Assembly: GCA_015060335.1 (NCBI GenBank)
Contig: SUYR01000009.1
Span: 1 to 64,000, forward strand
From: Bacteroidales bacterium
Lineage (GTDB): Bacteria; Bacteroidota; Bacteroidia; Bacteroidales; UBA932
Direction of reading: 5' to 3'
Length of the DNA stretch: 64,000 nt
This document shows, piece by piece, positions 1 to 64,000 of this stretch; positions within the stretch are counted from its first letter, which is position 1; each line of letters opens with the position of its first letter. The translations under genes were made by a program, and so were the position numbers. The notes under the pieces are model-generated. The model was not told the origin of the DNA, made no database searches, and saw only the letters and a list, made by a program, of their open reading frames with translations.

Positions 1-113
1 AGATGAACGCTGCCATTGCTACTTATAACTCATCTGCTGCCGAAGGCAAGACCTGTCCTTACATTTGGCAGGCAGGTACCGATGGTTATCCTACGCTGGT
101 AAAGAGCGAATAA
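1..113 (+). CDS. 3' end of a CDS truncated by the window edge (ends ...CPYIWQAGTDGYPTLVKSE*), probably a surface protein
   Basis: Open frame from position 3 to TAA 111-113, followed by a strong hairpin at 122-152. Confidence 0.55.
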   Translation, partial: MNAAIATYNSSAAEGKTCPYIWQAGTDGYPTLVKSE

Positions 114-121
114 ACAATTAT

Positions 122-152
122 AGGGCATACGGCAACCCAATGCCGTATGCCC
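122..152 (+). terminator. Hairpin downstream of the partial CDS
   Basis: AGGGCATACGGCA / TGCCGTATGCCCT inverted repeat right after the stop codon. Confidence 0.6.
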
Positions 153-237
153 TATAAGTTATAAATCGCGTAGAGTACGATTAGATCAGTATTCTCCGCG
201 ATTTATATATGTGTCAAGAGATTAGGCTTATAATACA

Positions 238-381
238 ATGCTCTTTGGCAATTTCTCCCGCTGGTTCAAGTCCATCACCGGAATGACAGCCGTCACCTGG
301 CGTAATATGTGCCGTGCTGAAAATGCAGAAAAATCTGAAAAAATTCGTGAAATTGTGGAAGATTCGGATATGATGCATTAA
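238..381 (+). pseudogene. Remnant of the C-terminal helix-turn-helix of an AraC-family regulator
   Basis: Frame reads MLFGNFSRWFKSITGMTAVTWRNMCRAENAEKSEKIREIVEDSDMMH*, resembling the AraC motif (F.R.FK..TGMTP..YR); in-frame stop just upstream, rest of the gene absent. Confidence 0.6.
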
Positions 382-417
382 AACTTTGGGACCAATTTGG
401 AGCCAAAACGAAAAAAT

Positions 418-445
418 CGCCCTCTCAGACATCTGAGAGGGCGAT
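418..445 (-). terminator. Rho-independent terminator of tRNA-Arg
   Basis: CGCCCTCTCAG/CTGAGAGGGCG stem followed on the minus strand by ATTTTTTCG. Confidence 0.75.
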
Positions 446-451
446 TAAAGT

Positions 452-524
452 GATTCGGTTGGGATTCGAACCCAAGACCCACAGCTTAGAAGGCTGTTGC
501 TCTATCCAGCTGAGCTACCGAACC
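452..524 (-). tRNA. tRNA-Arg (anticodon TCT)
   Basis: Minus strand GGTTCGGTAGCTCAGCTGGATAGAGCAACAGCCTTCTAAGCTGTGGGTCTTGGGTTCGAATCCCAACCGAATC folds as a cloverleaf; anticodon loop CTTCTAA. Confidence 0.95.
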
Positions 525-575
525 GATCCTTGTTGGCTTTCGGGGTTTCAGCGGGGCTGATTCCGAAAGTGGGTG

Positions 576-583
576 CAAATATA
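576..583 (-). promoter_or_regulatory. Bacteroidetes -7 box (TATATTTG) of tRNA-Arg
   Basis: Matches TAnnTTTG about 52 bp upstream of the tRNA 5' end. Confidence 0.45.
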
Positions 584-708
584 GGGATTTTCTTTGATAT
601 TTCAAAATGTCTGTTGGATTTCGAGGATAATTAATATTATTTCTTCGAAATTTTGGGGCGGGCTGGTTAATGAATTTTAGATGCGTTGTACTCTCTGAAA
701 TGATAGAA

Positions 709-750
709 AGCGTGCCGCGGGGTGCTGAATCCGACACCTCAGGACACGCT
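709..750. repeat. Hairpin repeat family H2 (diverged copy)
   Basis: AGCGTGCCGCGGGGTGCTGAATCCGACACCTCAGGACACGCT, similar to copies at 59360 and 59580. Confidence 0.6.
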
Positions 751-796
751 GACTTTCTGTAAGGTGTTTATGTTTAGTGGGTTACGATATTTGGCT

Positions 797-832
797 GTGC
801 CGCGTGGTGCTAAAATCAACACCCCGCGGCAC
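797..832. repeat. Hairpin repeat family H2
   Basis: GTGCCGCGTGGTGCTAAAATCAACACCCCGCGGCAC; palindromic and related to copies at 59.3-59.9 kb. Confidence 0.75.
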
Positions 833-925
833 GGTCTGACTGAAAAAGTGGATGCTTGCTACATCAGGAGAGGGAGGTCACTGCATCAATATATCTCTTA
901 CAGGAATATGGACGGATTGTGATGT

Positions 926-1504
926 TCAGTATGAACTTTTCCGGACGAGACGTGTTGAGTATGAGATGTCCGAGCCGGAGTAGTGCCAGCTTATGAGCAG
1001 GAGGTCGTGGGTGCGATGTGCTTCTTCGATGACTATCACAATAGGATTGCCGTCGCAAGGGTATGAAAGGCGGGTGTTGTGGAAGTAGGCTGTGTTGTCG
1101 TTGTGTTCGTAGGTGCCGTATGAACCGGATGCTCCTGTGGCGGTGACGCTGACTTTGTTGTCGCACAGAAAGTCGATTGTCAGTCTGGAAGGCGTACCAT
1201 CTGGTACTTCGTCTCCAAGGTTACTTTCTGTTTCCTCTCCGTTCTGTGCCTCACTAAGACCATCTGCCGATTCCCCAGTACCGTCTCCTATAGATCTCTT
1301 ATATCTTCTGTCTGCCGATCTGTCATGATTGTTCTCTACCTCCCCAAACCCTCGGGCCACCTCCTTCCACTCCTCGCAGACCCAAAGCGTCCGGTAGAAC
1401 TGGTCGTCTGGTTCGTCGTAGATGCAGGAATTCGTAAATAGCAATAGAAACAGCAATACGGAAATGCGGAGGGGAGTGTCCGCAGTTGTGAAAAAAGTTT
1501 TCAT
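926..1504 (-). CDS. Hypothetical lipoprotein
   Basis: 192-aa ORF with lipobox-like FTNSC near the N-terminus. Confidence 0.6.
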   Translation of the reverse strand: MKTFFTTADTPLRISVLLFLLLFTNSCIYDEPDDQFYRTLWVCEEWKEVARGFGEVENNHDRSADRRYKRSIGDGTGESADGLSEAQNGEETESNLGDEVPDGTPSRLTIDFLCDNKVSVTATGASGSYGTYEHNDNTAYFHNTRLSYPCDGNPIVIVIEEAHRTHDLLLISWHYSGSDISYSTRLVRKSSY

Positions 1505-1570
1505 GTGTGAGATGTTAAGCGTTAGTTAACGCCCATCTCAAGTATTATGCCGGTGTCATGGAGCCGCAGC

Positions 1571-2563
1571 TCAGGCTTTATTCTTGCCTGCAATCACCTT
1601 GCCCGCTACCTCGATGCCGCTTACCAGGCAGAAACCTATAAGGGCAAATATGATGGCGCTGCCGATATGCATCTGTACCATCGGCTCGAACTCTGCCAAT
1701 GCAGCCTCTCCAAGCTCAGCCGCCTCAGGGAACTGTGAACATACGATGGCTTCCATATTGCTCCAAGGCCATACTTTCACCAGAGAACCAACTATGAACC
1801 CTGCCAGGACGATAAGGGTCTCCTTGTGCCAGCGGGCGAGTAGCCAGTGAAGGAATTTGCTGAATCCGAGGATGCCGACAACTACTCCGACAAGAAATAC
1901 GGTGAGCACGAGGAACGATTCCCAGAAAATGGCTGATGATGCCCCGGAAGCGCCCCAGAGAGCTCCGATATTTCCCACAAAGGATGATATTGTCCCCATT
2001 ATATACTGGTATTTGCCAAGGATCAGGAGTATGAAACTGCCTGATATTCCGGGGAGTACCATGGCGCAGATGGCGAGGGCTCCGCTAAGGAATATGAACC
2101 ACAGGGCGTCGGGGGTGTTGACTGGCGAAAGGGTACACACCGTTACTCCGAGAATGATTCCGAAAGCCAGAAACGCACCTTCACGCAGCTTCCATCCTGA
2201 GATCCCGCGCAGAATGAACAGGGAGGATGCGACTATGAGACCGAAGAAGAATGCCCATGTCTGGATAGGATAGTCGGACAGCAGCATCTGCATCAGACCG
2301 GCCAGCAGCACTACACTTGTGCAGATTCCTGCGCAAAGCGACAAGAGAAATCCGCCGTTGATATGCTTCCAGAAATCGCGGAAATGTCCGTGCATGAGCA
2401 TGCGTACGGCTTTTGCGTCAATTTTTGCAATCGATCCCACGAATTCGTCATATATTCCCATAATGAAGGCAATGGTGCCTCCGGAAACTCCAGGGATGAC
2501 ATCGGCAGCTCCCATACAGGCGCCTTTCACCCCTATCATCAGATAATCTTTCAGTTTTCTCAT
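1571..2563 (-). CDS. DUF368 family membrane protein (PopT-type polyprenyl-phosphate transporter family)
   Basis: MRKLKDYLMIGVKGACMGAADVIPGVSGGTIAFIMGIYDEFV is characteristic of DUF368; multiple TM segments. Confidence 0.85.
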   Translation of the reverse strand: MRKLKDYLMIGVKGACMGAADVIPGVSGGTIAFIMGIYDEFVGSIAKIDAKAVRMLMHGHFRDFWKHINGGFLLSLCAGICTSVVLLAGLMQMLLSDYPIQTWAFFFGLIVASSLFILRGISGWKLREGAFLAFGIILGVTVCTLSPVNTPDALWFIFLSGALAICAMVLPGISGSFILLILGKYQYIMGTISSFVGNIGALWGASGASSAIFWESFLVLTVFLVGVVVGILGFSKFLHWLLARWHKETLIVLAGFIVGSLVKVWPWSNMEAIVCSQFPEAAELGEAALAEFEPMVQMHIGSAIIFALIGFCLVSGIEVAGKVIAGKNKA

Positions 2564-3102
2564 TTCGCAATCTTTCCAAGAAATTCCACTATGGCAGAGA
2601 AGACTTGACAACTTCCGGACCGAAGCACGTCATTGCGTTTGCCGGAAATGACCATGTCGAAGCAATGCCCCTCATATGCCTTCCTGCCTATCTTGAATTT
2701 TGCGGCAGAACACTTTGACAGAAAGTCCACAGCGAAATCTGTTGTGTCGACAAGAGATATGAACAGGTCGCAAGGGTCCTCTATCAGCCTGGCCACCTTT
2801 TCATATGAAGGCATGCCTATCCAGTTCAGGTCATTTCGGGCTACAGTGGTCTGTATGCTGGTGAGCAGAAGCTCATTCTTGCCAAGTTTTCTGAAGTCAA
2901 AGAAATATATGGATACCTTCACGCCTGCAGTGCGTCCCCACGAGAGGATCTCCTCTTTCAGTACGTCCCATTCCGCTTCCTCGACATCGATGACGATGTT
3001 GGCAGATGATATCTCGGAAACGGGTATGATGCCCGTAGGCACAGCCTTGCTATATTTTCTTACCGCCCTTCTGCGGAAGAATTTCTTTATTGATTCAAAC
3101 AT
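2560..3102 (-). CDS. Conserved hypothetical protein (DUF6913-like)
   Basis: ORF starting MFESIKKFFRRRAVRKYSK; overlaps both neighbours in the operon. Confidence 0.65.
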   Translation of the reverse strand: MFESIKKFFRRRAVRKYSKAVPTGIIPVSEISSANIVIDVEEAEWDVLKEEILSWGRTAGVKVSIYFFDFRKLGKNELLLTSIQTTVARNDLNWIGMPSYEKVARLIEDPCDLFISLVDTTDFAVDFLSKCSAAKFKIGRKAYEGHCFDMVISGKRNDVLRSGSCQVFSAIVEFLGKIAK

Positions 3103-4079
3103 ATCAGTTCGTTTATTTCTTTCTTTGCCGCATTCCAACGCGGCTGGTCTATCTTTGTTCCTACCACTTCTACTACTTTTGCAGCTATTGCAGAGCCGAT
3201 GTCTCCGCATGTCTTCAGCGGCATCCCTATGGAATGAGCATATAAGAATCCGGCTGCATACAGGTCTCCTGCTCCTGTTGCATCGATGGCAGCAGCCGGT
3301 CTTGCTTGGATGAAATGCAGTTCATCTCCTCTTCTGACCATTGATCCGTCCTTGCCGATCTTGACTACTGCGGTATCGCATATCCGTGCGATACTGTCGA
3401 GAGCTTCTCTTGGCGGCAGTCCTGTAAATGCTTCAGCCTCTGTCTCATTGGCAAAAACGATATCTACATATTCCTCGACAATCTCATGCAGGAACTCAAT
3501 ATTGGCTTCCACTACATTATACGAAGCCAGATCAATCGAAATCCTGCATCCTGCTGCCTTGGCAAGCTCAATAGCTCTCCTTACAGTAGCCTGATTCTGA
3601 ACGAGATAGCCTTCTGTATGGAAATAATCCCAACCCTCAAACCATTCTGGATGTAGGTCGTCAGGCGCAAGCTCAAGTGCAGCTCCGAGGTATACGGCGA
3701 ACGTACGCTCTGCATTAGGAGGCGTAATCAGTACCATAGCCCTGCCTGTAGGATTGTCTCCCTTCAAAAGAATGGATCTGATACCGTCCTTTTCCTGATT
3801 GCTCTTGAAGAGACTGCCGAGATCGTCATCGCCCACCTTCCCTATGAAACCGGACTCCATGCCGAAAGTGGCTGCTCCGTTGATCGTATTTGCAGCGGAA
3901 CCACCGGCAACCAGATCTGCACCAAGCTGTTTGAGTTTTTCCCATATCCTGTTGCCTGTTTCTCTGTCAACATGCTGCATGCTGCCTTTCGGAAGTGCCA
4001 GCTCTTGCAGGAGAGTGTCATCCGGAAGTATAGCCAATATGTCTGTAAGGGCGTTGCCGATTCCCAATATCGATGCCAT
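3087..4079 (-). CDS. PfkB-family kinase, adenosine kinase-like
   Basis: GGSAANTINGAATFG and DATGAGDLYAAGFLY motifs. Confidence 0.9.
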   Translation of the reverse strand: MASILGIGNALTDILAILPDDTLLQELALPKGSMQHVDRETGNRIWEKLKQLGADLVAGGSAANTINGAATFGMESGFIGKVGDDDLGSLFKSNQEKDGIRSILLKGDNPTGRAMVLITPPNAERTFAVYLGAALELAPDDLHPEWFEGWDYFHTEGYLVQNQATVRRAIELAKAAGCRISIDLASYNVVEANIEFLHEIVEEYVDIVFANETEAEAFTGLPPREALDSIARICDTAVVKIGKDGSMVRRGDELHFIQARPAAAIDATGAGDLYAAGFLYAHSIGMPLKTCGDIGSAIAAKVVEVVGTKIDQPRWNAAKKEINELICLNQ

Positions 4080-4104
4080 GCCGTACCTTTTTATGTCAAA
4101 AGTA

Positions 4105-4132
4105 CAAAGTTAGCAACTTTTGCGTAACTTTG
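4105..4132. promoter_or_regulatory. Divergent promoter pair with two TAACTTTG -7 boxes in inverted orientation
   Basis: CAAAGTTAgcaacttttgcgTAACTTTG between divergent starts at 4079 (-) and 4140 (+). Confidence 0.55.
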
Positions 4133-4139
4133 CAGTCTT

Positions 4140-5105
4140 ATGGATATAAAGAAAATATTGAAATACGTCATATCTGCGGTAATTGCTGCTGTTCTTCTCT
4201 GGTTTTCATTTCGAGATGTTGAATGGACTCAGTTTGCAGAAGGGCTCAAGTCATGCCGTTGGAGCCTGATAGCACTGTCAATGGCAGCCGGCTCTTTTGC
4301 CTTCTGGCTCAGAGGTTTGAGGTGGCGTCAGCTGCTGTTGCCTATCGCTCCGGAAACAAAGCGGATCACTACATTCGACGGTGTCAACATAGGAAACATC
4401 TCCAACTTTGTGTTTCCGCGTATAGGAGAATTCGTAAGGTGCGGTGTAATCGTGAGGAGGACTTCAGCTACATATGACAAGGTGCTCGGGACAGTCGTAC
4501 TGGAGAGAGGCTGGGAGCTGCTTGTGATGCTTCTTATGCTTGCCATAGTGGTTGTGGCGCGTTTCGAACGTTTCGGCAGTTTCTTCATTGAAGAAATCTG
4601 GGAACCGATGTCTCAGAAGTTCAATATGTGGTGGATGGTTACCATTTCGGCCTTCCTGTTGGCTGGCGTATTGTATCTTATCCGGCGCTATCGGGATACG
4701 AACCCCTTCTGTTCAAAAGTCTGGAGAATATTTCGTGGCCTTGCCCAGGGGTTTCTCAGCTGCCTGCATATGGAAAAGAAATGGATGTTCTTTGCCTATA
4801 CTCTCATGATATGGATGTGCTACTGGTTTATGGCGGCGTGCTCGATGTGGGCGACCCCGTTCCTGAGTCAGCTCGATGTTGTTGATGCACTCTTTCTGTC
4901 ACTTGTGGGTGGTCTCGGCTTTGCTGTCCCTGTACCTGGAGGAATCGGGGCTTTCCATTTCGTCATCACCCTTGCACTTTCAGCAGTCTATGGAATACCG
5001 ATGGAGACAGGTATCATCTATGCTACCATTTCACATACATCTCAGGCGATAACGCAGATTGTCTTCGGCGCTCTCTCGTACACATATGAAACGGTTGTGA
5101 AATAA
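4140..5105 (+). CDS. Lysylphosphatidylglycerol synthase TM-region family protein (flippase-like)
   Basis: 321 aa, multi-TM; GLGFAVPVPGGIGAFHFVITLAL motif typical of the family. Confidence 0.8.
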   Translation: MDIKKILKYVISAVIAAVLLWFSFRDVEWTQFAEGLKSCRWSLIALSMAAGSFAFWLRGLRWRQLLLPIAPETKRITTFDGVNIGNISNFVFPRIGEFVRCGVIVRRTSATYDKVLGTVVLERGWELLVMLLMLAIVVVARFERFGSFFIEEIWEPMSQKFNMWWMVTISAFLLAGVLYLIRRYRDTNPFCSKVWRIFRGLAQGFLSCLHMEKKWMFFAYTLMIWMCYWFMAACSMWATPFLSQLDVVDALFLSLVGGLGFAVPVPGGIGAFHFVITLALSAVYGIPMETGIIYATISHTSQAITQIVFGALSYTYETVVK

Positions 5106-5119
5106 CTCGATTATTAAAG

Positions 5120-5151
5120 GTTGAATATTTTGAAAATAAGTCGTACATTTG
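5120..5151 (+). promoter_or_regulatory. Promoter of the SusC operon
   Basis: GTTG ... TACATTTG with 21-bp spacing, 20 bp upstream of the start codon. Confidence 0.5.
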
Positions 5152-5171
5152 CCGTTTCAACGACTTGACTT

Positions 5172-8100
5172 ATGAGACGCATCCCCGCAATCATATTCAG
5201 TATTCTTATACTTATCGCCGCTCCGCACGTCCTGAAATCTCAGACAAAAGGGCGGTATGTTTTATCTGGTCAGGTGACAGACAGCTATGATGAGCCCCTT
5301 GCCGGAGCTTCGGTCTATATCCGTGGGCATATCAAGGACGGAACATCCACTGACTCGAACGGATATTTCTCACTGGAATTGCCTGATACAAAGAAGATCA
5401 TAATCGAAGCCTCATTTCTCGGGATGAAACCTTACACCGTGGAATTTACCGGTCAAAAGGAAATTCTCATCGTAATGGAGGACGATGCCAATATGATGGA
5501 AAGTGCCATCGTGATGGGAAAGCAGAACATCAACGACCTTGATATCAGAGCCAAGGCCGGAGTAATAAATTCCGTGGATATGGATCGTCTTCAGGACCGT
5601 CCTGTGATGGATCTTTCACTTTCTCTTCAAGGATCGGCTCCCGGTCTGATTGTTACAAACAGAGGAGACCTTGGTACGAAACCGGAAATACGCATACGTG
5701 GAAACTCTTCCTTCAGAAAAGGAGATGTCGCCAATGAACCTCTCTATGTGCTTGATGGTCAGGTTATTTCTTCAGATGCATTCATGACCCTCAATCCTCT
5801 CGATATAGCGGATATAAAGATTCTCAAAGATGCGGTGGCATGTGCGCTTTACGGTACAAAGGCTGCTAACGGCGTGCTTGAAATCACGTCTGTCAGGGGA
5901 ACCAGCGGTGATACCATGGTCACTTATGATTTCAATGGTGGCGTCACATTCAGAGGGCGTAGGGGAGTACAGATGATGGAGACTGATGAGAAACTGGAAC
6001 TGGAACGCAGACTCAAGAACATTGAGGCCCCGGGATACAGATACAGCGAGGACTATTACAGGAGATATTTCGCAAGGGATCCGAATCTTGACCAGATGAT
6101 TGCAGAGGGAAAGGCTATTCTGGACGGGCTGCGTCAGACCAATACCGACTGGTTCAAGGAACTGCTCAGAAACGATTTCTATCAGCGTCACAATCTTAGT
6201 GTCAGGGGCGGAAACAACAAGACATCCTACTATGCTTCAGCCAATTACAGCTATCAGGGAGGACAAGTGCCGGGTAATGATGTCAACAGGTTTACAGGCC
6301 GTATGAGTCTCGATCAGGCGGTAGGAACCAAAGGATTTGTGTCGCTCAGTGTTAGCGGAGGATATTCCAAGGCCAACAGTCCCAATGGTTCGACCTATTC
6401 GCCTACATCGCTCATATATGAGTTGAATCCATATGAGAGCAAGACCAGCGGTGAACTGTTCTCCTACCCTAACCGCACATACAATGACCTTGTCTATCAG
6501 TTTGACAGGACATCTACAGAGAAACGCTTCGGTACTACTGCAAGTATCAATCTCGAGCCGTTGGAGGGCTTGACCATAGGTGCGGTTGCAGGACTTGACT
6601 TCGTTCTTTCGGAGTCATTGGAGTTTACGCCTTCCACAGCTTATGAGGAACAGAGAAGCGGAGCAGCGAAAAACGAGCTCGGAAAGATTTCCAAGTCAAA
6701 GAATACCAATTCCAACGTCACGACCAACGTACGTGTGACATGGAACAGGACATTCGGCAAGCACGACGTGACGCTTGGTGCCAATACAGACTACTATTGG
6801 GATAATATGGACAATATGTCCGTTACAGGATATGGAGTCGGCCAATTGAAGAGCATGGCTGCAATCAACCAGTCAATCGAGGGTAACCGCAAGGTAAGTA
6901 CATCGAACTTCCGGGAAAAGACGGCACAGTTAGGTATAGGACTCCTGGGAGGATACTGCTATGACGGCATATACGATATATTCGGAACATATAAGGCAGA
7001 CGCTTCGTCGATTCTGCCCAAGGACAAGCGCTGGAATGCTGCATGGGCTGTCGGTGTCGGATGGAATGTGAAGGATTATGCATTCATGAAGGATTGGGAT
7101 CCCATCTCTGCCCTGAGAATAAAAGCCTCATATGGCCGGACTGCCTCGCTTGCGGGTGTGTCACCTTCGCTTACAGTAGGTACATTCTCATATCTTGAAG
7201 ACAGTTACGGTGATATAAGGCTGCTTGAACTTATGGCTCTCTACAATGACCGTCTGAAGCCGGAACAGACAGTATCGACCGAAGTCGGCATCTCTATGGG
7301 ACTGTTCAACAGATTGACAATTGATGTGGGATGGTATGACCGCAGGACAGAGGATGCGCTTCTTGATGTGCCTATCCCGGCATCTAACGGCTTTACGACT
7401 CTTAAAAGGAATATCGGAATTCTCAGCAATTCCGGATTAGAGACCACGCTAAGTGCCAGGATCATTGACAGAAGCGATTTCAGAGTCAATCTCCGCCTGT
7501 CTTTGGCATACAACCGCAATAAGGTCATCGACCTCTATGATGGAGACCGTCTCTACACAAGCGAGGACACCATAATCCCGGATTATGAGGTAGGCCAGGC
7601 ATACGATATGATATATGGACCGATATCATTGGGACTTGATCCTATGTCCGGACTCCCTGTATTCAAGGGAGCTGACGGAAGGGAAATTCAGGCCACAGAG
7701 AAGCTTACTCGAGAGGATATGGTTCCTCTGGGACATTCAGTGCCGCCTTATAACGGCACCATAAATCTGAGTTTCACATATAAGCAGCTGGAGTTCGATG
7801 CCGACTTCTATTACGTCTTCGGTGGCATCAAGACATATGCCTATGCGTATGTGCGAGATTATGATGATGCCAACAGAAACGCAGTAAGAGGTCAGGTGCA
7901 GAATATGTGGTTCCAGAAAGGAGACGAGAACAAGATATATCATACTCCGTTCTATTCGTCTTCAGCCATTGAGAATCTTACCATGTGGCCCAACAGCAGG
8001 TCAATAGGAAGCAGCGATTATCTCCGTCTGTCAATGCTCTCTCTGCGATACCGTTTCCCTCATTCATTCATAAAGAAGCTTGGAGGAATCGTCAAATATG

Positions 8101-8228
8101 GAAATGTAGCCATTCAGGCATCCAATCTATTTACATTGACCCGCTATAAGGAGTCCGATCCGGAGTCAGGATCTTTTGTGGGAGCTCAGCAGCCGATACT
8201 TACGTTTAACCTCAGTCTTTCGTTCTAA
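5172..8228 (+). CDS. SusC/RagA-family TonB-linked outer membrane protein
   Basis: CarboxypepD_reg-like domain, plug (PEIRIRGNSS...PLYVLDGQ) and beta-barrel ending in NLSLSF. Confidence 0.93.
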   Translation: MRRIPAIIFSILILIAAPHVLKSQTKGRYVLSGQVTDSYDEPLAGASVYIRGHIKDGTSTDSNGYFSLELPDTKKIIIEASFLGMKPYTVEFTGQKEILIVMEDDANMMESAIVMGKQNINDLDIRAKAGVINSVDMDRLQDRPVMDLSLSLQGSAPGLIVTNRGDLGTKPEIRIRGNSSFRKGDVANEPLYVLDGQVISSDAFMTLNPLDIADIKILKDAVACALYGTKAANGVLEITSVRGTSGDTMVTYDFNGGVTFRGRRGVQMMETDEKLELERRLKNIEAPGYRYSEDYYRRYFARDPNLDQMIAEGKAILDGLRQTNTDWFKELLRNDFYQRHNLSVRGGNNKTSYYASANYSYQGGQVPGNDVNRFTGRMSLDQAVGTKGFVSLSVSGGYSKANSPNGSTYSPTSLIYELNPYESKTSGELFSYPNRTYNDLVYQFDRTSTEKRFGTTASINLEPLEGLTIGAVAGLDFVLSESLEFTPSTAYEEQRSGAAKNELGKISKSKNTNSNVTTNVRVTWNRTFGKHDVTLGANTDYYWDNMDNMSVTGYGVGQLKSMAAINQSIEGNRKVSTSNFREKTAQLGIGLLGGYCYDGIYDIFGTYKADASSILPKDKRWNAAWAVGVGWNVKDYAFMKDWDPISALRIKASYGRTASLAGVSPSLTVGTFSYLEDSYGDIRLLELMALYNDRLKPEQTVSTEVGISMGLFNRLTIDVGWYDRRTEDALLDVPIPASNGFTTLKRNIGILSNSGLETTLSARIIDRSDFRVNLRLSLAYNRNKVIDLYDGDRLYTSEDTIIPDYEVGQAYDMIYGPISLGLDPMSGLPVFKGADGREIQATEKLTREDMVPLGHSVPPYNGTINLSFTYKQLEFDADFYYVFGGIKTYAYAYVRDYDDANRNAVRGQVQNMWFQKGDENKIYHTPFYSSSAIENLTMWPNSRSIGSSDYLRLSMLSLRYRFPHSFIKKLGGIVKYGNVAIQASNLFTLTRYKESDPESGSFVGAQQPILTFNLSLSF

Positions 8229-8230
8229 GC

Positions 8231-9607
8231 ATGAAAAAGTACATATCATATATACTGTCACTTCTGCTTCTGAGCGGATGCCTTGACATAAAGCTGGAAG
8301 ACCAGTATTCCGATCCGGATGCGATCTCCACCACATCCACGGCTCGTGAGCTGCTGGCCTCTGCATACAACTCCCTTCCACGTCATCAGTTGGAATTCTC
8401 TATACTCAGTGATGATTTTGTCACGACCAACCTTACTGGAAAATATGCCGAAAGGCTGAACCTTTACAACTGGAAGGAAAAGGACATGGAGGATCTGTCT
8501 GATTATGTGTGGAATGAATATTACATGACGGTAGCTATAGTAAATGCTCTTCTTCCGCGACTGGATAATGTCACACCGAAGGATGAGGAGGACAAGCTGG
8601 AGCTTGACAAGATAAGATGTGAGGCGAAGACACTTAAGGCGATGTGTTATTTCGACCTTCTCCGTCTGTATGCTCCTGCATATTCTGAAGCGAATCTTTT
8701 GAAGGACGGTATCATCCTTAAAAACCGTCTGGAACTGGACTTCCTTCCGCGTTCGTCTGTCCGGGATTGTGTGACCGAAATAGACAGGCTCCTGACAGAA
8801 GCGGCTTCTGTTGAAAATCAGGATACGGAAGTGTTTTACCTCTCTACGACGGCTGTAATGGCCTTGAGGGCAGAATTTGAACTGTATAGAAATGCCTATG
8901 ACAAGGCCGTGCTGGCCGGCTTACCGTTGCTTGCTGATGCACAGGCCCGTTGGACAAAGTCAGACTACGAAAATCTTTGGGCTGACAATATAAGTGCAGA
9001 CAGGCTCTTTGCTCAATATATCTTCGACTCGTTCTATACGGATCTTTGCTACGACAAGGCAACCGGGGACTATTTTGTCCTGAATCCGGACATAACGTAT
9101 GATGATGCCGACCTGCGCAAAGACTGGGCTGCATATACCGTCAATATGAACGGAGGACAGATCCAGACCCTTGGAAAATATAACAGGATGTATTATGACA
9201 ATGTGACTGTAAGATATATCAACACGTTGAGATACAGTGGAGTATGCTTTACTGTGGCAGAGGCATATGCAAGAGATCTGCAATACGACAAGGCACGTCA
9301 GACGGTCAATACCTACCTTGAAGCATATGGAGCTCAGCCTTTGGATGATAAGTTGGAAGGAGAAGACCTTGTAGAGGCAATCCTGCTTGAAAAACAGAAG
9401 GAGTTTGCCGGAGAGGGAGTCCGTCTGTTCGACCTGAAGAGACATGGCAAGGCTCTGGTCAAGAAAGGGAATTTCGGCATGGGAACATCTGTGACCATCT
9501 ATCCTGACGATTATCGATGGCTGCTGCCGATACCTCAGTCCGAATACAAATACAATGACAATATCACGCAGAACAATCCAGGATGGCCATTTATTAAGAC
9601 AGAATAA
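8231..9607 (+). CDS. RagB/SusD-family nutrient uptake lipoprotein
   Basis: Lipobox LLSGC; SusD-like C-terminus (EFAGEGVRLFDLKRHGK...LLPIPQSE); follows SusC. Confidence 0.92.
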   Translation: MKKYISYILSLLLLSGCLDIKLEDQYSDPDAISTTSTARELLASAYNSLPRHQLEFSILSDDFVTTNLTGKYAERLNLYNWKEKDMEDLSDYVWNEYYMTVAIVNALLPRLDNVTPKDEEDKLELDKIRCEAKTLKAMCYFDLLRLYAPAYSEANLLKDGIILKNRLELDFLPRSSVRDCVTEIDRLLTEAASVENQDTEVFYLSTTAVMALRAEFELYRNAYDKAVLAGLPLLADAQARWTKSDYENLWADNISADRLFAQYIFDSFYTDLCYDKATGDYFVLNPDITYDDADLRKDWAAYTVNMNGGQIQTLGKYNRMYYDNVTVRYINTLRYSGVCFTVAEAYARDLQYDKARQTVNTYLEAYGAQPLDDKLEGEDLVEAILLEKQKEFAGEGVRLFDLKRHGKALVKKGNFGMGTSVTIYPDDYRWLLPIPQSEYKYNDNITQNNPGWPFIKTE

Positions 9608-9633
9608 ACCTTATATAAAACAACTGTACAATT

Positions 9634-10818
9634 ATGAAGAAAATCTTATTTTTCAGCTGCATGGCGGCTGCTCTCCTTTCATTCGCGGGATGCGAAGAGA
9701 CAGGAAATGATTTTGAAGGAACAAACTACATCTATCTTGAAGCCAAAGATGGAAAGAGTACAATGTTTGAGACAGATTCAGAGCCTCTTGTTGTCGATGT
9801 TGTGCTTACCAAGGCTCTTGAGGAAGACCTTCAGATAACTTTTGAACTTGCCGGTCCAGAGGGCGTTGTGGAGCTTTCCGGAAACCCTGTGACCATCAAG
9901 GCAGGTGAGAAGACAGCCTCGTTCTCAGTAGTGTCTCTCAATGCAAACGCTCTTGAGTCTTCTGCATCCTATAGAATTGGCATCTCAAGCCTCCTCCCTG
10001 AAGGTGTACAACTCAAGGAGCCGCTTCAGTTTGTTGTCAATCCGGTGATAAATGAAGGACCTATTGACCAGCAGACTGAAATCATTGAGGCTTACAAGGC
10101 TGCTACCGGAATCGATCTTTCAAAGTATATCGGTGAAGTAAGTGTGACAGCTGTAATCTCAGGCTATGATGTAGAGACATACGAAGACTTTGAGAAGACT
10201 GTGACAGGCAAGACATTGATTTCTCTTTCTGAAGAATCGACTGCAGATGCTCCGATTCTCAAGATGACAGCCAACCCGATGGGAGTGCAGGATTTTATGT
10301 ATTCTGTAATGAAAGCAGTTACAGTTGATGACGTAGAAGGCTACTGGTTCCCAGAGGAGTATCCTATGGAGTGCTACGCTATTTTTACTGAAGCTATAAA
10401 CTGGAACTCTGAAAGCCAGGAGACTTTCAACATGACTTTGGACGGAATCACATTCGGAGCTGACCAGACAATCAGTTTTGTCGCTGATTATATCAACTCT
10501 TACGATGAGGACACTATTATTGTTCCTTTCGAATATGCTTTCTCGGCATATGATAGAGAGCAGACAGCAGATTTCTCGGAAGCTTCAGTCAAGCCAGGTG
10601 ACGATGAGTGGCTCCCCGACTGTACAGCTAACCCTGCAGCACATCTTAACTTGAGCGGTATTCTCTATGATGAGTATGGGTTGGAGGGTGAGGGATATTA
10701 CGTTGAACCTGTAGCTGAAATTGCTGAAGATGGCAGTCTGGTATTCACATTCTGCTTTGATCACAAGAATGCTGTCGACTACACCCGAGTAGTGGCAACC
10801 TACACTCCAAACAACTAA
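9634..10818 (+). CDS. Lipoprotein, possible surface substrate-binding protein of the SusCD operon
   Basis: Lipobox SFAGC; follows SusD. Confidence 0.7.
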   Translation: MKKILFFSCMAAALLSFAGCEETGNDFEGTNYIYLEAKDGKSTMFETDSEPLVVDVVLTKALEEDLQITFELAGPEGVVELSGNPVTIKAGEKTASFSVVSLNANALESSASYRIGISSLLPEGVQLKEPLQFVVNPVINEGPIDQQTEIIEAYKAATGIDLSKYIGEVSVTAVISGYDVETYEDFEKTVTGKTLISLSEESTADAPILKMTANPMGVQDFMYSVMKAVTVDDVEGYWFPEEYPMECYAIFTEAINWNSESQETFNMTLDGITFGADQTISFVADYINSYDEDTIIVPFEYAFSAYDREQTADFSEASVKPGDDEWLPDCTANPAAHLNLSGILYDEYGLEGEGYYVEPVAEIAEDGSLVFTFCFDHKNAVDYTRVVATYTPNN

Positions 10819-10842
10819 AAATTGTTGAACCATCCGCTTCGC

Positions 10843-10877
10843 GTCATTTCGACCGTGCGTAGCGAGTGGAGAAATCT
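10843..10877 (+). repeat. Dispersed GTCATTTCGACC...GGAGAAATCT-type intergenic element
   Basis: GTCATTTCGACCGTGCGTAGCGAGTGGAGAAATCT just upstream of the M16 gene. Confidence 0.5.
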
Positions 10878-10889
10878 AAATTTATTATC

Positions 10890-13724
10890 ATGCTGAAAAA
10901 ACTGCTGCCTCTTCTGGCAGTCATATTGATGAATACAGTCATTTCCAGGGCACAGTCCGTGTCCTGGAATGACCGTATCATGCTCCCTCTCGGTGTTGTC
11001 GAGGAAAAGCTCGACAACGGTCTGACATATATACTCGTGGAAAACGACTCTCCAGACAGGATGATTGAGATGCGCCTTGTCTTCAGGGCAGGATCCGTTC
11101 TGGAAACAGAGGAGAACAGAGGTGCTGCTCATTTTCTCGAGCATATGGCATTCGGAGGGACAAGACATTTCCCCGGTAAGAAGCTCGTGGATTATCTGGA
11201 ATCTCTTGGTGTGCAGTATGGTATAGGAATCAATGCCTACACAGGCTACGACCGTACGGTATATCAGCTCGCGATTCCGTCGGACAATCCTAAGGATATA
11301 GACAATGCACTTCTGATCCTGAAGGACTGGCTTGTGGATATTCCTATGGATGAGGCGAAGGTAGAAGGGGAGAAGGGCATCATAATCGAGGAACTCCGAG
11401 CTTACGATGTGGGAGACGAGTTCTATAATCTGAAGATAGGCAGCGGACTTTACAGCAAAGGAATTCCTCTTGGAACAGAAGAGGATATTAGAAAAATGAC
11501 TCCTGAGATTCTCAAGGAGTTTCACCAAAAATGGTACACGCTTTCTCAGGCGACAGTAGTTCTGGTCGGTGATTTCGACAAGAAAGATGCCCGTGAACGT
11601 ATCAGAAAGACATTCGGCTCACTCAAGCCAACATCATCTCCGGATTACCGCGAATATCCTCATACATATGATTCCGGTGTCAATTATGCTGAAGTTCAGG
11701 ATACTCTGCTTCGTCGTTCGACCCTTGAAATCATGGTTCCTCATGAGTGCACTTCGCGTCGTACGGTAGGTGATGCAGTGGACAGCGAAAGAAAGGACAT
11801 GCTTATTTCTGCATTAGCAGGGAGATTCTACGACACCGGCAACGACGCATCGCTTTCCAATACATGGTATCTTGCCGACAAGGACCATTTTACAATATCC
11901 GTTGACGGAAAGAGTAAGGAAGAGCTGTCCGAAAGTATAGTTGCGGCGGTAGCGGAACTGTACAGGGTGGCCCGTGACGGCTTTACTCCTGCAGAAATGG
12001 TTGAAGTGAGAAAGAAATGCCTCGGCTCATTCCGTATCCCTCACAGCCGTTCAAATTCTTCATATATATGTGAAGCGATCGCCAGTGATGTAATGTTCGG
12101 AGACAGGGACATCACAGATCCTAAGCAGTTCGAATGGGCAAAGGAAGAGCTTGCATCCACTCTGTCTGAAGACCTTCAGAAGATTCTTGTAAGGTGGCTG
12201 TTTGCCGCCGAGAACAGCCGTCTTGCAGCCTTCCGCTTCAATCCGCGGATGACTGACGGATTTACAGAGGCAGAACTTGACCGATTGTGGGCTGACGGAA
12301 AATCCACGGATCTTGGAACATATGTATATACTCCCAAACAGATAGAGCCGGAGGAACCGTTGTTCCAGATACCTGCGTGGCTTTCCCAGCAGCAGCCTTT
12401 TGATCCGTCTCTGATAGCATCCCGTACTGATTATGCCAACACCGGTATTACAGATGTACTTCTGACAAACGGTTTCCGTATGGTTCTACGTCCGACAAAC
12501 GACGAAGACCACAAAATATATATGCAGCTGTTCGCTCCGGGAGGCCTGTCAAAAGCACCGGAAGAAGACTATCCTCTCTATGAGAATACTGCAGGTTACA
12601 TTGAACTTGGCGGAGTGGAAAGACTCACCGAAGACGATTATTTCTCTTTGATTTCACAGAACGGAATAGGTCTTCTTGTGGCAATGGAACAGTGGTGGCA
12701 TGGGATGATAGCTTCTGCACCATCCGATAACTCCCGTATTCTGATAAGACTGCTGGCTGAGAAGATGCTCCATCCGCGTCTCGATTATGAAGAATTCGAG
12801 GAATTGAGGGAATATGAACTGGAAAATTTTGGAGAGGAATCTTATCTGTCCAGACTGATGAAGACCGATACACAGCGCATGCTGAATGCCCAATTGGACA
12901 GTCTCATGGGTAATCTTACATACGGAAGACGCCTGGATATCACCAAGGAGGACCTGAAAAACATGAGTCTTGACGATATGGCTGATTTTCATAAGTCTCT
13001 TTATGCTAACCCGGACGGCATGGTATGCGTAATCTGTGGTGATTTCAATACCGACCTGATTATAGAGGAGGCGGTTCCTGTTTTTGGTGTGATGACATCA
13101 GATGAGCCCAATAAATATGGAGTATCATACTATACGCAGCCTGACGGAATGACGCTAAAGACCTGGCAGAATTACAATGAGACACAGTCTTCCTTCGATT
13201 ACATCCTATATGGAAAATACGAGCCGTCTCTTCGTAATGGTCTGATATTGAAGCTTATGCAGAATCTTATACGTAATCGTCTGATTACGATTCTCAGAGA
13301 AGAACTGTCGTTGGTGTATTCTCCATATATATCCCTGTTCTATAATGCTGTACCGGACAATGTATTCTATCTTGATGTGAATGCTTCTGTTGACAGGAAG
13401 AATACGGAGATAGTCCATAAGCATCTCAATGATATAATTCAGGACCTTAAGGTAAACAAGGTGGACAAGAAGGAACTTCAGACACTCAAGCAGATATTTA
13501 TAGTAAACAAGAGAAATTATCTCCAGAATGATGCAACTTCCGGATGGAAATCCTATTTAGTAGGCCAGCTCAAGAATAATGAATCTATCGAAGATCTTGA
13601 AAATTACGAAGTTGTGCTGAAGAGCATCACTCCGGAAGATATCAGGCAAGCTTTCAATAATCTGATTGACCTGGACAATCAGGTGATACTTTCAATAGGA
13701 GACTTTGTACCATGCGTAAATTGA
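10890..13724 (+). CDS. M16-family zinc metalloprotease (two-domain)
   Basis: Inverted zinc motif HFLEH (GAAHFLEHMAFGGT) and second M16 domain; signal peptide after ATG 10890. Confidence 0.93.
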   Translation: MLKKLLPLLAVILMNTVISRAQSVSWNDRIMLPLGVVEEKLDNGLTYILVENDSPDRMIEMRLVFRAGSVLETEENRGAAHFLEHMAFGGTRHFPGKKLVDYLESLGVQYGIGINAYTGYDRTVYQLAIPSDNPKDIDNALLILKDWLVDIPMDEAKVEGEKGIIIEELRAYDVGDEFYNLKIGSGLYSKGIPLGTEEDIRKMTPEILKEFHQKWYTLSQATVVLVGDFDKKDARERIRKTFGSLKPTSSPDYREYPHTYDSGVNYAEVQDTLLRRSTLEIMVPHECTSRRTVGDAVDSERKDMLISALAGRFYDTGNDASLSNTWYLADKDHFTISVDGKSKEELSESIVAAVAELYRVARDGFTPAEMVEVRKKCLGSFRIPHSRSNSSYICEAIASDVMFGDRDITDPKQFEWAKEELASTLSEDLQKILVRWLFAAENSRLAAFRFNPRMTDGFTEAELDRLWADGKSTDLGTYVYTPKQIEPEEPLFQIPAWLSQQQPFDPSLIASRTDYANTGITDVLLTNGFRMVLRPTNDEDHKIYMQLFAPGGLSKAPEEDYPLYENTAGYIELGGVERLTEDDYFSLISQNGIGLLVAMEQWWHGMIASAPSDNSRILIRLLAEKMLHPRLDYEEFEELREYELENFGEESYLSRLMKTDTQRMLNAQLDSLMGNLTYGRRLDITKEDLKNMSLDDMADFHKSLYANPDGMVCVICGDFNTDLIIEEAVPVFGVMTSDEPNKYGVSYYTQPDGMTLKTWQNYNETQSSFDYILYGKYEPSLRNGLILKLMQNLIRNRLITILREELSLVYSPYISLFYNAVPDNVFYLDVNASVDRKNTEIVHKHLNDIIQDLKVNKVDKKELQTLKQIFIVNKRNYLQNDATSGWKSYLVGQLKNNESIEDLENYEVVLKSITPEDIRQAFNNLIDLDNQVILSIGDFVPCVN

Positions 13725-14575
13725 TTATTCTGCTGTTGACACTGGCAACTCTCACCGCAGCAGCACAACCGAAGCTGTCATACGCGATTTTTACCTCGGA
13801 AGGCGAGGCAACTGATTATAACAGGATGCTTAGGGAACTCCGCGATGCCGATATTATATTCATAGGTGAGACTCACAACTGCCCTGTGGCTCATTGGATG
13901 GAATATGAGATTACATCTGACATCATCAGGAAATCCGCTAAAGGATTGACTCTCGGAGCAGAGATGTTCGAGGCTGACAACCAGCTGCTTGTAGATGAAT
14001 ATACCAGTGGAGTCATATCTTCCGACAAGTTTGAGGCAGAGGCCAAACTGTGGGACAATTATTGGACGGATTATTCCCATCTGCTCTATCTGGCAAGGGA
14101 ACATGGCTTGAAATTCGTGGCTACCAATGTTCCCCGCAGATATGCCTCATTTGTCAAGGATAACGGTCTGGAAGCACTTCAGACGCTTTCCGATCAGGCT
14201 AAGTCCCTTATGGCACCTCTTCCTATACCGTTCGATGCTCAGGCACAGGACGAAGCTATGTTCGGTTTTATGCAGATGATGGGTGGTAAAGGTGCTGCTG
14301 ATTCACACTTTGCAGAAGCTCAGGCAATCAAGGATGCCACTATGGCATGGTTCATTGCGCAGAATTTTGACAGGAAATTCATCCATTACAACGGAAACTT
14401 CCACTCTGACAACAAGGGAGGAATCATCCCTTATCTGGAACAGTATCTTCCCGGCAAGATGATAATGACCATCTGCTCCGCCCGTCAGGACTCCCTGAAA
14501 TCCCTTGACAAGGAAAACTGCGGTCGTGCTGACTTCATCATAATCGCCCCGACGGACTTCCCGATGTCGTATTAA
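13712..14575 (+). CDS. ChaN-like lipoprotein / haem-binding uptake family (DUF399)
   Basis: ADIIFIGETHNCPVAHWMEYEI...; overlaps the M16 gene by 13 bp. Confidence 0.85.
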   Translation: MRKLIILLLTLATLTAAAQPKLSYAIFTSEGEATDYNRMLRELRDADIIFIGETHNCPVAHWMEYEITSDIIRKSAKGLTLGAEMFEADNQLLVDEYTSGVISSDKFEAEAKLWDNYWTDYSHLLYLAREHGLKFVATNVPRRYASFVKDNGLEALQTLSDQAKSLMAPLPIPFDAQAQDEAMFGFMQMMGGKGAADSHFAEAQAIKDATMAWFIAQNFDRKFIHYNGNFHSDNKGGIIPYLEQYLPGKMIMTICSARQDSLKSLDKENCGRADFIIIAPTDFPMSY

Positions 14576-14586
14576 AATCATATCGT

Positions 14587-15675
14587 ATGAAAAGATTCAT
14601 CCTCACCCTCACCATTCTGTTTTCATTCGTGGCATTGGCATCGGCCAAACAGCTCAAGTATGTTGATGCGACCCAGCTGAACATCATAGGAAAGGTCCTT
14701 CCGACACCGAAGCCGTTTACACGTGTCGATACTGAGAAATATCCTTTTGAGGATAAGACTATACAGAGATATGCGGAGTTCTCTACCGGTCTTATGGTAG
14801 TGTTCTCTACTGACAGCAGGACTATAGCTGCGAAATGGAAGACGTCTCCGGTAAATGCCGGTTACAATATGAATTCAATCCTGTATAAGGGACTGGACCT
14901 GTATATAAAGAAGGATGGGAAGTGGATCTTTGCCGGAGTCGGCAAGCCTTTGATGGGCAAGGCACCGTATGATGAACACGAAGGTATCATAGTAGAGAAT
15001 ATGCCTGAGGGTACCAAGGAATGTCTGCTGTATCTCCCTGTCTTTGACAGAATTGATGCTTTGGAGATAGGAATAGATGAGAATGCTGCAATAGCTCCGA
15101 TGGATAATCCGTTCCGTTATAAGATTGTCTTCAAGGGCTCAAGTGTGACTCATGGTACAGCTGCCAGCCGTCCTGGCATGACATATCCGGCTCGTTTCGG
15201 ACGTGACAACAACTTCTATGTGTGTAATCTCGGCTTCAGCGGCAGGTCTAAACTTCAGAAGGAATACGCACGCATCATAGCTGATACTCAGGCGGATGCA
15301 TTTGTCTTTGATGCATTTTCAAATCCTCTTGCCGACGAAATCAATGAAAGATTCGATGACTTCGTGGATATAATCCGTGCAGCTCATCCCCACACCCCTC
15401 TGATCTTCCTTCAGACAGAGCGTCGCGAGACCCGTAACTTCAATATGTTGATAGAAGAACGTGAAGCAGCAAAGCAGAAGGCGGCAGAAGAGCAGATTAC
15501 AGAAAGAATGAAAACCGACCGCCATATCTATTTCATCACTTCCGAAGATTTTCTCGGACATGATCATATAGCAACGGCAGACGGTTCTCATCCTACTGAT
15601 CTCGGATTCACGTACATGCTTGAGAGCATATCTCCAAAGATTCTGAAAATCCTGAAGAAATACGGAATCAGATAA
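14587..15675 (+). CDS. SGNH/GDSL-hydrolase family protein, secreted
   Basis: Signal peptide; FKGSSVTHGTAASRPGMTYPARFGRDN ... DGSHPTDLGF catalytic-type blocks; paralogue at 32547-33635. Confidence 0.8.
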   Translation: MKRFILTLTILFSFVALASAKQLKYVDATQLNIIGKVLPTPKPFTRVDTEKYPFEDKTIQRYAEFSTGLMVVFSTDSRTIAAKWKTSPVNAGYNMNSILYKGLDLYIKKDGKWIFAGVGKPLMGKAPYDEHEGIIVENMPEGTKECLLYLPVFDRIDALEIGIDENAAIAPMDNPFRYKIVFKGSSVTHGTAASRPGMTYPARFGRDNNFYVCNLGFSGRSKLQKEYARIIADTQADAFVFDAFSNPLADEINERFDDFVDIIRAAHPHTPLIFLQTERRETRNFNMLIEEREAAKQKAAEEQITERMKTDRHIYFITSEDFLGHDHIATADGSHPTDLGFTYMLESISPKILKILKKYGIR

Positions 15676-15792
15676 CTATTTCTGTCTCAGGAACACCTGC
15701 ACAGGGCATCCCAGGAAGTCAAAATTACTTCTAAGCTTGTTCTCAAGGAATCTTCTGTAAGGCTCGCGGATATACTGCGGCAGGTTGCAGAA
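15676..15792 (-). pseudogene. der: Displaced 3' fragment of der (candidate attachment-site remnant)
   Basis: Minus strand encodes [38 protein letters not shown], identical in protein to the Der C-terminus at 39528-39644; 4 mismatches in 117 bp. Confidence 0.93.
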
Positions 15793-15895
15793 AGTAGATA
15801 AATTCATCTTTTCTTTAGGGGAATGTAGTTTTCGATTCGTCATAGTTCAGTACAGGTAAGGTATGCCTGTATATAAATGGACTAACCGTATATTG

Positions 15896-18448
15896 ATGAT
15901 GCGAAAACTACACCTTGGCAATGTCTTGACTACATTGCTTTTCAGTTCTTGTCTTTTGGGTATCTGTGCATGCGAAGACGAATCGGAACCGGGACAGACA
16001 GAACCGTCGGAAAATACAGGACAACCGTCAGCCCCAGATGCTGATACAGATTCAGACAGACTTGTCATAACGGATGGAAAGGCAAGGTTTTATCTGTATG
16101 AGAGTGAAAATTCCATCAGGGAGGCCTATAGTAAAGGTATAAGTGACTGGAGCGGATTCACTGTTTCAGTCGGCAATAAGGAATATTCGCCAAAAACAGA
16201 TGAAGACGGTCGGGCGTATGTGGATGTAGATGCCTCTGCCACAGGGGTTTACAATGCTGTGCTGACATCGGGCGATTCCGCCCCGTATCTCGGTGCATCC
16301 AAGTATATCGGTCTGCATCATCCGTTCTCAATGTCTTTCCACACTGTAAAGAACATGGTGGAATCTTTCCCCTTATATGCCTCATACAATGAGGAAACCG
16401 GTAACAGACTGGTGTTCTCGATGGGATGTTCTTTGTTGGAACTTACTGTCAAGGGAGAGGCTAAGATCGCTTCTGTCAGGATTGATAATCCTTCCGGAGA
16501 ATATATGGCTGGCAAGGGAAGCTATATGGTTTCAAAAAAAATTCATGCAATTACGGAAGGTGTTCCTTTTGTTGTCATGAATTGTACGAATACGGGAAAT
16601 TTCGTCAATACCACACTTTCAGGAGTCAAGATCTGTATCCCGATAGCACAGGGAGCGTACTCTCAAGGTCTGGATATACGTGTCTGTGATGCCGGACACA
16701 GGATGATGGAAGTCAAGGTGGACCCTTTCGAGGTGGCGGCAGATCGGACTCATAAGGTAGAGATTACATACCAGCCCGATAAGAATCTGCTATATTATGA
16801 GGGCTTCGACAATTTCGTCTGGGGAGGAGACCCGGTCAAGGGCAGCACGGCAAGTGCGTTTGCACCCTCTGAAGAGGCTATGACGACATCCGGCGGTGTC
16901 CGATATCTCGGATACGAAGAAGCCCTTGCATCGGTGTCTTATGATACGCCGGGAACCGGCTTCATCCAGCCGGAAACATATTCTTCCGTTTCCAATAAGA
17001 CAGTAGAGACAGCGCATCAGATGAGTGCCTCCTATGTAAGGAGCCGTAATATCGGTGAGTTTTCCATGCTTTACCGCTGTCAGGAATATCAAGGCTATGT
17101 AGGTGTCGGTACGGGAAATCTCTACAGGGGCATTTTTGAACCAAAGGTCATTCCCGGAATTACTGGACTTGCCGACCTCGAAATATCATTTGATTACTGC
17201 CCGAAGGTTGGCTTCAAGGACAATATCCGGCTTGATGTCATCAATGGAGGAAAGATTGTCTCCTGCACTATAGACGGACAGCCTGCTCTTGTTGAGGACG
17301 CGCAGACATTATACAAGGGAATAACATCCACGTACGTGTTCAGGAAGGATGCTGTTGCAGTCCCATCCTCCACATCTTCTGAAAAGCAATGGCATAAGGT
17401 CGTCTGCCATGTGGAAAATGTAAATGACAATACCCGTTTCAGGGTCACGACAAATGATGCCTCAGAAGGGAATCATGGTTTCTATCTTGACGATTTTCTC
17501 ATATCTAAAGTGAAGGACCGGAAGAAGAATGCTCTTGTGGGCATGAGGGTTCTGTATTGGAATATTCAGAACGGAATGTGGTATGATCAGGAAGATAACT
17601 ATAACAATTTTGTGGCGTGGGTGAAGAAGTATGATCCGGATGTGTGTGTCTGGTGTGAGGGCGAAACTATTTTCAACAGACAAGGTGTAAAAGTGTATGG
17701 TTCGGATCGCATTCTTCCAAACGGTTGGAAAGCATTGGCGGCCCGTTATGGTCATTCCTATGTGTCTAAAAGTGCGGATAAGGACAATTATCCGCAGATT
17801 ATCACATCTAAATATCCGATTACGACGCTTAAGGAAATTTATGATACAGGAAATCCAAAGAAACCGATAGTGCATGGAGCCGGTCTTTTCAGGATTTCAT
17901 ACAATGGCAATCCCGTCAATTTCATTACATTCCATGCCTATGCCCAGAAATATGCTCCTGAATACGAGGGAAAGACTCAGGAGGAAAAGGATGCTTCTTC
18001 CGCAAGGAATGAGGGAGATCTTCACCGTGAACATGAAATCAGGTATATATGTGACAATGTCATTAACGGGGCAGAATATGCGGGTCTGAAGAACTTGCTC
18101 ATGATGGGAGATTTCAATGCGAAATCCAGACTGGATATTGAACATTATCCGGCGGATACTCCGTCGACGACATGGCTGCTGCATGATTATATCCATGAAA
18201 ATACAGGACTGACAGATGTTATCCATGAACGGAACGATGACAGGGATTTCTTCTCGTCTGTCAACGGTGACTCGCAGCGTATAGATTTCGTCTATGCTTC
18301 CAAAGATATGTATGACCGCATAGAGAATGCCGTGATTCTGATTGACTCATGGACAACCCTTTCCCAGGACAAATCGGTCGCTGACAAAGGTTATTTCTGC
18401 AAACCATCCGATCACAGACCTATCCTTGTAGACTTTAAGATGAACTGA
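15896..18448 (+). CDS. Lipoprotein with C-terminal endonuclease/exonuclease/phosphatase (EEP) domain
   Basis: Lipobox-like GICAC; C-terminus VLYWNIQNGMW...MMGDFNAK...RIDFVYAS...SDHRPILVDF. Confidence 0.85.
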   Translation: MMRKLHLGNVLTTLLFSSCLLGICACEDESEPGQTEPSENTGQPSAPDADTDSDRLVITDGKARFYLYESENSIREAYSKGISDWSGFTVSVGNKEYSPKTDEDGRAYVDVDASATGVYNAVLTSGDSAPYLGASKYIGLHHPFSMSFHTVKNMVESFPLYASYNEETGNRLVFSMGCSLLELTVKGEAKIASVRIDNPSGEYMAGKGSYMVSKKIHAITEGVPFVVMNCTNTGNFVNTTLSGVKICIPIAQGAYSQGLDIRVCDAGHRMMEVKVDPFEVAADRTHKVEITYQPDKNLLYYEGFDNFVWGGDPVKGSTASAFAPSEEAMTTSGGVRYLGYEEALASVSYDTPGTGFIQPETYSSVSNKTVETAHQMSASYVRSRNIGEFSMLYRCQEYQGYVGVGTGNLYRGIFEPKVIPGITGLADLEISFDYCPKVGFKDNIRLDVINGGKIVSCTIDGQPALVEDAQTLYKGITSTYVFRKDAVAVPSSTSSEKQWHKVVCHVENVNDNTRFRVTTNDASEGNHGFYLDDFLISKVKDRKKNALVGMRVLYWNIQNGMWYDQEDNYNNFVAWVKKYDPDVCVWCEGETIFNRQGVKVYGSDRILPNGWKALAARYGHSYVSKSADKDNYPQIITSKYPITTLKEIYDTGNPKKPIVHGAGLFRISYNGNPVNFITFHAYAQKYAPEYEGKTQEEKDASSARNEGDLHREHEIRYICDNVINGAEYAGLKNLLMMGDFNAKSRLDIEHYPADTPSTTWLLHDYIHENTGLTDVIHERNDDRDFFSSVNGDSQRIDFVYASKDMYDRIENAVILIDSWTTLSQDKSVADKGYFCKPSDHRPILVDFKMN

Positions 18449-18449
18449 T

Positions 18450-19403
18450 ATGAAGAGACTGACAGCAATCATATTCGCAATGCTTTCCTTCGCAAATCTG
18501 CCTGATGTCTGCGGGAAGGAGCTGAAAGTCTTGTACTGGAACATCCAGAACGGGATGTGGACCGGTCAGGAGGATAATTACTGTGCATTTGTGGGCTGGG
18601 TGAAGGCACAGAAACCGGATGTCTGCATCTGGGCTGAAGCGGAAACAATATATTACACGGGGACATCGGAAAGACTGCCCCGCGAGGATCGTTATTTCAT
18701 CTGGGACGAGGTCGCTCCGCGTTACGGGCATAAATACATATATGTCGGAGGACATCGGGATGGCTATCCTCAGGTGATTACCTCAAGGTACCCGATAGAA
18801 AATGTGGAGAGGATTGTCGGAGACGAAAACTTTACTGTGGTCCATGGAGCCGGATGGGCGCGTATAAAGGTGGCGGGCAAGACTGTAAACCTTGTCTCTC
18901 TGCACACGTGGCCTCAGAAAAACCATTTCAACTGCAAGGGAGCGGCTTCCGAGGTCATAAAGGCCAGTGCGGCAAGGGGCGAGGGGGACATGTATCGCGC
19001 GGAGGAAATTAAATGGATATGCGAACATACCATACTCACGGATCCGCAGGCTGAGGATAATTTCTGGCTTATGGCAGGAGATTTCAACGCTGTCTCTCCA
19101 AGGGACAACTGGGTGTACGGGTATCCTGAAGGGGCCACTCAACTTCTTGCGCATAAATATATTCTTGAGAATACTCCTTATGTGGACGTCATCTGGCAGC
19201 GCAGCCAGAGGAATTTCTATACAACTACATTTGAGAAGAAACGGATTGATTTTGTCTATTGCTCTCCGGCTATGTATGACTGTGTGACGCATGCGGAAAT
19301 CGTAGAGGATGACTATACTGAGCCTCAGAGGCATCCTGAGGTGCGGAACTTCCACAATCCTTCAGACCATCTGCCTGTCATAGTACAATTCAACATTAAA
19401 TAA
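18450..19403 (+). CDS. EEP-family hydrolase, secreted
   Basis: Signal peptide; VLYWNIQNGMW...MAGDFNAVSP...RIDFVYCSP...SDHLPVIVQF. Confidence 0.88.
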   Translation: MKRLTAIIFAMLSFANLPDVCGKELKVLYWNIQNGMWTGQEDNYCAFVGWVKAQKPDVCIWAEAETIYYTGTSERLPREDRYFIWDEVAPRYGHKYIYVGGHRDGYPQVITSRYPIENVERIVGDENFTVVHGAGWARIKVAGKTVNLVSLHTWPQKNHFNCKGAASEVIKASAARGEGDMYRAEEIKWICEHTILTDPQAEDNFWLMAGDFNAVSPRDNWVYGYPEGATQLLAHKYILENTPYVDVIWQRSQRNFYTTTFEKKRIDFVYCSPAMYDCVTHAEIVEDDYTEPQRHPEVRNFHNPSDHLPVIVQFNIK

Positions 19404-19408
19404 TACGT

Positions 19409-20482
19409 ATGAAAAAAACATTATCAGCGATTCTCTTTACTGCACTTGTCCTTTTCTCGGTCTGTTCCTGTGCTGAGAAAGGATTGAACGACCCGCGTAA
19501 AGAGAAAATCGAGGTGCATCTTCTCGAAGATTGCAGCGATGAGCCTTTGGAGGCTTTCTGCCTGAGTGTCCTTGGTGGCACGGCAGACTTCTATATCAGG
19601 AGTGACGTGGACGGATTCAATGCATTCTGGCAGGATGCCGCTCCTCTTCCTTGGGCCAAGGTGACACTTTTTGAGAAGACAGGAACAAATGATGTGTGGC
19701 ATTTGCAACTTGAGTATTCGGAGCGTTCGGATGCCTGCCTGTACTACAGAAGAGGAGGGATGCTTTCTTTGGTGGCCCCGTCTCAGGAACTCGGTACTTT
19801 TCTTCCTGTGTATCAGGGACCTGCCGTAAGAGTTCAGGAGCATTTTGACAGTTTTGCATACGGGTCTAGGAATCCTCATGTGGATGATGGTGAAGTCCAC
19901 ATTGAGAAATGGTCTACCGCTCTCAAGGACAAAGGCTTTGACTCCGAACCGATCGGTGACGCGGTCAAGTCTGCATGTTATGCCGGAAACGGCTATATCA
20001 AACTTGGGGATGCAGAGGGTAATAAAGGCTCTTTGCTGACTCCGTATAATGAACTTTACCGTTATGATTCGCTCCTTGTCGTCACTTTCCGTGCATCTGC
20101 CTACCAGACTTCTGACGGTACAAAAGATGAGAACGGATTCAGTGTGGAAGTTGTCGGAGGCGGAGTTATCAGGGATTTACAGCAGAAAGAACAGACGAGC
20201 ATAATGCTTACGGCTCCCTATATAAATCAGGATGCGGAGGATGTGTCGCATATGTGGGGAGCGGACAGCTATTTTATGGTATTTGTAGCAGAGACGGAAA
20301 AATCACAGCTTACGACGAGTACCAGAATCAAAATCAGTTCAGGCGAATCCGGAGAAGGAACATCTCGTCTTTTCATAGATGATATATGCGTCATGAGGCT
20401 TGTGGATGGCTTGGATGAGGATTTATATTCGATGAATCAGGGTAGCGGGCCTGACCGTATTCTCGCTGCGCGTAATAATTAA
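19409..20482 (+). CDS. Hypothetical lipoprotein of the PUL
   Basis: Lipobox FSVCSC; co-directional in operon. Confidence 0.65.
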   Translation: MKKTLSAILFTALVLFSVCSCAEKGLNDPRKEKIEVHLLEDCSDEPLEAFCLSVLGGTADFYIRSDVDGFNAFWQDAAPLPWAKVTLFEKTGTNDVWHLQLEYSERSDACLYYRRGGMLSLVAPSQELGTFLPVYQGPAVRVQEHFDSFAYGSRNPHVDDGEVHIEKWSTALKDKGFDSEPIGDAVKSACYAGNGYIKLGDAEGNKGSLLTPYNELYRYDSLLVVTFRASAYQTSDGTKDENGFSVEVVGGGVIRDLQQKEQTSIMLTAPYINQDAEDVSHMWGADSYFMVFVAETEKSQLTTSTRIKISSGESGEGTSRLFIDDICVMRLVDGLDEDLYSMNQGSGPDRILAARNN

Positions 20483-20494
20483 AATTGGCATCAG

Positions 20495-23400
20495 ATGAAA
20501 TCAAGAAAAAAACTATGTATCCTTTCCGGTCTTTTCCTGATATGTGCTGTTATTCCTGCAGCCGCGCAGACGACCGTTTCAGGACATGTGTATGATTCGA
20601 AAGGGGAGCCTCTGATTGGTGCGTATGTCACAGTAGAAGGCACGTCGACAGGTTCTATTACAGACATTGATGGTGCTTATACCATTTCTGCAAGACCTTC
20701 TGATATATTGAAGGCGGAATTCATGGGTTTCCTGCCGTTATCGGAGACGGTAGGGGAGCGTAAGGTCATCGATTTCAATCTTCAGGAAGATCGCAATGTC
20801 CTTGATGATGTCGTGGTCATTGCGTATGGCTCTGCAAAAAAATCAGACCTGACAGGTTCGGTGGCTAATGTGAAGATGGGTGACATCAAGGATGCTCCTG
20901 TCCTTTCTATTGACAACGCACTTCAGGGACGTATTGCAGGTGCCGACTTCATGTCGACTGACGGTGCACCTGGCTCGACCACAACAATCCGTATCCGAGG
21001 AACACGTTCGATTTCAGCGTCAAACGAGCCATTGTTTGTCGTAGACGGAGTTATTGATGCAATTCATGATCTCAATGACATCAACTCTGACGACATAGCC
21101 AGCATTTCCGTACTGAAGGATGCCTCTTCGACTGCCATATATGGTTCACGTGGCGCAAACGGCGTCATCATCATCACTACGAAGAAGGGTTCCGGGAATG
21201 ACGGCAAGGTGAACATTTCTTTCAAGGCGGATTTAGGATTCTCCCACCTTCCGAGGTCTCTGGACATAATGGATGCGTCGGAGTTTACCCAATATCGTAA
21301 CGATTATGCTTATTTCGGTTCGGATGCCAGTCATTCTGAGGTCGGTTCTTCGACTCCTCTTTCCGGAGCGGTATATGCAGATCCGCTGAGTTATGGTAAG
21401 GGGACAGATTGGATCGGGGAGATTACCCGTGTGGCATTTTCACAGAACTACGGTCTCTCGCTCACCGGCGGGAACGACAAGGGATCGTTCTTTGCTTCTG
21501 TCGGTTACAATGATACGGAGGGTATCATCGACGGCAGCGGCCAGAAACGTTTTACCGGACGTATCAAGGGAGAACGCCGGATCTTTTCCTGGCTCAAAGC
21601 ATCATACAACGGATCTTATACATGGCGTCATACCGATGAGAACAAGGCAAGCATAGGCGGTACAAGTTGGTGGAATGCCGCTCAGTATCTTTCACCACTG
21701 ATCCGGCCTACCGATTCGGAAAATCCTCTGTATAATCTCGGTCAGAAAATCAACACCCCGCGTGCTATGATTGACCAGAATGTGCATTATACGGACAGAA
21801 ACTCCACGAACCATGCTGTGAATGTGGAAATCACACCTATAGAGAATCTCGTGATAGCCAGTACACTCTCATATTACCTCTATTTCAGGTCGACATACCA
21901 GTATAAACCGGGAACACTTCCTGCAAAGACCGAGAATGAAGGGGGTGAGGCAAGCAGGGCAGAATATAATGAGATGTCACTTTCCAGTGAGACCACCGCC
22001 CGCTATAAGATGGAGAAGGACGGTCATCTGTTCCAGCCTATGTTGGGTTTTTCCGCCTATAGGTATAATGCCCATAACATGTCTCTTTCGGGAAAGGGAT
22101 ATATGGATGACGAGGTGATGTGGAACAATATGAATGCAGTTCTTGACAAGGAAACCTACAGTGCCGGGACTTCCTACAATGCAAGGCAGAAGATGTCTGC
22201 GTTTGCCCGTGTTGATTATAATTACAAGTCCCGCTATTATCTGACGGCTACGGGACGTTTCGACGGAGCATCGAATTTTGCTGCAAACAACAAGTGGGCA
22301 TTCTTCCCGTCCGCCGCTTTGAGATGGAACATTTCCAATGAGGCGTTCATGCAGAATGTTTCATGGATTGATGATCTTTCTCTTCGTCTGAGTGCCGGAA
22401 TGACAGGTAACGATGCCATCAGTGCGTATAATTCCCTAGCTGCACTCAGCAGTACCACCGGGGGTTATCTTTTCGATGGAAGCCAGCCGGTGGCATTTTA
22501 CCGGAGCCGTCTGTCTCAGCCGGAACTGACATGGGAAAAGACTGCGTCTTATAACCTTGCATTGGACTGGACTATGTTCGGTGGTCGTCTTGCACTTACT
22601 GCTGAGGCATATACGTCAAGGACGACCGATCTTCTCCTAACGGTTCAGGTCGCCAACCAGACTGGTTATTCGTCTCATTTCTGTAATCTCGGAGAAATTT
22701 CCAACAGGGGACTGGAACTTACGGTTGATTCCCGCAATATCGAGACTAAGGATTTCCAGTGGACGACCTCTTTCACAATCTCTCACAACAAGCAGAATGT
22801 GATCGATATCGGGTCGGAGGATTTCGTCACTGCACTTAAATCTCCCGGAAACAACGGATATATGATGTATGGCTATGTGGAAGGCTACCCTCTCAACTCT
22901 CTTTGGGGATTCAAATACGGTGGCGTATGGAAATCCGATGATGAGCGGGAAAGAAATGCTGACACCAAGGCGTACGTCGGCATCAATGCGAAGAACGAGG
23001 ATGGAACTCCGAGGTATCATGACATCAATCATGACGGAGTTCTCAATCAGGATGACCTTGTCTATCAAGGAAGTGCAGATCCTTACCTGTATGGAGGTAT
23101 GCAGAACACATTCTACTATAAGAACTTCAAACTTGGAGTCTATATAGCCTACTCACTTGGCGGAAAGATATATAACTATGGCGAATTCTATCAGTCTGGA
23201 GGCATTCATACAAACCAGTACAGATATATGCTCGATTCATGGCATCCGGAAAGACACCCCGAATCGGAAATACCTCGTGCCGGATACACGGACACCGCTC
23301 TGCCAAGCGATTTCATGATTCACGATGCGTCATACCTGAGGCTAAAGAATATCAGTTTCGGTTATACTCTGGATCTTTCAAGGAAGTGGAGAAAAGGTAT

Positions 23401-23572
23401 CAGAGACATTACGTTCACTATTTCCGGAGAAAATCTTTACCTCTGGAAAAATTACAACGGATTTGATCCTGATGTGTCAAGTGAAGGTACTTCGTCAACA
23501 CTCAGACGTGTGGACCTGGGTGCTTATCCAAAGCCGCGCACATTTACATTCAGTATTCAGATGAGATATTAA
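20495..23572 (+). CDS. SusC/RagA-family TonB-linked outer membrane protein
   Basis: CarboxypepD_reg-like domain, plug (TIRIRGTRSISASNEPLFVVDG), barrel ending FTFSIQMRY. Confidence 0.95.
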   Translation: MKSRKKLCILSGLFLICAVIPAAAQTTVSGHVYDSKGEPLIGAYVTVEGTSTGSITDIDGAYTISARPSDILKAEFMGFLPLSETVGERKVIDFNLQEDRNVLDDVVVIAYGSAKKSDLTGSVANVKMGDIKDAPVLSIDNALQGRIAGADFMSTDGAPGSTTTIRIRGTRSISASNEPLFVVDGVIDAIHDLNDINSDDIASISVLKDASSTAIYGSRGANGVIIITTKKGSGNDGKVNISFKADLGFSHLPRSLDIMDASEFTQYRNDYAYFGSDASHSEVGSSTPLSGAVYADPLSYGKGTDWIGEITRVAFSQNYGLSLTGGNDKGSFFASVGYNDTEGIIDGSGQKRFTGRIKGERRIFSWLKASYNGSYTWRHTDENKASIGGTSWWNAAQYLSPLIRPTDSENPLYNLGQKINTPRAMIDQNVHYTDRNSTNHAVNVEITPIENLVIASTLSYYLYFRSTYQYKPGTLPAKTENEGGEASRAEYNEMSLSSETTARYKMEKDGHLFQPMLGFSAYRYNAHNMSLSGKGYMDDEVMWNNMNAVLDKETYSAGTSYNARQKMSAFARVDYNYKSRYYLTATGRFDGASNFAANNKWAFFPSAALRWNISNEAFMQNVSWIDDLSLRLSAGMTGNDAISAYNSLAALSSTTGGYLFDGSQPVAFYRSRLSQPELTWEKTASYNLALDWTMFGGRLALTAEAYTSRTTDLLLTVQVANQTGYSSHFCNLGEISNRGLELTVDSRNIETKDFQWTTSFTISHNKQNVIDIGSEDFVTALKSPGNNGYMMYGYVEGYPLNSLWGFKYGGVWKSDDERERNADTKAYVGINAKNEDGTPRYHDINHDGVLNQDDLVYQGSADPYLYGGMQNTFYYKNFKLGVYIAYSLGGKIYNYGEFYQSGGIHTNQYRYMLDSWHPERHPESEIPRAGYTDTALPSDFMIHDASYLRLKNISFGYTLDLSRKWRKGIRDITFTISGENLYLWKNYNGFDPDVSSEGTSSTLRRVDLGAYPKPRTFTFSIQMRY

Positions 23573-23585
23573 AACAACCTCAGAT

Positions 23586-25091
23586 ATGAAACTTATCAAC
23601 AGGATATTTATGATGATGGCATTGACCGTGCTTGAAGTGACAGCGGTGTCATGCTCTCTCGAAGAGGATACGTCTTCTGTGTCCACCCCGGACAATTTCT
23701 TCCGAAAGTATTCGGAGTGCCAGTCTGTGGTGAACAGTTGTTACATTCCGATAAAGTCGATTTACAACTATACCTACATGCTGGCTACCGAATGTGCCTC
23801 CGATGTCATCTGGTGCGCGTCCGGAACTTATGATGCGCAACTTGACATCAGTCCGGTAAAGCCACGTTTCGGAGCCACGGTGTGGCAGCAGTGTTATTTA
23901 GGTGTCCAACGATGCAATTTTGCAGTGACAGGCATTGAAAGAAGTGATGCAGTTACAGAAGAACAGAGGAACGAACTGCTCTGCGAAGCCAAAGCATTGA
24001 GAGCATTCTACTACTGGACGCTGACATGCTTTTTCGGTGATGTCCCGTTCTATCTGGATGATGTGTCAGATAATGCGGCGCTCCAGCGTATAGCCTTGCT
24101 GCCAAGAATGGATGCAAATGCAACTCGTGATAAACTGATGGAGGACCTGAAGGATATTGCTCCCAAGGTTGCCCAGACAAGGACAAGCGATAATGCAGGC
24201 GCCAGAGTCGGTGCTTCGATGGCCTGGATGCTGATTGCAAAATTCGCTACCTGGAATCATCAGTGGCAAGAGGCCATAAATGCATGCAAGGAACTGGAGA
24301 AGATATACGGGAATCTGGCTGACTACGATCTTGAATATAATGTCATGTTCCGTAACAAGAATACTCCGGAATCCATATTTGAGGTTCAGCATTCGTATGT
24401 GGAGGGTGGTTTGAGTTACTGCTCCAACGTAGCAAGCATCTGCACTCCTACAAGAAAGACCGGCAACATATATGACGGAGTGGAGATTCCGGAACTCGGA
24501 GATCAGGCTACCACATGGCAGTCTGCCCGACCTACGGTATATTATTGTCAGGGGCTAGTTCCTAAGATGAGCACGGACAAACGCAACAGACTGAATACGG
24601 CGTGGGATTATAATGGTCAGGTGTTCGCAAGCCTTGTCAACAATACACGTCCGTGGATGGGACCGAAATTCTGGTGTCCGGACATGAAACTGACAAACGA
24701 CTCGAATAATTACAAAGTCTTCCGTTATGCGGATGCAGTTCTTCTCATGGCAGAGAGTTATTGTGAACTTAATGATTCTGAAAATGCCGTGAAGTATCTC
24801 AACATGGTCCGCAACCGTGCGGGAGTCGGTGATTATACATTCCGCACCTTTCCTCGCCTTCAGGATGAAATCAGGAAGGAGAGAGCCCGTGAACTTTTCG
24901 GAGAGTTCCAGCGGAAATATGACCTTGTACGTTGGGGAATATGGTGGGAGGCTGTCAATGACTATAACGATTACTCCACTTTGCTTGGCAATGCAAAGCC
25001 TTGTCACAGGTATTATCCGATTCCGGATACTCAGGTTGTGTATTCAAAGAACAATCTGGACAACAAGGAGTATGCTCAGTATGGTATGTAA
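23586..25091 (+). CDS. RagB/SusD-family nutrient uptake lipoprotein
   Basis: Lipobox VSC; SusD C-terminal pattern (EIRKERARELFGEFQRKYDLVRWG...YPIP). Confidence 0.93.
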   Translation: MKLINRIFMMMALTVLEVTAVSCSLEEDTSSVSTPDNFFRKYSECQSVVNSCYIPIKSIYNYTYMLATECASDVIWCASGTYDAQLDISPVKPRFGATVWQQCYLGVQRCNFAVTGIERSDAVTEEQRNELLCEAKALRAFYYWTLTCFFGDVPFYLDDVSDNAALQRIALLPRMDANATRDKLMEDLKDIAPKVAQTRTSDNAGARVGASMAWMLIAKFATWNHQWQEAINACKELEKIYGNLADYDLEYNVMFRNKNTPESIFEVQHSYVEGGLSYCSNVASICTPTRKTGNIYDGVEIPELGDQATTWQSARPTVYYCQGLVPKMSTDKRNRLNTAWDYNGQVFASLVNNTRPWMGPKFWCPDMKLTNDSNNYKVFRYADAVLLMAESYCELNDSENAVKYLNMVRNRAGVGDYTFRTFPRLQDEIRKERARELFGEFQRKYDLVRWGIWWEAVNDYNDYSTLLGNAKPCHRYYPIPDTQVVYSKNNLDNKEYAQYGM

Positions 25092-26075
25092 ATGAAAAAC
25101 ATGATGAAACGAATATTATTGATAATGATGACATTGATGGCTTTAGCATCATGTGACAAGCCATTTGAGATGGACCTTCCGCTTTCAGTCGCTCAACGTA
25201 ACATCACATTGACAAAAGAGGCAGGCTCGACCCATGTCCTTGTCTATGCCGATGGAGCATGGACCGCCTCTTTCACGGAACCGGTCGAGTGGGCGAGTCT
25301 GAACAAACGTTCCGGATATGGTAACAACGAACTGATATTTTCATATTCGGCTAACTACGGCATAGCCCGTAAAATCGGAATTGTGCTGGCGAAGGACGAA
25401 CTGAGAGACACCGTGTTCATGATTCAGAACGGTCCGGTTACATTGGCTTCATATAGTTTTGAACAGAAGTCTGTCCGACTGACAAAACTGGGAGCAGTTG
25501 CGGTGGTCGGTGTATCAAGCAATCTGTACTACAGCGAGGACGCTCTCAGGGTGTCGGCTATATATATCGATGGTGACGGGCAACGTGATACCGTAGCAGT
25601 GGACGGAACCTCGGATAATCCGGCACATTGGATTGTATCAGCCAGGACTCAGTATGACAGGTTCAGTTTCTGTACGACATTCAACGACACTGGAGCGGCA
25701 AGAAACGCTGAACTGATAGTCACTATTGACGACCCGACCGGGCGCCCTCTCAAGTCTATCCTGAAGGTTTCGCAGGGAATCAACAGCCCGAAATTCCTTA
25801 TGACCAGTCTCGCCGGAACTTACGGGTCAGAAGCTCAGGATGTTCTGGTAAACATAACAGTGAATGACATATGGCCTTATGCTGAAAACATCTTCTTTGA
25901 AATGTCTGATGAGGTCAGAACATGGGTCAGAAACATAAGATTGACTTCCGAGGGGCTTGCATTCTCCTTGTCAGAGAATATGACCGGCAGGATGCGGGTC
26001 GGAAAAATCAATATCCGTTATGTTGCGGATTCCGGAGAGACTGCTAATGGTACATTCATGATAACACAGAAATAA
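25092..26075 (+). CDS. BACON-like lipoprotein
   Basis: Lipobox ALASC; repeated Ig-like segments (ITLTKEAGSTHVLVYADGAWTAS). Confidence 0.6.
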   Translation: MKNMMKRILLIMMTLMALASCDKPFEMDLPLSVAQRNITLTKEAGSTHVLVYADGAWTASFTEPVEWASLNKRSGYGNNELIFSYSANYGIARKIGIVLAKDELRDTVFMIQNGPVTLASYSFEQKSVRLTKLGAVAVVGVSSNLYYSEDALRVSAIYIDGDGQRDTVAVDGTSDNPAHWIVSARTQYDRFSFCTTFNDTGAARNAELIVTIDDPTGRPLKSILKVSQGINSPKFLMTSLAGTYGSEAQDVLVNITVNDIWPYAENIFFEMSDEVRTWVRNIRLTSEGLAFSLSENMTGRMRVGKINIRYVADSGETANGTFMITQK

Positions 26076-28474
26076 TGAAGGAAATGAAGAATATTATAAA
26101 CATAATGATTGCGCTTTCGCTCTTCACTTTTGTATCATGCAGTGTAGACGATTCGGCAAAGATTCCTCTTGTCGAACTCGGCGTAAGACAGAATGAATAT
26201 ATTCTGGAGGCGGACGGAGGAGAAATTGACATGGAGATACTCTCTAACGGGAAATATCATATCGAGTATGTCTCCGATGCACCGTGGCTGACTCTCGCTT
26301 CCATGGATGGAAACGGAGACGGCCAGATCAGGGCGTCTGTCGAAATGAATGAAGAATTCAAGCGTATGGCCGCCATCGTGCTGTGCAGCGATGTGGATGA
26401 ACGAAAGGATACCGTCTACATCAAGCAGAAAGGTATGTTGGAAGCCAGACTTGAAATGTCCAACACGTCTGTTGTGCTTGATGGAAAGGGAGGAGAGTCC
26501 CTGACTGACATCACAACAAACATCCCTTTCGAATACATGGAAGTACAGACAGTCTATAACGGGGATGAGACCGGCTGGATTGAGAGTATGACAATCGAAG
26601 CGGCTGATGAATATTCAGCAAGACGCTCTCTGAAGATAGGGGTGTCTGCAAACACAGACAAGACAAAAGTCCGCATGGCTTCAGTACTGATGTCGTATGA
26701 GGACGGTTGGGGAGAGGTGTCGGAACTTCTGATTAATCTGGTCCAGAAGAATGCAGATGAAGTGCTGGGTGTCGTGACTCCTTTCTACAATATCAGGTAT
26801 GATTATTCTACAGGAACACCGGTAGAGGACTATATCATACTTGAAGGCGTCGTTGTCAGCAATACGGAAAACGGCAATGCCGGTGAAAACGAGCAGAGCA
26901 CCACTTCTTCCATAGATTATGACGGCTCTAAGAAGACCGTTTATGTACAGTCTCCGGACGGTAAATATGGCTTTGCCATTCTTACAGAGACCGTGTCAGA
27001 CAACGTTTTCAAGCAGTTTGACAGGGTTCAGATACTTCTGTATGGAACAGAAGTGGTCGCTTATGAAAATCCGGAGCGTTATGAAATCAGGGGTGTGACC
27101 AAGAATATGATAGTCTCTCAGGCGGCAGGTGAACGCGTCGCACCAAAGGAAAAATACTATAACGGACTGACAGACGAAGACATCTACACGTATGTGTCTC
27201 TCAGGGATGTCGAATTTCCTGTAAGAAAAGGCGCGGTTACTCCGATAAACGAGGGGTATGCGATAGGTGGAAAGGCAAACCGTATATCCAAATATCCTCT
27301 TCTGGTGCGAGACCGCAATGGAGACAGTTTCTATATGTATACCAATACTGTATGCACATACAGGAATGACGGAACCCGTCTTCCTTACGGTTCAGGAAAC
27401 CTCTCCGGTGTGCTTGTGCATGAACGTTTCTCCCGTTTCTCATGGAAGAACGGAGCCGATCTTCTTGATATAGACTCTGACCCTGAACTTGGAAATATCG
27501 GACGTTATCAGATCCGTCATCAGACTAAGGACGATATCTGGGGCGGAATGGCAGATGAATTCAGTGACAGTTTTTCTGAACTTCTTGCTGAATACCGTTT
27601 CTGGAATCCGGATTCCGAGAACGGGGTGCTTAGACCGACATACGGCGAAAATGGCTGGTTTACCCATACTTACCAGACAAAATATACCGGAACAGACAGC
27701 AAGAGTTATACGGAAGATACTTACGGGCAGCACATGTATCCGGAAGTATGTTATTCCTATCTTGGTCCGATGGGTATTGCAGGGAATTCCATGTTCGGGA
27801 CAAACTATGGCAATATCAACGGACTCGGTATTGTGCTGGATTCCGAGAAAGAGCATTATCTGGAAGAAATGTCTGATTGGGTCGGCACCCGCAATGGCAA
27901 GACAGAATGGCTCGCCCCAAGCACTACAGATGCTGAAAATGGAATTCGTCTCGCCAATGCCGGCAGTATGCAGGGAAAGAGCTGGTGTGCTACGGACTGT
28001 TATTGTTCTATGTCGCATAGGAACTGGTGGGATTATGATCTGAATCAGGGTTATGCCTGGATGTTGAATTTCTCTACCAAGGGATTGGTCACAGACCAGC
28101 TTTCACTCCAGATTTCCGTGATGAATACATCACAGAAATGGTATGCGCCAAGATTCTGGAAGGTTGAGTGGTCGGAAACCGATTCGATGGATCCTAAGGA
28201 TGCGGCTTCATGGAAACTGATAGACGAGTACACTGTTCCTGACATTTCCGTCTGGGCTAATACGTTGTATTCTTCAATAGTGGGATACAAGAGCATCAAT
28301 TTCAGACTGCCGCTTGAAATGCTTGACAAGGAAAACGTATACATCCGTCTGATTCCTGTAAATGATATATGCAGCAGCGGTGCCGAATATGCTGATGCCG
28401 TGGTCGGAACCGATGTCAACGGAGATATGCATGCAAGTGCAATAGAATACATTGCAATCAGATACAACAAATAA
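26075..28474 (+). CDS. Large lipoprotein with BACON-like and DUF5689-like regions
   Basis: Lipobox FVSC; VPFYNIRYDYSTGTPVEDYIILEGVVVSN-type region; start overlaps the upstream stop (TAATG). Confidence 0.6.
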   Translation: MKEMKNIINIMIALSLFTFVSCSVDDSAKIPLVELGVRQNEYILEADGGEIDMEILSNGKYHIEYVSDAPWLTLASMDGNGDGQIRASVEMNEEFKRMAAIVLCSDVDERKDTVYIKQKGMLEARLEMSNTSVVLDGKGGESLTDITTNIPFEYMEVQTVYNGDETGWIESMTIEAADEYSARRSLKIGVSANTDKTKVRMASVLMSYEDGWGEVSELLINLVQKNADEVLGVVTPFYNIRYDYSTGTPVEDYIILEGVVVSNTENGNAGENEQSTTSSIDYDGSKKTVYVQSPDGKYGFAILTETVSDNVFKQFDRVQILLYGTEVVAYENPERYEIRGVTKNMIVSQAAGERVAPKEKYYNGLTDEDIYTYVSLRDVEFPVRKGAVTPINEGYAIGGKANRISKYPLLVRDRNGDSFYMYTNTVCTYRNDGTRLPYGSGNLSGVLVHERFSRFSWKNGADLLDIDSDPELGNIGRYQIRHQTKDDIWGGMADEFSDSFSELLAEYRFWNPDSENGVLRPTYGENGWFTHTYQTKYTGTDSKSYTEDTYGQHMYPEVCYSYLGPMGIAGNSMFGTNYGNINGLGIVLDSEKEHYLEEMSDWVGTRNGKTEWLAPSTTDAENGIRLANAGSMQGKSWCATDCYCSMSHRNWWDYDLNQGYAWMLNFSTKGLVTDQLSLQISVMNTSQKWYAPRFWKVEWSETDSMDPKDAASWKLIDEYTVPDISVWANTLYSSIVGYKSINFRLPLEMLDKENVYIRLIPVNDICSSGAEYADAVVGTDVNGDMHASAIEYIAIRYNK

Positions 28475-28505
28475 ACTTTAACTAACAATCATTAACAGAA
28501 CGATT

Positions 28506-30359
28506 ATGAACAAGAAATTCATGCTTTTGGCGGCTACATTGATGGCCGTTTTCAGCACCGGCTGCAAACCGGATGATGTCAACCCTGAAGAACCGGCTCA
28601 GGCTCCGGAACTGACTGCAATCAACCCGACATCAGGATATGTTGCAGACGAGGCTGTCATTACAGGTAAGAACTTTTCCGAGACAGCATCTGAGAACGAA
28701 GTCTTCTTCGGAAATGCAAAGGCGGAAATCAAGACGGCATCTGCCACAGAACTGAAGGTTGTCATTCCGGATAATCCGGTAGGAAAAGTCGATCTTAAAG
28801 TGACTGTCGATGGCAAGACTGCTGAAGGACTTTCTTTCACTTATCTTCAGAAAGTACTCCCTATGAGTGTTTCAGGTATTACTCCTGCAGAGGGCAGTGT
28901 CGGTGCGGACGTTGTGATAAGTGGTGCCAATTTCGGCACATCGGCCGATGATCTCATTGTGCTTTTCGGTGAAAAGACTGCGACGGTGAAGTCAGTGACT
29001 GAGACGGCGATCACAGTGACAGTTCCAGAAGGTAACGGCGAGGTGGCTGTAATCGTCAGCCTCGGCGACCAGATTTCGGACCCTGTGATGTTCACGTATG
29101 TATATGCGAGAGAGGTGACTTATACCTCAATGACCCCGACGATAGCAACATACGGTGATGAAATCAAGATATTCGGCACAGGTTTCCCAGAAGCCGTCGA
29201 TGAGATTTCTGCAAGCGTAAACGGTGTAACCGCTGCAGTTACGGCAGCAACAGCAGAAGGCATCATTGTATCTGTCCCTGAACTTCCGGTAGGCGATTAC
29301 AAAGTGAAGGTTTCTGTCACCGGGGCTGCACCTTTTGAAACTGATGCTTTTGCATACTATACTCTTCCTGAATATACAGTATCTACGGTTCTTGGTGATG
29401 GTACTGCAAAAAATAAGGAAGGCGTCTGGACAGATGCACAGCTTCAATTGCCGGAAGGTCTGTGTTGGGCACCGGATGGAAGTATGTGGATTACTACCAG
29501 AGGTGGTTCTAAAGAGACAGGCGCTCATGCTATTCATAAGGTGAATATGACGACAGGGCAACTTGAAACAGTTGCAGATCAGTCCGTCATCGGAGTTGAC
29601 CAGTATCCTTGGGGTGGCAGCTTTAATTCAATGGGTGAGTATCATGTCTGCCACAAGGCAAAGAACGTGTTTGGTAAATATGTGGAAGGTAAATATGAAA
29701 CGTATGGGATAACGGGTACAACCATTAAGACTCCTATGAACGTCGTGTTTGACTCAAAGGATTATATGTATATCGCAGATCGTGACAATAAGCGTATCGC
29801 TGTGGCGCATAATGGAAATTTCGTAAAGGAGTATAAGATCATGCACGGCGGATTTGAGTATCAGCCTTATACCGTAGCTCTTGATCTGAAGGAGGAAAAT
29901 TTGTTTGTAGGAACTAATGGTGGACGCAAACTCTTTATGATAAATATTGCAAGTGGTGACGTGACTAAAATTGCAGGTGTTGATGTTGAAGGCTCTACAG
30001 ATGGAAAAGGTCTCAAACCTGCTGCAAATAATATAACAGACGGCGACGCCGGCAACCCGATGACAGCAGTAGTCGGGAGTGTCAGCGGTATCGTAGTTGC
30101 AGAAAACGGATATCTGTATTTTAACGATATAGAGGCATATACATTTAGAGTGCTCATTCCTGGCGTAGGAGGAGATTATACAAAAGGGGTTGTCAAGACT
30201 TTGGCAGGACAGCCATGCTCAAGTGGCTTTGCTGACGGAAACGGATTGACTGAAGCCAAATTTGTTGCTCAAGGAATGCTGCTCATGGATAAGGAAGGTT
30301 CATTCTATATCGCGGGTGGTAATGCAAACAGAATCAGAAAAGTTACTCCTGTAAAGTAA
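28506..30359 (+). CDS. IPT/TIG and NHL-repeat lipoprotein
   Basis: Three IPT-like units (INPTSGYVADEAVITGKNF, ITPAEGSVGADVVISGANFG, MTPTIATYGDEIKIFGTGF) followed by NHL-like repeats. Confidence 0.85.
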   Translation: MNKKFMLLAATLMAVFSTGCKPDDVNPEEPAQAPELTAINPTSGYVADEAVITGKNFSETASENEVFFGNAKAEIKTASATELKVVIPDNPVGKVDLKVTVDGKTAEGLSFTYLQKVLPMSVSGITPAEGSVGADVVISGANFGTSADDLIVLFGEKTATVKSVTETAITVTVPEGNGEVAVIVSLGDQISDPVMFTYVYAREVTYTSMTPTIATYGDEIKIFGTGFPEAVDEISASVNGVTAAVTAATAEGIIVSVPELPVGDYKVKVSVTGAAPFETDAFAYYTLPEYTVSTVLGDGTAKNKEGVWTDAQLQLPEGLCWAPDGSMWITTRGGSKETGAHAIHKVNMTTGQLETVADQSVIGVDQYPWGGSFNSMGEYHVCHKAKNVFGKYVEGKYETYGITGTTIKTPMNVVFDSKDYMYIADRDNKRIAVAHNGNFVKEYKIMHGGFEYQPYTVALDLKEENLFVGTNGGRKLFMINIASGDVTKIAGVDVEGSTDGKGLKPAANNITDGDAGNPMTAVVGSVSGIVVAENGYLYFNDIEAYTFRVLIPGVGGDYTKGVVKTLAGQPCSSGFADGNGLTEAKFVAQGMLLMDKEGSFYIAGGNANRIRKVTPVK

Positions 30360-30379
30360 TCTTCATGTGAAGCACCCGA

Positions 30380-30410
30380 GGGAGACGACACTCTTGTTGT
30401 CTCCCTTTTT
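30380..30410 (+). terminator. Rho-independent terminator
   Basis: GGGAGACGACA ctct TGTTGTCTCCC TTTTT. Confidence 0.85.
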
Positions 30411-30424
30411 AAAATCGCTCAGTT

Positions 30425-32494
30425 ATGAATAAACGTATAGTTTCAATGACATTGTTCCTGACCGGTATCTGTATACTGACCGCCTGCACCGGCACGGCCC
30501 CCGCAGATGAGAATCCCTACAGTGTCACTAATGAACACAAGAATCGGGCAGCTTCCCTCGTCTCGCAGATGACCCTCGAAGAGAAATGTTCCTACATCGG
30601 CGGCTCGAAGGATGGCTTCTATATCCGTCCTGTGGAGCGTCTCGGCATCCCTCTTATCCGTATGGCGGACGGTCCTCAGGGAGTGCGCAACAATACCAAG
30701 AGCACTCTTTTCGCATGCGGTGTGGCAGCGGCGGCATCCTGGAACGAGGATGTCGTATATGAAATGGGTGTCGCTCTCGGACAGGATTCACGTGCAAGAG
30801 GAGTGCATATCCTGCTTGGACCGGGAGTCAATATCTGCCGGAGTCCTCTTTGCGGGCGCAATTTCGAGTATATGGGAGAGGACCCTCTTCTTGCGGCCAA
30901 TACAGCCGTTCCTTACATCAAGGGCGTGCAGTCTCAGGGTGTCATGGCGACAGTCAAGCATTTTGCGCTGAACAATCAGGAGTACAACCGTCACCATGTA
31001 AGTTCGGATGCGGATGAACGTACCATGTACGAGATATATTTCCCTGCATTCAAGGCTTCCGTCGATGCCGGAGTGGCTTCCGTGATGAGCAGTTACAACC
31101 TTGTGAACAACGTTCATTCTGCGGAGAACAGATGGCTTCTTACTGATGTGCTTAAAGACGAGTGGGGATTCGAGGGCTTTGTCATGTCTGACTGGACTTC
31201 GACCTATTCGACCTTGGGCTGCGTGCGGAGCGGACTTGACCTTGAGATGCCTGAGGGCTTCTGCATGAACTATGAGACCATCGGTCCGCTCATCGAGACA
31301 GGAGTCGTGCGTGAAAAGGATGTTGACCGCAAGGTCGAGACCATATTGGCAAACCTTATCGCATACGGCTTCCTTGACCGTCCTCAGCTCGACACTACGA
31401 TAAAGGAAGACAATCCGTATTCCCGTGATGTCGCCTATCGTCTCTCATGTGAATCTGCAGTGCTTCTCAAGAATGAAGGTTCGCTTCCTCTTGCAAAATG
31501 CGGGACAATTGCCCTTATGGGCCCTCGTGCCGAAATCATCCCGTGCGGTGGCGGTTCTGGCTCAGTAGACCCTATATATTCGATATCTCTTTATGAGGGA
31601 ATGAAATCCCTCGGTGAATCATACCCTGTGACTCTTGTAGGTGAGGACTATAAGGCTTCGTCAGGGATACTTAAGGAAGCTGATGCCGTGGTAGTGTCGG
31701 TAGGATTTGACAGAAATACCGAGAAAGAGGACCATGACAGGACTTTTACCTTGCCTGAAGGTCAGGATGAGATGATTGAGTTTGCTGCTGCAAACAACGA
31801 GAATGTGATAGTGGTAGTGTATAGTGGTGGTGCAATCGACATGAGCCGCTGGCACGACAAGGTGTCTGCCATTATAATGGGTTGGTACCCTGGTCAGGAA
31901 GGCGGCCTTGCGATTGCGCGTATGCTTGCCGGGGAATTTTCTCCATCAGGGCGTCTGCCGGTCACTATGGAAACAAGGCTGGAGGACAATCCGACATACA
32001 GAAACTACTATGTTGAGGCGCCTCTTACAAAGCGCGGACATTCGACCCTGAACGTCACTTACGGAGAAGGTGTATTCGTCGGGTACAGAGGGTATGAGAA
32101 AAACGGTGTGCAGCCGGCTTATCCGTTCGGTCATGGCCTGACATATACGACATTCAGATATTCCGACCTTGCCTTGGAAGAGACATCTGGCGGATATGAT
32201 GTGTCGTTTACAGTCAGCAATACTGGTTCTTTTGATGCAGCGGAGGTGGCTCAGGTCTATGTCGGTGAGGTGAATCCGTGCGTTGCCCGTCCGGAAAAGG
32301 AACTCAAGGGCTATGACAAGGTCTTTGTCAAGGCAGGTGAGACCACCCGGGTCAACGTACATCTTCCTGAGAGTGCATTCGCATTCTACGATGTTGACAT
32401 CCACGACTGGAGAGTCAATCCCGGGCTCTTTGACATAATGGTGGGAGCATCTGTCTCAGACATCCGTTTAAGCGGACAGGTCAATCTCAGATGA
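30425..32494 (+). CDS. Glycoside hydrolase family 3 (beta-glucosidase-like), lipoprotein
   Basis: RMADGPQGVRNN, VMSDWTSTY, C-terminal fibronectin-III-like domain; lipobox LTAC. Confidence 0.93.
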   Translation: MNKRIVSMTLFLTGICILTACTGTAPADENPYSVTNEHKNRAASLVSQMTLEEKCSYIGGSKDGFYIRPVERLGIPLIRMADGPQGVRNNTKSTLFACGVAAAASWNEDVVYEMGVALGQDSRARGVHILLGPGVNICRSPLCGRNFEYMGEDPLLAANTAVPYIKGVQSQGVMATVKHFALNNQEYNRHHVSSDADERTMYEIYFPAFKASVDAGVASVMSSYNLVNNVHSAENRWLLTDVLKDEWGFEGFVMSDWTSTYSTLGCVRSGLDLEMPEGFCMNYETIGPLIETGVVREKDVDRKVETILANLIAYGFLDRPQLDTTIKEDNPYSRDVAYRLSCESAVLLKNEGSLPLAKCGTIALMGPRAEIIPCGGGSGSVDPIYSISLYEGMKSLGESYPVTLVGEDYKASSGILKEADAVVVSVGFDRNTEKEDHDRTFTLPEGQDEMIEFAAANNENVIVVVYSGGAIDMSRWHDKVSAIIMGWYPGQEGGLAIARMLAGEFSPSGRLPVTMETRLEDNPTYRNYYVEAPLTKRGHSTLNVTYGEGVFVGYRGYEKNGVQPAYPFGHGLTYTTFRYSDLALEETSGGYDVSFTVSNTGSFDAAEVAQVYVGEVNPCVARPEKELKGYDKVFVKAGETTRVNVHLPESAFAFYDVDIHDWRVNPGLFDIMVGASVSDIRLSGQVNLR

Positions 32495-32546
32495 GACCTT
32501 GTTTCTCACAGGATTTTGCTACCTTAGAACGACAAAAACACATATC

Positions 32547-33635
32547 ATGAAACACACATTCTCAATACTCCTTTCTGTTCTGTTCTGCCTTTCGGCATCA
32601 GCACAGACCATCAGTTGGCATAATGCCGCCGATTTTACCATCATCGGCAAGCCCATACAGACAGCAAATCCGTTTACGCGCATTGATACGGCGATGTATA
32701 AGTTCAACGACAAGACAATAGACTGCTATGCCGGTTATTCCACTGGTCTTGCAGTCCTTTTTGAGACGGACAGCCGCACTATCCGTGCGAGATGGACCAC
32801 AGGAAGCGGCAACTCCGGCGACAATATGGCCGCCATCGGACAGAAAGGTCTCGACCTGTATATCATGAAGGACGGACGGTGGGTATTTGCCGGAGTCGGG
32901 AGACCTGACATGAAGAAAGCTCCTTTCAGCCATCATGAAAGCAAGATTGTGTCGGATATGCCTGAAGGAAACAAGCAGTGTCTGCTGTATCTTCCTCTTT
33001 TCGACAGGACGGACTGCCTTGAAATAGGAATAGATGAGGAATCAGAAATCAGGTCTCTTGCCAATCCTTTCAGCCACCGCATTGTGGTTCACGGTTCCAG
33101 TATCACCCACGGAGCATCAGCCAGCCGTCCCGGGATGACCTATCCCGCGCGTTTCGGGCGGGACAATGGTCTCTATTGCATGAATCTCGGTTTCAGCGGA
33201 ACATGCGAGCTCCAGAAGGAATACGCTGAGTATCTGGCAGATATAGAGGATGTGGATGCTTTCATCTTCGACACATTCTCCAATCCGGATGCTGGGGAAA
33301 TACGCGAAAGATTCGATGAGTTTGTGGATATTGTCAGGCGGGCGCATCCGGATGTCCCGATGATTTTCCTTCAGACCGTGCGTCGTGAGACACGTAATTT
33401 CAGCATGTCTAAAGAGGAGTACGATGCCGCAAAACAGGCAGCTGCGGTACAGGAGGTCACTGAGCGGATGAAAACCGACAGACATATCTATTTCATAGAT
33501 TCGGCGGATTTCCTCGGAAATGAACACATCGCCACAGCAGACGGCACGCATCCGACCGACCTTGGATTTACCTATATGCTTGAGGCCATGTCTCCGAAGA
33601 TAAAGAAGATATTGAAGAAATACGGCATCAGATAG
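32547..33635 (+). CDS. SGNH/GDSL-hydrolase family protein, secreted (paralogue of 14587-15675)
   Basis: VHGSSITHGASASRPGMTYPARFGRDN ... ADGTHPTDLGF; signal peptide. Confidence 0.8.
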   Translation: MKHTFSILLSVLFCLSASAQTISWHNAADFTIIGKPIQTANPFTRIDTAMYKFNDKTIDCYAGYSTGLAVLFETDSRTIRARWTTGSGNSGDNMAAIGQKGLDLYIMKDGRWVFAGVGRPDMKKAPFSHHESKIVSDMPEGNKQCLLYLPLFDRTDCLEIGIDEESEIRSLANPFSHRIVVHGSSITHGASASRPGMTYPARFGRDNGLYCMNLGFSGTCELQKEYAEYLADIEDVDAFIFDTFSNPDAGEIRERFDEFVDIVRRAHPDVPMIFLQTVRRETRNFSMSKEEYDAAKQAAAVQEVTERMKTDRHIYFIDSADFLGNEHIATADGTHPTDLGFTYMLEAMSPKIKKILKKYGIR

Positions 33636-34923
33636 AGCCGTCTGAAGACCATAGCGGGTGCTGCCGGAGATTGCCGTTAAGGGACAATTCCCTTGCCGGA
33701 ACCGGCAGCACTGTGTATTTCTTCCCGACACCTGCGGCTTCTTCATATCTTCCGGTCCGTACAAGATCATACCATCTGAACCCCTCTCCGAAGAGTTCGA
33801 GCCTTCTTTCATGCAGGATTGCATCTAGGAATTCCTCTTCGTCAGAGGGGTATACAGGCTCAAGTCCTCGGAATATGCGCAGTTCGTTAAGTCTCTGCAG
33901 ACCTTTTTCGAGGCCCTGACATTCTGCACTGATAAGATACATCTCCGCGAGACGGACGATATATATCGGGTCCGTACCGGCATCTCCGCCGCAATATTTG
34001 TTCATCACTTCATTGTTACCCTGCATTGCTATTGATATCTCCTTCCTGCTGTCTGTCTCCGAATACATCGTCATAGCCTCTGCAGTCGGACGGAAATTGT
34101 ATGCGCCTCCCACGCCTGATTCCTTGGTGTAATAGTATGAACTCATATTCACCTTGCTTTCGTGCACGATGTTGGCGAATGAGAAGATTTCCTCCTTGTT
34201 CTCTCCGCCTCTGAATATACTTCTGAAGTCGGACAGTTCGAAAGCCTCGTCTGAGATAAGGCTTTCCGCGAGTCTTGCGGCATCTTCCTTTCTGCCCATC
34301 GCAAGGTATGTTCTGGCAAGGAGTGCCTGAGCCGCCTGCTTGGACACATAGTTCTTGTCACTGAAATCCGGAGCCGTCCCGACAGCCCTGACCAGTTCGC
34401 TTTCAATGAATTTCCATACCTCCTCTTCAGGTTGCTGCGGACAGTTTTCTCCTCCTTCACCGGTAATGACCGGGACATTCCTCCATCGTGTGACAATATT
34501 GTAATAGTACAGTGCTCTGAAAAAACATCCTGTCCCGAGCAATTCGTCTTTTCTTTGTGATGCAGGAAGTTTCTCTACAAGCGAAATAACAGTGTTTATC
34601 TGGTATAATCCGGCAAAATATCCGTTCCACGGGCTTGTGACCAGACTTTTGTCCGGTGCTATGGCAGATTCTACCATCAGTTTCGGCGTATTGACGCTTG
34701 TCGCTCCCGTGCGGACGATGTCTCCGCCGATCAGATCGAACAATGCCCAGCCGTTGAACGTCGGCTTGTATTGGGCGATGTTGTACATGCCTGTGACCAT
34801 TAGTTCCGCATGCTCTGTCGTTATCCTGTCTGCCGAAACCGCATTGCCGGGATACTGGTCAAGGTACTTCCCGCAACCGGCGGAAAGCATGAGGACAAGT
34901 GATATGACGGATATTCTCTTCAT
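33628..34923 (-). CDS. RagB/SusD-family lipoprotein
   Basis: Lipobox LSAGC; AILHERRLELFGEGFRWYDLVRTGR...LPVPARE. Confidence 0.92.
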   Translation of the reverse strand: MKRISVISLVLMLSAGCGKYLDQYPGNAVSADRITTEHAELMVTGMYNIAQYKPTFNGWALFDLIGGDIVRTGATSVNTPKLMVESAIAPDKSLVTSPWNGYFAGLYQINTVISLVEKLPASQRKDELLGTGCFFRALYYYNIVTRWRNVPVITGEGGENCPQQPEEEVWKFIESELVRAVGTAPDFSDKNYVSKQAAQALLARTYLAMGRKEDAARLAESLISDEAFELSDFRSIFRGGENKEEIFSFANIVHESKVNMSSYYYTKESGVGGAYNFRPTAEAMTMYSETDSRKEISIAMQGNNEVMNKYCGGDAGTDPIYIVRLAEMYLISAECQGLEKGLQRLNELRIFRGLEPVYPSDEEEFLDAILHERRLELFGEGFRWYDLVRTGRYEEAAGVGKKYTVLPVPARELSLNGNLRQHPLWSSDGSI

Positions 34924-34927
34924 GATT

Positions 34928-37900
34928 CTATAACTGTATCTTTACTCCGAAGGAGAATGTCCTCGGTTGTGGTAACCACATGTTGTCCAATCCCATCTTT
35001 GTAGCATCAAGGCTGCTGTTTACCTCCGGGTCTATGAACCGGTAAGGCGAGATCAGGAATAGGTTATCAGCCTGTATATAAATTTTCAGCAAGTCCATCC
35101 CAACCTTTTTTGTTGCCTTTGCCGGCAGCGTATAACTTAAGGACAGGCTTTTGCAGCGCAGGTATGATGCGTCATGCAGATAGCGGGTGCTGATGAATCT
35201 GGTGGAGTTCCATGTCATCCCGTAGATTGCTCTCGGTACCGAATCGCTTGTTCCGGGACCCGTCCATCTGGCAAGTGCTTCCGATTCCTGCGATGGCCAC
35301 AGACCATTGCCGAGCCTCAGACCTCCGTTCCATATCTGATAGAGATTGTTCCCGTACGAGAATGCAAACAGGAGACTCACGTCGAAACCTTTCCATGAGA
35401 ATGTGCTTGAAAGCCCTCCGGTGAACAGCGGATTCGCCGAACCGCAAAACTGACTGTCGCCTGCAGTATCTATGTCACCGTCGCCATTGACATCTTCATA
35501 CATCACGTCACCGGCGCGCACTCCCTGCTCATACTGCTTCTTCGGCACATCTTCATCTTTCTGGTAGATTCCGAGCATCTTTATCATATAGAAACTTCCC
35601 ACTTCCTCTCCTACCTTCAGGGCATGGTATGAGCCGCTTGTCAGAATCCCGTCGTCATCTGTAAGCTCTGTAAGGCGGTTCCTGACGAAACTTATGTTGA
35701 ATCCTCCCTGCCATCTGAAATCACCTTTCCCAATATTGCCTTCCAGTGTGATTTCCAGACCGTCGTTTCTCATCGCGCCTATATTGCACAACTGGTTGGT
35801 GAATCCGGACGTGGCCGTTACAGGTTTGTTGTAAAGAAGATCTTTAGTGTCTTTCCTGAAGATGTCGGTCTCCACTTTCATCCGCCCTGCAAAGAAGGAC
35901 ATTTCCGCACCGATGTTATATTGCAATGCCTTTTCCCATCTGAGATCTCTGTTCCCTTGGGTCATCATGGCTATGCCGCTTTCATTGATGTAGTTGTAGC
36001 CTCCGTTGGCAAGTGCCTGAAATGCGTATGCACCGATTCCGCCCTGATTTCCGGTCATTCCGCAACTTGCCTTGATCTTGATTCTTGTGTTTGAGTCTTT
36101 CCAGAACGGTTCTTCCGACAGAACCCATCCTCCCGAAACGGAGGGGAAAAACCCGTATCTGTGCTCAGGTGCGAATTTGGATGAACCGTCTGTCCTTGCC
36201 GACAGCGTGAGCATATAGCGTCTGTGCCAGTTGAGTGTGGTCCTGAAGATTACCGACTGCATCGCCCAGGATGAACGTCCCGTGGAAATGTCAAGATATT
36301 CAGCAGCCACGGAGTTCTGCGAAAAGTCTTCGGAGGGGAAGCCTTGTCCGGTCTGTGACGAGGTGGATGACACGTCCTGCTGGAATGTATGTCCGAGGGT
36401 GGCATCGAGGGCAAGACCGCAGCCGAAAGCCTTGCTGTAATTGATGATGTTGTCTGTGACAAGTGAACTGTAGACCTTTCTGGCATCGGTGAGTTTGCCT
36501 ACAGAGTTGCCGTACATGTGCTTGGAGTTATAATAGATATAGTCTTCCGTGTACATGAAGTCTCCTCCGACATCAGAGCGGAATGACAGCCCGTCAAGGA
36601 TATTCAGCCTGATATATCCCTTCCCGATTATCCGATAATTATTGTTGAATGCATTCTGTTCGTTTAGGGCCTGCAGGAGATTGTAATGCAGCAGGTCCTT
36701 GTCCTTTATGGTATAGGAACCGTCTGCATGGTAAGGAACATCCCATGGTCGATGTTCGAGGGCATGGGTGAGCATGGATGTCCCCATGTTTCCGTTGGGC
36801 ACATGGTGGGTGTGGTTGTAGTTCGCGCTCAGATTGATTCCGGCTGACAGCCATCTCTTGATGTCGCATTCGAGATTTGCCCTCACTCCGTATTTCTCTG
36901 CCTTGTTCCCGATAATGACACCCTCGTTATGCCGTACATTCGCCGATATGTAGTATCGGCTTCTGTCTGTGCCTCCTGATACTGAAGCACTTGCCTTCCA
37001 TGATATGGCTGTCCTCAATACAAGGTCTGCCCAGCAGAACTGTCCTCTTTCAGGATAAGGATTGACAATATGGGACACATTCTCTCCTGTCTGCCTGTTG
37101 TAGTTGTCGATGGCTTCGTTCTGTACTTCAAGATACAGGTCAGCATCTGCGACTTTCAGTTTTTCCAGATCCGGTATATATGACAGACTCATTCCCGCAT
37201 CTGCACTTATTTTAGGCGCCCCCTTGACCCCCTTCTTAGTTGTGATGAGTATTACACCGTTGGTCGCCCTTGAACCATAGATTGCGGCTGATGCCGCATC
37301 CTTGAGCACCTGTATGGATTCGATGTCGCCGGGGTGGATGTCGGTCAGAGCACTGGTCTGTTCGCCTTCCCAGCCGCCCGCATCGGATATGGTGTTGCTG
37401 ATAGGAATCCCGTCCACGACATACAATGGCTCGTTTCCCGCTGTCAGTGAGCCGATTCCCCTGATGCTCACCCTGCTTCGGCTTCCGATGCTTCCGGATG
37501 ATGCCTGTACGTTCACGCCGGCAATCCTTCCCTGAAGCAGGGCATCCACTCCGCAATATGCTCTTCCTGTGATTTCTTCCGGATCCATGCTGCCGATTGC
37601 AGATGATATGTCCCTGCGATGCATGCTGCCGTATCCTACGATGACCGATTCTTCGAGCAGGTTCACTACCGGATGGCTCTGTATTGAATCTCTGTCTGCT
37701 CTTGCTGCGACAGGGATAATGAAAATCGTGTTCCCGTCGATTACCGCTTCAGTCCCTGTCCTCTTCAGAAGTGCCTTAAGAGTCTGTTCGAGATTTTTTC
37801 CATTGGGGGGGGAGCAACTGTCTTATCTGCGTTCAGGAATTCTTCGTTGTATGCTATAGTGTGTCCGCTCTGCTCTTCAATAAGGACAAAAACCTCCCGA

Positions 37901-38004
37901 AGGGCCATTCTGCCTTTCGGAAAGTTGATAGTCTGCTGTGCGTCAACTCTTAAATGACTGAGAAGTGCTGTCAGGACGCAGAAGCAAAGAGTCAGGTTTC
38001 TCAT
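34928..38004 (-). pseudogene. SusC-family TonB-linked OMP with N-terminal STN domain, frameshifted at a poly-C tract (plus-strand G8 at 37805-37812)
   Basis: ORF 37765-38004 gives signal peptide plus start of STN; ORF 34928-37666 gives plug and barrel. Joining frames across the tract gives ...VAPP(P)NGKNLEQTLKALLKRTGTEAVIDGNTIFIIP...EESVIVGYG. Confidence 0.85.
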
Positions 38005-38024
38005 CGGAGTCGGTTTTGCGGAAT

Positions 38025-38918
38025 TTATCTGATATATACGTCAGTGCCTTCAAGCGAATATGTCATGCCGGGGACAAGGCGGCAGATAGCATCCAGCAAC
38101 TGTTCAAGTGTCTCGTCGTTTATGAATTTGGCTGTCAGTACCGCGCTGTCATATCGGTCGTCTGTCATGTGAATGTCTATGTCAAATCTCCTTTCGAGCA
38201 TTGCAAACACTTGAGCAATAGGCATTGACCTTATAACGATGTCTCCGTCCTTCCATGCACATGCTTCTTCTGCGTTTGTCCTGCCTGATGTGAGCGTGCC
38301 GGAATGTTTGTCATAACCGGCATATTGCCCCGGTTCAAGGCTGACTGTTCCGGACTTGTCCTTTCCAGACGGGGTGATATCGATTTTCCCGCTGCACAAG
38401 GTTGCACATGCCGTCGGACCGGTGGGGTAGTCCTGAACGTTGAATACTGTTCCATGTGCCGTTACCGTTATATTGTCGGTATTTACCGTAAAAGGATGTC
38501 TTTTGCTTGCTGTCACCTGAAAAAATCCCTCTCCCGAAAGTGTTACGGCTCTTTCCTTGCCGAATCTTTCAGGGTATGTCAGTGTGGAACCTGCATTCAG
38601 GGTGACTATGGAGCCATCTGAAAGAGTGACTTCCTGTATTTCCCCGTCAGGGACGGTAATCTCTGCAAATGCAGTTTCCGGCTGTGTGCTGCGGACTATA
38701 TGCCATGCAAGAGGCGAGACCACGGCGAGAACGACAACTGCGGCTGCGACTGCTGCTCTTCTTATGCGTGTACTCCGCTTCTTCATAAGCATGAGTGTCT
38801 GTTCCTTCTCGATTGTCTTGGCCTGCTGCATGACGGTATCGAATGAAGCCTCCACCTCATCTGTTCCTACGGATGAACCGTCGATATCCTCCCAATCTTT
38901 GAATTTATATGATAACAT
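38025..38918 (-). CDS. FecR-family anti-sigma regulator
   Basis: Single TM then FecR core (ITVPDGEIQEVTLSDGSIVTLNAGSTLTYPERFG..GEGFFQV) and DUF4974-like C-terminus. Confidence 0.92.
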   Translation of the reverse strand: MLSYKFKDWEDIDGSSVGTDEVEASFDTVMQQAKTIEKEQTLMLMKKRSTRIRRAAVAAAVVVLAVVSPLAWHIVRSTQPETAFAEITVPDGEIQEVTLSDGSIVTLNAGSTLTYPERFGKERAVTLSGEGFFQVTASKRHPFTVNTDNITVTAHGTVFNVQDYPTGPTACATLCSGKIDITPSGKDKSGTVSLEPGQYAGYDKHSGTLTSGRTNAEEACAWKDGDIVIRSMPIAQVFAMLERRFDIDIHMTDDRYDSAVLTAKFINDETLEQLLDAICRLVPGMTYSLEGTDVYIR

Positions 38919-38980
38919 AGATTTTGCGTACTGTTATATGACGAATGAAACTGGCCGATTCCCTAAACGGTTCGTGTAAT

Positions 38981-39523
38981 TTACATGAACAATATGATGA
39001 CCTTGGTGAGTTTTCTTAATTCTCTCAATGCCAGATTGATATGATTCTCTACCGTCTTTCTGCTGATTCCCAGTGTTTCGGCTATTTCCTTGCCTGTCCT
39101 CCCTTCCAATCGGGACATTATGAAGACCTTTCTCCTTTTTTCCGGCATTTCCGCTACGGCATGGCTGATCTGGACCTGAAGTTCCTTTGCGAAAAATCCG
39201 CTCTCCGTTTCATAATCACGTTCACTTGCAGTTTCCACAGCATCGAGAGGGATCCGAATCTTATGGATGCGTCCGTAATCAATGGCAGCATTCCGTGTCA
39301 TCGTGTACAGGAATGCACTGAACGACCTCAACTCAGGCAACAGGCGTCTTTGCAACCATATCTTTACAAATATATTCTGGGCGACATCCTTTGCGTCGTC
39401 CTGATTCCCGATGAACTGCCCGAGGAAGACTTTTACCTTAGGGTAATAATGCACGAACATCTCCTTGAAGGCACTTTCGTCCCCCATGGAGATATTCGAC
39501 AGCATTGTTTTCTCATCAAGCAT
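38981..39523 (-). CDS. ECF RNA polymerase sigma-70 factor
   Basis: Region 2 (AKDVAQNIFVKIWLQR) and region 4 (RRKVFIMSRLEGRTGKEIAETLGISRKTVENHI); start at MLDEK. Confidence 0.9.
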   Translation of the reverse strand: MLDEKTMLSNISMGDESAFKEMFVHYYPKVKVFLGQFIGNQDDAKDVAQNIFVKIWLQRRLLPELRSFSAFLYTMTRNAAIDYGRIHKIRIPLDAVETASERDYETESGFFAKELQVQISHAVAEMPEKRRKVFIMSRLEGRTGKEIAETLGISRKTVENHINLALRELRKLTKVIILFM

Positions 39524-39527
39524 CCCT

Positions 39528-40835
39528 TTATTTCTGTCTAAGGAACACCTGCACGGGGCATCCCAGGAAGTCAAAATTACTTCTAAGCTTGTTTTCAAGG
39601 AATCTTCTGTAAGGCTCGCGGATATACTGCGGCAGGTTGCAGAAGAATGCGAATGAAGGCGAGCGGGTAGGGAGTTGTGTCACGTACTTGATCTTGATAT
39701 ACTTTCCCTTCCATGCAGGCGGAGGATAGTTCTCTATCTCCGGCAACATCACCTCATTGAGCTTTGATGTGCTTATCTTTCGTGAGTAGTTCTCATATAC
39801 ATGGGCGGCTGCATCAAGTACATCCATGATTCTCTGCTTGTTGATCACGGACGTGAATATGATAGGCAGGTCATTGAAAGGCGCAAGACGCTCCTTGATT
39901 GCCTGTGTATATTCCTTCATGGTGTTGCTGTCCTTCTCGATGGTGTCCCATTTGTTCACGACCACCACGCATGCCTTCTTGTTTCTCTGGATAAGGTTGA
40001 AGATAGCCATGTCCTGAGACTCAATGCCTGTCTGAGCGTCTACCATCAGGATACATACGTCAGAATGCTCGATAGAGCGTATCGATCTCATCACAGAGTA
40101 GAACTCCAGGTCTTCGTGCACCTTTGTCTTCTTTCTCATGCCGGCAGTGTCCACAAGCATGAACTCGTGACCGAATTTGTTGTATAGGGTAGCTATTGAA
40201 TCACGGGTTGTACCTGCAATAGGAGTGACAATGTTCCTCTCTTTGCCAAGGAGTGCATTGGTGAGTGACGATTTTCCCACATTAGGCTTTCCTACGATTG
40301 TGAAGTGAGGAAGCTCCGGGTGCTCGTCTGTGTCCGGATCTTCTGCAGGAAGTTCCTTTATAATCGCATCCAGAAGGTCTCCGGTACCGCCTCCGTTAGC
40401 TGCTGATATGCTGTAAACTTCTCCCAGACCGAGAGAATAGAACTGGAACGCATCGTACATCTTTTCGCCAGAGTCAATCTTGTTCACAGCCAGGATGACA
40501 GGCTTTCCGCTACGGCGCAGGATGTCAGCGATTTCCTCGTCATAGTCAGTTATTCCTGTACCTGCCTCTACAAGGAAGAGCACCACGTGGGCCTCTTCAA
40601 TGGCAAGAACAACCTGCTTGCGGATCTCCTCTTCGAATATGTCGTCAGAATTGGATGTGTATCCGCCGGTATCGACAACGGAGAATTCCGTTCCGCACCA
40701 CTCACATCTTCCGTAGTGTCTGTCACGGGTCACGCCCGCTGTCTCATCTACGATTGCCTGCCTCATACCTACGAGGCGGTTGAAAAGTGTGGACTTACCT
40801 ACATTAGGACGTCCGACGATTGCTAATAAGCTCAT
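39528..40835 (-). CDS. der: GTPase Der (EngA), ribosome biogenesis
   Basis: Tandem GTPase domains ([32 protein letters not shown]) and KH-like C-terminus. Confidence 0.98.
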
Positions 40836-40903
40836 AATGAATTAGTTTAATTGTTAAAATCCCGCCTCACGGCGATAATTGCACGTCCCTCTCCGGGACC
40901 GTA

Positions 40904-41155
40904 TCAACGGCATATTTCTCGTGACGAGCAACTTCCGCAGCCACTATCATCACATCCGGGAGTGCCGTCCGCTCCCTTCTTTCCCCATAGTTTCATCTCT
41001 TCCTCCTTGGCGCACTTGATGCCTCTCTTGCGCATTTCCCTGTTGTTCTCAATCTCAGTCTCAGGAAACTTTCCATCCTTCCTGAATATGATATTGAAAC
41101 ACATGCCGAATACGCAAAGCGCTACAAGGACGAGAGCTGCTATAAATAATTCCAT
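40904..41155 (-). CDS. Small membrane protein with Cys-rich C-terminus
   Basis: MELFIAALVLVALCVFGMCFNIIFRKDGKFPETEI...CDDSGCGSCSSREIC. Confidence 0.7.
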   Translation of the reverse strand: MELFIAALVLVALCVFGMCFNIIFRKDGKFPETEIENNREMRKRGIKCAKEEEMKLWGKKGADGTPGCDDSGCGSCSSREICR

Positions 41156-41225
41156 ACATCTTTTAATTAACAATATTCCGTCGGAAAGGGTCACTCTCCG
41201 GCGGAATATATATCAATTTCAGTTC

Positions 41226-42176
41226 CTAGTTGATGAAGCTTGAACTGATTTCTTCGTAGTTATATACCTTGTTGATGATATTTGCGAAGATGTCTGTCAT
41301 TGAAAGGACTGTGATCTTTGACTTGTCCTTTGCAGGGTCGCTGTCAAGAGGAATAGTATCGGAAACGATAACCTCTTCGAGAGCTGATTCTGCTATTCTG
41401 TCATATGCAGGACCTGAGAATACAGCGTGAGTCGCACATGCTCTTACGCTGGCTGCACCCATATCCTTGAGTACATTGGCTGCTTTTGCAAGTGTACCGG
41501 CAGTGTCGATCATATCATCAACGATCACAACGTTCTTGCCCTCTACCTCACCGATAGCAGTGATTGAGCCTACAACATTTGCCTTCTCACGAGACTTGTG
41601 GCAGATGATCACAGGGCACTGCAGATAACGTGCATATGCATTTGCTCTCTTCGCACCACCCATGTCAGGAGCTGCGATAGCGAGATTCTCGATATTCATA
41701 GCCTTCAGGTGTGGAAGGAATACTGCACTTGCATAGATGTGGTCCACCGGAAAGTCAAAGAATCCCTGGATCTGGTCTGCATGCAGGTCGCATGTCATCA
41801 CACGGTCGCATCCTGCTGCACCAAGCATGTTAGCCACGAGCTTAGCTCCGATAGATACTCTTGGTCTGTCCTTTCTGTCCTGTCTTGCCCAACCGAAATA
41901 AGGCATTACAGCGATGACCTTATGGGCAGATGCTCTCTTTGCCGCATCGATCATGAGCAGAAGTTCGAAAAGATTGTCTGTAGGAGGGAATGTGGACTGT
42001 ATTATAAATACTGTCGCTCCTCTGACGCTTTCATTGTAACATGGCTGGAATTCTCCGTCACTGAAAGTAAGTACGTCAGACTCTCCAACCTTGAGTCCGA
42101 GCTTTGTGGCTACCTTTTCAGCAAAGTCCTTTGATGCTTTGCAGGTGAAAACCTTAATTTTGTGTTCGTCGTGCAT
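41226..42176 (-). CDS. prs: Ribose-phosphate pyrophosphokinase
   Basis: RVSIGAKLVANML and VVIVDDMIDTAGTLAKAA (PRPP-binding). Confidence 0.97.
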   Translation of the reverse strand: MHDEHKIKVFTCKASKDFAEKVATKLGLKVGESDVLTFSDGEFQPCYNESVRGATVFIIQSTFPPTDNLFELLLMIDAAKRASAHKVIAVMPYFGWARQDRKDRPRVSIGAKLVANMLGAAGCDRVMTCDLHADQIQGFFDFPVDHIYASAVFLPHLKAMNIENLAIAAPDMGGAKRANAYARYLQCPVIICHKSREKANVVGSITAIGEVEGKNVVIVDDMIDTAGTLAKAANVLKDMGAASVRACATHAVFSGPAYDRIAESALEEVIVSDTIPLDSDPAKDKSKITVLSMTDIFANIINKVYNYEEISSSFIN

Positions 42177-42191
42177 TTTGTATGAGGGTTT

Positions 42192-42797
42192 TTAGTTGTT
42201 CTTCATTGTCTCGAGTACCGATTCTATATAATTCAGAATCTCTTCGCGTCCTTGTCCGGTCTCAGAAGAGCTGACAAATATCGGAGGCAGTTCCTCCCAT
42301 AGTTCCAGGATCTTCTGCTTGCTCTTCTCTACCTGAGCTGCGAGGACATTCGGTCCCAGCTTGTCTCCCTTGGTGAAGATTATCGCAAACGGTATCTGGC
42401 TTTGTCCCAGTTCGATCAGAAAATCCATGTCGATCTGACCTATTTCATGTCGCGAATCGATCAGCACAAAGAGCATTACCATTTCCTGCGACAGGTTTAT
42501 ATAGTTGCGTATCACCTGCTCGAGCTTCTGCTTTCCAGTGGCCGACATCTTGGCATATCCGTATCCCGGCAAATCAACAAGATACCATTCCCTGTTTATG
42601 AGAAAATGGTTTACAAGTCTTGTCTTTCCTGGCTTGCTCGAGGTCATGGCAAGCTTCTTATTCCTGCACAGCATATTGATAAGGGATGATTTTCCCACAT
42701 TGGATCTGCCAATGAAAGCGAACTCAGGATACTTCTGTTTCGGTTTCTCTGAAATCCTTGTGCTGCTGCCGGAAAATAGTGCTTCTGTAATTTTCAT
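42192..42797 (-). CDS. engB: Ribosome biogenesis GTP-binding protein YihA/YsxC
   Basis: FIGRSNVGKSSLINML, LVDLPGYGYAK. Confidence 0.96.
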   Translation of the reverse strand: MKITEALFSGSSTRISEKPKQKYPEFAFIGRSNVGKSSLINMLCRNKKLAMTSSKPGKTRLVNHFLINREWYLVDLPGYGYAKMSATGKQKLEQVIRNYINLSQEMVMLFVLIDSRHEIGQIDMDFLIELGQSQIPFAIIFTKGDKLGPNVLAAQVEKSKQKILELWEELPPIFVSSSETGQGREEILNYIESVLETMKNN

Positions 42798-42885
42798 AAT
42801 CAGCCGACAAAGATAAAAAATCTTTTTGATTTATCCCTATATCTCGATGTAGAATGCATCCTGACGCCTAAATAGCTGAAGATCA

Positions 42886-42936
42886 GCGCTTTGTGGATAT
42901 ACGATTCCCCCGTACAGGGGAATCGCATATCTGTAT
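42886..42936. repeat. Hairpin repeat family H1
   Basis: GATATACGATTCCCC cgtaca GGGGAATCGCATATC core; flanks match the 59-60 kb units in opposite orientation. Confidence 0.75.
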
Positions 42937-43103
42937 TCTCCTGATAATCAGCGTGTTGGGTGACAGGGGTATGGCGAATCGGTTTGAGTCTGCAGACGAA
43001 ACATCCATTGCTGCGCTCTTTCGCCTCAGGTTGCGTAAACTGACATTTTGTTATGATTTTGTGAATATCTGTCAAAAAATATATGACATGTCGAAAATTT
43101 AAT

Positions 43104-43111
43104 TAATTTTG
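43104..43111 (+). promoter_or_regulatory. Candidate -7 box TAATTTTG upstream of xseA
   Basis: Matches TAnnTTTG; no clear -33 element. Confidence 0.3.
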
Positions 43112-43133
43112 TCTCGGTTGAATGATTAAGAGT

Positions 43134-44345
43134 ATGGAGAAAGATTTTATTGACCTTCTTGAGTTGCAGCACATGCTGAAGAGGGGGGTAGAATCGCTCT
43201 TTCCGAAACGTCTGTGGATAAAGGCCGAAGTGAGCGCCGTCAAGGCCCGAAGCGGAGGTCATTGTTATATGGAGCTGTCTCAGAGCAGCCCGGAAGGACT
43301 CGTTGCGAAGGCAAATGCCATCATCTGGAGTTCCAAATACCGTTTTATATCACCATATTTCGAGTCCGTGACGGGCTCGCCGCTGCAGGAAGGTATGCTT
43401 GTCCTCGTTGAGGTACAGGTAAACTATAGTGAGTTGTATGGTATGTCATTGATAATCAGTGATATAGATCCGGAGTTTTCGCTCGGGGTCAAGGAGCTGG
43501 AAAGACAGAAGACCATAGAGAGACTGCGACAGGAGGGACTGATGGAACTTCAGAAAGATCTGGAACTGCCCCTGCTTCCTTACCGTCTTGCAGTGATTTC
43601 TGCCGAAGATGCAGCTGGCTACCGTGATTTCATTCGCCATATAGGTGAGAATCCATATGGTTTCAAGGTGGAAACCGTGCTGTTTCCGGCTCTGATGCAA
43701 GGTGCAGATTGTCCATCTTCCATAATATCAGCATTGGACAGAATTATGGAAGAAGAGCAATGGGATGCGGTGCTGATCCTGCGCGGAGGCGGAGCGAAAC
43801 TGGATCTCGCTTGCTATGACGACTATTCCCTCGCGGCGGTGATTGCCCAATATCCTCTGCCGGTACTCACGGCAGTCGGTCACGACCAGGATTTCCATGT
43901 ATGTGACATGGTCGCATATGAATATCTTAAGACGCCGACTGCGCTTGCTGACTATATATTGGATATATATGAATGTGAAGATGAAAGGATATCTTCATGT
44001 CAGACGAGGATAAGACTTGCAGCTTCCAACCGTCTCTACCGCGAAGAGTCGCTTCTGGATTCTCTTGCAGCACGGATAAAAGGAGGGTTTTCGCTCAAGC
44101 TTGCAGCTATGGAGTCTGCTCTGCAGGTCCTCCAGACACGGATTGAGGCTGCTGATCCTCGCAGGATACTTGACAGAGGCTATGCCCTGGCACTTGATGC
44201 AGACGGTGTGGTTATGAAAAGTGTTGGCGGAAAGGAAAAGGGAGACAAGGTCTCGATGATGTTTGCTGACGGTATATTGGACTGTACGGTGGATTCGGTC
44301 AGCCGTCATTCTGAAGAATGCAAGACCCGCTCCCTGTCATCCTGA
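43134..44345 (+). CDS. xseA: Exodeoxyribonuclease VII large subunit
   Basis: OB-fold N-terminus (LWIKAEVSAVKARSGGHCYMELS), LRGGGAKLDL, PVLTAVGHDQD. Confidence 0.93.
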   Translation: MEKDFIDLLELQHMLKRGVESLFPKRLWIKAEVSAVKARSGGHCYMELSQSSPEGLVAKANAIIWSSKYRFISPYFESVTGSPLQEGMLVLVEVQVNYSELYGMSLIISDIDPEFSLGVKELERQKTIERLRQEGLMELQKDLELPLLPYRLAVISAEDAAGYRDFIRHIGENPYGFKVETVLFPALMQGADCPSSIISALDRIMEEEQWDAVLILRGGGAKLDLACYDDYSLAAVIAQYPLPVLTAVGHDQDFHVCDMVAYEYLKTPTALADYILDIYECEDERISSCQTRIRLAASNRLYREESLLDSLAARIKGGFSLKLAAMESALQVLQTRIEAADPRRILDRGYALALDADGVVMKSVGGKEKGDKVSMMFADGILDCTVDSVSRHSEECKTRSLSS

Positions 44346-44372
44346 GAAGCCCGAAGGACGACGTGAGGATCT
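44336..44372 (+). repeat. Dispersed GTCATCCTGAG...GAGGATCT-type element overlapping the xseA stop
   Basis: GTCATCCTGAGAAGCCCGAAGGACGACGTGAGGATCT. Confidence 0.5.
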
Positions 44373-44390
44373 GTAAAAAGGTAAAACGAA

Positions 44391-44573
44391 ATGAAAGAAA
44401 AATTTGAATACGCCAAAGCGATAGAAGAACTCGAATCCATTGCGACAAAAGTCGAGGATCCGACTACAGGAGTGGGGGATATTGACAAATATATGAAACG
44501 TTCAAAGACCCTGATAGAAGCGTGCAGAGCCTATCTGAGGGGTCAGCGGGATATATTGGAAAAAGACGAATAA
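44391..44573 (+). CDS. xseB: Exodeoxyribonuclease VII small subunit
   Basis: FEYAKAIEELESIATKVEDPTTGVGDIDKYMKRSKTLIEACRAYL; follows xseA. Confidence 0.9.
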   Translation: MKEKFEYAKAIEELESIATKVEDPTTGVGDIDKYMKRSKTLIEACRAYLRGQRDILEKDE

Positions 44574-44591
44574 CATAAAGTATCATATACT

Positions 44592-46607
44592 ATGTGTGCG
44601 AAAACTAAGAAGAAGATGATCTATGACTTTGACCAGTGGCTGCTCCCTTATAAGGACGTCATCGACAGAAGACATAAGATGATCATGGACCTCAAGGAGA
44701 GGTTTTCGGTGGATGGTTCCTTGTCGAAAGGAATGAACAACCATGTGTTCTACGGCATGCACCGTGACGACAAGGGCAACTGGGTGTTCCGTGAGTGGGC
44801 CCCGAATGCTACCAAGATATATCTCATAGGAGATTTCAACAACTGGAAGCGTAGTGAGGCTTATGCTCTCAGACCGCTTGGCGGAGGTAACTGGGAAATA
44901 GTTCTTCCTGCAATGTTCCTTGAGCATTGCAGTCTGTATAAGTTGTATATAGAATGGCCTGGCGGAGGTGCGGAAAGGCTTCCTGCATATACCACACGTG
45001 CTGTTCAGGACCCTGTCACAAAGCAGTTCTGCGCACAGGTCTGGGATCCGCAGCCATACCAGTGGAAGAATGCAAAGCCGGGTAAACGTCCTCATCCGCT
45101 CATCTATGAATGCCATATAGGAATGGCTGTAGAGGAAGAGAAAGTAGGAACATTCGAGGAATTCAGAGTCAATGTGCTCCCTAAAGTGGCGGAACTGGGA
45201 TATGATACCCTTCAGATAATGGCCCTTCAGGAACATCCTTATTATGGATCGTTCGGCTATCAGGTGGCTAACTTCTATGCCCTCAGTTCGCGTTTCGGTA
45301 CTCCGGAGGAATTCAAGGCCCTTGTTGATGATGCACACGGTCTGGGAATAGCCGTAGTCATGGATATAGTCCATTCGCATTCAGTGGATAACGAAGAGGA
45401 GGGACTCGGTAATTTTGACGGTAAGGAAACCCTTTATTTCTATGACGGCTGGCAGGGAAGACATCCTGCATGGGGCTCACGTTGCTTCGATTACGGAAAG
45501 GATGAGACAAAATATTTCCTTCTGTCCAACTGCAAGTACTGGATGGAGGAATATCATATAGACGGATTCCGTTTTGATGGCGTTACAAGCATGCTTTACT
45601 GGGATCACGGTCTGGAAAAGGATTTTGTGGGGTATGAAAACTACTTCAATCAGGGAGTTGATGACAATGCGATAGCGTATCTTGCCCTTGCCAACATGCT
45701 TGTACGCGATATAAATGAAGATGCGTTCACCATTGCGGAGGACGTCAGCGGTATGGCTGGTCTCGCCGCTCCTATCGAGCTTGGAGGAGTTGGCTTTGAT
45801 TTCCGTATGAGTATGGGAGTAGCCGATAACTGGATCAAGTGGATAAAGGAACTTACCGATGATCAGTGGAGCATGGGGGAAATGTGGTGGCAGCTTACCA
45901 ATAAACGTGCGGATGAGAAGACCATAAGCTATGCGGAGTGTCACGACCAGGCGATGGTGGGTGACAAGACCATAGCGTTCCGTCTCATGGATGCGGAAAT
46001 GTACACCTCGATGAACAAGGGATCACAGTCTCCGGTAGTGGACAGAGGCATGGCTCTGCATAAGATGATACGCCTTGTGACCATGGCTACCTGCGGAAAC
46101 GGTTATCTTACATTCATGGGTAACGAATTCGGACACCCTGAGTGGATAGATTTCCCTCGTCAGGGCAACGGATGGTCCCACAAACATGCCAGACGTCAGT
46201 GGTCTCTTGCCGAACCGGACTACCTGAGATACCGTTACTTACGCAATTTCGACAAGGCTATGATACATCTTGCACAGCAGGAAGGTATACTGGACGAGGC
46301 TCCGGAACTTTTTGTGCAGGATGAAGAAAAAAAGATTCTTATTTTCCGAAGAAAAAATTGTATCTTTGCGCTCAATTTCAACCCCACTGCTTCATTCGTC
46401 GATTACGGCTTCGCCGCACCGGCTGGAAAGTATGAAGTCGTGTTGAATACAGATGAAAACGAATTTGACGGCTTCTCCAGAATTAAGACTGGAGAAGTGC
46501 ATTTTAGTATGCCAACCAAGAGCGAGAACGGAAATGGAAAATATGACGACAGCCTGTCACTCTATCTTCCGAACCGCACCGCAATAGTGCTGAAAAAGCT
46601 GGATTGA
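44592..46607 (+). CDS. glgB: 1,4-alpha-glucan branching enzyme (GH13)
   Basis: CBM48 (FREWAPNATKIYLIGDFNNW) and GH13 motifs (VMDIVHSH, DGFRFDGVTSM, GNEFGHPEW). Confidence 0.95.
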   Translation: MCAKTKKKMIYDFDQWLLPYKDVIDRRHKMIMDLKERFSVDGSLSKGMNNHVFYGMHRDDKGNWVFREWAPNATKIYLIGDFNNWKRSEAYALRPLGGGNWEIVLPAMFLEHCSLYKLYIEWPGGGAERLPAYTTRAVQDPVTKQFCAQVWDPQPYQWKNAKPGKRPHPLIYECHIGMAVEEEKVGTFEEFRVNVLPKVAELGYDTLQIMALQEHPYYGSFGYQVANFYALSSRFGTPEEFKALVDDAHGLGIAVVMDIVHSHSVDNEEEGLGNFDGKETLYFYDGWQGRHPAWGSRCFDYGKDETKYFLLSNCKYWMEEYHIDGFRFDGVTSMLYWDHGLEKDFVGYENYFNQGVDDNAIAYLALANMLVRDINEDAFTIAEDVSGMAGLAAPIELGGVGFDFRMSMGVADNWIKWIKELTDDQWSMGEMWWQLTNKRADEKTISYAECHDQAMVGDKTIAFRLMDAEMYTSMNKGSQSPVVDRGMALHKMIRLVTMATCGNGYLTFMGNEFGHPEWIDFPRQGNGWSHKHARRQWSLAEPDYLRYRYLRNFDKAMIHLAQQEGILDEAPELFVQDEEKKILIFRRKNCIFALNFNPTASFVDYGFAAPAGKYEVVLNTDENEFDGFSRIKTGEVHFSMPTKSENGNGKYDDSLSLYLPNRTAIVLKKLD

Positions 46608-46654
46608 CATATGTTAAATGAATATGTAATATTTTAATAACCAATACATTTTAT

Positions 46655-48595
46655 ATGGCTTTTCTTAAATTCAACAAGTCAGAGCTTGTCAACCTGGAGT
46701 ATTCGCTCAAGCGTGAAATAATCGCTGCGAATGAGGCAGGTGCGTATTGCAACACGTCTATCGTGACATGTAATACAAGACGCTACCACGGCCTGCTCGC
46801 CGTTCCTGTTGATGAACTGGGTGGCGGAAAGTACATGCTGCTTTCTTCACTGGATGAAAGTCTGGTCCTCAGAGGTAAACAATTCAACCTCGGAATCCAT
46901 TGCTATGGAGACACTTATGATCCTAAGGGGCATAAGTATATCGTGGACTTCGACACTGATCCTGTACCTGTCGTGACCTACAAGGTCGGAGGAATCCTGT
47001 TCACCAAGACAATCATGATGGTCCCTGACAACGATCAGGTGCTCATCAAGTACGAACTTCTTGAGGCTCCATCTAAGCTTACCCTTATGCTGAAGCCTTT
47101 CCTTGCTTTCAGAAGTGTACACAGTCTGACATCGCAGAACTCAGATGCTTACACCGGTTACGATCAGATCGACAACGGTGTGGCATTCCGTCTTTACAAC
47201 GGATTCCCATATCTCAACATGCAGATTTCAGGACAGCCTGCCTTCAAGTATCAGCCATATTGGTATAGCGGAGTGACTTACTCGGACGAGTATCGCCGCG
47301 GATTTGACTGCAAGGAAGACCTCTTCGTTCCTGGAGTGTTCTCTCTTGAGATGAAGCCAGGCGACAGCGTGGTATTCTCGGCGTCAGTAAATGAAGTGAA
47401 TGCAAAGGGACTCAAGAGAAAGTTCACAGATACTCTCAAGAAGATGGACGAGATCGAGACATATCATGACCTTCTCGTACACAATGCAGAGATGTTCAAA
47501 TGCCGCAAGGGTGGCAAAACCCGTATCAACGCCGGTTTCTCATGGCTTGAGACAGGACTTCTGCGCGAGACAGTGGCTTCTCTTCCAGGTCTTACACTCT
47601 ATGCGGACGGAAGTTGCGAGGACTTCGAGAACATCCTCGATACCCTCATTTCTGATGAGCAGGAGCGTCTCTACCGTCGTACCACACAGTGTGAGGCTCC
47701 ATTGAGACTTACAGACACAATCCAGCAGTATATCCGTTTCAGCGGAAAGGAAAAACAGATATGGAAGAAGTACGGTGAAGTGCTCAAGGCAATCATTGAG
47801 AGTTACGCTCCCGGATGCAGAAAGGAGATTGCAATGCATCCTAACGGACTCCTCTGGGCTGAGATGGACGGAGTTGCACTTTCATGGATGAATGCGTATG
47901 TTTACGGTCGTCCTGTGACAGAGCGTGCAGGTTATCAGGTAGAGACCAACGCCTACTGGTACAATGCTCTCTGCTTCGCAATCGACATGGAGAACAAATA
48001 CGGTCCTAAGAAGAGCGCATTCGTAGAAAGATGGACGCCTGTAAGAGACCTCGTGAAGGAGAACTTCCAGGCTACATTCTGGAAGCCGGAGTGGGGATAT
48101 CTTGTTGACTATGTAGGAAACGGTCCGCTCGACCAGGCAGTAAGACCTAACATGCTCATCCCTGCATACCTCGAGTATTGTCCGGTGGATGACGAGGTGA
48201 TCTCAGAGATCGTGATGACAATCAACGACGAACTCCTTACCAAGAGGGGACTCCGCTCGCTCTCTCCAAGAAACGAGGCATACAGAGGTGTATATGAGGG
48301 CTCGCAGATCGACCGTGACCTCGCTTACCACCAGGGTTGTACTTTCCCTGTACTCCTCGCTCCGTACATTGACCTATGCTTCAGGATGATGGGAGATGTA
48401 TTCTACGGAAGAGCAAAATATCTTGTTGAGGGATTCTTTGAAGATATCAGCAAGCATGGAGTTGGATGCTTCTCAGAGCTTTACGATGGAGATCCACCGC
48501 ACGAGCCGCACGGAGCAATCGCTTCAGCAATGAGTACAGCTGCCCTGCTGCATATAGAATATGTTATGAATCAATATAAGAAGGAGGACAGATAA
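46655..48595 (+). CDS. Glycogen debranching enzyme (amylo-alpha-1,6-glucosidase type)
   Basis: NTRRYHGLLAVP, PNGLLWAEMDG, GYQVETNAYWYNAL, EGSQIDRDLAYHQG. Confidence 0.9.
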   Translation: MAFLKFNKSELVNLEYSLKREIIAANEAGAYCNTSIVTCNTRRYHGLLAVPVDELGGGKYMLLSSLDESLVLRGKQFNLGIHCYGDTYDPKGHKYIVDFDTDPVPVVTYKVGGILFTKTIMMVPDNDQVLIKYELLEAPSKLTLMLKPFLAFRSVHSLTSQNSDAYTGYDQIDNGVAFRLYNGFPYLNMQISGQPAFKYQPYWYSGVTYSDEYRRGFDCKEDLFVPGVFSLEMKPGDSVVFSASVNEVNAKGLKRKFTDTLKKMDEIETYHDLLVHNAEMFKCRKGGKTRINAGFSWLETGLLRETVASLPGLTLYADGSCEDFENILDTLISDEQERLYRRTTQCEAPLRLTDTIQQYIRFSGKEKQIWKKYGEVLKAIIESYAPGCRKEIAMHPNGLLWAEMDGVALSWMNAYVYGRPVTERAGYQVETNAYWYNALCFAIDMENKYGPKKSAFVERWTPVRDLVKENFQATFWKPEWGYLVDYVGNGPLDQAVRPNMLIPAYLEYCPVDDEVISEIVMTINDELLTKRGLRSLSPRNEAYRGVYEGSQIDRDLAYHQGCTFPVLLAPYIDLCFRMMGDVFYGRAKYLVEGFFEDISKHGVGCFSELYDGDPPHEPHGAIASAMSTAALLHIEYVMNQYKKEDR

Positions 48596-49890
48596 TGAGA
48601 GTCTTAATGTTCGGATGGGAGTTTCCTCCTCACATTGCAGGAGGTCTCGGAACAGCCTGCTACGGTATGACCAAGGGTCTTGCCTACAATGACGTGGATG
48701 TACTTTTCGTAATGCCGTCGGCTTCAGGAGACGAGGACGAAAGCGCTGTGAAGATCATCAACGCAAGTGATGTAGCTGTCGATACAGTAAGTGCGACAGT
48801 TGACGAATTCCTCGGAAAAGTACAGTTCGTACACATCGGTACCAATATGGTCCCTTACGTGGATCCACAGGACTTCAAGACAATTGTCGAGGAGGAGCGT
48901 AAGAGGCAGATCAAGGGTTTCCGTGTACAGTACGGCCAGAAATTCAAATTCTCAGGAAAATACGGTGCAAACCTTATGGAAGAGGTGGCACGTTACGCAA
49001 TGGTAGGTGCTACGATTGCCATGCAGTACAAGGATCAGTTCGACGTGATCCATGCACATGACTGGCTTACCTATCTGGCAGGTATCGCTGCAAAGCAGCT
49101 TACAGGAAAGCCGCTCGTAGTACATATGCATGCGACATCATACGACCGTGCAAGTGACGACCAGGTGGATACACGCGTGGTTGATCTCGAGACAAAGGGT
49201 ATGATGGCTGCAGACAAGGTTATGGCCGTATCTGAGCTTACAAGAAACATCTGCATCAACCGTTACGGAATCGATCCGTCAAAGGTTGTAGCAGTACATA
49301 ACGCAGTTGACTTCAGCGGACGCGAGAAGCTCGAAGTCGAAAGAAACGTAAAGGAGAAGGTTGTTACCTTCCTCGGTCGTGTTACCTATCAGAAAGGTCC
49401 TGAATATTTCATCGAGGCAGCAGCCAAGGTGCTCAAGAGATGCAAGGACGTACGTTTCGTGATGGCAGGTAGCGGAGATATGCTCAACAGATGTATCCGC
49501 CATGTCGCACGTCTGGGTATTTCAGACAGGTTCCACTTCACTGGCTTCCTTCGCGGAATGGAGGTGCACAAGATGTTTGCACTTTCAGACGTGTATGTAA
49601 TGCCTTCAATCTCAGAGCCTTTCGGTATTTCACCGCTCGAGGCTATGCAGACAAACGTTCCTTCTATCATCTCCAAGCAGTCAGGATGTGCCGAGATCCT
49701 CAAGTACGCCCTCAAGGTGGACTTCTGGGATGTGGATGCAATGGCTGACCAGATCTACGGTCTGCTCCAGTATCCGGCTATCGCGCAGCTTGCAGCACGC
49801 TGCGGATATGACGAAGTGAACAGCATCAAGTGGAACGACGTTGCCGCTAAAATCAAGGGAATTTATCAGGAAGTTATTGACAATAAATAA
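48595..49890 (+). CDS. GT4-family glycosyltransferase (glycogen synthase-like)
   Basis: MFGWEFPPHIAGGLGTACYGMTKGL, HAHDWLT, SEPFGISPLEAM; TAATG coupling with the upstream gene. Confidence 0.9.
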   Translation: MRVLMFGWEFPPHIAGGLGTACYGMTKGLAYNDVDVLFVMPSASGDEDESAVKIINASDVAVDTVSATVDEFLGKVQFVHIGTNMVPYVDPQDFKTIVEEERKRQIKGFRVQYGQKFKFSGKYGANLMEEVARYAMVGATIAMQYKDQFDVIHAHDWLTYLAGIAAKQLTGKPLVVHMHATSYDRASDDQVDTRVVDLETKGMMAADKVMAVSELTRNICINRYGIDPSKVVAVHNAVDFSGREKLEVERNVKEKVVTFLGRVTYQKGPEYFIEAAAKVLKRCKDVRFVMAGSGDMLNRCIRHVARLGISDRFHFTGFLRGMEVHKMFALSDVYVMPSISEPFGISPLEAMQTNVPSIISKQSGCAEILKYALKVDFWDVDAMADQIYGLLQYPAIAQLAARCGYDEVNSIKWNDVAAKIKGIYQEVIDNK

Positions 49891-49901
49891 AACACAATAT
49901 C

Positions 49902-51236
49902 ATGAAAAAGAGTATTTGTCTGTATTTTCAGGTACATCAGCCAAACAGATTGAGACTATACAGATTCTTTGACATCGGAAAGGATTCACACTATTACGAT
50001 GACTTTGCCAACAGGACCATTCTCCGCAGGGTAGCACAGAAATGCTATCTTCCAATGAACGCCCTCCTTCTCGAGCTTATCGAGGCTAACAAGGGAGCAT
50101 TCAAGGTTGCATTCTCTATCTCAGGTTCAGTTCTCGAGCAGTTCGACAGATATGCACCAGAGGTGATCGAGAGCTTCCGCAAGCTTGCACAGACAGGTTG
50201 CGTAGAGTTCCTTTCAGAGACTTACTATCACTCTCTTGCATCACTTGCATCAGAGTCAGAGTTCAAGCATCAGGTGGCTAAGCACAAGGCTGCTATCGAG
50301 CACTACTTCGGCGTGACTCCTAAGGCTTTCCGTAACACAGAGCTCATCTATTCGGATGCTATCGGTGAAATGGTATATGAAATGGGATTCAAGACCATGC
50401 TTACAGAAGGAGCAAAGCACGTTCTCGGTTGGAAGAGTCCTAACTTCGTTTACAGCAATGTGAACGCTCCTGGTCTCAAGCTCCTTTTGAAGAACTCTTC
50501 ACTCAGCGACGATATCGCATTCCGATTCTCAGACAGAGGATGGCAGGATTGGCCTCTTACCGGCGAGAAGTATCTCTCATGGATGAAGGCTGCAGCTCAG
50601 AATGAGGACATCATCAACCTTTTCATGGATTATGAGACATTCGGTGAGCACCAGAAGGCTTCAAGCGGAATCTTCGAGTTCATGAGAGCGCTTCCTGAGG
50701 TTGTGCTTGCAGACGGCGAATTCGAGTTCGTTACTCCATCACAGGCAACCAAGAAGCATCGTCCTGTAGGCGAGCTTGACGTATTCGACCCTATTTCATG
50801 GGCAGACGAGGAGCGCGACGTCACTGCATGGCTTGGAAACGAGCTCCAGAACGACGCATTCAACAAGCTCAACGACCAGATTGAGAAGCTCGCTCTTCTC
50901 AACGACGAGGCTCTCTGGTCAGATTTCGGACACCTTCAGGAGAGCGACCACTTCTATTACATGTGTACAAAGTTCTTCTCTGACGGAGCTGTTCATAAAT
51001 ATTTCAACCCGTATGATACTCCATATGAGGCGTTTATCAACTATATGAACGTTCTTAGCGATTTTATTTTGCGAGTTGATGATGCAATTTCCGTTTCAGA
51101 TGTTAACTTTGCAGCCGCAAAGGAAGTAAAGGCTCCTGCAAAGAAGACCGCAAAGGCTGCAGCAAAGACTGCAAAGAAGGCGGCTCCAAAGGCAGCGGCA
51201 AAGAAACCTGCAGCAAAGAAGACAGCTAAGAAATAA
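49902..51236 (+). CDS. GH57 alpha-amylase family with Lys/Ala-rich histone-H1-like C-terminal tail
   Basis: SICLYFQVHQPNRLR GH57 N-terminus; tail KEVKAPAKKTAKAAAKTAKKAAPKAAAKKPAAKKTAKK. Confidence 0.93.
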   Translation: MKKSICLYFQVHQPNRLRLYRFFDIGKDSHYYDDFANRTILRRVAQKCYLPMNALLLELIEANKGAFKVAFSISGSVLEQFDRYAPEVIESFRKLAQTGCVEFLSETYYHSLASLASESEFKHQVAKHKAAIEHYFGVTPKAFRNTELIYSDAIGEMVYEMGFKTMLTEGAKHVLGWKSPNFVYSNVNAPGLKLLLKNSSLSDDIAFRFSDRGWQDWPLTGEKYLSWMKAAAQNEDIINLFMDYETFGEHQKASSGIFEFMRALPEVVLADGEFEFVTPSQATKKHRPVGELDVFDPISWADEERDVTAWLGNELQNDAFNKLNDQIEKLALLNDEALWSDFGHLQESDHFYYMCTKFFSDGAVHKYFNPYDTPYEAFINYMNVLSDFILRVDDAISVSDVNFAAAKEVKAPAKKTAKAAAKTAKKAAPKAAAKKPAAKKTAKK

Positions 51237-51278
51237 GTGAGTCTGCTACATAGCGACGCACAGTCAGTATTTTAATAT

Positions 51279-51310
51279 CCCCGGACAGAACCGCAAGGCT
51301 CTGACCGGGG
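51279..51310 (+). terminator. Hairpin between the GH57 gene and the synthase/phosphorylase fusion
   Basis: CCCCGGaCAGA...CTCTGACCGGGG; weak T-tract. Confidence 0.4.
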
Positions 51311-51334
51311 ACACTAAATAATTTTATTCTAATA

Positions 51335-54300
51335 ATGGAAACAGAACTTATCAAACCGGATTATCTGTTTGAAGTCAGCTGGGAGGTCTGCAACAAGGTG
51401 GGCGGAATCTATACCGTTATCGCCACCAAGTCGCTGTATCTGAAGAGCGAATACAAAAGGCACCACATCATGGTCGGTCCTGATGTATGGATGGACGAAG
51501 TGAGCAATCCTGATTTTATCGAAGATCCAGCATTGTATCGTTCATGGAGATCTCAGGCTGCGTCAGAAGGCCTCAGAGTCCGTATAGGACGCTGGAACGT
51601 CCCTGGCAAGCCGACTGCCATCCTCGTTGATTTCAAGCAGTATCTGACACGACAGAACGAAATTCTTACGGAATTCTGGAAGCGTTTCGGCGTGGATTCC
51701 CTTACAGGAAACTGGGATTACAGGGAATCGGCACTCTTCGGTTATGCTGCCGGCAAGGTGATCGAGAGTTTCTACAATTATAACCTCGAATCATCAGACA
51801 AGGTAGTTGCACAGTTCCACGAGTGGATGACAGGTACAGGACTTCTTTATCTGAAGTCAGCAAATGTGCCGATCTCTACAGTATTCACAACTCATGCAAC
51901 GGTAATCGGCAGATGCATAGCAGGAAACAATCTCCCTCTCTATGACGGTCTTCTCGGCTATAACGCAGACGAAAAGGCACGTCACTTCAATGTGGTCGCA
52001 AGGCATTCTCTCGAGAAGAAGGCAGCCGAGTACTGCGATATCTTCACGACAGTCAGCGATATTACGGCACAGGAATGCCGTCAGTTCCTTGGAAGGAAAG
52101 TAGATGTAGTAACCCCTAACGGATTCGAGCCGAGCTTCACTCCTGCTACCGATGAGGAGTATGAGATCAAGCGTTCGGCTGCAAGAAACAGACTCGTGGA
52201 AGTGGCTGAGGCCATGTCTGGCGAGAAAATTGCCGAGAATGCTGTCCTTGTCGGCATAGGCGGACGTTACGAGTGGAAGAACAAGGGTATTGATGTATTC
52301 ATCGACGCTCTGGACTCTCTCAACCGCTCTGACTATAAGGGTAAGGAAATCCATGCATTCATAATGATTCCTTCAGGACATAACGGACCGGACAAGCAGC
52401 TTGTCGCAAAGCTCGAAGGTCAGGAAACAGGATATGTGACAAGAGTGTCGCATTATCTCATGAATCCTGAATATGACAATGTGACACGCCGCCTTAACGA
52501 TGTACAGCTTGTCAATTCGATAGGCGACAAGGTCAAGGTATATTTCGTACCATCGTATCTCAACGGCAACGACGGTATCTTTAATATGCCATATTATGAC
52601 CTTCTCGCAGGACTTGACCTTACATTGTTCCCGTCATACTACGAGCCTTGGGGCTATACTCCGCTTGAGAGCCTTGCATTCAGAGTCCCAACTCTGACCA
52701 CTACTCTCGCTGGATTCGGCCTTTGGGTACGTACATATTACGGAAAGAAACACCCTGGTATCACAGTTCTTGACAGAAACGACTCGAACTATTTTGATGT
52801 TGTGGCTGGTGTTGTGGACCGCATCGTGGAGATTGCTTCGCTCCGCAAGGATTCGAGAAAGAAATATATGCAGAACGCGAAGGAAGTATCTGAGATAGCC
52901 CTTTGGGAAAACAATATCATATATTATAAGGAAGCTTATTCTAAATCACTTGAAAAATTAATGGCGGCAGGTGGAAGTTATCCTGCCACTAAGAAGGACA
53001 AAAATATGCAATACAAGAAATTTGAAGTAAATCAGCCGACATGGAACAGCGTGTTCGTGTCGCGTCATCTACCAGAAAGTCTTAAAGACCTTGAAATACT
53101 CTCCAAGAACCTTTGGTGGTGCTGGAACGAATCTGCAAAGAACCTCTTTGCATCAGTAGATCCTCAGGCATGGGAAGCATCAGGACAGAACCCTATCGCA
53201 ATGCTTGACAAGGTGAGTCTCAAGAGATATCAGAAACTTGAGAAGGACACCAAGTTCCTTGCTGACCTCAAGACAGTAATGGATGAGTTCAATACTTACA
53301 TGGCTCTCAAGGCAGAGCGTACAAGCCCTTCAGTAGCGTATTTCTGTATGGAGTACGGTCTTGACACTTCGCTCAAGATCTATTCAGGTGGTCTCGGTAT
53401 CCTTGCCGGTGACTATATCAAGGAGACTTCAGACATGAATACCAACCTCGTTGCTGTCGGTCTTCTCTACAGATTCGGATATTTCAACCAGAAGCTCACA
53501 GCTCAGGGAGAGCAGGTGGCTGAGGATGTTGCACAGGACTTCATGAAGATTCCTGCAAGCCCTGTACGTGACGAGAACGGTAACTGGGTGTCTATCAGCG
53601 TTGCATTCCCTGGCCGCAACCTCAATGCACGTCTTTGGAGAGTGGATGTTGGACGTACAGAACTCTACCTCCTCGATACAGATATTCCTGAGAACCTTCC
53701 AGAAGACAGGTCAATCACCTACAACCTCTATGGTGGAGACTGGGAGAACCGTCTCAAGCAGGAGCTCCTTCTCGGCGTCGGCGGTATCCGTGCGCTCCGC
53801 AAGCTCGGCTTTACACCACAGGTTTACCACTGCAACGAGGGACATGCTGCATTCATCGGACTGGAGCGTCTGCGTGAGCTCATCACAGAGCAGAACCTCG
53901 AGTTCCAGGAGGCTCTCGAAGTTGTAAGGTCATCATCGCTCTTCACAACTCACACTCCTGTACCTGCAGGTCACGACGCATTCGACGAAGGAATGCTCCG
54001 CAAATATATCGGACATTATCCGCAGCGCCTGAAGATCGACTGGGAGACAATGATGGGACTCGGAAAGAACAATGGCGCAGACGTAAACGAGAAGTTCTCT
54101 ATGTCTATCCTCGCAGCAAACATCTCACAGGAGGTGAACGGAGTATCATGGCTCCATGGCGAGGTAAGCCGTGATATCCTCGGTCATATGTGGCCAGGTT
54201 ACCTTCCTGAGGAACTTCACGTAAGCTATGTGACTAACGGTGTTCACTATCCTACATGGACAGCACCTGAGTGGAAGGAAGTACATGCTAAGGTGTTCGG

Positions 54301-55573
54301 CGAAGAGTTCAAGACTCATCACTACGACAAGTCTTGCTTCGACGGCATCTACAAGATATCTGATGAGGAGGTATGGGGCATCCGCACTTCACTCCGCAAG
54401 AAACTCATTGAAGAGGTGAAGAGAAGACTCTCTGACCCTGCAGCTGCAAACCACTATTCTCCTAAGCAGGTGGTTACAATCAAGGAGACTCTTCGTGACG
54501 ACGTTCTTACAATCGGTTTCGCACGCCGTTTCGCAACATATAAGAGAGCACACCTCCTTTTCCGTGACCTTGACAGACTTGCAGAGATCGTTAACGATCC
54601 TAAGCAGCCTGTACAGTTCCTCTTCGCAGGAAAGGCTCACCCTGCAGATAAGGCAGGTCAGGATCTCATCAAGATGATCGTAGAGATATCTAAGCAGCCA
54701 CGTTTCATCGGTAAGATCGTATTCGTTCCTAACTACGATATCACTGTTGCCAAGTACCTCGTACAGGGTGTTGACGTATGGATGAACAACCCTACTCGTC
54801 CTCTCGAGGCTTCTGGTACATCCGGAGAGAAGGCTGCTATGAACGGTGTAATGCACTTCTCTGTTCTTGACGGATGGTGGGTTGAAGGCTACAAGCAGGG
54901 TGCCGGCTGGGCTCTTCCAATGGAGAGAACATACGACGACCAGAACTACCAGGACGAGCTTGATGCCGCTACAATCTACAATATCATCGAGAATGAGATC
55001 GCTCCTACATTCTACAACAAGAGCCTTTCTACAGGACGCTCTTCAGACTGGATCGAGTACATCAAGAACTGTGTAGCACAGGTGGCATGCAACTTCACAA
55101 CAAACCGAATGCTCACTGACTATATCAACCAGTACTATGTACCTCAGGCTGCAAGAGTTGACAGCATGGTGGCAGATGACTTCGCTATGGCTCGTGAGAT
55201 CGCAGCTTGGAAGAAGAATCTCCGTCGTGAGTGGAAGAACGTAGAGGTCGTATCAGTTGTGGCTCCAGACAGCAACAACAGCGACGTTGCTCTCGGTGGC
55301 GAGTTCAATGCAGAGGTTGTCCTCAATATCGGTGACCTCAAGGCTGAGGAAATCGGAGTAGAGGTACTCTTTGCGACAACAGACAAGAAGGGCAAGCTCC
55401 ACATCCAGGAGAGATACGAGTTCACTCCTGTAGAGTCGGTTGACGGAACAGCGAAATATGTAGCTGTAATCAACCCTGACCGCTCAGGACTCTATCAGGT
55501 CGCAGGACGTATATATGCCAAGAATGACAAACTTCCACATCGTCAGGACTTCGAACTTGTAAGATGGTTGTAG
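51335..55573 (+). CDS. Fusion: glycogen synthase (GT3-like) + alpha-glucan phosphorylase (GT35)
   Basis: N-terminal FEVSWEVCNKVGGIYTVIATKS...YYEPWGYTPLES; C-terminal YFCMEYGLDTSLKIYSGGLGILAGDYIKE...RFATYKRAHLL...EASGTSGEKAAMNGVMHFSVLDGWW; one ORF of 1412 codons. Confidence 0.95.
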   Translation: METELIKPDYLFEVSWEVCNKVGGIYTVIATKSLYLKSEYKRHHIMVGPDVWMDEVSNPDFIEDPALYRSWRSQAASEGLRVRIGRWNVPGKPTAILVDFKQYLTRQNEILTEFWKRFGVDSLTGNWDYRESALFGYAAGKVIESFYNYNLESSDKVVAQFHEWMTGTGLLYLKSANVPISTVFTTHATVIGRCIAGNNLPLYDGLLGYNADEKARHFNVVARHSLEKKAAEYCDIFTTVSDITAQECRQFLGRKVDVVTPNGFEPSFTPATDEEYEIKRSAARNRLVEVAEAMSGEKIAENAVLVGIGGRYEWKNKGIDVFIDALDSLNRSDYKGKEIHAFIMIPSGHNGPDKQLVAKLEGQETGYVTRVSHYLMNPEYDNVTRRLNDVQLVNSIGDKVKVYFVPSYLNGNDGIFNMPYYDLLAGLDLTLFPSYYEPWGYTPLESLAFRVPTLTTTLAGFGLWVRTYYGKKHPGITVLDRNDSNYFDVVAGVVDRIVEIASLRKDSRKKYMQNAKEVSEIALWENNIIYYKEAYSKSLEKLMAAGGSYPATKKDKNMQYKKFEVNQPTWNSVFVSRHLPESLKDLEILSKNLWWCWNESAKNLFASVDPQAWEASGQNPIAMLDKVSLKRYQKLEKDTKFLADLKTVMDEFNTYMALKAERTSPSVAYFCMEYGLDTSLKIYSGGLGILAGDYIKETSDMNTNLVAVGLLYRFGYFNQKLTAQGEQVAEDVAQDFMKIPASPVRDENGNWVSISVAFPGRNLNARLWRVDVGRTELYLLDTDIPENLPEDRSITYNLYGGDWENRLKQELLLGVGGIRALRKLGFTPQVYHCNEGHAAFIGLERLRELITEQNLEFQEALEVVRSSSLFTTHTPVPAGHDAFDEGMLRKYIGHYPQRLKIDWETMMGLGKNNGADVNEKFSMSILAANISQEVNGVSWLHGEVSRDILGHMWPGYLPEELHVSYVTNGVHYPTWTAPEWKEVHAKVFGEEFKTHHYDKSCFDGIYKISDEEVWGIRTSLRKKLIEEVKRRLSDPAAANHYSPKQVVTIKETLRDDVLTIGFARRFATYKRAHLLFRDLDRLAEIVNDPKQPVQFLFAGKAHPADKAGQDLIKMIVEISKQPRFIGKIVFVPNYDITVAKYLVQGVDVWMNNPTRPLEASGTSGEKAAMNGVMHFSVLDGWWVEGYKQGAGWALPMERTYDDQNYQDELDAATIYNIIENEIAPTFYNKSLSTGRSSDWIEYIKNCVAQVACNFTTNRMLTDYINQYYVPQAARVDSMVADDFAMAREIAAWKKNLRREWKNVEVVSVVAPDSNNSDVALGGEFNAEVVLNIGDLKAEEIGVEVLFATTDKKGKLHIQERYEFTPVESVDGTAKYVAVINPDRSGLYQVAGRIYAKNDKLPHRQDFELVRWL

Positions 55574-56442
55574 CAACCGGATTTTTCGACGGTGTCCACG
55601 TCGGGCACCGTCTGGTGATCGAACAGCTTGTAAAAGCTGCTGCAGTACGCGGGGATGAAAGCATGGTCGTGACTTTCTGGCCACATCCCCGCAACGTGCT
55701 GCAAAAAGAAGCGCGCTCTCTAAGATTGCTGACTACGCTTCAGGAAAAGAAGGATATCCTTTCCGGACTTGGAGTGGACCATGTCGAAGTGATGCAGTTT
55801 ACACGCGAATTCAGTGACATGACAACGGAGGACTATCTTCGTATGCTTATGGACAGATTCGGAGTGAAGACAGTGCTCATCGGATATGACAACAGGATGG
55901 GGAGCAACGCAGACGGAGCGGATCAGGTAGCCAGGACTGCTGAATCTCTGGGACTGGAGGTCATCAGGACAGATATGGTTACTTCGGAACTTGGGTATGC
56001 CGTGAGTTCCACCAAGATACGTGAACGGCTTGAGGCGGGAGATGTGCAGGCTGCATCAGCCATGTTGGGATATGATTATACCCTGCATGGAGTTGTAATC
56101 GCCGGCAACAGGCTGGGCAGGACGATAGGCTTTCCTACAGCGAATATGCAGGTCTATGAGCCTTTGAAACTGGTGCCTGGCAACGGAGTTTATTTTGTGA
56201 AGGTAGAGACTCTGGGCAGAAGTCTTTTCGGTATGTGTAATATTGGCTGCAGGCCGACAGTGGCATCAGGCAATGCCCGTACCATCGAGACCAATATATT
56301 CGGATTTGATGAAGATATATACGGACTCGACATGAATGTGACTTTTATTGCCAAGATACGTGATGAGATCAGATTTGATTCGCTGGACGCCTTGCGCAGA
56401 CAGCTTGAAATAGACAGGGACCTTTGTTTGTCGCTGCTGTGA
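55564..56442 (+). CDS. ribF: Bifunctional riboflavin kinase/FAD synthetase
   Basis: ATGFFDGVHVGHRLVI; GNRLGRTIGFPTANMQ; overlaps the upstream stop by 10 bp. Confidence 0.9.
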   Translation: MVVATGFFDGVHVGHRLVIEQLVKAAAVRGDESMVVTFWPHPRNVLQKEARSLRLLTTLQEKKDILSGLGVDHVEVMQFTREFSDMTTEDYLRMLMDRFGVKTVLIGYDNRMGSNADGADQVARTAESLGLEVIRTDMVTSELGYAVSSTKIRERLEAGDVQAASAMLGYDYTLHGVVIAGNRLGRTIGFPTANMQVYEPLKLVPGNGVYFVKVETLGRSLFGMCNIGCRPTVASGNARTIETNIFGFDEDIYGLDMNVTFIAKIRDEIRFDSLDALRRQLEIDRDLCLSLL

Positions 56443-56458
56443 AGAAAATCAATAACGT

Positions 56459-56830
56459 ATGGAAACGATATTTACAATACTGATCATCATCCTGCCGATA
56501 GTATTCAAGCTCATCGGCAAGAAACTGGAGCAGGCTGGGCAGCAGAACGCCCCGCAGTCGACTGACAACCAGGAACAGATAGAGGACTGGGCGGAGGTAC
56601 TCAGACGTCATATAGAAGCGCAGCAGATGCCTCAGGAACCCGAACTTCCTGTGCAGGAGGAGAGGATTATTCCGGACGTCAGACTTGTCGCGCCGAAGGC
56701 TAAGCCCTCTGTCGTACAGCCCAAACCAGTAATATTGGCAGAGCCGGAGGAAGAGGAGAAAGAAAAAATTGATAAAAAGAAATTGATCCTGTATTCGGAA
56801 ATAATGAAACCGAAATATAAGGAAGAATAA
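56459..56830 (+). CDS. Hypothetical membrane-anchored protein
   Basis: N-terminal hydrophobic helix then acidic/proline region; between ribF and greA. Confidence 0.6.
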   Translation: METIFTILIIILPIVFKLIGKKLEQAGQQNAPQSTDNQEQIEDWAEVLRRHIEAQQMPQEPELPVQEERIIPDVRLVAPKAKPSVVQPKPVILAEPEEEEKEKIDKKKLILYSEIMKPKYKEE

Positions 56831-56879
56831 TCCGTGGAAGGACACATGAATTGAATATTAAAGTTAAAATCAAATAATT

Positions 56880-57347
56880 ATGGCACTTCAGTACATGACC
56901 CAGGAGGGTCTAGATAAACTAAAGAAGGAACTTGCGGAGGCTATCGCTCTGCGTCCTGTGATTTCTGCGGCAATTGCCGAAGCGAGAGATAAGGGTGACC
57001 TTTCAGAGAATGCAGAATATGAGGCAGCAAGAGAGGCACAGGGCCTGCTTGAACTCCAGATCGCAAAGCTCCAGAATCTCGTTGCAAATGCGCGTGTGAT
57101 CGATGAATCTCAGATCGGTACAGACAAGGTGCAGATGCTCAACAAGGTAAAGGTGAAGAATCTCAATACCAACCAGATCATGAACTTCACTCTGGTAAGC
57201 GAGCAGGAGGCAGATTTTATGTCAGGTAAACTCGCAGCTAAGACCCCTATCGGACAGGCTCTCATGGGCCACGGAGTAGGTGAAGTAGTTGAGGCTAAGG
57301 TACCTGCTGGCGTAATCAAGTTTGAAATCTTGGATATCACATTGTAA
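56880..57347 (+). CDS. greA: Transcription elongation factor GreA
   Basis: MTQEGLDKLKKELAEAIALRPVISAAIAEARDKGDLSENAEYEAARE...TPIGQALMGHGVGEVVEAKVP. Confidence 0.97.
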   Translation: MALQYMTQEGLDKLKKELAEAIALRPVISAAIAEARDKGDLSENAEYEAAREAQGLLELQIAKLQNLVANARVIDESQIGTDKVQMLNKVKVKNLNTNQIMNFTLVSEQEADFMSGKLAAKTPIGQALMGHGVGEVVEAKVPAGVIKFEILDITL

Positions 57348-57348
57348 T

Positions 57349-57756
57349 ATGTCAACAATATTCACTAAAATAGCCAACGGAGACATACCGTCATACAAGG
57401 TAGCTGAAAGCGAGGACTTTTACGCATTCCTTGATATCGCTCCAATGGCAAAGGGACACACCCTCGTGATCCCTAAGAAAGTTGAGGATGACTATATCTT
57501 CAACCTGGATGAGAATACCTATATGGGTCTTTGTACCTTTGCACGCAAAGTAGCTCAGGCAATCAAAGCTGCCCTCCCTTGCAAGAGGGTAGGGGTGGCA
57601 GTTCTCGGAATGGAAGTACCTCATACCCACATTCATCTCGTTCCACTCCAGAGCGAGTCCGATATGGATTTCAGAAAGCCGAAGCTTGAGCTTTCTCAGG
57701 AAGAATTTGTACAGATCGCATCATCTATATATGAAGAATATGTCAAGATTCAGTAA
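57349..57756 (+). CDS. HIT-family protein
   Basis: SIFTKIANGDIPSYKV-like N-terminus and VPHTHIHLVPL histidine triad. Confidence 0.95.
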   Translation: MSTIFTKIANGDIPSYKVAESEDFYAFLDIAPMAKGHTLVIPKKVEDDYIFNLDENTYMGLCTFARKVAQAIKAALPCKRVGVAVLGMEVPHTHIHLVPLQSESDMDFRKPKLELSQEEFVQIASSIYEEYVKIQ

Positions 57757-58882
57757 ATCAATCATCTTGTCGGCAGTAGTTCTGCTGGCAGCTTCTTGTG
57801 CCCGTACTGCAAAGATTGATGCGGTAGTAGCAGACGCACCTTCTTCTGACGTTATTGTCAAACTGTTGGATATCAATAGATTTGAGACGCTTGATACCGT
57901 TGCGCTCGATCAGACAGGACATTTCTCATACAAGGTGGATGTAAAGAAAGGCCAGCCTGAGTTCGTGTATCTGTTCCATGGTGATACCAAGATCGCATCT
58001 ATGATCCTCAAAAGTGGAGACAAGGTTACCATAGAAACTGACACCCTGGGCAACTACACGGTTTTTGGCTCAGAGGAATCTACAAAACTTGCTGAAGTAG
58101 AACGTGATTATGCCAAGGTATTGGCGAAGATGAACTCTATCGCACGTAGAATCGAGGAATCAGTCAACGCTGACTATGCCCTCACTCTCCGTCAGCAGCT
58201 CGGCAAGGAATACCTTGATTACTACCGTAGCAGAATCAAATACGTAATGGAGAACAGCCGCTCATTGTCAGTGGTACCTGTATTCTATCAGACACTTGGG
58301 GCCGATCTTCCGGTATTCGCTCAGGCGACTGATGCCATCCATTACAGAAATACAGCAGACTCTCTTGCTCTTGAATATCCTGATTCCAAATACGTGAAGG
58401 CACTCCGACAGGAGGCAGACAGAAGATTCGGCTATCTCGAGCTCGAGTCCCGTCTTTCATCTGCAGAGTCGATATCGTATCCGGACATCGAACTCCCTGA
58501 CATCAAGGGACAGAAATGCAAGCTCACAGACGTAGACTCGAAGGTTGTCCTTCTGCACTTCTGGACAGCAACGGATACAGAACAGAAGATGTTCAACCTC
58601 GAAGTCCTCAAGCCGCTTTACAATGAGTTTCACTCTAAGGGATTTGAGATTTATCAGGTATCCCTCGACGTGGACAAGGGGCTTTGGGCACAGGTCGTAA
58701 AAGAACAGGCACTTCCATGGATCTCAGTGTGTGACTCTCAGGGCGCCTCTTCAATCTACGCCCGTACCTACAACCTCTCTGCCCTCCCTGCAATCTACAT
58801 CATTGCAAACGGCGAACTCGTTGACGGCTCGATTGTAGATGAAAAATCACTCCGAAAGACAATCAAGGATAATCTCCGCTAA
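57731..58882 (+). CDS. TlpA-like thioredoxin-fold lipoprotein with DUF4369-like N-terminus
   Basis: Lipobox LAASC; KVVLLHFWTATDTEQKMFNLEVLKPLYNEF, YNLSALPAIYII. Confidence 0.88.
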   Translation: MKNMSRFSKSIILSAVVLLAASCARTAKIDAVVADAPSSDVIVKLLDINRFETLDTVALDQTGHFSYKVDVKKGQPEFVYLFHGDTKIASMILKSGDKVTIETDTLGNYTVFGSEESTKLAEVERDYAKVLAKMNSIARRIEESVNADYALTLRQQLGKEYLDYYRSRIKYVMENSRSLSVVPVFYQTLGADLPVFAQATDAIHYRNTADSLALEYPDSKYVKALRQEADRRFGYLELESRLSSAESISYPDIELPDIKGQKCKLTDVDSKVVLLHFWTATDTEQKMFNLEVLKPLYNEFHSKGFEIYQVSLDVDKGLWAQVVKEQALPWISVCDSQGASSIYARTYNLSALPAIYIIANGELVDGSIVDEKSLRKTIKDNLR

Positions 58883-58938
58883 TCCGCTTTCCGGATTTTG
58901 TTCGGTCCTTTAATATATTGAATTAGAGGCGTTTATAT

Positions 58939-58972
58939 CATTGAGGGTCGGTAATTTTACCGACCCTCAATG
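58939..58972. repeat. 34-bp perfect palindrome (hairpin, possible bidirectional terminator)
   Basis: CATTGAGGGTCGGTAA tt TTACCGACCCTCAATG. Confidence 0.8.
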
Positions 58973-58989
58973 CGTTAAAGTAAAGATTA

Positions 58990-59135
58990 TTAACGACTTA
59001 GGTGTTTGATTTTCTCAACACTCAATCCGGTCATCCGACTGATCTGCTCTATCTGCATTTATAGTATCCTTCTTACAATCTCCTCCAAAACCTCTGCCCG
59101 CCCTTCAGCATATCCTTGCATATAGCCTTCGATAT
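58990..59135 (-). pseudogene. Decayed C-terminus of an Rpn-family (PD-(D/E)XK) nuclease
   Basis: Minus strand reads DIEGYMQGYAEGRAEVLEEIVRRIL*MQIEQISRMTGLSVEKIKHLSR**, matching the tail layout of the intact gene at 60438-61403 (GREEGREE...TINQATGLSSDVIESL). Confidence 0.65.
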
Positions 59136-59267
59136 CGCGTCGCACGACAGATTGTGCGTCGCATCATTTGTCGCCCACGGCTCAATCATGCATTTTCCCT
59201 GCCACCCATTTGTCGCCCACGGCTCAATCATGCATTTTTCCTGCCACCTAATCCGCTGACCCTCAGC

Positions 59268-59319
59268 GCGTTGTGGATATGCGATTCCCCTGCGGCGGGG
59301 AATCGTTTTTGCATAACGC
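59268..59319. repeat. H1 hairpin copy 1
   Basis: GCGTTGTGGATATGCGATTCCCC tgcggc GGGGAATCGTTTTTGCATAACGC. Confidence 0.85.
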
Positions 59320-59359
59320 ACTCTGGCACAGGCACTTGAGCGCCAGGGGCATACAGTCC

Positions 59360-59395
59360 GTGCCCCGGGGTGCTGAAATCGACACCCCAGGGCAC
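59360..59395. repeat. H2 hairpin copy 1
   Basis: GTGCCCCGGGGTGCTGAAATCGACACCCCAGGGCAC. Confidence 0.85.
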
Positions 59396-59485
59396 AGAGA
59401 AATCTCAGACAGATTGTGCGTCGCATCATTTGTCGCCCACGGCTCAATCATGCATTTTCCCTGCCATCTAATCCTCTGACTCTCA

Positions 59486-59539
59486 GCGTATTGCAGATAC
59501 GCGATTCCCCTGCGACGGGGAATCGTTTTTGCATAACGC
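59486..59539. repeat. H1 hairpin copy 2
   Basis: GCGTATTGCAGATACGCGATTCCCC tgcgac GGGGAATCGTTTTTGCATAACGC. Confidence 0.85.
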
Positions 59540-59579
59540 ACTCTGGCACAGACACTTGAGCGCCAGGGGCATACAGTCC

Positions 59580-59615
59580 GTGCCCCGGGGTGCTTAAATT
59601 GACACCCCAGGGCAC
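59580..59615. repeat. H2 hairpin copy 2
   Basis: GTGCCCCGGGGTGCTTAAATTGACACCCCAGGGCAC. Confidence 0.85.
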
Positions 59616-59706
59616 AGAGAGATCTCAGACAGATTGTGCGTCGCATCATTTGTCGCCCACGGCTCAATATGCATTTTTCCTGCCACCCAATCCGCTGACC
59701 CTCAGC

Positions 59707-59758
59707 GCGTTGTGGATATGCGATTCCCCTGCGGCGGGGAATCGTTTTTGCATAACGC
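59707..59758. repeat. H1 hairpin copy 3
   Basis: Same sequence as copy 1. Confidence 0.85.
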
Positions 59759-59838
59759 ACTCTGGCACAGGCACTTGAGCGCCAGGGACACAGAGAAATC
59801 TCATAACGGGCGCAATACCAACAGCTTACAGAAAAACC

Positions 59839-59878
59839 GCGTACCCAAAGGTGCTTAAAGTTGCACCCCGGGGCACGC
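59839..59878. repeat. H2 hairpin, diverged copy
   Basis: GCGTACCCAAAGGTGCTTAAAGTTGCACCCCGGGGCACGC. Confidence 0.65.
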
Positions 59879-60113
59879 TTCCGAGTGCGAGTTAGAGTTC
59901 GCATCACGATATTATCCTCTCCACTCAGCAGCAGCCGGTAGTCGAGAAGAGCCCATCGGGCGAGCTTCCCGTAGACAATCCGACCTGTAGCTGCCGGAAA
60001 TCGTTCACTAAGACGGCGGTGCTGTGATAGCCCAGTACGGCAACTCAGAATCGTGACATATCATCCGCAGCCCATCACGCTTTTCCCTGCCACCTAATCA
60101 GCTGGCTCTCAGC

Positions 60114-60165
60114 GCGTTGTGGATATACGATTCCCCTGCAGCGGGGAATCGTATATCCACAACGC
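60114..60165. repeat. H1 hairpin copy 4, perfect palindrome
   Basis: GCGTTGTGGATATACGATTCCCC tgcagc GGGGAATCGTATATCCACAACGC; two perfect 23-nt arms. Confidence 0.95.
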
Positions 60166-60437
60166 ACTCTGGTACAGACACTTGAGTGCCAGGACATTTT
60201 CCAAGTCCTTCTCTCGAAATTCGCGTTCCAATTCCTCTCACCGAATCTTCTCGCCCAAACTTCTCTCTGATCTCGCCCGACTGTTTTTCAAAAAAATCGA
60301 TTTTTTCTTCCGCATCGTTCGCAAAAATGTGCCCTACAAGCACTCCAATCTATGATTTTCACATTTATCCATTTACAATTTTTTTACGCGGATAACTCTT
60401 CGGAACTTTGCTGGCGTTAACTATTAAACGAATTGTT

Positions 60438-61403
60438 ATGACTGATAATGTTGAAACGAAACTGGATGTTCAGAGTAAGAATTATGCGAATATGCTCTGC
60501 GACTTTATGTTCAAGAGGGTATTCGGTAGTGAGGCGAACAAGGACATGCTGATCTGGTTCCTCAACATGGTGCTGAAGGATCTGAACATCAATTCTGTGA
60601 AATTCATCCCCACAGAGCATCCCGGAATGACCGAAGAGGACAGGATCGTGATCTTCGACATCGCCTGCGAATGTGAAGACGGAAGGAAATTCATCATCGA
60701 GATGCAGAAGGGATATCAGAAGTATTTCCGTGAGAGGGCGCTGTACTATACGACGTATCCGATCAACAAACAAGGACGCGAAGCCCGCGAGCTCTACGAG
60801 AAAGAACGTATCCAGGGAATGACACACGAAAAATTCAACTGGGACTACAATCTCCAGCCCGTGATCGTAGTCGCCATCCTGAACTTCCGCTTCAAGCACG
60901 CAGACGACTGGCCGCAGGACAAATATCACTCGTCGTATCGCCTGACAGAGGACCTGACACATGAGCCGATGACTGACGCCCTGAGGTTTGTGTTCGTCGA
61001 ACTCGGGAGAATGACGAAAAATATCTCGGAACTGGGGACCAAGTTCGAGAAATGGATATATCTGATGAAAAACATGCACAAGATGAAGAACATTCCGCCC
61101 GAATTTGCCGATCCGATGTTCCGGCGCTTGTTTTTGCTCGCAGAAATTAATAATTTTACGCCGGAAGAACGAGAGCAATACTATAAATCACTGGAAAGCA
61201 TGGGCGACTACTACAACATAATCAACACTACGGCGGAAGAAGCTGAGAAGCGTGGGCTGGAACGGGGACGCGAGGAAGGAAGAGAAGAAGGACGTGAAGA
61301 AGAAAAGATTGAATTGGCAAAGAAGTTCAAATCTCTCGGCGTTGACACAAGTACTATAAATCAAGCAACAGGTCTCTCCTCCGACGTAATTGAGAGCCTG
61401 TAG
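60438..61403 (+). CDS. Rpn-family recombination-promoting nuclease/putative transposase (PD-(D/E)XK)
   Basis: LCDFMFKRVFGSEANKDMLIWFLNMVL, IVIFDIACECEDGRKFIIEMQKG.QKYFRERALYYTTYPINKQ; C-terminal GREEGREEGREE spacer and TINQATGLSSDVIESL tail. Confidence 0.9.
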   Translation: MTDNVETKLDVQSKNYANMLCDFMFKRVFGSEANKDMLIWFLNMVLKDLNINSVKFIPTEHPGMTEEDRIVIFDIACECEDGRKFIIEMQKGYQKYFRERALYYTTYPINKQGREARELYEKERIQGMTHEKFNWDYNLQPVIVVAILNFRFKHADDWPQDKYHSSYRLTEDLTHEPMTDALRFVFVELGRMTKNISELGTKFEKWIYLMKNMHKMKNIPPEFADPMFRRLFLLAEINNFTPEEREQYYKSLESMGDYYNIINTTAEEAEKRGLERGREEGREEGREEEKIELAKKFKSLGVDTSTINQATGLSSDVIESL

Positions 61404-61423
61404 GCAATTCCGTACACTGATAT

Positions 61424-61462
61424 ACTCCGTATCTGATTACTTATACGTATCAGATACGGAGT
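61424..61462 (+). terminator. Rho-independent terminator of the Rpn gene
   Basis: ACTCCGTATCTGAT tacttatacgt ATCAGATACGGAGT TTTTAG. Confidence 0.85.
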
Positions 61463-61500
61463 TTTTAGTTATGAGGCTTCTGCATTTCGGGAATATTCAC

Positions 61501-61910
61501 AGATAGTGCGACGCACTATTTGCTTTCTGTAGCTAATGCGAATGTGTGCAGACCGTTTTCACTATTTTCAGGCATTCTACTCAAAATGTATCATGCTGAT
61601 TATTACTTATTTGGATAGATAGTGCGACGCATTATTTGTCGTGAGAGAATACCAATACTCGTTTTCACTATTTGCTTGCACTTATCAGATACGGATTTTC
61701 TTTTGTCGTCGTGGTCAATTATATCCACTCAAAATGCATCTTATTGATTCTCAGTGATTTGGACGGAATGTGCGACGCATTATTTGTCGTGAAGAGGGCA
61801 CCGAAGCAATCCCAGAGCGCATTTACCATTTACCAGCTATCCCACTCAAAATACATCATCTTGATTATAAGCTATCTGGATAGATAATGCGACGCACAAT
61901 TTGCCCCCGC
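61501..61910 (+). repeat. Four direct repeats with TGCGACGCA core downstream of the Rpn gene
   Basis: Cores at 61507, 61623, 61771 and 61889; units share CTCAAAATRYATC...TGGATAGATARTGCGACGCATTATTTGTCGTGA. Confidence 0.88.
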
Positions 61911-61917
61911 CTCAATA

Positions 61918-61953
61918 AAACGAGAAGCTGACCTTTTGGGTCAGCCTCTCCTA
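61918..61953 (-). terminator. Terminator of the large surface protein gene
   Basis: GAGAAGCTGACC tttt GGGTCAGCCTCTC. Confidence 0.6.
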
Positions 61954-61976
61954 ATTATTGAGTAATTCAGAGAATT

Positions 61977-64000
61977 TTACTTGAATGTGTATGTTACAGT
62001 TTGACCAACCTGTTCACCCTGAGGGTAAGCTACCGTTGCAGTAACCTTAACAATAACAGGATTAGCGAACTGAATCAGTGCAGTGTTATCTACAGTGATG
62101 ATTCCATTTTCGAATGTGATACCTGTAGGGAGAACAGAAACTTCTTTATCTCCGATGAATGCCTGCATAGTGTATGATGGTTCAAGATCATAAACCTCAG
62201 GTTTTGCATAGTTGTAAAGGAAGTCGTTCTTGGCATCTGCAACATTCTCAGAGTTGATGAGTTCATTTCCAAGACGATCAACGAGAGAGTAGTTGTCAAG
62301 AACTGCGAAGTTATACTCTTTAGCCTCCAAGATAGGAATCTCCTGCTCAGCCTTGCCAGGGAGGATAGTCATAGATACGATTGGGTCGTACTTGCGAACC
62401 TCGAATGACTTGAATGCTCCAGAGAAGATTGTCTCAGTGATAGGATATACTGTACCGTTGTCGTTCTTGATGTAGAGAACACCATTAACGTTTACAGCGT
62501 CAGTCGTACCGTTGTACGCAATTACACTGTTTGCAGGAGCATCAGCGAATGTGATACCTGAATCAGTATTACCAATCATCTTGTACTCTCTATGGAGACC
62601 AAGTTCATCCATCTTGTCGTTGATTACTGTACCATTCTCGTCAACAACATCGAATGCACCATTGAGTTCAACACCCTTTGTAGAGAATGAGTTCATGATA
62701 TTGTCTGCATCATATCCGTACTCAGCGAGAACATCAATATAGTAACCCTTCTCATCCTCTTTGCTATACTGTGGTACTGGAGCGAAGTCGTACTTAGGAT
62801 CAAGCAACTTGACACTCTGTTCGATTCTGATTTCCTGACCATACCATGTCTTTGCAACCAAGATGTCAACGAGATCCTTGAAGAGTTCGTTACCCTTCCT
62901 TATGTTAGCAAGAGCATTGTAAGCAACCTTATAAGAGTTGTCAGCAAGAAGTTCAGCATCTGTTACGATGTGTGAGTGGAGGAATGAACCATTCAGGAAT
63001 GCCACCTCAGTACCAACTTCTACAAATTTGATCGTGTTGTTAACGATAGAAAGGTTCTTAAGATAATCAGCCTGTGCCTCAGCATCTGCATTGAGGTTAC
63101 CTGCTTCTACAAGATTTGTATAAAGACCATCAAGAGGGTAAGAATCCTCAGTCACAATGTTGAGGTTCTTAGCGAATGGAATCTCAACTGCCTTCTCTGC
63201 TGTGTATGTAACTGGCTCGCGGTTGCGGTCAACAGTAGTAAGATCGAAGTAAACATATATGATTGCTGCTGGAATAGAAATTTCAGTAGTTGAACCATCT
63301 TCATTTGTAACTGTCTTCTTCTGACCAGATGGAAGTTCGCTATAAGCGATCATGTTGTACTTCTTATCCCATGCGAATCCAGTGAACTCAACCTTCACAT
63401 TTTCTGCATCAGCAGCCTTGCTGAATTTAACTCCCTCAATCTCGGCACCTTCCTTGACTTCACCGAAGTAGTATTTCGCAGTAGCAAGAAGTTCTGAGAG
63501 TTTGATATCATCTGTCTCTGCACCTTCAGCAACAGCAACCTCGTTGGTGTAGATGTACTTGTTGCCATCCTGTGCTTTGTTCATGATAGCAGCGTCAACA
63601 GTTGCATCCTCCCTGTAGTTCCAATTTCTTGTGTCTGCTGTGAGAGTGAATTCGTGAGTTTCAGGATTAATCTTAACAGAAGCATTAGTATCTGAAGTAC
63701 CAGAACCGTCGTCTCCAAGAACAGGAGCGTAGAACCAGTAATTGATACGAACTTCATCACTAACGTTCTTGAATGATACGTCTGATGCAAGTTTAACAGA
63801 AACTGGGTAAGCATAATCCTCAGAAGCAGGAGTGATGGTGAATGACTCCCAATCATGATAATAACGATACTTAGATTTAATCTCGATTACCGGATAGTCA
63901 GCAACCATATCCTCGGCAGGAACAACATCAGTCTTGTCGTTCTTGTTTACGAATACCAATTCAACTGCATCCTCGCCACCAAGAACTGCTACAGTCTCGT
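61977..64000 (-). CDS. Large extracellular/surface protein, 5' end outside the window
   Basis: Frame open from 61977 to the window edge; the annotated TTG start at 63959 is internal because the frame continues as ...ETVAVLGGEDAVELVFVNK. Confidence 0.75.
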   Translation of the reverse strand, partial: ETVAVLGGEDAVELVFVNKNDKTDVVPAEDMVADYPVIEIKSKYRYYHDWESFTITPASEDYAYPVSVKLASDVSFKNVSDEVRINYWFYAPVLGDDGSGTSDTNASVKINPETHEFTLTADTRNWNYREDATVDAAIMNKAQDGNKYIYTNEVAVAEGAETDDIKLSELLATAKYYFGEVKEGAEIEGVKFSKAADAENVKVEFTGFAWDKKYNMIAYSELPSGQKKTVTNEDGSTTEISIPAAIIYVYFDLTTVDRNREPVTYTAEKAVEIPFAKNLNIVTEDSYPLDGLYTNLVEAGNLNADAEAQADYLKNLSIVNNTIKFVEVGTEVAFLNGSFLHSHIVTDAELLADNSYKVAYNALANIRKGNELFKDLVDILVAKTWYGQEIRIEQSVKLLDPKYDFAPVPQYSKEDEKGYYIDVLAEYGYDADNIMNSFSTKGVELNGAFDVVDENGTVINDKMDELGLHREYKMIGNTDSGITFADAPANSVIAYNGTTDAVNVNGVLYIKNDNGTVYPITETIFSGAFKSFEVRKYDPIVSMTILPGKAEQEIPILEAKEYNFAVLDNYSLVDRLGNELINSENVADAKNDFLYNYAKPEVYDLEPSYTMQAFIGDKEVSVLPTGITFENGIITVDNTALIQFANPVIVKVTATVAYPQGEQVGQTVTYTFK

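Follow-up and report, generated by a model that had tools for sequence, protein, structure and literature searches.

Is a susC gene whose reading frame ends at a run of eight cytosines, with the rest of the gene intact, a young pseudogene, an error of the assembly, or the OFF allele of a switch? The gene in question lies in the window, by which we mean the whole stretch of 64,000 nucleotides that was analysed, and comes from an 86% complete draft assembly in 54 contigs, probably a MAG. Here, we give a modest preference to the view that the window gene represents the OFF state of a SusC switched by slippage, belonging to a repertoire that would be run mostly by poly-G tracts in signal peptides. 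The locus comprises the following features, listed with the evidence for each.

33628..34923, minus strand: susD gene, 431 aa, intact (Pfam SusD_RagB, SusD-like_3)
34928..37804, minus strand: rest of susC, with the end of the STN domain, the plug and the beta-barrel (translation, Pfam, solved SusC homologs)
37765..38004, minus strand: truncated susC frame, 79 aa, with the signal peptide and the first part of the STN domain (ORF list; Pfam STN in the read-through and in orthologs)
37805..37812, minus strand: C8 homopolymer, site of the frame break (sequence, pattern search, ORF list)
38025..38918, minus strand: fecR-type anti-sigma gene, 297 aa, intact (Pfam FecR, FecR_C)
38981..39529, minus strand: ECF sigma factor gene, intact (Pfam Sigma70_r2, Sigma70_r4_2)

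The coding strand, which is the minus strand, reads GTTGCT-CCCCCCCC-AATGGAAAAAATC at the break, that is, GCT-CCCCCCCC-AATGGA, and both the sequence and a pattern search give a C count of exactly 8 at positions 37805-37812. The frame that starts with ATG at 38004 is closed by a TGA at 37765, after 79 aa (ORF list), whereas a different frame runs open from 37804 to 34928, 958 codons in all, with no second lesion in its translation. The ORF list and the sequence agree with an earlier, sequence-only reading of this DNA that C8 closes the susC frame at 79 aa, and the further claim of that reading, that C9 restores the frame into an otherwise intact SusC, holds as well, as the 958 open codons contain plug and barrel; to this we add that C6 is equally an in-frame length. 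The run is located at about codon 64, in the 5' part of the susC reading frame, and it is there that the frame is lost. The idea that a C8 is in itself a rarity within the window was rejected: shuffled 64-kb sequences contained a mean of 0.76 C8/G8 runs, and about half of them (49 of 100) had at least one. What is noteworthy about the window C8 is that the break falls exactly at the run, that the gene is otherwise intact and that the genome has its runs concentrated in SusC genes.

Which kind of receptor does the break affect? The window gene fits a SusC/RagA TonB-dependent transporter, with a Plug domain (2.7e-19) and a TonB barrel (2.9e-17) identified by Pfam in the 958-codon frame, with SusC homologs as its closest solved relatives (8aa4_A, E 3.4e-107), and with an adjoining susD gene. 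The tract had been placed within an STN domain by the sequence-only reading, and this is borne out by Pfam, in the window read-through with an E-value of 1.3e-4 and 22.1 bits, hence below the Pfam cut-off of 28.4, and in the ortholog L117 with 6.8e-8 and 32.6 bits, above the cut-off. The same reading had fecR and ECF sigma genes next to susC; both are identified by Pfam and intact, and they lie upstream of susC, with susD downstream. Judged by this layout, in which an STN domain is combined with adjacent fecR and ECF sigma genes, the window gene fits a putative FecIR-type signalling receptor. A carboxypeptidase-regulatory-like domain before the plug is usual for SusC/RagA proteins, though not universal. 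Such a domain is absent from the window SusC (34928-38004) and from its closest orthologs, in which the STN leads directly to the plug, and is present in more distant orthologs.

How might this gene be switched? Gain or loss of a C at replication would move susC between OFF and ON lengths. The OFF state, C8, would give an exported fragment of 79 aa that has neither plug nor barrel, and the ON state, reached at C9, C6 or another length that keeps the frame, would give a receptor of some 1,025 aa. In the OFF state the transporter would be gone and the cognate ECF sigma factor should stay unstimulated, because FecR would receive no outer-membrane input; expression of susD may drop too, by polarity. 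The sequence-only reading had transport and signalling toggled together through the position of the tract in the STN domain. A joint toggling would still be expected, but the reason given for it does not hold: plug and barrel are encoded beyond the break, the receptor is lost as a whole, and signalling would fall silent together with transport for that reason, the location of the tract in the STN being immaterial. We infer slippage, switching, reversibility and a signalling effect for the window gene. On the scale of the repertoire, G/C runs, chiefly G8 in the signal peptide, would decide which SusC genes are ON and which are OFF.

The distribution of such runs across the MAG bears on this proposal. 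The pattern search returned 19 distinct G/C runs of at least eight (22 overlapping matches), a total that is not high, and an unusual genome-wide number of runs was accordingly rejected. Their location is a different matter: when all 19 were read in frame, eight proved to fall in SusC genes and six of these in signal peptides on the coding strand, for example MSPIKQFTLALTCVLTLM-GG-AAYAQ. The binomial probability of this clustering is 2e-6 for the eight in SusC genes and 3e-13 for the six in signal peptides, on the assumption that about 41 SusC genes (an approximate count) make up some 5% of the DNA and that all positions are equal. When about 39 SusC N-termini were surveyed, nine genes had a G/C run of at least six before the plug: five with an in-frame G8 in the signal peptide (L073 and L074 on contig C32, L077 and L078 on C36, L071 on C23), which would be ON, one with an in-frame G8 in a regulatory-like domain, and three that are out of frame, all of them at G/C runs, namely the C8 of the window, a G9 on contig C4 (4071) and a G6 on contig C9. 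In the G9 and G6 genes the signal peptide, which starts with ATG, is read in one frame and the SusC body in another, the change of frame coming at the run, and G8 would be an in-frame length for both (L063/L014, C4 at about 4071, and L009, C9 at about 65,300, respectively). No further frame-broken SusC was found among the clearly visible N-termini of the MAG, which leaves aside a few that lie at a contig end or whose start is ambiguous. The orthologs of the G6 gene (L290-L292) have intact signal peptides without poly-G, and its tract is therefore recent or species-specific. The candidate phase switch put forward in the sequence-only reading is supported in part, and indirectly: besides the frame break and the intact remainder, some eight further SusC genes have a G/C run in the N-terminal region, and two of them are likewise out of frame exactly at the run. 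A mutator background is unsupported, MutS being full length and intact. Runs of eight slip slowly under working mismatch repair, and the intact MutS counts against the proposed switching.

Are the signal-peptide runs maintained as runs? GGG is the rarest glycine codon in the SusC genes of this genome, at 2.3% of all Gly codons. Gly-Gly is encoded as GGGGGG in 5 of 11 instances within the first 35 codons of SusC genes, a count that leaves out the two other OFF genes, versus 1 of 189 beyond codon 40 (p=1e-6). For one SusC on contig C36, orthologs were picked by protein similarity, blind to tracts, and among the eight with Gly-Gly at the site seven have GGG GGG, all seven as an exact G8, and the remaining one has GGT GGA. 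The G8 in signal peptides matches what would be predicted for a maintained slippage tract, and codon usage does not explain it. For the window C8, the only observations that bear on tract upkeep are the rarity of CCC (4.3% of Pro codons in these SusC genes) and a single ortholog, L089, that has C8. The case for switching is stronger for the signal-peptide G8 genes than for the window tract, to which the other SusC runs lend their backing by analogy, since it is a poly-C in the STN domain and not a poly-G in the signal peptide.

The orthologs of the window susC allow the tract to be seen in its family context. The scan covered GTDB species genomes and the genus and gave some 40 orthologs, most of which, where a source is named, come from ruminant-gut MAGs. 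The STN is open in all orthologs with a visible N-terminus and none is out of frame at the tract site. The closer orthologs have two or three proline codons at the tract position, and both spacings are found, VAPPK.. with 20 residues and VLPPPTES.. with 21. L089 alone has its C8 at the tract site, in frame, and the others have no run of six, which counts against switching of the window tract.

These prolines also suit the main rival explanation, an accidental one-way frameshift in which a run made up of neighbouring proline codons slipped once and left a very young pseudogene. The window run differs in base and in place from the other SusC runs, as this explanation would have it, and there is a precedent in the meningococcal siaD tract, which has been reviewed as accidentally mutation-prone, with no evolved switching (PMC11868660). 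We nonetheless regard an accident as unlikely, given that 958 codons follow without a second lesion, that fecR, the sigma gene and susD are intact, that the CCC codon is rare in these genes, and that the genome has two more SusC genes in an OFF state of the same kind.

Still less probable is that the break arose in sequencing or assembly, or in a consensus of mixed strains, and that the actual gene is intact, with a run of in-frame length. Homopolymers are the usual site of such errors, the source is a draft, probably a MAG, and the uniformly in-frame orthologs would be in keeping with an intact gene; however, one A8, four A7 and one G6 of the window sit in intact reading frames, and errors are not general because other SusC genes of this genome with G8 are in frame. 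Programmed -1 ribosomal frameshifting, which the sequence-only reading also named as an alternative, or transcriptional slippage, by either of which the C8 gene would yield a full-length receptor, is very improbable. C8 followed by GGAAAAAATC does allow -1 re-pairing (by inspection only), but the predicted fold of the next 80 nt is no more stable than that of shuffles (z +1.14, in a model free of pseudoknots) and the out-of-frame arrangement occurs in no ortholog at this site.

If slippage has indeed put the window gene in an OFF state, how far would the repertoire reach? A pattern search of the genus found the same arrangement in G163 (in many SusC genes), G032, G176, G021, G007, G146, G019, G059, G053, G115, G018 and others. 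Almost every tract at the loci inspected in these other species is an in-frame G8. Copies whose frame is lost at the tract were seen as G9 in G163, G059 and G038 and, once, as G8 in G168. The genus set was collected by runs of at least eight and therefore provides no frequencies. Relatives of the G9 gene of the MAG have G8 in frame in other species (L162, L176). A different picture comes from 40 SusC genes of related genomes that were chosen by similarity regardless of tracts, in which neither a G/C run of at least six in the region checked nor a break was found (run-bearing SusC genes, 9 of 39 in the MAG versus 0 of 40, p=0.001). The absence of runs from these 40 places the trait mainly in particular species and gene families. 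In a pattern scan across the order, with 116 genomes from other genera among those covered, none of the matches that were read was a SusC signal peptide, and just two other exported proteins (L340, L342) came up among them. We judge the chances to be evenly balanced that some species of this uncultured, mainly ruminant-gut genus have a slippage-switched receptor repertoire, in which a selected poly-G would mark the signal peptides of many SusC genes and G/C tracts would lie elsewhere in a few, independently of Bacteroides invertases, and in which the sigma signalling of STN receptors would be switched too.

Trans-envelope signalling of the FecI/FecR/FecA type with a SusC receptor is established. 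The window locus is like this system in having an ECF sigma factor, a FecR anti-sigma factor and an STN receptor in one gene order, and unlike it in that the receptor is frame-broken in this assembly. With respect to switching, the closest comparison is with hmbR and hpuA of Neisseria meningitidis, in which TonB-dependent haemoglobin uptake is established to be switched by poly-G (PMC3786947). Here too a nutrient-uptake system of the outer membrane has a G run in its reading frame, certain lengths of which are ON and others OFF. In contrast to Neisseria, where switching is proven, it is proposed here, in a different phylum and in the SusC family, with many paralogs per genome that have the run in the signal peptide, and with a window gene that has poly-C in the STN domain. 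In Bacteroides fragilis, SusC/SusD phase variation by a DNA invertase is on record (Nakayama-Imaohji 2009, as cited in PMC11868660). The proposed ON/OFF variation within a clone would be similar, whereas the means would differ, site-specific inversion there and homopolymer slippage within the coding sequence here. A literature search with poor coverage of subscription journals found no paper on poly-G in SusC signal peptides, which is weak evidence of novelty.

If this proposal is true, gut Bacteroidales would vary their SusC set by homopolymer slippage besides DNA inversion, and members of one clone could differ in glycan use, in sensitivity to phages and in sigma-factor signalling in a way that is hidden from gene content. 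Frame-broken susC genes in MAGs may then be OFF alleles rather than pseudogenes.

Finally, G/C runs were observed in several other contexts. Within the genus, the RGIG3959-like MAG G163 (L159-L168, L259-L288) has many SusC genes with poly-G in the signal peptide or in a regulatory-like domain, its out-of-frame G9 being L164; an apparent SusC break at L262 of this genome was rejected as a homopolymer case, as it is a single TAG. Non-SusC genes of lipoprotein-like or exported type also have in-frame G8 or C8 runs, three in the source genome (L070, L081, L072) and one in G163 (L160), and the slippage repertoire may thus extend beyond SusC. Five further loci of the source genome (L061, L060, L066, L079, L080) have G/C runs of 8-9 without a clear reading frame, some of them upstream of genes. 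Contig C33 of the same genome contains, at about 6814 and close to the contig end, a short array of CTATTTTACGTT units in tandem, with C8 in two of them (L075/L076).
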